From Candidatus Gastranaerophilales bacterium (GTDB lineage Bacteria; Cyanobacteriota; Vampirovibrionia; Gastranaerophilales; Gastranaerophilaceae): a stretch of 34,532 bases of DNA. The notes below the pieces were generated by a model. The model was not told the DNA's origin. It ran no database searches and was given only the letters and a program-made list of their open reading frames with translations. Location of the stretch: positions 1-34,532 of the forward strand of contig CALUQJ010000012.1 in the NCBI GenBank assembly GCA_944322865.1, read 5' to 3'. Position numbers and translations under genes: made by a program. Below, piece after piece: positions 1 to 34,532 of this stretch. How positions within the stretch are numbered: position 1 is the stretch's first letter; each line of letters starts with the position of its first letter.

Positions 1-10
1 CCATTCCCAT
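1..10 (-). CDS. Possible first codons of a further minus-strand gene
   Basis: On the minus strand an ATG at 8-10 is preceded by an AAAGGG ribosome-binding sequence (bases 17-22) at about seven bases' spacing, and the frame runs off the left edge after three codons. A real gene could start here, but too little is visible to say what it encodes. It lies downstream of the glgP-like gene's terminator, so it would need its own promoter in the pyrimidine-rich stretch 20-140. Confidence 0.25.
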
Positions 11-140
11 AGCGTTTCCCTTTCGTTTCTTTCCTTACTCTTTTTATCGGTTCTTTTTATTCTTTTCTTTAATTTTTGAATAAAAATTCGTTACATTTTT
101 TAACAATTATCTTTTTAAAATAACCGAAAACCGCAGAAAT

Positions 141-177
141 ACAATAAAAAACGCCGGACAGTAAAACTGTCCGGCGT
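141..177 (-). terminator. Intrinsic terminator of the glgP-like gene
   Basis: Bases 151-162 and 166-177 form a perfect 12-base-pair GC-rich stem around an AAA loop. On the minus strand the stem is followed directly by a T-rich run (150 down to 141). It lies 23 bases past the stop codon of the glgP-like gene. This is a textbook Rho-independent terminator. Confidence 0.92.
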
Positions 178-199
178 CCACTCCTCATTTTCGTTTTCA

Positions 200-1891
200 T
201 TATTTTATATTTGAGAAAGTCCATGCATCAAAGGTTGGTGTTTCAGAAATTTTCATTTCTTTTTTAGTTTCGCCTGTAGATGCATCATTATGCGCAATTG
301 GTTTATACAATCTGTTATAGTATTCTATAACCATTCTGTCAGAATTGAAGTATGCTTCAGATGTTCTGATTGCCTGACGCATCAATCTTGCCCACTCTGA
401 TTTATTTTCATAGTAAGTTGGGATTATTTCATTTTCAATGATATTCATCAGGCATTCATGATCTTTCCAGTGGCGTTCTTCCCAAGGCATTTCATCATCA
501 AGACCCGGATATTCAACTGTATAACCGTTAATACCGTGGAAAGTACCTTCAACAGCCCAACCGTCAAGGATTGACAAGTGTAAAGCACCATTTGCGTTTG
601 CAGACATACCGGAAGTTCCTGACGCTTCAAACGGACGTAGAGGTGTATTTAACCAAATATCTGAACCGCGTTTAAGCATGCCTGATAATTGTAATTCATA
701 TCCAGGCAGTACAACAACATTTTTCAAGCTGTGGGAACGGTTGAGAATTTTGTTAAACATTTCTTTGCCCATAACATCATCCGGGTGGAATTTACCTGCA
801 AAAATGATTTGGATTTTATTTGAATCAAGCAGTTTGTTAAGTCTGTCTTTATCCATAAGGATAAGCCAAGCGCGTTTGTAATCTGCAAATCTTCTTGCCC
901 AAGTAATTGTTAATACATCAGGATCAAATCTCTTACCTGCTACGTTGGCAACATATTCAAACAATTCTGCTTTCATTTCACGTTTTACGCGTAACAAGTC
1001 TTCATCGGTTTTAGCTTCTTTAATACGTTTATCCTGCCAGTAATGGAGGTTAACAGCGTTTGTAATTGCTCTTATTGGGCAGCGACCTTCAACCCATTCC
1101 CACATTTTGTTAGAAACAAGACCGTGTAATTGAGATACTGCGTTTGCAAGTCTTGACATTCTCAATGCTGCAACTGTAAGTGAGAAGTTTTCGCCGCCTA
1201 AATTAACTGCTGTTTCTCTTGATGCACCGGCAAAGAAACCGCCTTCAAGTAACGTATCAACCCAGTGAACTTCGTTACCTGCTGCAACAGGAGTGTGAGT
1301 TGTGAATACTGTTCTTTTCTTAACTTCTTCAAGATTGCCGTTATATTGTCTTAACAGTTCAAATGCCGCAGGAAGAGCGTGACCTTCGTTCATATGAATT
1401 ACATCAAAGTTGTAACCCACTTGCTGTAGTACTCTTACACCTGCTATACCGAGAACTGTTTCTTGAGCAATTCTGATTTTTTCATTTCCATCATACAATT
1501 TGTAAGAAATGCTTTTTGCCCAGTCGCTGTTCCCTTCGATATCTGTTGTTAAAAGATAAACAGGGCAAGCGCCGAACAATTCAGGTTCTACTCTGTAAGC
1601 TTTAACTTTTACTTTTTCTCCAAATACATCAACTTCTGTTGTTACACCGATATCGTTCAGGTAATCATAATATTTTCTGATATATGCGACTTCTACCTGA
1701 CCGTCGTGTGCTATACGCTGATCGTAATAACCATAAGACCAGAGCATTGTAACGCCGACCATCGGCATTTGTAAATAACCGGCAGATAACATATGTGAGC
1801 CTGCCAAAAATCCTAATCCTCCTGAATAAGTTTTTAATGACTGATCAAGAGCTATTTCCATTGAAAAGTAAGCTACATTTGGTAATGACAT
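200..1891 (-). CDS. glgP: Alpha-glucan phosphorylase family (GT35) protein lacking the PLP lysine
   Basis: The 563-residue protein matches the short, bacterial/archaeal form of glycogen/maltodextrin phosphorylase: an N-terminal YFSMEIAL..YSGGLGFLAG segment (about 8-31), a GNEVHW region near 205, and the C-terminal RPFEASGTSGM block just before residue 430. It lacks the extra N-terminal domain of many short-form members, so it starts at the catalytic fold. Normal family members release glucose-1-phosphate from alpha-glucans using PLP bound to a lysine in a GTSGMK or GTGNMK motif. Here the codon at that position is TCT, giving Ser430 (I re-read the bases at 602-604). Either the protein is not a classical phosphorylase or it belongs to a PLP-independent branch. 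A GAGAGAAAGG ribosome-binding site precedes the ATG. It is transcribed alone and ends at a strong terminator. Confidence 0.85.
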   Translation of the reverse strand: MSLPNVAYFSMEIALDQSLKTYSGGLGFLAGSHMLSAGYLQMPMVGVTMLWSYGYYDQRIAHDGQVEVAYIRKYYDYLNDIGVTTEVDVFGEKVKVKAYRVEPELFGACPVYLLTTDIEGNSDWAKSISYKLYDGNEKIRIAQETVLGIAGVRVLQQVGYNFDVIHMNEGHALPAAFELLRQYNGNLEEVKKRTVFTTHTPVAAGNEVHWVDTLLEGGFFAGASRETAVNLGGENFSLTVAALRMSRLANAVSQLHGLVSNKMWEWVEGRCPIRAITNAVNLHYWQDKRIKEAKTDEDLLRVKREMKAELFEYVANVAGKRFDPDVLTITWARRFADYKRAWLILMDKDRLNKLLDSNKIQIIFAGKFHPDDVMGKEMFNKILNRSHSLKNVVVLPGYELQLSGMLKRGSDIWLNTPLRPFEASGTSGMSANANGALHLSILDGWAVEGTFHGINGYTVEYPGLDDEMPWEERHWKDHECLMNIIENEIIPTYYENKSEWARLMRQAIRTSEAYFNSDRMVIEYYNRLYKPIAHNDASTGETKKEMKISETPTFDAWTFSNIK

Positions 1892-2130
1892 TTTTTAACC
1901 TTTCTCTCTCTAATAATTACTACGTACACAATTTTTTCAATCACCACAAGGTGTACCATAATATGATAACACAAAAATACGCCAGTCAAACAGTTTTGAT
2001 GTTCAATTTAAAACTAACCCCTGAGAATTAGATATTTAGTGCTATTTTGCCTTTTACAAAACTTCATAAAATTAATAAATGTATTCTTAAATCTAGCCAT
2101 TTGGCTAATATATTGAGTTATAAAATTGAT

Positions 2131-2433
2131 TTAATTCCAGATTACAAGATCATTAACTATTGCATTATAAAAATCTTCATCTATATTTTTCAAATCAATA
2201 ATATCAACTTTAAAAGGCAACATTGAATCTTCAAATTCAATATGAAGTTTGTCAATGATCGTCGAATCTATAATTTCATCGGATTCTAGAGCCAAATCTA
2301 AATCTGCATATTGTTTAGATGTACATTTAGCACGTGAGCCAAAAACATATACTTTGATTTGCGGCGATAGATTTTTATTTAATATGCAAGATATAATATT
2401 TTTGCTATTAGTATCTAAATTAATACTGTTCAT
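2131..2433 (-). CDS. mntA: MntA-type nucleotidyltransferase antitoxin
   Basis: A 100-residue minimal nucleotidyltransferase. The family signature GSX10DXD is complete: Gly32-Ser33, then Asp44-x-Asp46. In characterised pairs MntA adds AMP residues to a tyrosine of the HEPN toxin HepT and so silences it. It overlaps the end of the upstream hepT gene by 14 bases, so the two are translated together from the hepT promoter. Assignment as an antitoxin rests on the motif plus the partner; a stand-alone function is unlikely. Confidence 0.88.
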   Translation of the reverse strand: MNSINLDTNSKNIISCILNKNLSPQIKVYVFGSRAKCTSKQYADLDLALESDEIIDSTIIDKLHIEFEDSMLPFKVDIIDLKNIDEDFYNAIVNDLVIWN

Positions 2434-2824
2434 TTATTTTTCCAAGCAAGTATTCAACTTCATTACAGAATTGTTCTATTATATCCAATACTTGTTTAGC
2501 CTTTTCTATATTATAAGTATGTGATGTAATATTTCTACGTTGTCTGTATATAGCCCAATCTGATAAATTTCCGAGCAGGATGCCTTTTTCATTAGCCGTT
2601 CTTATCAAATCATTAAACGTCAATTTATCAACATCATCCGCTACAGGAAGATTTAATTCAAGATATCGTTGAATATATTTTACAGCCAGAGCGTATGTAT
2701 ATTCAAATCTTTGTATAACGGAATCCCGTACAAAATCATTAGCCGAGTCTTTATTGTATTCGTTCCAGGCTAAATTTAAACTATTTAATGATAATTCTAA
2801 ACTTTTTGTCGAAAAATTTTCCAT
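2420..2824 (-). CDS. hepT: HepT-type HEPN RNase toxin (HI0074 family)
   Basis: A 134-residue all-helical protein of the 'nucleotidyltransferase substrate-binding' HI0074 family. It contains the HEPN catalytic motif RX4HXY: Arg97, His102, Tyr104. Arg and His are expected to cleave RNA, and Tyr104 is the residue that MntA AMPylates in the Shewanella system. All three are intact, so the toxin looks functional. It comes first in the operon, upstream of mntA with a 14-base overlap. There is no Shine-Dalgarno; a consensus promoter ends only six bases before the ATG, so the mRNA is probably leaderless. Confidence 0.88.
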   Translation of the reverse strand: MENFSTKSLELSLNSLNLAWNEYNKDSANDFVRDSVIQRFEYTYALAVKYIQRYLELNLPVADDVDKLTFNDLIRTANEKGILLGNLSDWAIYRQRRNITSHTYNIEKAKQVLDIIEQFCNEVEYLLGKINEQY

Positions 2825-2830
2825 AAAGTC

Positions 2831-2859
2831 ATTATAGAGAACTTTTTACAATGTGTCAA
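2831..2859 (-). promoter_or_regulatory. Consensus sigma-70 promoter of hepT-mntA
   Basis: On the minus strand TTGACA (2854-2859), a 17-base spacer and TATAAT (2831-2836) match both consensus hexamers exactly. Six bases separate the -10 box from the hepT ATG, so transcription should start at or next to the start codon. The -35 box overlaps the stop region of the upstream PLP lyase gene. Confidence 0.85.
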
Positions 2860-4091
2860 TTAGCAAATTTTTCCAGAAATTTTTTAAGAGCGATTTTAAC
2901 GTGTGCATAATTCAATCCACCCTGCATATAAGCAACATAAGGAGCACGCATAGGACCGTCGGCTGAAAGTTCTATTGTAGAGCCTTCAATGAATGTTCCG
3001 CCAGCCATAATAACCTTGTCCTCATACCCCGGAATGTATTCTGGTATTGGGGTTACATAGCCGTTAACCGGGGAAAATGACTGAATGGTTCTGCAAAATT
3101 CTTCCAGTGGTTCGGGAGCGTTAAATATAATATTCTGAATTATATCAGTGCGCTTTTCATTGAATTTAGGGTAAGAATCGTAACCAATTTCATCAAAAAT
3201 TTTTGCTGCAAGTATAGCGCCTTTTACTGCATCACAGACAACCGAAGGCGCCATAAACAATCCCTGAAACATTAATCTGTGCTGGTTAAACATTGCGCCG
3301 CCTTCACATCCGATCCCCGGAGCGGTTAAACGATTTGCACTACGGTCAACTAATCTTGCTTTTCCTGCAATATAGCCGCCAGCCTCAACAATTCCTCCTC
3401 CCGGATTTTTGATGAGTGAGCCGGCGATTAGATCAGCGCCAACTTCCAACGGTTCACAGGTTTCAACAAATTCTCCGTAACAATTATCTACAAAACATAT
3501 ACAATTCGGATTTTTAGATTTTACAATGCGGCAAATTTTGCCTATGGTTTCCATTGGAAGAGATTTTCTTGTTGAATAACCTTTGGAGCGCTGAATTAAA
3601 ACCATTGTAGTCTTATCATCAACTGCGTTTTGTATTCCGTCAAAGTCAACATCATTATTCTTTAGCGGAACTTCTTCGTAAATAATTCCGTGGGCAATAA
3701 GAGAATCCGCTTTTGTTTCTTCATCTCCGAGAGTTCCGATAACTTCCTGCATTGTGTCATAAGGCGAGCCGACAACTGATATAAGTTTATCTCCCGGTCT
3801 TAAGTTGCCGAAGAGGCAGCAGGCAAGTGTATGTGTGCCTGATGCAAAATGTATTCTGACAAGTGCTTTTTCAGCCTTGAACACATCTGCAAATACTTTA
3901 TCTAAAACCTCACGCCCCATATCGTCATGACCGTAGCCCGATACTGTGTAAAAATGTTCCGGTGCAACGCGGTTTTCTATAAAGGCATTAAGAACTTTTT
4001 CCTGATTATAGTCCCTTATATCTTCTATTTTTTCAAAAATTTCGTGTAAATCTTTTTCTGCTTTTTTTATAATTTCTAAACTGTTTTTCAT
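2856..4091 (-). CDS. Methionine gamma-lyase / aluminium-resistance family PLP enzyme
   Basis: A 411-residue fold-type I PLP enzyme of the family often labelled 'methionine gamma-lyase family' or 'aluminium resistance protein'. Visible landmarks are the glycine-rich cofactor region following IHFASGTH, the FVDNCYGEF segment holding the PLP-contacting Asp, and GSLIKNPGGG, whose lysine should form the Schiff base. Members probably cleave C-S bonds of sulfur amino acids, but the true substrate is not established. I start at ATG 4089-4091: a longer TTG start at 4112 would lie inside the promoter spacer. There is no Shine-Dalgarno, consistent with a leaderless mRNA. Confidence 0.85.
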   Translation of the reverse strand: MKNSLEIIKKAEKDLHEIFEKIEDIRDYNQEKVLNAFIENRVAPEHFYTVSGYGHDDMGREVLDKVFADVFKAEKALVRIHFASGTHTLACCLFGNLRPGDKLISVVGSPYDTMQEVIGTLGDEETKADSLIAHGIIYEEVPLKNNDVDFDGIQNAVDDKTTMVLIQRSKGYSTRKSLPMETIGKICRIVKSKNPNCICFVDNCYGEFVETCEPLEVGADLIAGSLIKNPGGGIVEAGGYIAGKARLVDRSANRLTAPGIGCEGGAMFNQHRLMFQGLFMAPSVVCDAVKGAILAAKIFDEIGYDSYPKFNEKRTDIIQNIIFNAPEPLEEFCRTIQSFSPVNGYVTPIPEYIPGYEDKVIMAGGTFIEGSTIELSADGPMRAPYVAYMQGGLNYAHVKIALKKFLEKFAN

Positions 4092-4100
4092 AATAACTTT

Positions 4101-4129
4101 ATAATATTGCAAGCAAATTTAATCGTCAA
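4101..4129 (-). promoter_or_regulatory. Sigma-70 promoter of the PLP lyase gene
   Basis: Minus strand: TTGACG (4124-4129), 17-base spacer, TATTAT (4101-4106), then nine bases to the ATG. The predicted transcript start lies about three bases before the start codon. Confidence 0.75.
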
Positions 4130-4172
4130 TCCGGTCCGACTGAATAATAAGAAAATTTTTGATCTACCGGTT

Positions 4173-4178
4173 TATAAT
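4173..4178 (+). promoter_or_regulatory. -10 box of the VWA gene
   Basis: A perfect TATAAT lies nine bases before the ATG of the VWA gene, the same spacing seen at the divergent PLP lyase gene and at trkA. I see no convincing -35 hexamer at 16-18 bases, so this call is weaker. Confidence 0.5.
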
Positions 4179-4187
4179 CCGATTATC

Positions 4188-4898
4188 ATGAAAAGAGTTT
4201 TGTTAATATTATTATGTCTGGTGTTACCTTGTCTTGCAGATAATTACAATGTCCACTCAAACGGAGCAGGAAATATTAAAACAGAGCAAGATGAAAAAAT
4301 ACTGTTTATTCTGGATTTTTCCAACAGTATGACAGAATATTTAGACGGACGTTCAAAATTAGATATGATGCTTGCGACAATGCGTGAGATTATACCCAAA
4401 ATTCCTAAAAATACAGCAATGGGATTAAGAGTCTACGGTCATAAAATGGGATTTACTGCATTTGATGCATGCCGCGCAACATCACTTGTTTCTCCTATTG
4501 CGCAAAACAGCGCCGGAAATATTTTATACTCTCTTTCTGATATAAAACCTAAAGGTATGACGCCTATAACTTATTCTTTAAAACAGGCGGTAAAAAATGA
4601 TTTTCTAGGTTTCAGCGGCAAAAAACACATTATTCTTTTGACAGATGGCGGGGAAAACTGTGACGAGAGCCCCTGTACTTATGCAATGGAACTTATTAAA
4701 GTCCGCAAAGATATTAAAATTGATGTTATAGCATTCAACATAAAGGATGAGGACGATCTTGCGCAGCTGGAGTGCGCCTCCCTTGTTACCAGCGGAAAAT
4801 TCTATACCGCAAACACTGCCGCTGAACTTATCAACAGTCTTAACAACAGTTTAAATATTAAAAAAGATGTTGAAGCCAAAATATTCTTTAATGACTAA
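4188..4898 (+). CDS. Secreted von Willebrand factor A (VWA) domain protein
   Basis: The 236-residue protein begins with a Sec signal peptide (MKRVLLILL..., hydrophobic to about residue 17, likely cleavage after CLA) and continues as a VWA domain. The metal-ion-dependent adhesion site is intact: DxSxS at Asp43-Ser45-Ser47, a threonine in KGMTPIT, and an aspartate in LLTDGG. Two cysteine pairs may form disulfides outside the cytoplasm. Such proteins bind ligands or partners through the metal; no enzyme activity is expected. The ATG at 4188 is chosen because it opens the signal peptide; 27 upstream codons are open but would destroy it. The gene faces trkH tail to tail with 17 bases between. Confidence 0.8.
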   Translation: MKRVLLILLCLVLPCLADNYNVHSNGAGNIKTEQDEKILFILDFSNSMTEYLDGRSKLDMMLATMREIIPKIPKNTAMGLRVYGHKMGFTAFDACRATSLVSPIAQNSAGNILYSLSDIKPKGMTPITYSLKQAVKNDFLGFSGKKHIILLTDGGENCDESPCTYAMELIKVRKDIKIDVIAFNIKDEDDLAQLECASLVTSGKFYTANTAAELINSLNNSLNIKKDVEAKIFFND

Positions 4899-4915
4899 AA
4901 TCCAGAAGACATCCG

Positions 4916-6382
4916 CTACTTTTTAATACTCCAAAAATCTTTTTGGAAAAATACAAGGAACGGAATAATCTCAAGACGCCCAACAAGCATCCACACAGTC
5001 ATAACAGCTTTTGAAATACTATGCAGACTGCTGAACGATCCCATAGGACCTGTGATAACACCAAATCCCGGACCTATATTACCTAGAGCCGTAATAGAAC
5101 CGGACAAGCCTATAACAACATCTTTTTCCACGATAGTTATCATCAATGCTCCAATGGCAAAAATTATAAAATAAAAATATATGAAAACAAATATCTGACG
5201 GACAACCTCCGCAGGTACAACGCAGTTGTCTATTTTGATATTTATAACAGCATTCGGGTGTAAGATTCTTAACAGTTCTGCTTTTAAGGATTTAAACACA
5301 AGTATCCAGCGTGTCATTTTGATACCGCCGCCGGCAGAACTAGAACACGATCCCATAAACATAACCATAAATAAAAGCACTTGTGCGGTAAAATCCCATT
5401 GAGCAAAGTCTTTGCTTGCATTACCGGTTGATGTTGTAATAGTTATAACCTGATAAAATCCTGAGGTTATAGCCTCAAACAGAGAATATTTATCATTTAA
5501 AAACAATACTCCAGCTATGGCAAGAGAAAACAGACAAACCATTGTCAGATAAACTTTAAATTCTTCATTTTTAAACAACAGCAGCGGATTTCGTTTTACT
5601 ACAACTCTGTATTGCAGAATAAAGCTTGCGCCTGCCCAGAACATAAAAAATATGATTATCCAGTTAATCAAATTGGAATGATACCCCATAATGCTTTGCG
5701 GATTAGGTGAGAAACCGCCTGCCGCAAGTGTGGAAAAAGAATTGCAAACCGCATCAAACAAAGGCATTCCTGCCATTTTTAAAAGAACAATCTCCAGAAT
5801 TGTCATTGCACCGTAGATTTTCCAAAGTGCAGATGCGGTATTTCTTATTCTTGGTGTAATTTTATCTTCTGTAGGTCCCGGGGCTTCCGCAAAAAACATC
5901 TGGCGCCCCGCAACTGCAAATTGCGGCAGAATTGCAATAAATAATACTATAATTCCCAAACCACCCAGCCATTGGGTTAAAGAACGCCAGAAAAAGAAAG
6001 CTTTTTCATAATTATAATGTGTAAGAATAGTTGCGCCTGTTGTAGTTATACCTGAAACCGCTTCAAACAGACTGTCCAGAAAATTAAGTCCGTAGAACAT
6101 ATAAGGTATAGCAGAAAGTATCCCGAATAGTACCCAGGAAACAGCTACAACAAAAAGAGCTTCAGATTTTTTTATATCATTAATATTTTCAACTTGCGAT
6201 GCATCCGGAACAAATTTTCTTAAAGAATACCCGCCGATAATTCCTATAAGTGCAGAAGTTAAAAATGGCAGAATACTGTGTGTTTCGTGATAATATAACC
6301 CTACAGGAACAGGCGCTAACACCACTATTCCTATATAAATCATTATTAAACCTATTGCATTTGCCAGATAGTTTAAACGCAT
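4916..6382 (-). CDS. trkH: Potassium uptake channel subunit TrkH/KtrB family
   Basis: A 488-residue integral membrane protein with four pore-loop filter segments typical of the Trk/Ktr/HKT superfamily: SGITTTGAT, STLAAGGFS, TTSTGNAS and ALGNIGPG. The full length and hydrophobic pattern fit TrkH. It moves K+ (or Na+-coupled K+) across the inner membrane under control of a TrkA ring. Its ATG follows the trkA stop codon with no gap (TAG then ATG), so translation is almost certainly coupled. Confidence 0.94.
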   Translation of the reverse strand: MRLNYLANAIGLIMIYIGIVVLAPVPVGLYYHETHSILPFLTSALIGIIGGYSLRKFVPDASQVENINDIKKSEALFVVAVSWVLFGILSAIPYMFYGLNFLDSLFEAVSGITTTGATILTHYNYEKAFFFWRSLTQWLGGLGIIVLFIAILPQFAVAGRQMFFAEAPGPTEDKITPRIRNTASALWKIYGAMTILEIVLLKMAGMPLFDAVCNSFSTLAAGGFSPNPQSIMGYHSNLINWIIIFFMFWAGASFILQYRVVVKRNPLLLFKNEEFKVYLTMVCLFSLAIAGVLFLNDKYSLFEAITSGFYQVITITTSTGNASKDFAQWDFTAQVLLFMVMFMGSCSSSAGGGIKMTRWILVFKSLKAELLRILHPNAVINIKIDNCVVPAEVVRQIFVFIYFYFIIFAIGALMITIVEKDVVIGLSGSITALGNIGPGFGVITGPMGSFSSLHSISKAVMTVWMLVGRLEIIPFLVFFQKDFWSIKK

Positions 6383-7720
6383 CTACTTAACCTTAAAAAA
6401 TCCTTTAATTTCATTAGCATTTACAGCCGTTGTAAAAATTATCAGGGTGTCATTCGTGTTTAATTCAGTATTTCCCTGTGGAATAATAACCTGATTTTTG
6501 CGTTGAATAACTCCGATAATCGCATGCTGCGGAAGACGTAAATCCATAATCTTTCTTTTATCAAATTCAGGAAGAACATTTATTTCCAATACTTCACCCT
6601 GTCCCTGTTCAACGGTTGCCAGAATATCGACATCATTTTCTGCCAGATCATTTTTAACCTCATTTATTGCAGAGTTTTTCGGTGAAATGGCAATATCAAT
6701 GCCGACTTTTTCAAATAACGGTATATTTAATACTTTTGAAACCCTTGCGATTACTCTTTTTACCCCGAGCTGCTTTGCAAGGAGAGAACAGAGCAAGTTT
6801 TTTTCATCGTTATTAGTTACGCTGATTACAACATCACTGCTTCCTATTTCTTCTTCATCAAGAAGTTTCAGGTTTGTTCCGTCCCCGTTAATAACGAGCG
6901 TATTATTAAGCTGTTCACACAAAAACTGACAGCGTTCGTAATCTCTTTCGATAATTTTTGTTCTTATTTTCAGAGCTTCCAAATTTTTAGCGAGCATAAG
7001 TCCTACAGTGCCGCCGCCGATGATAGCAGCGGATTTAACGTACTCTTTTTCGTGAAAAAATGTACCCGCTAAGATATCAAGTGAATGCGGAGTGCCCATA
7101 AAAATCAATTTGTCATCTTCTTGCAAAACCGTTTCGCCGTTCGGAATAAAAAGTTCGCTGTTTCTCGTAATCCCGACTATTAATGTCCCGTTTGTAAAAC
7201 CGCAGTCACGAACCTTTTTGTTAACAATGGAATGTCCTGAGCCGACTTTATATTCCAGAAGTCTTGCGCGTCCGTCAGCAAAATTTTCCACATCCAGCGC
7301 ATGCGCAACTGTTACAATTCTGAATATCTCCTGTGTCAACAATTCTTCCGGCCAAATAATGTAATCAATAAAAAAGTCACCTGAGGAATCGTTTCTTTCA
7401 AAATTTAAGGTATTTTTGTATTCTTCTTTTGTTACAAAACAGATAGTTTTAACATGCCCGACACGTTTTGCCGAAAGGCAGGCAACAATATTTGCTTCGT
7501 CAATACTTGTGCAGGCAATAAAAATATCAGAATTTTCAATATCTGCACTTTTTATAACGTTTATATCAGACGCATTTCCCTGAATAAAACTTATGTCAAG
7601 CTGGTTAAATTCCGCTGTCCGGTTTTCTTCTTTATCAATAATGGTTATGTCATGGTCTTCGAAAAATTCTGTTGCCAGCAGGCAGCCTATTTCTGTTGCA
7701 CCGTAAATTACAATTTTCAT
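6383..7720 (-). CDS. trkA: Trk potassium uptake regulatory subunit TrkA
   Basis: A 445-residue cytoplasmic protein made of two tandem halves, each with a Rossmann nucleotide-binding (TrkA_N) domain followed by a TrkA_C domain. The first begins MKIVIYGATEIG; the second starts near residue 232 with AAIIGGGTVG. The length fits E. coli-type TrkA rather than the single-unit KtrA. It gates TrkH according to NAD(H)/ATP. It is the first gene of the trkA-trkH operon. The ATG has no Shine-Dalgarno and sits nine bases after a -10 box. Confidence 0.94.
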   Translation of the reverse strand: MKIVIYGATEIGCLLATEFFEDHDITIIDKEENRTAEFNQLDISFIQGNASDINVIKSADIENSDIFIACTSIDEANIVACLSAKRVGHVKTICFVTKEEYKNTLNFERNDSSGDFFIDYIIWPEELLTQEIFRIVTVAHALDVENFADGRARLLEYKVGSGHSIVNKKVRDCGFTNGTLIVGITRNSELFIPNGETVLQEDDKLIFMGTPHSLDILAGTFFHEKEYVKSAAIIGGGTVGLMLAKNLEALKIRTKIIERDYERCQFLCEQLNNTLVINGDGTNLKLLDEEEIGSSDVVISVTNNDEKNLLCSLLAKQLGVKRVIARVSKVLNIPLFEKVGIDIAISPKNSAINEVKNDLAENDVDILATVEQGQGEVLEINVLPEFDKRKIMDLRLPQHAIIGVIQRKNQVIIPQGNTELNTNDTLIIFTTAVNANEIKGFFKVK

Positions 7721-7729
7721 AATGAGTGA

Positions 7730-7758
7730 ATATTAAATCAAAGATAAAATTTTTACAA
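7730..7758 (-). promoter_or_regulatory. Sigma-70 promoter of trkA-trkH
   Basis: Minus strand: TTGTAA (7753-7758), 17-base spacer, TAATAT (7730-7735), nine bases to the trkA ATG. A leader of only about three bases is predicted. The promoter fills most of the gap to the divergent gene at 7798. Confidence 0.65.
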
Positions 7759-7797
7759 GTTCAGGCAATTTTTCAGCTTTACACGTTTTACAAAAAT

Positions 7798-8826
7798 ATG
7801 CTCGGAAAAATAACCTCACTTGCTCATAAATACGAAAAATGCCCTCTGTCACGGCTTAAAAGGGTATTTCAGGCTGATATAAATTATCAAACATATGATG
7901 AATTTGTACCTCCGGTAAAAAATCAAATAATCGGTAATCTGCCTTCTGAAATGATTGACTATATCGTAAAAAATTTTCCGGAGCAAAAAGGCGAATTAAT
8001 AAAAAAATTTCAGAAAGGACTTGCTTTAACAGCAATGTTTACCCGCGCAAACTGGCGCAAAATGCAAAGAGAAGGGAAAATAATTCAGGGACTGGACAGA
8101 CTTGCTGAAAATGAGAAACATACACTGTTAACCCAGATGCGTAATGTTCTTTTTTCTAATATACATGAAATTTTACCCAAAAATTCCGCAGTGCAATTTG
8201 AATTGCTCGGAAACGGAGCAATGGGGCATGCATTTAAACTATCAATAAAAGATGCGTCCGGCAAACGCCTCATGCCGGATGCCGCAATGAAAATATACCA
8301 TGATGTACAAAATGACATTGCAGCTGAAATGCATGGGAATTATGCAGAAGCAAATATATCAACATTTTTGAAACGCGCACTCGGACATAAAATGGAAAAA
8401 TCGCAGTTTGCCGCGCACTATATGTCTGATTTAAAAAGCGGGTATACATTGAGTGAATTTATACACCATGATGGTGAATATACCTATGATTTTGTGGATT
8501 ACTCAAAAAAATTCGGGGTAAACAGTCTGGATGCCGTTAAGAATTTTATTAACGGTAAAATTTTTGATATGGGCGGATTTAAAAAGCAATGGAATTTCTG
8601 CTCTGATAAAGTCACGATGAGGTATTACAAAAAACTTGTAAACAATCCTCAAATTACGGATAAACTACTTGAAAGATATCAAGCACTGGCAGATAATCCC
8701 AAAACTCCGCATCAGACGAAAATTCAAGACGCAATCGATCTTTTTCAAATCAGCCGGCTTAATAAACGAAATTATATTCAGGAATATATGGATTTGTGGA
8801 AAAAAATACTAACTGATTCTGAGTAA
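7798..8826 (+). CDS. Unknown protein with protein-kinase-like motifs
   Basis: I do not recognise a named family. The 342-residue soluble protein has a helical N-terminal part (about 1-130) and then a pattern that resembles a kinase N-lobe: a glycine-rich loop (GNGAMGHAFK, about 138-147), AMKIY with candidate ATP lysine Lys165, a Glu at 185 where helix C would lie, and a hinge-like HYMSDLKSG. A DMGG at 257-260 could stand for DFG, with Asn249 before it. No HRD-type catalytic loop is clear, so it may be an atypical kinase, a pseudokinase or chance. An upstream GTG (7726) is rejected because it would leave only five bases between divergent genes. It overlaps yggT tail to tail by 18 bases. Confidence 0.65.
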   Translation: MLGKITSLAHKYEKCPLSRLKRVFQADINYQTYDEFVPPVKNQIIGNLPSEMIDYIVKNFPEQKGELIKKFQKGLALTAMFTRANWRKMQREGKIIQGLDRLAENEKHTLLTQMRNVLFSNIHEILPKNSAVQFELLGNGAMGHAFKLSIKDASGKRLMPDAAMKIYHDVQNDIAAEMHGNYAEANISTFLKRALGHKMEKSQFAAHYMSDLKSGYTLSEFIHHDGEYTYDFVDYSKKFGVNSLDAVKNFINGKIFDMGGFKKQWNFCSDKVTMRYYKKLVNNPQITDKLLERYQALADNPKTPHQTKIQDAIDLFQISRLNKRNYIQEYMDLWKKILTDSE

Positions 8827-9078
8827 TAAAAGTATTATAACATTCAACAGCAACTGCAAAACAATAATTGCAATAATTGGTGAAAAATCAAGTCCTCCAA
8901 CAGGCGGTATGAATTTTCTGAATAAAGCCAGATAAGGATCCACAACAGCCTTTAAGGTATACCATGGCTGAGTTTCCCATTTTATCCCAGGTATCCAGGT
9001 TAAAAAGATACGCAGTATTATCAAAAACAGATATAAATTTGTTAGATTGGTTAAACCGAAAATTATACCGTTAGTCAT
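8809..9078 (-). CDS. yggT: YggT family small membrane protein
   Basis: An 89-residue protein with two hydrophobic helices (about 11-30 and 65-87) separated by a loop containing FLTWIP and a DPYLALFRKFIPP motif, the hallmark of YggT/Ycf19. The family is linked to cell division, membrane organisation and osmotic tolerance, and is widespread in cyanobacteria. It lies 12 bases after mtnP on the same strand with an AAGGAT ribosome-binding site, so they form an operon. Confidence 0.9.
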   Translation of the reverse strand: MTNGIIFGLTNLTNLYLFLIILRIFLTWIPGIKWETQPWYTLKAVVDPYLALFRKFIPPVGGLDFSPIIAIIVLQLLLNVIILLLLRIS

Positions 9079-9090
9079 TTTCTTTAATCC

Positions 9091-9894
9091 TTATAATTGA
9101 GAATTTTTCTTTGTCATTGCACAGGAGCAATTATTACGTTCAGCAGGAATTTTTTCAATCATCTTGAAGAGCAGATTTTTGAGATTTTCGACATTGGAAT
9201 TGAAGACTTCAATGACTTCGTGATGAGAAACAGGCGGCACATCCCCGACAAGTCCTGCATCATAATCAGTGATGAGTGAAATATTAAGCGGGCACATATC
9301 CATTTCTTTTACCAAATAGGCTTCCGGGAATGCTGTCATATTAATGACTTCCCATCCCTGATTAGTAAAGAATTTAGATTCTGCTTTTGTTGAGAAACGC
9401 GGACCGTTAATAACAACAACAGTTCCTTGTTCATGAATAGTAATACCTAAATCTTTACCTGTTTCAATAGCGAGTTTTCTTAATTCAGGACAGTAAGTTT
9501 CGGCAGCGGACGGATGGGTAACAACAGGTCCTTCAAAGAATGTTGATTTTCTACCGTCAGTCCAGTCAACAAACTGATCACAAATAACAAAATCACCCGG
9601 TTTAACATGTTTTTGCAGACTGCCTGCTGCACAAGGTGAAATAACACGTTCACACCCGATTGATTTCATTGCCCAAACATTAGCACGGTAATTGATTAAG
9701 TGCGGTAAAATAGTATGGCTGCGTCCATGACGCGGCATAAATGCAACTTTGTGCTCTCCAACAGTGCCTATAAATACATTATCACTCGGCATGCCATATG
9801 GCGTTTCTATCTTAACTTCTTCAATATTATCAAGAAATTTGTAAAATCCTGAGCCGCCGAATACACCAATTGTTGCTAATTTTTTATTTTCCAT
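9091..9894 (-). CDS. mtnP: S-methyl-5'-thioadenosine phosphorylase
   Basis: A 267-residue purine nucleoside phosphorylase-2 family enzyme. It shows IGVFGGSGFY at the N-terminus, FMPRHGRSH with phosphate-contacting residues, GPRFSTKAES, and VINMTAFPEA in the base/ribose pocket. The C-terminal CSC element is typical of MtnP-type enzymes. It splits methylthioadenosine (a by-product of polyamine synthesis) into adenine and methylthioribose-1-phosphate, feeding methionine salvage. The related purine nucleoside phosphorylases are an alternative, but the motif set favours MtnP. It is the first gene of an operon with yggT. Confidence 0.93.
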   Translation of the reverse strand: MENKKLATIGVFGGSGFYKFLDNIEEVKIETPYGMPSDNVFIGTVGEHKVAFMPRHGRSHTILPHLINYRANVWAMKSIGCERVISPCAAGSLQKHVKPGDFVICDQFVDWTDGRKSTFFEGPVVTHPSAAETYCPELRKLAIETGKDLGITIHEQGTVVVINGPRFSTKAESKFFTNQGWEVINMTAFPEAYLVKEMDMCPLNISLITDYDAGLVGDVPPVSHHEVIEVFNSNVENLKNLLFKMIEKIPAERNNCSCAMTKKNSQL

Positions 9895-9929
9895 ACTAAA
9901 TTCTCCTTTTTAACTACTATGCTATATTA

Positions 9930-9959
9930 AGTATAGCAAAAAAAGTTGTTAAAAAACAA
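9930..9959 (-). promoter_or_regulatory. Promoter of mtnP-yggT
   Basis: Minus strand: TTGTTT (9954-9959), 18-base spacer, and an extended -10 TGCTATACT (core 9930-9935). The -10 lies inside a small palindrome (GCTATA ... TATAGC, 9921-9936), a possible operator. Confidence 0.6.
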
Positions 9960-9995
9960 GCGCCTGAAAATACTTTTTGTATATAAGTAATTTTG

Positions 9996-10868
9996 TTATT
10001 CTGTACAATTATCTTTTCTGATAATAAGTACATCAGTATCAGTGTTTTCAAGAACTCTGCGGCTGACTGAACCAGTTAAAAAGGAGTCAATTTTATTTTT
10101 ACTTTTTGTTCCGGTAACAATCAGGTCAATATTTTTACTTTTTGCATATTTTAGTATTTCCTTAGCTGGTATACCGACAAGTATTGCCGATTCTACTATT
10201 GAAACACCTTGAGAATTAAGCGACTCTCTCATCTTGCTTAATCGTTTTGCGGCATATTGTTCTTGATTTTTTTCAATCTGAATAAGCCAGTTTGAATCTA
10301 TATTACCTTCCAAAAACAAAAAATTCGGATCCTCGTTAACCATGCATACATATATTTCTTTATCAATAAGATTAAGAGAAGGTAAAAACGCTTCAATATC
10401 AGTTGCGGCAATGTGATACCCGTCTATTGTAATAAGCAGCCTCTTACCCTGGTTAGGTTTTTGAGAGATAAATGAAGAGGTTATATTATTATCAACAATT
10501 TCTCTTGATACAGAACCTAACCATTTTTGAATCCCTTTTTTGCCGTGCGAGCCCATAACAACAAGATCATAACAGTTTCGTTTTATCTGTTCTATTATTG
10601 CATCAACAACCCCGCCGCAATGTTTAATTCGTTCCCCGACAGCAAGTCCCAGACGCGAAATTTCATCTTCTGCACTGTTTAAAATATTGTCTGCAATGCC
10701 GGCACAGCTTGTTGCAAAACCTGTATTTTCTATATTCACTTCTTCCGGCAGAAAACTCCAGTCAATTACACAGATAGTATCCACAACCGCATCTTTTGCC
10801 CAGTGAGAAAAACTTTCCAATGCATTAAAACTGATTTTTGAGCCGTCTGTACAAAATAATATCTTCAT
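9996..10868 (-). CDS. Tandem universal stress protein
   Basis: The 290-residue protein has two UspA domains (about 1-135 and 143-286). Domain 1 carries GSHGKKGIQKWLGS, close to the ATP-binding pattern G-2x-G-9x-G-S/T but with eight residues instead of nine in the middle. Domain 2 has GTKSKNKIDSFLTGS, with serine in place of the second glycine. Binding of ATP may therefore be weak in both. Tandem Usp proteins usually act as cytoplasmic stress sensors. A strong AAAGGAG site precedes the ATG, and the gene stands alone, divergent from the sigma factor gene. Confidence 0.88.
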   Translation of the reverse strand: MKILFCTDGSKISFNALESFSHWAKDAVVDTICVIDWSFLPEEVNIENTGFATSCAGIADNILNSAEDEISRLGLAVGERIKHCGGVVDAIIEQIKRNCYDLVVMGSHGKKGIQKWLGSVSREIVDNNITSSFISQKPNQGKRLLITIDGYHIAATDIEAFLPSLNLIDKEIYVCMVNEDPNFLFLEGNIDSNWLIQIEKNQEQYAAKRLSKMRESLNSQGVSIVESAILVGIPAKEILKYAKSKNIDLIVTGTKSKNKIDSFLTGSVSRRVLENTDTDVLIIRKDNCTE

Positions 10869-10993
10869 TAATCATCTCCTTTTTATTCTTTTTATAAAAT
10901 ATGTTAAGGAAAATTACATTGTCTGGTATTCTATAATTTTTTTTGTTATTATGTGAATAGGGATAAAAGCTTTTATAGGATTTGAATACTGCC

Positions 10994-11599
10994 ATGCCCG
11001 CAAAACAAAAGGTTAACCTAAGAGAATATAAAGATTTAATTGAAACTATTGCTAAAGTCGAATACCAGAAATTTTCGACCTCACATCTTATTGATTTGCC
11101 GGAAATGGTGAATATAGGTAATCATACACTATATCTTTTGTTTAAAAACAAATCTCCGGAACATTTTAATAACACATATCTTTCAACCGCAATAAAATGG
11201 GCTATCCGGAATGAAGTCCGCCGCCGGTATAAATGGTATTCGCTCAAAAACCGCAAACAAGCTATGGAAGAAGATAACAGTGAACTCAGAGTTGAGGTCT
11301 ATAAAACTATTCTGTCAATAGACGAAATGCAGGATGCGGAAATTCCTACCCAAATCAAGGCAGAAGAGGCAACACCGGAAGAAAGTATTGAACTTGCTGA
11401 ATTAAAGGCGGAAATTATTGAATCCATGAAAAAACTACCTCAAAGAGAGAGAGAATTAATTGAGTACAAGTTTTTTAAAGAAAAGAAATTACGTGAAATT
11501 TCGGAAGAATTTAATATTTCACAGTCCAGAATTTCACGAATTATCCAATCAGGTCTTGATAAAATAAAAAAAGACCTAAAAAAACAGGGGATAATTTAA
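10994..11599 (+). CDS. Sigma-70 family RNA polymerase sigma factor
   Basis: A 201-residue alternative sigma factor. A region-2-like segment (about 65-90, with YLSTAIKWAIRNEVRRRYKW) is followed by an acidic linker and a clear region 4 (about 140-195) containing LPQRERELIEYKFF and the helix-turn-helix ISEEFNISQSRISRI. Region 1.1 and a full region 3 are missing. It resembles the FliA/SigF group more than ECF factors, but I cannot assign a regulon. ATG 10994 is preferred over TTG 10982, which would sit one base after the AGGA site. It ends one base before gcvPB, so they are co-transcribed. Confidence 0.85.
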   Translation: MPAKQKVNLREYKDLIETIAKVEYQKFSTSHLIDLPEMVNIGNHTLYLLFKNKSPEHFNNTYLSTAIKWAIRNEVRRRYKWYSLKNRKQAMEEDNSELRVEVYKTILSIDEMQDAEIPTQIKAEEATPEESIELAELKAEIIESMKKLPQRERELIEYKFFKEKKLREISEEFNISQSRISRIIQSGLDKIKKDLKKQGII

Positions 11600-11600
11600 A

Positions 11601-13037
11601 GTGAAAACTATATTTGAAAAAAGTAACGGTGCTGAGGGCATTACTCTGTGCGACCGGACAGATAATATAAATTTTATTGATAAAAACTTTTTGCGACGCG
11701 ACATGCCGGAACTTCCAGAGGCAAGCGAACTTGAGGTACTGCGCCATTACAAAGAACTTTCAGATATGAATTTCTGTATTGAAAAAGGATTTTACCCGCT
11801 TGGCTCCTGCACAATGAAATATAACCCTAAAGTCAACGAATTGCTGGCAAATCTTGAAGGCTTTGCTAATCTGCATCCGGAAACCGAAGATGCAGATGCG
11901 CAAGGGGCACTGGAATTGATGTACAAATTGCAGGAAGCACTAAAAAAAATTACTGGTATGTCTGCCATAACTTTGCAGCCGGCTGCCGGCGCACATGGCG
12001 AATTGACAGGCATGATGATTATAAAAAAATATTTTGAAACAAAAGGTGAAAACCGTAAAAAAGTTATAATTCCGGATTCTGCCCACGGCACCAATCCCGC
12101 AAGTGCTCATCTTTGCGGATTTGATATTATACCGGTTGCGTCAAATCAAAAAGGACAGGTTGATATAGAAGCTCTAAAAAGCCTTCTGGATAAAGATGTT
12201 GCCGCAATTATGATGACTAACCCGAATACTCTGGGCATATTTGAAGAAAATGTGCTTGAAATATCAAAACTCATGCATGATAACGGGTCACTTTTGTATT
12301 ATGACGGGGCAAATTTTAATGCAATAATGGGGTATACAAATCCGAAATTAATGGGCTTTGATGTAGTACATCTTAATTTGCACAAAACATTTGCAACTCC
12401 GCATGGCGGAGGAGGACCGGGCGCCGGACCAGTCGGCGTTACAGAAGAATTAAAAGAGTTTTTGCCTGTTCCGGTGATTGATTTTGATGGGAAAAAGTAT
12501 TTCAGAAATTATAACCTTAAACATTCAATCGGACAGGTTAAAGGATTTTTCGGGAACTTTGGTGTGCTTATAAAGGCTTATGCATATATATCGATGATGG
12601 GCAAAAATCTAAAGCAGGCAAGTGAAAACGCGGTATTAAACGCTAATTATCTGAAGGAAAAGTTGAAAAAAGCATACCTGCTGCCTTATGATGAGCCTTG
12701 TATGCACGAATTTGTTCTGTCAGGTGATTGGCAAAAGTCAAAAGGTGTTTCAACACTCAATATAGCCAAAAGTCTGATGGATGAGAATACTCATCCGCCG
12801 ACAGTCTATTTCCCGCTGATCGTGCATGAAGCGCTTATGATAGAGCCGACAGAATCCGAAAACAAAGAACGGCTTGATGATTTTGTCCGGATAATGCTAA
12901 AAATCGCGGAAGAAGTCAATACAAATCCTGAAAAACTAACCTCCGCACCGCATACAACTCCTGTAAAAAGGATTGATGAAACAAAAGCTGCGCGATTTCC
13001 TGATTTAAGGTTTAAGGCAGCCGGTAAAGAAAAATAA
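11601..13037 (+). CDS. gcvPB: Glycine dehydrogenase (decarboxylating) subunit 2
   Basis: The 478-residue PLP-bearing half of the split P-protein of the glycine cleavage system. Landmarks are GFYPLGSCTMKYNPK near 63-77, DSAHGTNPAS at 159-168, and NLHKTFATPHGGGGPG, where Lys262 should bind PLP. With gcvPA it decarboxylates glycine and passes aminomethyl to the lipoyl H-protein. No gcvPA, gcvT or gcvH is visible in the window, so the partner must lie elsewhere. Translation starts at GTG 11601 behind a GGGGAT site; it directly follows the sigma factor gene. Confidence 0.94.
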   Translation: MKTIFEKSNGAEGITLCDRTDNINFIDKNFLRRDMPELPEASELEVLRHYKELSDMNFCIEKGFYPLGSCTMKYNPKVNELLANLEGFANLHPETEDADAQGALELMYKLQEALKKITGMSAITLQPAAGAHGELTGMMIIKKYFETKGENRKKVIIPDSAHGTNPASAHLCGFDIIPVASNQKGQVDIEALKSLLDKDVAAIMMTNPNTLGIFEENVLEISKLMHDNGSLLYYDGANFNAIMGYTNPKLMGFDVVHLNLHKTFATPHGGGGPGAGPVGVTEELKEFLPVPVIDFDGKKYFRNYNLKHSIGQVKGFFGNFGVLIKAYAYISMMGKNLKQASENAVLNANYLKEKLKKAYLLPYDEPCMHEFVLSGDWQKSKGVSTLNIAKSLMDENTHPPTVYFPLIVHEALMIEPTESENKERLDDFVRIMLKIAEEVNTNPEKLTSAPHTTPVKRIDETKAARFPDLRFKAAGKEK

Positions 13038-13057
13038 ACATTAAGAAAGAAGTAAAA

Positions 13058-14194
13058 ATGACACATAAAAAGAAATTAAAAGTAGCATTCCCGCATATGG
13101 GTAATATATATATAGCCTGGTCAGCAGCGTTGAAAAAAGTCGGAGTAGAACCTTTTATTCCGCCTTATACAAGTAAAAAAACGCTCTCTCTAGGAACTAA
13201 GCATTCTCCTGAGGCAATATGCCTTCCGTATAAACTCATTTTAGGCAACTTTATTGAGGCAATAGAAGGCGGGGCTGATTATGTTGCTATGATATCTTCT
13301 CCGGGGATTTGCCGACTAGGAGAATACGGAAGCTGCATAAAAAATGCACTCAATGATTTAGGGTATCATACAAAATATATAGAATTAACACTGTATGACG
13401 GAATACAGGGAATGTACAGATTTCTTAAAGAAATAACCGGCAAAAATGATCCTGTATTATTTATGAGAGCCATAATTATAGCTATAAGAAAAGTTTTTAT
13501 AATGGATGATTTAGATGCGCGTCTGTCATATTTAAGGGCACGTGAAATTACAGCAGGCGAAGCTGATAAACATTTTCACAAAGCTGTTCACTATATTATG
13601 GAGGCAAACAGCAACCGAGCATTAGACAAGGCAAAAAAACTTGCGTTTGACGAATTAAATAAAACCCCAATAGATCAGAATCGCGAAGTTCTTCATGTTG
13701 ATTTAACGGGTGAAATATATATCGTATGTGATGATTTTTCTAACCAGAATATAGTAAAAGAACTTGGAAAAATGGGAGTTGAAGTCAGACGCAGCCTTAC
13801 TGTCGGAAGCTTTTTAAAAGATGCTATTATTCCGAAAATTTTCAGAAAAGGAGAAACACATTTGCAGCGTGCAAACAGAATGGCTAAACCTTATTTGCAA
13901 AGAGATATAGGCGGCGACAGTCTGGAATGTGTTTCAGATGTTGTATATGCTGACCAGCGCGGAATAGACGGGATAATCCATGTCAGCCCGTTTACCTGCA
14001 TGCCGGAAATTATGTCGCAGAATATATTCCCTGCAATGCGTGAAAATTGTGATATACCGATTTTACCGCTTATTATGGATGAACAAACCGGAAAAGCCGG
14101 ATATCTTACACGTTTAGAGGCATTTGTTGATCTTATGCGTCGGAGAAAAAGAAAATTGGCAGCCGAAGAAAAACAGGCTGAATTGACTAAATAA
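13058..14194 (+). CDS. Acyl-CoA dehydratase activase-related protein (DUF2229-like)
   Basis: A 378-residue protein related to the components annotated as 'CoA protein activase' or 2-hydroxyglutaryl-CoA dehydratase-like (COG3580/3581 type). It carries conserved cysteines in AICLPYK (Cys55), GICRLGEYGSC (Cys85, Cys93) and SPFTCMPE (Cys314), a pattern suited to binding a 4Fe-4S cluster. The actin/HSP70-type ATPase half is not in this protein. Its biological reaction is unknown; stand-alone members are common in anaerobes. It starts 20 bases after gcvPB and is probably in the same transcript. Confidence 0.75.
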   Translation: MTHKKKLKVAFPHMGNIYIAWSAALKKVGVEPFIPPYTSKKTLSLGTKHSPEAICLPYKLILGNFIEAIEGGADYVAMISSPGICRLGEYGSCIKNALNDLGYHTKYIELTLYDGIQGMYRFLKEITGKNDPVLFMRAIIIAIRKVFIMDDLDARLSYLRAREITAGEADKHFHKAVHYIMEANSNRALDKAKKLAFDELNKTPIDQNREVLHVDLTGEIYIVCDDFSNQNIVKELGKMGVEVRRSLTVGSFLKDAIIPKIFRKGETHLQRANRMAKPYLQRDIGGDSLECVSDVVYADQRGIDGIIHVSPFTCMPEIMSQNIFPAMRENCDIPILPLIMDEQTGKAGYLTRLEAFVDLMRRRKRKLAAEEKQAELTK

Positions 14195-14240
14195 ATTGTA
14201 GGTTAAAATTTTAACAATCTGAGGTGAAAATATAAATACT

Positions 14241-15080
14241 ATGCTTAATTATTTAAAAAGTGCGTTTAAAACAACTAATGAAAATGTTATAGTTGCAATA
14301 CCTTTATTGATCTTCTATATAATAATAAACCTGTATCTCGTGTTTGCAAAATCCATGGCTGACACCCCGCTCGAAGCTTTAATTGCCCTTTTTACAATCA
14401 CGTTTATGGTAGCGGTATTCCTTGCGGGCTGGTTTTATATGATTAAAAAGGCTGTAGATTTATCAAAGAAAATTTTTGTGCTTGATGATGAAGCTGCAAA
14501 AGCACATCTTGGTTTAATTAAGGAATTTCCGGCAGGTGTCGGTAAGTATTTTTTGCCTTTTATCGGATTTTTTATAATTTTCATCATTCTTGTTATATTG
14601 TTAAGTGTATTTATATTTACGTTGGGTATCAACGTTATAGGCAAAATAGACTTTTCGCCGGAACAGATTTATATGTTGACTTCTTCAACAAAAGGTTTGC
14701 TTAATTTTGTAGAAACAATGCCTACGGAACAATATATTCTTCTTGCAAAATGGAATTTCCTTTTAATGGGGGCAAGTTTTGTATTCTCATATCTTTTAAT
14801 GTTTTGGATACCTGAGATTATTTACACAGGACGTAACCCTCTTGTGGCTTTGTTTACCGGCATTGGCAAACTTTTTAAAAAACCGCTTAAATCACTTTAT
14901 TTGTTCGTAATTTTGACTGTTATAAATTTTGTACTTTCATTTGTAATGACATTTACATTGATGTTCCCTGTATTGTATTTTATAATGGCAACAGTGTATC
15001 TTTATTACATAGTTTATGTGTTGATGTTAATTTTCTCTTATTATGACGGGGAATTTGAGAGAGAAGATGAAGAAAATTAG
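14241..15080 (+). CDS. Unknown multi-pass membrane protein
   Basis: A 279-residue protein with about six strongly hydrophobic helices (near 15-37, 45-70, 103-130, 168-190, 218-243 and 248-268) and a highly acidic C-terminus. I recognise no catalytic motif; the pattern resembles DUF4013/YIP-like membrane proteins, but this is not secure. The last 14 bases overlap the start of miaA, implying coupled translation. Confidence 0.7.
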   Translation: MLNYLKSAFKTTNENVIVAIPLLIFYIIINLYLVFAKSMADTPLEALIALFTITFMVAVFLAGWFYMIKKAVDLSKKIFVLDDEAAKAHLGLIKEFPAGVGKYFLPFIGFFIIFIILVILLSVFIFTLGINVIGKIDFSPEQIYMLTSSTKGLLNFVETMPTEQYILLAKWNFLLMGASFVFSYLLMFWIPEIIYTGRNPLVALFTGIGKLFKKPLKSLYLFVILTVINFVLSFVMTFTLMFPVLYFIMATVYLYYIVYVLMLIFSYYDGEFEREDEEN

Positions 15081-15936
15081 AGTCGTCGCCATAGTCGGTC
15101 CGACTGCAAGCGGAAAAACATCATACGCAATAGAATATGCAAAACAAAATAACGGGGCTATAATATCAGCTGATTCAAGACTTGTATATAAAGGTTTTGA
15201 TATAGGGACGGCAAAACCGACTCTTGAGGAGCGGGAAAATATTCCGCATTATCTGATAGATATTGTCGAACCTCCTTACAATTATTCTGTTGCCCAGTAT
15301 GTAAAAGATGCTGAAAATGCAATAAAAGAAATTACAAACCTGGGTAAATTACCTATAATTGCAGGCGGAACAGGTTTATACCTTAAGGGGTTGCTTGAAG
15401 GGTACGATTTTCCCGATATAGAAACCGATTACGTATTGCGGGAAGAATTAAAAAAACGCGACCGGGATAGTTTATATGAAGAATTAACCCATTTAGATCC
15501 TGCTTCAGCCCAAACAATTGAACGTAATGATAAGAAAAAAATCATCCGCGCATTAGAAATTATGCGTGCACTTGGAAAGCCTTTAAGCGAAGTAAGAGGT
15601 GTTAAGGAACATCCTTATGAGGTTGAATGGATCGGGTTGAATTTTCCGCGTAACGAATTATATGAAAGAATCCATAAACGTGTTGATATAATGCTTGAAC
15701 AGGGGCTTATTGAAGAAACAAAAGAACTGTTATCTAAATACGGCAGAATACAAAATCTTTTACACACAATAGGCTATCAGGAAATTATAGCCTATCTCGA
15801 CGGTATTATGTCGCTGGAGGAAGCTGTTGAAAAACTTAAACAAAATACGCGAAATTACGCCAAACGACAGCTTACATGGTTTAGAAAAAACGAACAAATA
15901 AAATGGAACTGCTATCCGGAAAAATTAAAAAAGTAA
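15067..15936 (+). CDS. miaA: tRNA dimethylallyltransferase
   Basis: A 289-residue enzyme that adds a dimethylallyl group to A37 of tRNAs reading UNN codons. It has the P-loop GPTASGKT near the start, DSRLVYKGFDIGTAKP (about 31-46), AGGTGLYLKGLL and a C-terminal TRNYAKRQLTWF motif. Length is normal. ATG 15067 is chosen over the open codons upstream because it places the P-loop 11 residues in and follows a GAGAGA site. It is coupled to the membrane protein gene upstream. Confidence 0.95.
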   Translation: MKKIRVVAIVGPTASGKTSYAIEYAKQNNGAIISADSRLVYKGFDIGTAKPTLEERENIPHYLIDIVEPPYNYSVAQYVKDAENAIKEITNLGKLPIIAGGTGLYLKGLLEGYDFPDIETDYVLREELKKRDRDSLYEELTHLDPASAQTIERNDKKKIIRALEIMRALGKPLSEVRGVKEHPYEVEWIGLNFPRNELYERIHKRVDIMLEQGLIEETKELLSKYGRIQNLLHTIGYQEIIAYLDGIMSLEEAVEKLKQNTRNYAKRQLTWFRKNEQIKWNCYPEKLKK

Positions 15937-15941
15937 ACATA

Positions 15942-15970
15942 TTGCCAGTATGAGAGATTTTTTATATAAT
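15942..15970 (+). promoter_or_regulatory. Sigma-70 promoter of the CDP-alcohol-transferase-like gene
   Basis: TTGCCA (15942-15947), 17-base spacer, TATAAT (15965-15970). The gene has a normal leader of about 25 bases with an AAAGGAG site. Confidence 0.8.
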
Positions 15971-16001
15971 ATGTCTGTCAGTTTAAATAAAGGAGAAAAT
16001 T

Positions 16002-16637
16002 ATGTCATTTGAAAATTTTAAACACGGCTATGCTGACAATATGAAATTTATTAACCCGAATATTTTGTCAGTTCTGGCGCTACTGGTATCTTTGGAAACA
16101 GGATATTACTTTTTGTATGCGAATAAAACAAAGAGTCTTTATATCTCGATTGTAGTTCTTCTGCTTTTCAGACTTGTTATTAATTGGACCACAAAACTTA
16201 TTATTGAGGCTAGAGGCAGCAGAGTTTCGCATAACGTATATTATCATATAGCGGATAAGTATTCCGAATTATTTATCTGGTGCGGTTTTATGTTTTCAAG
16301 ATTAACTAATCCAATTCTTGGATTGTTCACTTTAATATCTGTTGTGTTAACTGATGTTGTTGGCTTTTTAGGTAAAGCAGCCGGTGTCGGTTGTATTAAA
16401 AACGGACCTATGTGTAAAGTTGGCAGAACGCTTTTACTTATAATAATTCTGCTTGTTGAATATTTCTGTATGAAACATGGCAAACCTTATATGATTTTTG
16501 ATTTAGAAAAAGGCAATATTTTTTCATGGCAGGATCTCGGGGCAGTGTTCCTGATTATTCTGACTCAATTGACTATATTTATAAGAATACTGGCGCTCAA
16601 AAAACGTGTTCAAAGTGATGAAAGCAAAAAATGGTAA
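16002..16637 (+). CDS. Membrane protein resembling a degenerate CDP-alcohol phosphatidyltransferase
   Basis: A 211-residue protein with five or six membrane helices. The stretch FRLVINWTTKL (about 56-66) and ADKYSELFIW (about 84-93) aligns by eye with the CDP-alcohol phosphatidyltransferase core, where enzymes have D-x2-D-G-x2-A-R and a later D-x3-D. Of those aspartates only the last seems kept (ADKYSE). If the relationship is real, the protein is probably not an active transferase of the usual kind. It has its own promoter and shares a bidirectional terminator with the pentein gene facing it. Confidence 0.55.
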   Translation: MSFENFKHGYADNMKFINPNILSVLALLVSLETGYYFLYANKTKSLYISIVVLLLFRLVINWTTKLIIEARGSRVSHNVYYHIADKYSELFIWCGFMFSRLTNPILGLFTLISVVLTDVVGFLGKAAGVGCIKNGPMCKVGRTLLLIIILLVEYFCMKHGKPYMIFDLEKGNIFSWQDLGAVFLIILTQLTIFIRILALKKRVQSDESKKW

Positions 16638-16644
16638 AATTAAC

Positions 16645-16673
16645 AAAAATCCGGCGTAAAACGCGGGATTTTT
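16645..16673. terminator. Bidirectional terminator between convergent genes
   Basis: Bases 16645-16657 and 16661-16673 form a 13-base-pair stem with one mismatch and an AAA loop. T runs flank it on both strands, so it can stop the gene ending at 16637 (plus) and the pentein gene ending at 16680 (minus). Confidence 0.85.
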
Positions 16674-16679
16674 AATATC

Positions 16680-17580
16680 TTATTCTTCCTGCGTCAGACA
16701 GTCAATACCGCCCTGAGCTGTTAAAAAAGGACCTGTTGATACAAAATACATTTTATCAATGCCTGCATTTTTGAAATATTTTTTCATTGCCTCATTAAGT
16801 TCCGGATACTCAGATTTATTAGTTATATAAAAGGATTCTCCGGTTTTTGATGTACCGCCGATACCGTTCATATAGTTTATCGTTGAATTACTGCCTGTTG
16901 CAAAACACGGGATTTTAACGATTTCATATCCGCCTTCTGTTAATTTTTCTTCTGCTTGCCGGCGAATATCAGCTGTTTTATCTCTCATTTCTGTCAATTG
17001 GGTAATCAATTCCTGCTTGTTTTGTTCAGTCATACCTTCTATTGGAGTTTCTTGCAGAAGCTTTATTCCTTCATCGTAATCAGGGACAGCCATCTGACCG
17101 TTATGCAGTGGTCTGTATGCCATATCAATATGAAAATCATACTGCGGCATAAAGGTTACATTTTCTGCTTTTAGCCCCAAATCCTCAATAATTTGTTTTT
17201 TAGCGATTTCTACATTTTCTTCATTATTAGCAAGATCCATCGCCTGTAAAGTGTAGCCTATTGATTCCTGACCGACTACTGCTGCCGGAGTACCGTCCTG
17301 AATTTTTTTAGAAAGAGCTATCAGTTCTTCATTTTCTATCTGTTTATTACCTTTAGTATTATCAACGGATTGGTCAGCAACTTTAAGCAGCTTGTTAAGC
17401 ATTTTTATTTCATCTTTTTGAACAACACCGTCGCCGTTATCAACAAGAGTCCATAGTGAATTAAACTTGGCATTATTGGTTTTCTTTGCTATTTCTGCCC
17501 AGTTATCATTTTGTTTGAATTTTATTTTATTTTATTTTATTAAGTTCAGTACCTGAATTATTCCAAAAAGAATAAGCCAT
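16680..17580 (-). pseudogene. EF-hand/pentein (arginine deiminase-like) gene interrupted by a TAAAA repeat
   Basis: From ATG 17578-17580, behind a good AGAGAGG site, the reading frame gives MAYSFWNNSGTELNKIK and then hits TAA inside a (TAAAA)4 tract. The frame re-opens one base shifted and runs to 16680. It encodes an EF-hand-like loop (DNGDGVVQKDE, 17427-17441 and on) and then the C-terminal half of a guanidine-modifying (pentein) fold. That half has FHIDM, with the His/Asp pair seen in arginine deiminases, and a terminal GGIDCLT with the likely nucleophilic Cys. Removing two TAAAA units gives one clean 296-residue protein. The usual GG-x-HC-x-T is GG-I-DC-L-T here. No signal peptide is seen. 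The strain carries an off or broken copy; a shortened product from ATG 17402 (240 residues) is possible. Confidence 0.75.
17520..17539 (-). repeat. Pentanucleotide repeat (TAAAA)4 inside a coding region
   Basis: Four perfect units (TTTTA on the plus strand), 17 codons into the pentein gene. Three or more units put TAA in every reading frame, so the gene is open only with two units (or fewer in phase). This makes the tract a candidate slippage switch. Confidence 0.9.
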
Positions 17581-17638
17581 AAAAAATACCTCTCTATATT
17601 TTTAAAGTGTTTTTATTGTTGAGAAAATAGCCAACAGT

Positions 17639-17812
17639 ACGATATTGATATAAAACTTAACTTAAGCGGTTTCTCAGCGTATAAGAGTGGACTGTGCCTT
17701 ATAACGAGTAGATAATAACGGCAACCGCTAAAGGACATTGATGATAATAAGCCGACATTTAAGTATGTAATGCAGCTTAAGTTTGTGCAAAAGGCGACAA
17801 CTCCAATATCGT
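17639..17812. other. Nested inverted-repeat element, possible structured RNA
   Basis: Four inverted-repeat pairs nest in a 174-base stretch: ACGATATTG 17639-17647 with 17804-17812; AACTTAAGC 17659-17667 with 17775-17783; AGCGGTT 17665-17671 with 17723-17729; CGTATAAG 17678-17685 with CTTATAACG 17698-17706 (one bulge). The second and third pairs share three bases on the left arm. A separate hairpin, GCACAC-TTC-GTGTGC, lies at 17827-17841. No convincing protein is encoded. It could be a rod-like small RNA, or a small decayed palindromic mobile element. I could not match it to a known RNA family. Confidence 0.45.
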
Positions 17813-17855
17813 TCCAATGTGTCAATGCACACTTCGTGTGCCGGACTGTGTCCAC

Positions 17856-19103
17856 TTATTTATAAAACGTAAATCCGTCAGCTTTCATTCTGTCGATTAC
17901 TTCCTGTAGCTGTTCGTCACTACATACATAAGACAGTCTGAAAAATCCTTCCCCGTGACTTCCGAAGGCATTACCAGGAACAAGCACTATACCGGATGTT
18001 TTTAGCAAATCTTCGCAAAATTCATATGCTGATTTGTATCTTGGAGGGATAGGCAGCCAGAGATAGAAGGTTGTGTGAGGAATCTTGCTTTCATCAATCG
18101 GCCAGCCGAGTTCTTTAAATCCCTTAACCATAATTGCCTGTTTATGTTTGTAACCCTCATTTCCTGCTTTGATGTAATCATCACCTTCTTTGGAATTAAG
18201 TAGTTCTGCACAGGCTTTTTGCAAAGCTTTAAATATTCCGTTATCTATTGTTGATTTTGCTTTTCCAAAACGCTGGACTATTTCACTGTTTCCGCAAATC
18301 CAGCCTAAACGCCAGCCGGTAACTGCGTACGGTTTTGAAAAACTGTAAAATTCAACTGCAACATCTTTTGCTCCTTCAAGTTCAAATACACTGAAAGGCT
18401 TTTCGTTTTCATTAAAATATAAATCGCAGTATGCTGCATCTGAAATCAAAAGTATTTCATGCTTTTTACAAAAATCTATTACTTTTGCAACATAATCTTT
18501 TGTTGTTGTGACTCCGAGCGGATTATTTGGAAAGTTTAAAATCATAGCCTTGACATTTTCCGGTTTGTAACCGTCTTTGATTAAATTATTCCAAACTTCT
18601 TCCATATCCGGTTTGTAATCATTATCATAAGTCAACGGAATAGGGTAAGATTTTCCGCCGGAACATTTTACGAACTCAAGATATGATGCATACCCCGGAT
18701 CCGGAACAAGAATTACATCTTTTTCTTTCTCTCCTTTTTTCGGAGTGATTAGTGTTCTAATCAGGTTTGCAATACCTTCTTTAGAACCAACCAGAGAAAA
18801 AATTTCTGTTTCTGGATCCATATCAACACCGAAACGGTTTTTCATACGCAATGCTATTGCTTCTCTAAAGTATTTTTCACCTTTAGGTGTTGAATAGGTA
18901 TGTATCCCATCCTCGTCAAGAATTTCTTTAAGCCTGTTTATTACATATTCAGGCGGATTGGCTGTCGGAGCGCCCATGGATAGTGAAATAGGCGCACGGT
19001 TTTTCGCCTTTAATTCAGGCGTAAGCCTTGCTGTTTCTTCTTTTAGTTTAAACATAATATATGTGTCTAAAGACATAACATCATCATTAAATAAATTTCT
19101 CAT
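17856..19103 (-). CDS. Class I aminotransferase, probably LL-diaminopimelate aminotransferase type
   Basis: A 415-residue fold-type I PLP aminotransferase. The cofactor residues are present: NFPNNPLG (about 190-197), Asp222 and Tyr225 in SDAAYCDLY, the Schiff-base lysine Lys257 in SFSK, and Arg265 in TGWRLGW; a C-terminal FRLSY holds the substrate carboxylate arginine. The N-terminal GAPTANPP/YSTPKG pattern resembles the DapL2-like group, which converts tetrahydrodipicolinate to LL-diaminopimelate, but alanine or aspartate transaminases look similar. Nearby asd supports the lysine/cell-wall role. It has a GGAAGGA site and follows mlaF by 26 bases. Confidence 0.75.
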   Translation of the reverse strand: MRNLFNDDVMSLDTYIMFKLKEETARLTPELKAKNRAPISLSMGAPTANPPEYVINRLKEILDEDGIHTYSTPKGEKYFREAIALRMKNRFGVDMDPETEIFSLVGSKEGIANLIRTLITPKKGEKEKDVILVPDPGYASYLEFVKCSGGKSYPIPLTYDNDYKPDMEEVWNNLIKDGYKPENVKAMILNFPNNPLGVTTTKDYVAKVIDFCKKHEILLISDAAYCDLYFNENEKPFSVFELEGAKDVAVEFYSFSKPYAVTGWRLGWICGNSEIVQRFGKAKSTIDNGIFKALQKACAELLNSKEGDDYIKAGNEGYKHKQAIMVKGFKELGWPIDESKIPHTTFYLWLPIPPRYKSAYEFCEDLLKTSGIVLVPGNAFGSHGEGFFRLSYVCSDEQLQEVIDRMKADGFTFYK

Positions 19104-19129
19104 CTTCTTTTATCCTTCCTATATTTATT

Positions 19130-19849
19130 TTAAGCCATCATCTTCATCGGACCTTCAAGTGAGGCAGTAACAAATTGTTTGGTATAATCATTGTCCTGCC
19201 GGAGCATGTCATCCGGTGTCCCTTCAAAAACTATTTTTCCGTCATAGAGCATAATTACTCTGTCAGCAGTTCTTCTGATTGTTGACATTTGGTGAGTTAC
19301 AACAATAGATGCCGCCTGAGTTTCATATTTAAGCCTTACAATGTAATCTTCTATTAATGTAGACGAAATAGGATCCAATCCTGCTGTCGGTTCATCATAG
19401 AGAATTGTATTAGGCTCTGTCACTATGGCTCGGGCAAAACTTACACGTTTTTGCATGCCGCCTGACAGTTCCGACGGGTACATTTGTTCTATACCTTTAA
19501 GCCCGACAAGTGCAAGCTTTTCGGTTACAATTTTTTTAATTTCATCTTCTGTATATTTGTTTCTTAAATCACGTCTTTCATGGAGTGCAAAAGCAATGTT
19601 GTCTGCAATATTCAAAGAATCAAATAATGCTGAGTATTGAAATACCATTGCTATATCGCCTTCGGAAGTAATAATTTCCCCGCTGTCAGGGTTGATAAGT
19701 CCGCAGATAAGTTTCAAAACGGTACTTTTACCGGAGCCGCTAAAGCCGACAATTGCAAGAGTTTCACCGTTATTAACCTTAAACGATACATCATTAATAA
19801 CAGTTTTATCACCAAATGATTTTATTAAATTTTTAACTTCAATACTCAT
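19130..19849 (-). CDS. mlaF: ABC transporter ATP-binding protein, MlaF type
   Basis: A 239-residue ABC ATPase: Walker A GFSGSGKS (about 35-42), Q-loop in MVFQYSALFDSL, signature LSGGMQKR, Walker B ILYDEPTAGLDP and switch His in VVTHQ. The SALFDS and LSGGMQKRVSFARA wording is typical of MlaF/Mkl ATPases that power lipid transport between inner and outer membrane. It lies 23 bases after mlaE. No MCE-domain substrate-binding protein (MlaD) is in the window. Confidence 0.9.
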   Translation of the reverse strand: MSIEVKNLIKSFGDKTVINDVSFKVNNGETLAIVGFSGSGKSTVLKLICGLINPDSGEIITSEGDIAMVFQYSALFDSLNIADNIAFALHERRDLRNKYTEDEIKKIVTEKLALVGLKGIEQMYPSELSGGMQKRVSFARAIVTEPNTILYDEPTAGLDPISSTLIEDYIVRLKYETQAASIVVTHQMSTIRRTADRVIMLYDGKIVFEGTPDDMLRQDNDYTKQFVTASLEGPMKMMA

Positions 19850-19872
19850 TTTTACACCTTATTATACACGGA

Positions 19873-20682
19873 CTAAAAGAAAAAAGCTATAGCAAAAATC
19901 ATATCTAAGATTACAATGGCGACAAAAGACCAGACAACTGCCTTGGTTGTGGCAAGCCCGACCCCTTTTGCGCCGCCTGTTGCGTAATAACCGCAGGAAC
20001 AACTGATAAGAGCAATTACACCGCCAAACACAAATGCTTTAAGTATGCTTACCCATAAGTCTTTCATGTAAATTCCGAGCCACATCGAATCGAAAAAGGC
20101 ACGGAAACTTAAATCCGCAGAAAGTTTTGCCGTAACAGCGCCCGCCAGAACTCCGACAGTTGATGCAATTATTGTTACAAACGGCATCATAATAAAACCT
20201 GATAACACTCGCGGCACAAATAAATAACAAATCGGATTAACTTTCAGCACTTTTATTGCATCAATTTGTTCTGTAACACGCATTGTAGCCAGTTCTGATG
20301 CCATGGATGAACCTATCATGGAAATTAAGGCAAATCCTGACATAATAACCCCGACTTCTCTTACAATAAGTATTGTCATTAACATGCCGACAAAATTTCC
20401 GCCCCCTTGCTTAACCATTTCCAGAGCAACCTGAGAGGCTACAATAATTGAAGTCATGCCAACAATTGAAAGGGTTATAGGAAGGGAGGTTACGCCAAAA
20501 CGGTTGCACTGCTCTATCAAATCTTTTTTGTTGATTTGGTGTTTTAACAAACATCTAAAAAATTCAATTCCGTTTTCTGTGATTTTTCCCAGAGTGTCCA
20601 AAAAATCTTCGCAAGTTTCGAAAATCCCCGAAAAAATTTTATATGTTGCCGATTGTTTATAATATTTTGAGAAATTACTCAT
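19873..20682 (-). CDS. mlaE: MlaE family lipid ABC transporter permease
   Basis: A 269-residue MlaE/YrbE-family permease with an amphipathic N-terminus and about five membrane helices. The family core is visible in VREVGVIMSGF, GSSMASELATMRVTEQIDAI (coupling helix to MlaF), and GYYATGGAKGVG near the end. It works with MlaF in phospholipid or other lipid traffic at the inner membrane. No Shine-Dalgarno is present and the -10 box ends six bases before the ATG, so its mRNA is probably leaderless. It is first in the mlaE-mlaF-aminotransferase transcript. Confidence 0.92.
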   Translation of the reverse strand: MSNFSKYYKQSATYKIFSGIFETCEDFLDTLGKITENGIEFFRCLLKHQINKKDLIEQCNRFGVTSLPITLSIVGMTSIIVASQVALEMVKQGGGNFVGMLMTILIVREVGVIMSGFALISMIGSSMASELATMRVTEQIDAIKVLKVNPICYLFVPRVLSGFIMMPFVTIIASTVGVLAGAVTAKLSADLSFRAFFDSMWLGIYMKDLWVSILKAFVFGGVIALISCSCGYYATGGAKGVGLATTKAVVWSFVAIVILDMIFAIAFFF

Positions 20683-20688
20683 ATATAG

Positions 20689-20717
20689 AGTATAACACGG
20701 ATGTAAGATTAAGTCTA
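20689..20717 (-). promoter_or_regulatory. Promoter of mlaE
   Basis: Minus strand: TAGACT (20712-20717), 17-base spacer, extended -10 TGTTATACT (core 20689-20694). Transcription should begin at about 20682, the first base of the ATG. Confidence 0.6.
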
Positions 20718-20769
20718 CTTTTTATAATTTGATACGTAAAAAAGAAATTTTATAAAATTTCTTCATAAT

Positions 20770-20799
20770 TTGTCAGCATGTTTTTGTTTTTGCTACAAT
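20770..20799 (+). promoter_or_regulatory. Promoter of asd
   Basis: TTGTCA (20770-20775), 18-base spacer, extended -10 TGCTACAAT (core 20794-20799). The leader to the asd ATG is about 24 bases and holds a GAGGTG site. Confidence 0.7.
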
Positions 20800-20829
20800 T
20801 ATGCTGTTACTACATTTTGAGGTGCAAGA

Positions 20830-21846
20830 ATGAGAAAACCTAATATTGCTATACTTGGTGCGACAGGCGTTGTAGGACGCGAAATTACAAAGATAGTTGA
20901 TGAATTAAAAATAGACTTTAATGAGATAAAATTTTTGTCCAGTGCAAAAAGTGCCGGTACCGAACTTGAATTTCAAGGCAAAAAATACATCGTAGAGGAG
21001 GCTAAACCTGAGAGTTTTGACGGTGTAAATATTGTTCTTGCCTCAGCAGGCGGGTCTACCAGTCAAAAATTTGCACCTGAAATAGTTAAACGCGGCGGTG
21101 TACTGATTGATAATTCCAGCGCTTTCAGAATGGAGAAAGATGTTCCGCTTGTAATCGCTTATGTTAACGATGAAGATTTGAAAAAACACAAAGGTATTAT
21201 CGCAAATCCAAATTGCTCAACTTCACAGTTGATGCTTGTTTTAAAACCTCTGCATGAAAAAGCCGGTATTAAACGGCTTATTGTTTCAACATATCAGGCG
21301 GTATCAGGGGCAGGTCTTGCTGCAATTAATGAATTAACTGCAAACACAAAAGCTTCCCTTGCCGGTGAAAGTTTTGAAAACAAATGTTTCAAAAAACCGA
21401 TTGCTTTTAACGTTATTCCGCAAATTGATGTGTTCTGCGATAACGGTTACACAAAAGAAGAAATGAAAGTTGTAAACGAAACTAAAAAAATCCTTCACCT
21501 TGCGGTAGAAACTCCTATTTCCTGCACAGCAGCAAGAGTTCCTGTATATAACGGGCACTCAGAAGCTGTTGATATTGAATTTGAAAAAGATATTACACCA
21601 GATGAAGTGCGTGAAATATTGAAAAATTCTTTTGGCATTAAAGTTATTGATAATCCGGAAAATTACGATTATCCGACAACCCGTGATGCCTCAGGCGTAA
21701 ATCCGGTTTTTGTCGGCAGAATAAGAAAAAATCTTGCGTTTAATAACGGAATAACTCTCTGGTGTGTGGCTGATAATTTACGTATCGGTGCTGCTTTAAA
21801 CACTGTCAGAATCTGTCAGAAAGTTATTGAAATGAATTTATATTAA
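20830..21846 (+). CDS. asd: Aspartate-semialdehyde dehydrogenase
   Basis: The 338-residue enzyme reduces aspartyl phosphate to aspartate semialdehyde, the branch point to lysine/diaminopimelate, threonine and methionine. It has the NADP-binding GATGVVGRE (10-18), a substrate-phosphate segment NSSAFRM, catalytic Cys129 in NPNCSTSQL and the active-site His in VYNGHSEAV. Length is normal. It stands alone between its own promoter and a terminator. Confidence 0.96.
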   Translation: MRKPNIAILGATGVVGREITKIVDELKIDFNEIKFLSSAKSAGTELEFQGKKYIVEEAKPESFDGVNIVLASAGGSTSQKFAPEIVKRGGVLIDNSSAFRMEKDVPLVIAYVNDEDLKKHKGIIANPNCSTSQLMLVLKPLHEKAGIKRLIVSTYQAVSGAGLAAINELTANTKASLAGESFENKCFKKPIAFNVIPQIDVFCDNGYTKEEMKVVNETKKILHLAVETPISCTAARVPVYNGHSEAVDIEFEKDITPDEVREILKNSFGIKVIDNPENYDYPTTRDASGVNPVFVGRIRKNLAFNNGITLWCVADNLRIGAALNTVRICQKVIEMNLY

Positions 21847-21866
21847 TATATATATGACATATAAAG

Positions 21867-21886
21867 ACAGGCATGTGCCTGTTTTT
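21867..21886 (+). terminator. Intrinsic terminator of asd
   Basis: ACAGGC and GCCTGT pair across a four-base loop, followed by a run of five T, 20 bases after the asd stop codon. Confidence 0.75.
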
Positions 21887-21903
21887 ACCCCTATGGAGAA
21901 AAA

Positions 21904-22185
21904 ATGAATATTAAAAAATTAACTATTTTACCCCTGTCAAAGCATTATACTGCTACTTCAATCATTAACCCTGACCGCGAAGTAGTAAGACAGGCTCTTT
22001 TGAAAACAACTCAAAAAATCTTGGGACAACCGGATAAACTTCCTGATAAAATTATTAAAAGAATAGCAAAAGAACATTCAATTCCGTCCTATATTAATCA
22101 CAAAGCCTATGTCGGGAGTTCAAAAAAAGCTCCTGTAGAAGATGCACGCGTATGGGGCGGTGCCGGATTTGACTATTTCGGTTAA
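21904..22185 (+). CDS. Small protein of unknown function
   Basis: A 93-residue basic, soluble protein with a clear TGGAG ribosome-binding site. It has a helical middle (about 28-58) and an unusual glycine/aromatic C-terminus ending VWGGAGFDYFG. No signal peptide or membrane helix. I do not recognise the family. It sits after the asd terminator and 74 bases before rfaE2, so it may be the first gene of that transcript or monocistronic. Confidence 0.6.
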   Translation: MNIKKLTILPLSKHYTATSIINPDREVVRQALLKTTQKILGQPDKLPDKIIKRIAKEHSIPSYINHKAYVGSSKKAPVEDARVWGGAGFDYFG

Positions 22186-22259
22186 TATATTACTTTTTGT
22201 TAAAATATACTGCCCGCCTTACTTTTTTCTGGTAGAATAAGGAAAAAGTAAGGGATATT

Positions 22260-22730
22260 ATGGGACAAGTTTTAAGAAGAGAAAATGTAGCGGAATTTGT
22301 TCATAATCTGCAAAAAAGCGGCAAAACAGTTGTCGCGACTAACGGATGCTTTGATATTTTGCATGTTGGTCATGTAAGATATTTACAAAAAACAAAAACA
22401 TTTGCCGACTACTCAATAGTTCTTCTTAATTCCGATAAATCTGTGCGTTCAATAAAAGGTGAAGGTCGACCGATTAATAACGAAAATGACAGGGCGGAGA
22501 TACTTTGTGCATTAAGCTGTGTAGATTACGTTGTGCTTTTTGATGAGGACAGCCCGCGTAATCTTCTTGATGAAATAAAGCCGGATGTCTATACAAAAGG
22601 CGCTGATTACAATATGGAAACCCTTCCGGAAGCCGATATTATGATAAAAAACGGCACTAGAGTTGAATTTATCAGTTTTGTTGAAGGAAAATCTACCACA
22701 AATACTATTGAAAAAATGAAAAACTGTTGA
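22260..22730 (+). CDS. rfaE2: D-glycero-beta-D-manno-heptose 1-phosphate adenylyltransferase
   Basis: A 156-residue stand-alone nucleotidyltransferase matching the C-terminal half of HldE. The cytidylyltransferase-like GCFDILHVGHVRYL (with the HxGH motif) lies at about 27-40, followed by NSDKSVRSIKG and a C-terminal VEGKSTTN. It activates heptose-1-phosphate with ATP to ADP-heptose for lipopolysaccharide core. The kinase half (rfaE1) is not in the window. It heads the lipid A genes lpxD-lpxC-fabZ. Confidence 0.92.
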   Translation: MGQVLRRENVAEFVHNLQKSGKTVVATNGCFDILHVGHVRYLQKTKTFADYSIVLLNSDKSVRSIKGEGRPINNENDRAEILCALSCVDYVVLFDEDSPRNLLDEIKPDVYTKGADYNMETLPEADIMIKNGTRVEFISFVEGKSTTNTIEKMKNC

Positions 22731-22731
22731 G

Positions 22732-22780
22732 TTCGAATTTATTACAACATCACTCACCGGTGATTTTGCAATAAGTTCGA
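22732..22780 (+). promoter_or_regulatory. Hairpin between rfaE2 and lpxD
   Basis: Bases 22733-22743 and 22770-22780 form an 11-base-pair stem with one G-U pair; an inner stem ATCAC/GTGAT adds to it. It starts two bases after the rfaE2 stop and ends 26 bases before lpxD. There is no long T run, so it looks more like a processing, stability or attenuation structure than a strong terminator. Confidence 0.5.
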
Positions 22781-22805
22781 CATGACTTTAAAAAGGAGAT
22801 AAAAT

Positions 22806-23909
22806 ATGAAAGCTTTTACACTTGAAGAAATTGCACAAATTACAGGCGGTATGCTGACCAAAGTTCAAGACGCAAAAATAGAAAAAATAGCGCCTCCGCT
22901 TCTGGCAGATGAAACCACACTTGCCTTGGCTCTTGGGGAAGAAGAAATAGCAAATCTTGAAAAATCCAAAACCAAAGCTGCTCTTGTTCCGCTCGGTGTG
23001 CAGATAGACGGCTTAACAACAATCGAAGTTGAAAGACCGCGCCTTGCAATGATGAAATTAATCACTCTTTTCTATAAAGAACCGGAAGTAGCAGACGGTG
23101 TTCATCCGTCAGCAACCGTGCATCCTGAGGCTAAACTCGGACAGAATGTTAAAATCGGTCCGAATGTTGTAATTTGCCGCGGGGCGGAAATTGGCGATAA
23201 TACCAAAATAGTCGCTAATTCCTACATCGGCAGTGATGCAAAAGTAGGTAAAAACTGTTTCTTCCATCCTGGAGTGAATATCGGCGACAGAGTACAAATC
23301 GGCGACAGTGTAATTCTTCACCACGGTGTATCTTTAGGCGCTGACGGTTTCAGCTTTGTAACTGAAAATCCTGATAATATTGAACAGGCAAGAAAAGACG
23401 GACAAATTAAAGACGGTGCCACTCAAAAACACGTTATCTTCAAAATCCCGTCTATCGGCTCTGTTGTTATCGGCAACAATGTCGAAATAGGGGCAAATAC
23501 AACAATTGACCGCGGTACTATTGAAAATACTACTGTCGGTGACGATACCAAAATAGACAATCAGGTTATGATAGGTCATAACTGTAAAATAGGCAAAGGC
23601 TGTCTGATTGTATCACAAGTTGGTATAGCTGGAAGCTGTGTAATCGGTGACCGCGTAGTTCTTGCCGGTCAAGCAGGTCTTGCAGATCATATTGAAATAG
23701 GTTCTGATTCTATTATTACCGCCAAAGCAGGTGTAACAAAATCATTCCCTGAAAAATCAATCGTTGTCGGTATCCCTGCTGTTCCGAGAAAAGAATTTAT
23801 CAAACAGCTTAAAACAATGAAAGATGCTCAGGAAATATTTGCTAAATTCAGAAAATATGAACCGCTTTTAAAAGAATTTGAGGACAATATAAATAATGAT
23901 AACCATTAA
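22806..23909 (+). CDS. lpxD: UDP-3-O-(3-hydroxyacyl)glucosamine N-acyltransferase
   Basis: The 367-residue enzyme performs the third step of lipid A synthesis, N-acylating UDP-3-O-acyl-glucosamine from acyl-ACP. An N-terminal uridine-binding domain (about 1-95) is followed by a left-handed beta-helix of hexapeptide repeats (about 100-325) and a helical C-terminus. The catalytic base is His258 in MIGHNCKIG, and the GADGFSF segment is family-typical. An AAAAAGGAG site precedes the start. The end overlaps lpxC by 14 bases. Confidence 0.96.
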
Positions 23910-24714
23910 AAAAGAAATATCGGTTACAGGCAAAGGTTTGATGAAAAACAAGCCTTGCACCGTGAATTTTTTCCCGTCAGAAACCGGTAAAATAAGATAT
24001 TTTGTCAAAGGCAAGGAAGGCTTTGAAGCCACTCTTGACAATGTTTTATCAACAGAACACTGTGTGACGCTGGGGAACAAAACAAGCAAAGCAATGCTTA
24101 CTGAACATTTGACTGCGGCATTGGCATTCTGCGGCATTGATTCCATTGATATATGTATGTCAGAAGATGAAGTGCCGGCACTTGACGGCAGTTCAAAAGA
24201 ATGGGTGGCACTGTTTAACAAAGCTGGAATTAAAAAGCCATTTCTCTACAGTCCGCCAAAATACACTGTGTCAGAACCGGTTTACTATCTCAACGGAAAA
24301 ACAAGTCTTGTAATTTTGCCGGATAAAGAATTGTTTATATCCTATGCCGTTAACTATGATCATCCAGATCTGAAGCAGTGCTGGATAAATTACAATCCGC
24401 GCAACAAAGAAGAAATTATAGAAGCCAGAACTTTCGGATTTTATAAAGATCTGAAAAAATTTCAAATGCTCGGGTTTGCACAAGGTGTAACTTATGATAA
24501 TACAGTAGGACTTGAAGACGAAGGCTATACAACTGATTTGAGATCAGATAAAGAACCTGTTAAACATAAACTACTCGATTTAATCGGGGATTTATATCTT
24601 ACAGGTGTTAATCCGCTTAATCTAAAGGCGCAAATACTTGTTAAAGAAGCAGGACACGCTGTTCATATAAAAACAGCAAAACTGTTAAAAGAAAAATTAA
24701 TCGAATGTAAATAA
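23896..24714 (+). CDS. lpxC: UDP-3-O-acyl-N-acetylglucosamine deacetylase
   Basis: The 272-residue zinc enzyme catalyses the committed step of lipid A synthesis. Expected active-site residues are visible: Glu70-His71 in LTEHLTAAL, the HxxxD zinc pair in [10 protein letters not shown], and the catalytic His in EAGHAVH near the end. It is somewhat shorter than the usual ~300 residues. Translation is coupled to lpxD through a 14-base overlap. The gene order lpxD-lpxC-fabZ lacks the lpxA that usually follows fabZ. Confidence 0.95.
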
Positions 24715-24726
24715 AAGGAGAAAGTG

Positions 24727-25173
24727 ATGACAGAAGAAACAAAAGTGTTAAACTTTAACATTACTGAATTAATGGAGATGCTGCCGCATCGTTATCCGTT
24801 TTTGCTTGTGGACAGAATTACAGAATGTGTACCGGGAAAATATGCAAAAGGTTATAAAAATTTGACAATGAATGAAGAATTTTTCCAGGGGCATTTTCCA
24901 AATAACCCGATCATGCCAGGTGTTTTACAGCTTGAAGCAATGGCTCAATGTTCTGCCCCGATACTGATGACAATGCCGGAATTTGAAGGTAAATTGACCC
25001 TTTATGCCGGTGTTGACAATGTCCGTTTCAAAAATATTGTAAGACCGGGTGACAAATTTGAAATGCATGTAGAACTAACTAAGGTGAAAGGTCCTGTATG
25101 CAAAGCACATGGCATTGGAACTGTTGACGGCAAAACTTGTGTCGAAGCCGATATGACATTTGCATTAAAATAA
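24727..25173 (+). CDS. fabZ: 3-hydroxyacyl-ACP dehydratase FabZ
   Basis: The 148-residue hotdog-fold enzyme dehydrates 3-hydroxyacyl-ACP in fatty acid elongation, competing with LpxA/LpxD for hydroxyacyl-ACP. The catalytic His is in LPHRYPFLLVD and the catalytic Glu in MPGVLQLEAMAQ. A GGAG site lies six bases before ATG 24727, which I prefer over GTG 24724 (three bases). It is the last gene of the lipid A transcript. Confidence 0.95.
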   Translation: MTEETKVLNFNITELMEMLPHRYPFLLVDRITECVPGKYAKGYKNLTMNEEFFQGHFPNNPIMPGVLQLEAMAQCSAPILMTMPEFEGKLTLYAGVDNVRFKNIVRPGDKFEMHVELTKVKGPVCKAHGIGTVDGKTCVEADMTFALK

Positions 25174-25179
25174 AAGGTT

Positions 25180-25226
25180 AAACTTTAATCTTCTTAACAA
25201 AATGTGTATTTCTTTAAAGTTTTTTT
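25180..25226 (+). terminator. Weak terminator-like hairpin after fabZ
   Basis: AAACTTTAA (25180-25188) pairs with TTAAAGTTT (25214-25222), followed by T residues. The stem is almost all A-T with a 25-base loop, so strength is doubtful. Confidence 0.4.
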
Positions 25227-25269
25227 GAATAATGCCGTTTTTTATACTGTAGTGTAGTGGAGAATTATC

Positions 25270-27660
25270 ATGGCATTATTTGGAATAAACGGCAATTCAA
25301 AAGGTAAAACTACCGAAAAACAAAAAAATGTTCACACAGTTGCCAAAAAAGAAACACTGTATTCTATATCCAAAAAATACGGTATTTCTGTTGATGAATT
25401 GCGTGAATACAACAATATAGGGAAAGATAATGCAATAAACACAGGTCAAACGCTTCGCATTCCGCCGAAAAAGGGCGACAGCAGCGTTAGCGTTATGCCA
25501 AAGCCTAAACCTACTCCGAAACCTGATAAAGAATACACTCTATTGCCGGACGAAGATGCGGACTATACTGACGCACTGCAAGAGGTTACTAAATCGCCTA
25601 AAGAGATTGCGCAAACATTAAAAAAACTTGCGAATAAAATAGCCGCTGTCGGAAGGGACGATTTTACTCAAACATTGATGCAAATCAACAAAGACAATGT
25701 TGTAGATGTTATAAAAAGCTATGACAATATTTCTAAAGGAGAATCTCTTGTAGAAATGATTTGTGATGAATGGGGCAGCAGTGAGGAAGATAGAAAAGCC
25801 GCTGTAAATCATATTATGGATACTCTTTCGGAAAAAGTTGGTAAAAAAATTGCAACAGATGAGGTCAGAAACGAATTTACAACCGAATTAAACTACCAAT
25901 TTGATTCTTTTGGCTGGGTTTCTACCAAAAAAATGGATAAAATCATTAACAATGTTATATCTGATTATGAAGATATGCATGCCATAGAAATTCAAGCCGC
26001 AAAAGATAAACGCACTGTTCGTATTGGCAGTAAAAAAACAACAAGCGGGCGTCTGAGATTAGATGCAGACAGTACTGCATTACGGGAAGATAGACCGGAT
26101 GGACGTCCTGATCCTGTTCTGGATAAAAACGGACATATTACTGCTAATATTAAAACCTACAACCCGATCGCGCGCGGAAGTTTAAGCGGCAAAACAATTA
26201 TAATTAACGCTGGACACGGCGGCTATAACCCGAATAACGGCTTCTTCGATGCCGGTAGTGCCAATACTGACAACAAAGGTAATATGGTTGAAGAATGGAG
26301 CACGAATGACGCTCTTGTTAAAAAAGTTATTCCGCTGCTCTCACTCAACGGAGCAAAAGTTATTTATATGAATGGTTCTGCCATAAATATTATGGAGGCT
26401 AAAGAAAAATATAATGCCGATATGTTTGTAAGTATACACTGTGACAGTGCAAGTAACGATGAGGCAAGCGGGCAAAGAGTTATTTACCGCGATAATAATA
26501 AAAATAATGCGCGTCTTGCGCAGCTTATAGAAAAAAATCTCGAAAAAAGTCCGGATATTGACCCTGAAACCTGTATTTCAAAACCGGATGACCGTGGACT
26601 AGGAGTCTTAAAATCTTCCCCATCCATTCCGTCAGTGCTTATTGAAACAGGATTTCTTTCCAATGAAGATGATATACAAAAACTTCAGGATGAAGGTTTT
26701 CAGTATGTTTTTGCTTCTAATCTTGCCAAGAGCATTTCGGATTACTTCAAGACTTCATCCGATACAGAGGCAAAACCTGTCAAAACTGCTGAAACCCAAA
26801 AATCAAAACCCAAAACAAAAACTAGCGAAAAAAATCCGCACACAATTGCTCCGCAAACTCATACCGTTAAAAAAGGAGAAACTTTATACAGTCTTGAGCG
26901 CAAATACGGTTTACGCGCGGGAGAACTTGCAAGTCTTAACGGGTTTGATGCAAATAAAGGTATAAGTATAGGACAAAAAATAAAAATTCCTGAAAGATTT
27001 AAGATTGGAAGCCCTCAAAATTCAGCAGACGTAGCAAAACTCTTAGGCTTTAGCAAACAGTTTATTGAAGATTTAAAAGACTTTGAAGGTAAAGAAGATG
27101 TTCATAAAGTCTTTTATGACAGGGTTGGGAACGCCACAATCGGCTACGGTCATTTAATTAACACAAATTTTGAGAAAAAATATTACAAAAACCGTAAACT
27201 GAGTGATGCGGAAGTATACAATCTCCTTGCACAGGATTTGTTAAAAGCAGAGAATGCAATACGCCAATCTATTGGCTCGGATGTATATGAAGAACTTTCG
27301 CAAAAACAGAAACAGGCGCTTGTTGACTTTGTTTTCAGCCGCGGAGCCGGAACATTTAACAGTGATGAGTGTGAAGACTTGCGTGATGCACTGATTGACG
27401 GAGATATGGATGTTGCCGCTGCAAATATAACTTATAACCGCTCTATCAAATCAGGTGAAGTCATGAACGGGCTTACCAAACGCAGACTTTACGAAATGGC
27501 AATGTTTGCAGGTAATAACAAATCTGATATAGTGATAGAAGCCGCACAGGATTTGTTTGAAGAAGGGCTTAAATCCGCTAAAAAAGAAAAATTAAATCAA
27601 GGTACAATTGACGCTTACAAAAGAGATGTAAATGAATGGTTTGACGGTGAACTCCTGTAA
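25270..27660 (+). CDS. Two-enzyme peptidoglycan hydrolase: LysM, amidase, LysM, lysozyme
   Basis: The 796-residue protein has, in order: LysM (about 21-66), a charged helical region of unknown role (about 95-245), an Amidase_3 zinc N-acetylmuramoyl-L-alanine amidase (about 307-497), a second LysM (about 530-576) and a GH24 phage-type lysozyme (about 598-760). The amidase has His316 in NAGHGG, a Glu in EEWSTND, His in SIHCDS and Glu in LIETGFLSN. The lysozyme has the Glu606/Asp617/Thr623 triad. It could cut both the peptide stem and the glycan strand. The N-terminus (MALFGINGNSKG) has no signal peptide, so the export route is unclear; lysis or non-Sec export are options. It is a single gene between fabZ and the convergent asparaginase gene. 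Confidence 0.9.
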   Translation: MALFGINGNSKGKTTEKQKNVHTVAKKETLYSISKKYGISVDELREYNNIGKDNAINTGQTLRIPPKKGDSSVSVMPKPKPTPKPDKEYTLLPDEDADYTDALQEVTKSPKEIAQTLKKLANKIAAVGRDDFTQTLMQINKDNVVDVIKSYDNISKGESLVEMICDEWGSSEEDRKAAVNHIMDTLSEKVGKKIATDEVRNEFTTELNYQFDSFGWVSTKKMDKIINNVISDYEDMHAIEIQAAKDKRTVRIGSKKTTSGRLRLDADSTALREDRPDGRPDPVLDKNGHITANIKTYNPIARGSLSGKTIIINAGHGGYNPNNGFFDAGSANTDNKGNMVEEWSTNDALVKKVIPLLSLNGAKVIYMNGSAINIMEAKEKYNADMFVSIHCDSASNDEASGQRVIYRDNNKNNARLAQLIEKNLEKSPDIDPETCISKPDDRGLGVLKSSPSIPSVLIETGFLSNEDDIQKLQDEGFQYVFASNLAKSISDYFKTSSDTEAKPVKTAETQKSKPKTKTSEKNPHTIAPQTHTVKKGETLYSLERKYGLRAGELASLNGFDANKGISIGQKIKIPERFKIGSPQNSADVAKLLGFSKQFIEDLKDFEGKEDVHKVFYDRVGNATIGYGHLINTNFEKKYYKNRKLSDAEVYNLLAQDLLKAENAIRQSIGSDVYEELSQKQKQALVDFVFSRGAGTFNSDECEDLRDALIDGDMDVAAANITYNRSIKSGEVMNGLTKRRLYEMAMFAGNNKSDIVIEAAQDLFEEGLKSAKKEKLNQGTIDAYKRDVNEWFDGELL

Positions 27661-27664
27661 GTCT

Positions 27665-28606
27665 TTAAAGTACAGTCACTATTTCGCCAACAACATCTCC
27701 GTGAAGGGTTTGTATCTCATGTGAAATATCAATGTTTGCCCAGTGCAGATTTTTTAGAGTGTCTAGTGTAACTATTTCTCTAGCTTTCATATCGCAATCG
27801 GAAATCTTTACAACAAGAGCCTCTTCTTTTTCAAGATTAACCACTATACACAGCCCGCCTGCCCCGACTTTTGCAATTAAATTTTCGGAGTTTTCAATTA
27901 TCTTTGTGTCAAGCCGGTTATCTCCGCCGATAATATACGGATGATTTAAAAAAGCATTCTTGATTTTTTCATATTTAGGATCAGTAAAAAGATTTAAATA
28001 TCCGATAAGCATATTTTTTAAAGGCATTGACATTATCGGAACACCGCAGCCGTCTTTTGTCAGCGGATATTGTTTTTTGAGTTCACAAAGCCCTGTGATT
28101 TTTTCTCTTATTGCTATTTGAAGCGGGTGTTCAGGCTCATCATAAGTCTGCAAGCCCCAGTTTTTCATTTTACAGATAGCAAGCATCATTATGTGCTTGC
28201 CTACACAATTGTTGTGAAAAATCGTTTCTCTTGTATTGTTCAACAGTAACTTTTCCTGTTCTTTGTGCGATATAGGCTTATGAAACCCGCATTTAAGATA
28301 ACTTTCATCAAGTCCTATTTTTTCAAGAAACTTCTTTGCCGTATTTACGTGTAATTCTTCTCCGGCATGAGAAGCACAGCAGAGCGCTATTTCTTCTGAC
28401 GTCAGGTCAAAATACTTGTCGACACCGTAATCAATAACCAGACTTGCCTGTAGCGGTTTTGCGCAGGAACGCAAATAAAACGGGGCATCTTTTGCTTCAC
28501 CATGACTGTCGATAATACGCTTTTTATCAGAAACCATAAGATAGCCGTAATGTTCCTGTTCTACAAGTCCGTCGCGTATATATTTAATCAAAATCTCTGC
28601 TGTCAT
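27665..28606 (-). CDS. Class 3 (Rhizobium type) L-asparaginase
   Basis: A 313-residue member of the AnsA/ReAV-like asparaginase family (PF06089 type), unrelated in fold to the E. coli enzymes. Expected active-site pieces are present: Ser47-x-x-Lys50 in LRSCAKPLQ, Cys134-x-x-Lys137 in NNCVGKH, and DGCGVP. It hydrolyses asparagine to aspartate and ammonia, in the cytoplasm because no signal peptide is seen. Its ATG lies 23 bases inside the end of the upstream gene, so the two are translated together. Confidence 0.85.
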   Translation of the reverse strand: MTAEILIKYIRDGLVEQEHYGYLMVSDKKRIIDSHGEAKDAPFYLRSCAKPLQASLVIDYGVDKYFDLTSEEIALCCASHAGEELHVNTAKKFLEKIGLDESYLKCGFHKPISHKEQEKLLLNNTRETIFHNNCVGKHIMMLAICKMKNWGLQTYDEPEHPLQIAIREKITGLCELKKQYPLTKDGCGVPIMSMPLKNMLIGYLNLFTDPKYEKIKNAFLNHPYIIGGDNRLDTKIIENSENLIAKVGAGGLCIVVNLEKEEALVVKISDCDMKAREIVTLDTLKNLHWANIDISHEIQTLHGDVVGEIVTVL

Positions 28607-29315
28607 TTTTCATTAATCCTGATAACTGTGATAACTTTTGTTTTAACAGCATATTCTCCGCCTTTAATGCTTCTAGCTCTTTGTTCACGACTTGTTCCTG
28701 TACGGTTGCACATTCACATTTAGGTGTAATGTTATAATCCAGAACAAAACGTGTTTGAGCTTCTTCTTTTAGCATAAGGGCTGAAATTGCATCGTTATAA
28801 GAAATAAATCCTAAATCTGCAAGTACTTTTGCAAATTTTTTATCGGAATTTTTAGCCTCATCGCAGGCTTTATCCAGTTGGTTCTGATTAATACTGCCTT
28901 TGTGATGAAAATACTCGCCAATTCTGTATTTGCCAGCAATAAATCCGCTCATTGCCGAAATTTCTTTTGAATCCGGCATGGTCACAAAATTTTGTTCAGC
29001 GCAAAATTCAAAGTATTTTGCAACTTCTTCCATTGACCAGAAATTTGTCAGTGCAATATCCAGCATTGAAAAATCATTTTCGCAAAATTCCAAAAAACTG
29101 TAAATATTGTTGTCAAATCCGCATTTTTTATCAGTCAATTCTGTTCTGCCGGCAAAAGTTAATGTCGGACAGTACATAGAAAAACTGTTTTCGCAAATAG
29201 TATTAAAATTATGTTTTTCCAAGTCGCGCTTGAGTTTTACAAAGATAACCTGCTTGACCCAGAGCGGGAAACCGTATAATTTTTCTAAAAATATATTAAG
29301 GATGTTTTTTCGCAC
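28584..29315 (-). CDS. Unknown protein with an MshEN-like segment and coiled-coil tail
   Basis: The 243-residue protein has an unrecognised N-terminal part (about 1-125), then a helical repeat unit (about 130-185: RIGEYFHHKGSINQNQLDKA and, later, FAKVLADLGFISYNDAI). This unit resembles the MshEN domain of type II secretion/type IV pilus ATPases, which in some proteins binds cyclic di-GMP. A short coiled coil (about 215-237) ends it. GTG 29313-29315 is the start because GAGAGG lies at good spacing before it; TTG 29330 has none. The overlap with asparaginase suggests a shared transcript, but I see no obvious functional link. Confidence 0.6.
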   Translation of the reverse strand: MRKNILNIFLEKLYGFPLWVKQVIFVKLKRDLEKHNFNTICENSFSMYCPTLTFAGRTELTDKKCGFDNNIYSFLEFCENDFSMLDIALTNFWSMEEVAKYFEFCAEQNFVTMPDSKEISAMSGFIAGKYRIGEYFHHKGSINQNQLDKACDEAKNSDKKFAKVLADLGFISYNDAISALMLKEEAQTRFVLDYNITPKCECATVQEQVVNKELEALKAENMLLKQKLSQLSGLMKNDSRDFD

Positions 29316-29529
29316 AATAACCTCTCTCAAAGAATATTTTTACCATACATAAGATAAATATTCAAGTCTGCAATTTGCCGACAAATACTATAAGATATCC
29401 ATTAAGATATGTTAAATATATGCAATATATATGTTATAGATATACTTAATTGTGGTATACATGAAGTATAAACCATTTTCTTTTTCTTTATTTTCTCCTA
29501 CACACTAACCTTTTACCAATATGAGTTCG

Positions 29530-29660
29530 GCCGTGAAAACGGCTATTTTTATGCCTTAATTGCTGCTACCAGAAGCAGCGGCGGATACTTGTGCATCGTT
29601 CCTCCGTTTACCGGCGCACAGATCTGCCGCATAAAAAAAGATGACCGCAGTCATCTTTTT
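29530..29660 (+). ncRNA. Candidate structured non-coding RNA
   Basis: On the plus strand, in order: a GCCGT-GAAA-ACGGC tetraloop hairpin (29530-29543) with a T run; GCTGCT/AGCAGC (29562-29567 with 29574-29579); an outer stem GCGGC/GCCGC (29578-29582 with 29626-29630) enclosing TGTGC/GCACA (29590-29594 with 29616-29620); and an 11-base-pair stem with a T run at the end. This looks like a multi-stem RNA ending at its own terminator. No known family was recognised. A 27-codon minus-strand frame (29549-29632) with GGAGG before its second ATG is an alternative reading. Confidence 0.45.
29635..29660. terminator. Strong hairpin terminator
   Basis: Bases 29635-29645 and 29650-29660 form an 11-base-pair stem (core GATGAC/GTCATC) around CGCA. 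A and T runs on the two sides let it work in both directions: for the small minus-strand gene at 29700 and for the candidate RNA on the plus strand. Confidence 0.85.
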
Positions 29661-29699
29661 ATTTTACCTATTTTCCTAAATTCCTTATTGATTTCCAAC

Positions 29700-29939
29700 T
29701 TATCTTACAACTTTTGATACGAAATTTGCAATATCCATAAATGAATCTCTTACAAATTCTTTTGCCAGTGTTTTAATCGGTCTGTTCTCAATACACTCAA
29801 ATACGTAGTATATCGGGTCTTGAGCATTATTAAAACGCATTCTCTTATCTTTCTTTTCCAAATATTTAATGTCTTCTATGCTAAATTCTTTTTTTACTGT
29901 TTTTCTTCTGGTTACTGTTCCGAATGCATTAGCTGCCAT
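29700..29939 (-). CDS. Small basic protein of unknown function
   Basis: A 79-residue, lysine/arginine-rich soluble protein (MAANAFGTVTRRK...) followed by a mixed helical region with CIENRPIKTLAKEF. There is no signal peptide or membrane helix. A weak AGAGAG site precedes the ATG, and a strong terminator follows 40 bases downstream, which supports it as a real single gene. I do not recognise the family. Confidence 0.6.
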   Translation of the reverse strand: MAANAFGTVTRRKTVKKEFSIEDIKYLEKKDKRMRFNNAQDPIYYVFECIENRPIKTLAKEFVRDSFMDIANFVSKVVR

Positions 29940-30050
29940 TGTTGTTTCTCTCTTCTCTCTTGATATTACTTACATATATATAAAGTATATGGTCAAGAAA
30001 AAATTGCCTTTTTAAATTGTGTATTGTTAAGAAGTGTTAACAATATCAGA

Positions 30051-31820
30051 TTAAGGTCTTAGTATAGCCATTTCGCAGTTTTTGCAGTCGAATTTAAGGG
30101 GGTACTTTTGACCTTTTTCATCTATCAAAAAAAGTTTTTCCGGCGATTTACACATATCAAAGGCGAATTTAAGACAATGTTTTGTCCGCATAAGTTCAAT
30201 ATTATCTCTAGCCGGAATGTGTGTTTCAAACGATTTCTCCAATATATTGCAGCCGCATTTTTCATAAAACTTTCGTGCAGTCTGGTTGTGAACATTAGCG
30301 TGGTAATCATAATCCGCTAGAGGAAATTTTGCATATTTTAGAGGCTTTTGCACTTCACGCGGGTAATTTTTCAACCTTTCGGTCATAAGGTTTTCGAGAA
30401 TTTCTCGTCGCAAAGCATTTATTTGTGAAACCGGCAAAAACGGTAAATCGCTTTTTATTTCAACATTTTCAGCATAAAAATCGCTTTCACCTGTTTTTTT
30501 CAGTTGGCTGATAAAATTTTCTCGCATTTTATCCGGATTTTCAGGCTTTATCTCAGACATAACAGGAATTTGGGTAATATTGTTGTCCTCATCGACTGCC
30601 GTCAAAATTCCGTCTGCATATTTGAAATCTACCCTGATGCGGCGTTTAGTGCGGGTATTTGTTAGTTGTTTTTCAAATTCAACATTCAAATTCCTGTAAA
30701 CTGTTATACCTGTTTTGAGTCCGGTCATTTTATTCGGGAAAATTCTGTTCCCGCAAACTTTGTTAATCAGACAACCGGCGGCTTCATCGTTGTTTAAAAA
30801 ACAAAGCCCATCCTGCGGATTAACTTTTCCGCTATAATCAAGTTCAAAGCTGTCTTTATAAATATGGGTTACTTTGCCAAGTCTTTCTCCAAGTGATTTT
30901 GGGGTTTCAAAATTAAAGCATTTTTTACGTCCTGTTAAAAAGTAATCGGTAAAACCGCGGTTAAAACTCTTATTCACATCAGGTTCAAAATCAAGAAATA
31001 CTTTGCCAGATGAGGTTTTTAGAGAAACAGTATCCAATTTTTGCCTGTAATATGCAACCACATTTTTTACATAGTTTTCGTCTTTGAGTCTGCCTTCTAT
31101 TTTAAACGATTTAACGCCTGCTTCAACAAGTTTTTTGATATGTTCGGAGGCATTAAAATCGCGTAAGGACAACAAGTATTTATCTTTAGCTATAATATTT
31201 CCTTTATCATCAACAAGAGAGTACTTTTTGCGGCATGGCTGGGCGCATTCCCCTCTGTTTGCGGAGCGGCCGCCTATATATTGACTTAAATAACACTGCC
31301 CACTGTAAGAAACGCAAAGAGCACCGTGGATAAATGTTTCAACTTCTGCATTAATATTTGAGCATATTTGACGTATTTGGTCTAAGGACAATTCGCGAGC
31401 AAGAATTACCCGCGTAAGCCCTGTTTCATCAAAAAACTTTGCTTTTTCTAGTGTTCTGGTATCACATTGCGTGCTTGCATGTAAAATTATGGGCGGAAGT
31501 TCTCCGCGTTCGACAAATTCAAATATACCCATATCTTGAACTATTATTGCATCAACTCCTATTGCGTAAAGCTGTTTTATTAATTCTGCCGCCTGTATTA
31601 ACTCGCTATCTGACAAAATTGTATTGATTGTAACATGTACTTTTACGTAGAATTTATGCGCGTAATCTACAATTTCTTTAATATCGTCCAGCGAGTTAGG
31701 CACATTTTTTCTTGCGCCAAAGTTAAGCGCGCCGATATATACAGCATCAGCCCCGCAATTAATAGCGCTGAGTGCGGTCTTTTTATCCTTTGCCGGTGCA
31801 AGAAGTTCAGTCTTTTTCAT
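30051..31820 (-). CDS. rlhA: U32 family protein, RlhA-type RNA hydroxylation enzyme
   Basis: A 589-residue 'peptidase U32' family member. The PROSITE-like signature is clear (ETFIHGALCVSYSGQC, about 163-178), followed by GECAQPCRKKY, so several cysteines can hold an iron-sulfur cluster; a further CKNCEM pair lies near the end. A long C-terminal extension matches the DUF3656-containing RlhA/YdcP group. RlhA makes 5-hydroxycytidine at 23S rRNA position 2501 in E. coli using prephenate; the shorter TrhP acts on tRNA. Collagenase activity is not expected. There is no Shine-Dalgarno, and a TATAAT ends six bases before the ATG. Confidence 0.85.
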   Translation of the reverse strand: MKKTELLAPAKDKKTALSAINCGADAVYIGALNFGARKNVPNSLDDIKEIVDYAHKFYVKVHVTINTILSDSELIQAAELIKQLYAIGVDAIIVQDMGIFEFVERGELPPIILHASTQCDTRTLEKAKFFDETGLTRVILARELSLDQIRQICSNINAEVETFIHGALCVSYSGQCYLSQYIGGRSANRGECAQPCRKKYSLVDDKGNIIAKDKYLLSLRDFNASEHIKKLVEAGVKSFKIEGRLKDENYVKNVVAYYRQKLDTVSLKTSSGKVFLDFEPDVNKSFNRGFTDYFLTGRKKCFNFETPKSLGERLGKVTHIYKDSFELDYSGKVNPQDGLCFLNNDEAAGCLINKVCGNRIFPNKMTGLKTGITVYRNLNVEFEKQLTNTRTKRRIRVDFKYADGILTAVDEDNNITQIPVMSEIKPENPDKMRENFISQLKKTGESDFYAENVEIKSDLPFLPVSQINALRREILENLMTERLKNYPREVQKPLKYAKFPLADYDYHANVHNQTARKFYEKCGCNILEKSFETHIPARDNIELMRTKHCLKFAFDMCKSPEKLFLIDEKGQKYPLKFDCKNCEMAILRP

Positions 31821-31826
31821 GACTTA

Positions 31827-31832
31827 ATTATA
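31827..31832 (-). promoter_or_regulatory. -10 box of rlhA
   Basis: A perfect TATAAT on the minus strand, six bases before the rlhA ATG and overlapping the last codon of the upstream gene. A TTAACC hexamer 18 bases further up is a plausible -35. Confidence 0.6.
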
Positions 31833-32127
31833 TCATCAAATCAAGGTTATGGTTAATATCTGTATAATCTACACTACCCATAGGGCTGCCATCAGCCTTG
31901 TAAAAAGTATCTAATATAACATGTTCATTGCTGTCATATTTAGAAATGCGGATAGGTTTAGTACCATTAGAGTTCATAAAGACATCTTTTTTAATTTTAC
32001 CGCTTTTTTTGTCAAACTCAGAAGAAAGAGTTAAGATGCCATCTTTATTATAAAATTTTTTAACTATGGTATTTGCTTTTACAACAACCTTTTCAGGGGT
32101 AATTTTCGGGGTAACTTTTTTTATCAT
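31828..32127 (-). CDS. Small beta-rich protein resembling a YwqK/MORN-type repeat
   Basis: A 99-residue protein in which KKFYNKDGILTLSSEFDKKSG is followed by DVFMNSNGTKPIRISKYDSNE and DTFYKADGSPMGSVDYTD. These are three short strand-turn-strand units, each with an aromatic residue and D/N-G turn. This recalls YwqK/MORN-like repeats, but the match is loose. An AAAGGA site precedes the ATG. It ends seven bases before rlhA; rlhA seems to have its own promoter inside the end of this gene. Confidence 0.6.
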   Translation of the reverse strand: MIKKVTPKITPEKVVVKANTIVKKFYNKDGILTLSSEFDKKSGKIKKDVFMNSNGTKPIRISKYDSNEHVILDTFYKADGSPMGSVDYTDINHNLDLMI

Positions 32128-32168
32128 AATCTTTTCCTTTACTTACAGATTTATTATACTACAAATAT

Positions 32169-32201
32169 AAAAAAGCCTCCTTTTTAATTTTAAAAGGAGG
32201 C
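32169..32201 (-). terminator. Intrinsic terminator of the alcohol dehydrogenase gene
   Basis: A perfect 10-base-pair stem (GCCTCCTTTT/AAAAGGAGGC, 32175-32184 with 32192-32201), followed on the minus strand by six T. It lies 21 bases past the stop. Confidence 0.92.
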
Positions 32202-32221
32202 ACAGTATTATTTTAAAAACC

Positions 32222-33430
32222 TTATAGAGGCTTTAATGAATTTCTGTAAATAGCTTCAACAACATCACGTCCGTTGCCGCTCGGCGCGATATCCAGAAGA
32301 CCGCTTAGAGAAGGTGTTGTATAAACCAGATTTACGAGTTTTTCAACATCAGCTTCAGTAAAACCTTCATCTTCAAGTTTTTCTGACACACCAACTGATT
32401 GCAGCCAAGCCTGAACACCTTTAGCCGCCTTATCAGCTTCGTCCGCAGTACCTTTCAAATCAGGAACTAACGGAGAGAGGATATCTGCTAAGATGTGTGC
32501 TTTATCTTTGTAGATAGTTTTAATAACGGCAGGTAAAAGAATTGCCAGTCCTAACCCGTGAGAGAGCTCATGCTTAACCGCACTTAACGGATGTTCAAGT
32601 GCATGTGTATAATGTAACAGACCATTGTCAAAACATACACCGCCCATCATTGCAGCATAAGCAAGGAAATATCTTGCTTCCAAATGATCAGGATTTTCCA
32701 GAGCTTTTGGCAAATACTGATGAACAAGCGCAATAACTTCACGTGCAAGAGTTACACAGTAAGGTGAAAGCACAGCACTTGTAGCAGCTTCAACAACGTG
32801 GTTAACAGCGTCTATTGAAACATATCTTGTCTGTTTAGGTGACAATTTTGTCATTAATTGCGGATCATCAATTGCATACATCGGATAGATGCAGTCATAT
32901 GCAATTGCAGGTTTAAAATCTTTTTCCGGAACAGTTACAACCGCAAATCTGTTTGTTTCAGTACCAGTACCGTGAGTCAGGTTGATAGAAACAATAGGAG
33001 CAGCTTTTTCCGGTGTGAATTTAAATTCATAAATATCATTAGCCATTTTATCAGGATATTGAAGCAGAATTGCAACTGATTTACCTGCATCAGTCGGGGA
33101 GCCGCCGCCTATTGCAACAACTGCTTTTGCCCCAAATTCTTTTGCTATCTTAGCAGCATCATTTACATGGTGTGTTGTAGGGTTTGGAGTTACCTGATCA
33201 TAGTTCACATAACCAATACCACTATCTTTAAGAGCTTTTTCAACATAATCCCAGGCACCTGTTGCTTTGTAAGCGTTACGACCAGACATAACAATAACTT
33301 TGTCGATGCCTTTTGATTTCAAATCACGGGCAATATCATCAATCTTTTTTATTGCCCCAACGCCAAAGAACACACTTGTTCTTGTACGAATCTCACGAAC
33401 TTCATTGATATTAATATCTTGTTCCCACAT
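32222..33430 (-). CDS. Iron-containing (group III) alcohol dehydrogenase
   Basis: The 402-residue NAD(P)-dependent enzyme has GGGSPTDAGK (about 108-117) for the nucleotide, and metal-binding residues in DAVNHVVEA, HYTHALEHPLSA and KHELSHGLG. It likely reduces aldehydes to alcohols in fermentation; the exact substrate (ethanol, butanol, lactaldehyde or other) cannot be told. It is preceded by an AAAGGAG site, has a near-perfect promoter and its own terminator, so it is monocistronic and probably well expressed. Confidence 0.92.
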   Translation of the reverse strand: MWEQDININEVREIRTRTSVFFGVGAIKKIDDIARDLKSKGIDKVIVMSGRNAYKATGAWDYVEKALKDSGIGYVNYDQVTPNPTTHHVNDAAKIAKEFGAKAVVAIGGGSPTDAGKSVAILLQYPDKMANDIYEFKFTPEKAAPIVSINLTHGTGTETNRFAVVTVPEKDFKPAIAYDCIYPMYAIDDPQLMTKLSPKQTRYVSIDAVNHVVEAATSAVLSPYCVTLAREVIALVHQYLPKALENPDHLEARYFLAYAAMMGGVCFDNGLLHYTHALEHPLSAVKHELSHGLGLAILLPAVIKTIYKDKAHILADILSPLVPDLKGTADEADKAAKGVQAWLQSVGVSEKLEDEGFTEADVEKLVNLVYTTPSLSGLLDIAPSGNGRDVVEAIYRNSLKPL

Positions 33431-33464
33431 AATATCTCTCCTTTCTTAACACTTTTACAAATAC

Positions 33465-33493
33465 ATTATAATCAATTTTAGTATCAATTGCAA
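33465..33493 (-). promoter_or_regulatory. Sigma-70 promoter of the alcohol dehydrogenase gene
   Basis: Minus strand: TTGCAA (33488-33493), 17-base spacer, TATAAT (33465-33470). An inverted repeat TTAGCGC/GCGCTAA (33502-33508 with 33523-33529) lies just upstream and could be a regulator site. Confidence 0.82.
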
Positions 33494-33583
33494 GAAAAAT
33501 TTTAGCGCACTAAGTTACTAAGGCGCTAAGTAGTTACAAAAAATAAGACAATGCGTGAGTATCCTTATTAACGTCTTTTGAAC

Positions 33584-33745
33584 AAGGCAATGCTTAAATC
33601 TTGCATTACCTTATTTTTGTAAAGAACTTATTCCCTTATTCCCCTATTTCCTTATTCCCTTAAAAACAGGCAACGTGAAAAATTCCACATTGCCTATTTT
33701 TTGTAAAGAACTTATTCCCTTATTTCCCTATTTCCTTATTCCCTT
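33584..33745. repeat. Two tandem hairpin-plus-tail repeats, 84-base period
   Basis: Unit A: stem 33584-33593/33603-33612, ATTTTT, tail 33618-33661. Unit B: stem 33668-33677/33686-33695, ATTTTTT, tail 33702-33745. The 44-base tails differ at one base. The stems differ in sequence but both pair, each with one C-A mismatch. The plus-strand tail is built from TTATTCCC words, so the minus strand has spaced G runs. Confidence 0.85.
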
Positions 33746-33776
33746 CCAGTAAGAGGCATCAAGCCTCTTACTGGAA
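33744..33776. repeat. Perfect 14-base-pair inverted repeat after the pilin-like gene
   Basis: TTCCAGTAAGAGGC (33744-33757) and its exact complement (33763-33776) flank ATCAA. It lies 27 bases past the stop codon of the pilin-like gene. No T run follows on the minus strand, so a plain terminator is less likely; a cruciform near a retroelement variable region is a possible role. Confidence 0.8.
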
Positions 33777-33803
33777 AAATCGCGCGAATCAGGAATTGGA
33801 AAA

Positions 33804-34532
33804 TTAATCACCTAGGCAAACCGCGAGTAGGCCGCTGTCGCTGCGGCTGACGTAGTCCCAGTACGTGCTGGCAGGGGTGAAGCCGCGGTGGTACGCGTCG
33901 AACTGGCTGTACTCCTGCCCGGACCAAACGTAGAACCGGTCTGAATAAGGTGAAGCTGAGAGGAGTTGAGATGCTTTTGTTGTGTCTAAGTTTATTCCGC
34001 TGCTTATATCTTGTTGGGCTCCTATTGTCCCATCGTAATTATATAAGTAGGTAGCTAACTGTCCCAGCTGTTCCATTGTTGGCATGTTTTGTACTCCGCC
34101 GCATGCTCTTACTGCGCCTGCCCAATAATCTGAGCTATAGTAACATGCTGTTATTCCTAATGTACCTTCTGATACCGCTTGATTACATTCTTCTAATGTC
34201 ATAGGGCTATAGCCGCCGTTTTGTGGTCCTAATATCTGTGTTATGCACATTGTATCTTTTAATTCTGGTATCATACAACCTGTTACGCCGGCTAATTGTT
34301 CTACGTTTATCTTACCGATATCTTTTCCGTTTGTATTTGGATTCTTATTACCGGATACATCGTATAATATTGCCATTGAATTGCTTGTTGCGCTAAACTG
34401 GTTATTATATGGATCCTGTGTTGCATTTGGATTATATGCTATTATCGCGTTTACGCCGTTTGCAAATTGCACAGCTACGGTATCTGTATCCCAGTCCTCT
34501 TGACCGAGTGATGCGGCATTTTGGATTGTTGA
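33804..34532 (-). CDS. Pilin-like protein with C-type-lectin-like end (5' end cut by window edge)
   Basis: The frame is open to the right edge, giving 242 residues of a longer protein; the N-terminus, where a prepilin cleavage site would be, is missing. Residues about 110-165 (ITACYYSSDYWAGAVRACGG, then NMPTMEQLGQLATYL) and the end (VWSGQEYSQFDAYHRGF ... LAVCLGD) follow the DUF1566/C-type-lectin pattern with paired cysteines, common in surface pilin-like proteins of gut cyanobacteria-related bacteria. The last 45 codons differ sharply in base composition from the rest and look like a retroelement-diversified region (see separate entry). Role is probably surface binding; the target is unknown. 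Confidence 0.75.
   Translation of the reverse strand, partial: STIQNAASLGQEDWDTDTVAVQFANGVNAIIAYNPNATQDPYNNQFSATSNSMAILYDVSGNKNPNTNGKDIGKINVEQLAGVTGCMIPELKDTMCITQILGPQNGGYSPMTLEECNQAVSEGTLGITACYYSSDYWAGAVRACGGVQNMPTMEQLGQLATYLYNYDGTIGAQQDISSGINLDTTKASQLLSASPYSDRFYVWSGQEYSQFDAYHRGFTPASTYWDYVSRSDSGLLAVCLGD
33807..33941 (-). other. Candidate diversity-generating retroelement variable region
   Basis: The last 45 sense codons of the pilin-like gene. By count, 84 of 130 bases in 33811-33940 are G or C against 54 of 130 in the next 130 bases. 28 of 45 codons end in C (TAC, AGC, GAC, CAC, TTC, GGC, CGC...), against 10 of the 38 codons before. This is what arises when AAC codons of a template repeat are randomised at the adenines. 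It lies at the extreme C-terminus of a lectin-like fold, as in known targets. The template repeat and reverse transcriptase are not in the window. Confidence 0.6.

Follow-up and report, generated by a model that had tools for sequence, protein, structure and literature searches.

A single diversity-generating retroelement and its dispersed pilin-like target genes in a Gastranaerophilales genome

The end of the window gene and its template

The window analysed here, 34,532 nucleotides long, is a whole contig (G000:C12) of a Candidatus Gastranaerophilales genome, from a gut-dwelling relative of the cyanobacteria, and the gene at its end switches abruptly in composition over its last codons. What generated this switch, and is this gene the only one concerned? 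The gene lies at 33804-34532 on the minus strand and runs past the contig end at its 5' side, so that its own start is lost and 242 codons are present. We identified it as a diversity-generating retroelement (DGR) target gene that probably encodes the C-terminal part of a type IV pilin-like protein, on the basis of its open frame and of its paralogs, some of which carry a prepilin signal. The original prediction, that an intact pilin-like frame ends in the variable region (VR) of a DGR, drew on a GC-rich, NNC-rich and Asn-free stretch of 45 codons. On recounting, the frame was open up to the stop codon at 33804-33806, and GC content was 64% in the final 45 codons (33807-33941, minus strand) compared to 40% for the remainder of the gene and 37% for the window as a whole. 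These codons comprise 28 NNC and no Asn codons, versus 39 NNC and 18 Asn among the other 197 codons, a significant NNC enrichment (Fisher p=6e-8).

Searching the genome DNA with the window gene returned 26 further matches, one of which (C23:1571-1696) lies beside a reverse transcriptase (RT) gene. This match falls in a non-coding, AAC-rich template repeat (TR) at about C23:1568-1700. Alignment with the TR placed the VR at 33811-33936 on the minus strand; the composition was thus as predicted for 33807-33941, and the part that matches the template is narrower. Within the VR, 21 of 41 template adenines differ and none of the 82 other bases does (Fisher p=1e-12), which is the near-copy with differences confined to adenines that a retroelement origin had led the prediction to expect. 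The last ~42 codons of the window gene are a DGR variable region. The 3' end of the VR, CTCGCGGTTTGCCTAGG (33811-33827, minus strand), is adenine-poor and near-invariant in the per-site table of 23 targets, and by the BPP-1 model is the probable start site of mutagenic homing (IMH).

The TR belongs to a complete cassette on contig C23, in the order cis target-Avd-TR-RT. The end of the cis target gene (C23a) occupies C23:1-294, and the Avd gene follows at C23:1005-1376. The latter was recognized by Pfam (bAvd, PF22296, 62 bits with a cut-off of 40) and by PHROG ("Avd protein of DGR", E=1.5e-28); NCBIfam DivGenRetAVD matched with E=1.1e-17, under its cut-off. The TR lies between Avd and a 381-codon RT gene (C23:1746-2891) that matches PF00078 over the cut-off. 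Its product contains IGNLTSQ and YVDD, and is 76% and 79% identical to the RTs of two relatives (G038, where it sits in the same cassette, and G068, respectively), features that assign it by sequence to the DGR type. As foreseen, the RT and Avd genes flank the near-copy, and the window gene is remote from the RT, the two being on different contigs.

A second RT gene in the genome was ruled out as the DGR enzyme, since PADLOC calls it RT_UG5-nitrilase. This unrelated RT (G000:C24, L035, 1869-5057, plus strand; 1062 aa, E=8e-220) is a candidate anti-phage defence RT, and is preceded by a 398-aa gene that had no PADLOC match. In the window itself, adjoining nucleotidyltransferase (PF18765/PF01909) and NTase_sub_bind (PF08780, 103 bits) genes at 2131-2824 on the minus strand form an MNT/HEPN-type pair. 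Pairs of this type are often toxin-antitoxin systems.

Twenty-three targets and their downstream hairpins

We then searched the genome with the TR. This yielded 23 VRs, each in a target gene with a locus of its own; 22 lie in trans, and the total is to be taken as at least 23. In all 23 targets, the VR lies at the 3' end of an open frame with no internal stops, and all 23 VR sequences are distinct. Compared to the TR, adenines were changed at 430 of 942 positions (46%) and other bases at 57 of 1,861 (3%; p=3e-171). Most VRs show 0-2 non-adenine changes alongside a dozen or more adenine changes. The non-adenine changes fall mostly in the VRs of C8, C45, C54 and C27b, with 7-15 each; these look older and may no longer be active targets. 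Paralogs with 97-100% upstream identity have VRs that are merely 79-87% identical, and C91 and C23a are identical over 162 upstream bases and 87% identical in the VR. A DGR origin of the VRs is beyond reasonable doubt.

The mutated adenines are not evenly spread over the TR core. Adenines of AAC and AAA codons were changed in 57% of cells of the alignment, versus 6.5% for the four adenines of TAC, ACC, ACG and AGC codons (p=2e-22). Read most simply, this sparing means that mutation strikes every adenine and that variants with an impaired scaffold disappear; alternatively, the RT may respond to sequence context.

The segments upstream of the VRs vary as well and look like mosaics of a few types. 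Since pilins often vary, and since this variation reaches the sequence just upstream of the VR, we considered whether recombination and positive selection could have diversified the end of the window gene, as an ordinary hypervariable pilin domain, with no reverse transcriptase involved. These processes, however, do not confine differences to the adenines of one non-coding template that lies next to an RT and Avd, and the adenine pattern recurs in the relative G038 against a different TR. The simple form of this explanation is refuted by the adenine-only differences of the window VR, and we give hardly any credence to the explanation as a whole. In the window gene, residues preceding DYWAG (C-YYSS-DYWAG, about 34130-34150, minus strand) are strongly variable between paralogs (YYSS, EEET, HWVN, SYGT), and lie upstream of the VR, outside the template.

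Many target contigs end within the target gene, as repeats do in short-read assemblies, which would fit several of the 23 VRs being strain variants of one locus left unmerged in the metagenome assembly. However, when downstream flanks were compared over 450-2300 bp, no similarity was found beyond 450 bp between any two of the 23 loci, indicating separate loci and not strain variants of one. Moreover, the estimated contamination of this 1.8 Mb genome is 0.13%, and several G038 VRs share one contig. Strain variation is thus a very improbable source of the repertoire. We also found no relative of the variable domain in the viral contigs searched, and hence no sign that the domain is phage-borne.

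Every target has an inverted repeat 3-40 nt downstream of its VR (23/23). In the window, this is a perfect 14-bp hairpin/cruciform with a 5-nt loop at 33744-33776, about 40 nt after the VR. It is a probable DGR target-recognition structure, considering that the motif is restricted to VR genes and that its stem shows compensatory pairs. Twenty-two of the 23 targets carry a hairpin of the YCARTAAGAGG type, beginning 3 nt or 36-40 nt past the conserved GCGGTTTGCCT, and within the genome this main motif occurs beside VR genes only; the hairpin of the cis target C23a is unrelated to it and has 10 bp (GCGCGATTTT/AAAATCGCGC). At two positions of the stem, both partners have changed together (G-C to A-T and C-G to A-T), and 94.6% of cells pair, whereas shifted registers pair far worse. 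In BPP-1, a hairpin after the VR is required, and pairing in its stem matters while the stem sequence can vary (Guo 2011, PMC3240598). Phage DGR hairpins lie 4 to 34 bp from the VR and have GRNA loops (PMC3240598). The loops found here are TTGAT, TTTAT, TTGGT, C, ACA and TCCAG; the phage-type 4-nt GRNA loop, which does not define cellular DGRs, is absent from the target hairpins.

We also considered the hairpin as a transcription terminator. Both the lack of a T-run after it on the gene strand of the window and the compensated variation of its stem are more in keeping with target recognition. A dual role in recognition and termination may nevertheless exist. Past the hairpin, at 33519-33745, the window contains repeated intergenic units, among them a 58-nt unit, rich in TTCCCTTATT, that is present twice. 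Related sequence follows most other target genes, and may be a short repeat carried along with them.

Given that target genes with the VR end and the hairpin are spread through the genome, one cassette would serve all of them. We put at about 0.92 the probability that a single cellular DGR diversifies at least 23 genes, the window gene among them and all but one in trans, and so gives rise to a pilin-like repertoire.

The target proteins and related genomes

The prediction had called the gene pilin-like. This is backed by near-identical paralogs that have the N-terminus, the window sequence itself not containing it. The complete paralog C54 has a prepilin cleavage/methylation motif, with PF07963 and TIGR02532 over their curated cut-offs, and the N-terminal fragments C67 and C76 show FTLAEVLITLA upstream of sequence that is near-identical to the beginning of the window gene. 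The genome also has a prepilin peptidase gene, at C30 (PF06750, 118 bits). Judging from the complete paralogs, the targets are likely type IV pilin-like proteins, in which a prepilin signal at the N-terminus and a conserved middle part precede a variable domain at the C-terminus.

The variable domain had additionally been described as C-type-lectin/DUF1566-like. A Pfam search with the window protein and 11 variable domains did not bear this family membership out, giving no lectin and no DUF1566 match, and a PDB profile search gave chance-level matches only. An AlphaFold2 model built from just two sequences had a pLDDT of 32, too low to be of use. Other DGR targets have a C-type lectin fold (PMC8144416, PMC5006420), and by analogy with them the same fold is expected here.

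The relative G038, a Candidatus Gastranaerophilales genome of the window's family, independently shows the same complete cassette, with the RT that is 76% identical. Its cis target is full length (430 aa) and extends from the prepilin motif to the VR. At least 20 targets were counted in this genome, where 20 VRs compared to its own, different TR showed 43% of adenines changed and 4-6% of other bases. The AAC and AAA adenines were changed in 56% of cases versus 27.5% for the others, and most of the changed others come from one AAT codon. A prepilin motif was found in 17 of the 20 target frames; two of the other three run off a contig end and the third is L201.

Each of the four genus-mates G017, G080, G105 and G125 yielded between 38 and 56 domain matches, and no DGR-type RT, Avd or TR was found in their assemblies. 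In G017 and G080 (loci L217-L256), the template-adenine columns are still the variable ones (entropy 1.33 vs 0.3). G017 seems to hold copies of two backbones. In a further relative, G053, a target-Avd-TR module on C19 (L267/L145) has no RT beside it, and a related DGR-like RT lies on C9 (L257); a second Avd-TR module was seen on C12 of this genome. Loss, assembly gaps or action in trans may each account for a missing RT. Taken with the four RT-less genus-mates and their 38-56 target-family genes, the split DGR of G053 suggests that the cassette may come and go while the target library persists.

Related RTs were also observed elsewhere. On G068:C65 (L100), the RT that is 79% identical to that of the window's genome has no adjoining TR or Avd, and a small upstream gene resembles a GIY-YIG endonuclease. 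RTs that are 50-56% identical occur in several other Gastranaerophilales genera (L104-L110; g10, g36), in genomes that had no match to the pilin-VR domain.

The genus-mates bear on whether the system still works in the window's genome. The VRs could have been made by a DGR in the past, with the system mostly silent now and the 23 genes left as a frozen repertoire under ordinary selection and recombination. The persistence of 38-56 family members in genus-mates where DGR-type RT, Avd and TR were not found is in keeping with this, as are the four VRs with 7-15 non-adenine changes and the mosaic-like upstream segments. Against it, RT, Avd and TR are intact in the window's genome. Moreover, the scarcity of non-adenine changes in most VRs, together with near-identical paralogs that differ mainly in the VR, indicates that homing was recently faster than ordinary mutation. 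We therefore consider a mostly silent system unlikely, although it deserves more weight than the two alternatives discussed above, and favor a DGR that probably still supplies its targets; surface display, ligand binding and variation of the protein between cells are likewise predicted.

Proposed working and comparison with known elements

By analogy with BPP-1, homing would proceed as follows. The C23 cassette would transcribe the AAC-rich TR, and the RT, aided by Avd, would copy this RNA while placing random bases opposite adenines. The resulting cDNA would take the place of the target gene's 3' end, directly before the hairpin, and any gene with a matching VR end and a hairpin could receive it. 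Target proteins would then be processed by the prepilin peptidase and displayed in pilus-like form or on the surface, where their variable domains may recognize, for example, glycans, other microbes or phages. Since each target offers 14 AAC codons that can turn into any NNC codon, the number of possible proteins for one target is about 15^14.

The BPP-1 Bordetella phage DGR has the order target-Avd-TR-RT (mtd-avd-TR-brt). The element described here shares this order, the adenine specificity of a VR located at the 3' end of its gene, and a hairpin just past the VR. It differs in being a cellular element with at least 23 targets and other loops of 1-5 nt, whereas BPP-1 diversifies a phage tail protein from one cis target and has a 4-nt GRNA loop. 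In the DGRs of photosynthetic cyanobacteria, one TR serves remote targets with the VR at the 3' end (Vallota-Eastman 2020, PMC7517822). However, the 76 remote targets reported there are from the whole genome set and are mostly predicted to be cytosolic, with pilins unmentioned (PMC7517822), while here a single genome of 1.8 Mb contains at least 22 remote pilin-like targets of one TR.

Type V tip pilins are diversified by DGRs in Bacteroides, as relayed in PMC12632263 (Macadangdang 2024). The likeness is that of a gut bacterium and a pilin with a C-terminal variable binding domain, binding being presumed in our case; the difference is that type V pili of Bacteroides come from lipoprotein precursors, whereas the targets here would be type IV prepilins. 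Thiohalocapsa PB-PSB1 has nine DGR loci with 15 targets, tied to NACHT-type conflict systems (PMC10907252). It is similarly cellular, with many targets, some apparently in trans, but one cassette and 23 pilin-like targets are found here. The bimodular type IV pilins of Streptococcus sanguinis consist of a pilin N-terminus with a grafted C-terminal adhesive domain (PMC8179133, PMC9934059). Their type IV pilin N-terminus carrying a C-terminal domain resembles that of our targets; they are not known to be hypermutated and are encoded by few genes, compared to tens here. As for target number, 21 VRs within one ORF have been described in one genome record, and a link of putative pilin structures to DUF1566 domains has also been noted (PMC6642488).

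Our literature search, which covered few subscription papers and preprints, returned no report of DGRs in Melainabacteria/Gastranaerophilales and no DGR paper dealing with type IV pili. Nor did the literature searched describe one TR with more than 20 type IV pilin-like targets. Thus, the machinery is of a known kind, a DGR, and it is the target class and the target number that appear new.

Most studied DGRs have one or few targets. Here, one template serves at least 23 dispersed genes for pilin-like, presumably surface-exposed proteins, and a relative is alike. This provides a natural experiment on target choice, in which the VR 3' end and the hairpin can be read from more than 40 examples, degraded ones included. 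It is possible, in our estimation somewhat short of an even chance, that the type IV pilin adhesins of this small genome, more than 20 in number, are kept diverse in trans by one retroelement, which would make for a combinatorial, constantly renewed pilus surface, and that the RT is separable from its targets. If true, cells could carry ever-changing binding surfaces, a possible way for this little-studied gut lineage to adjust its adhesion or to evade phages.
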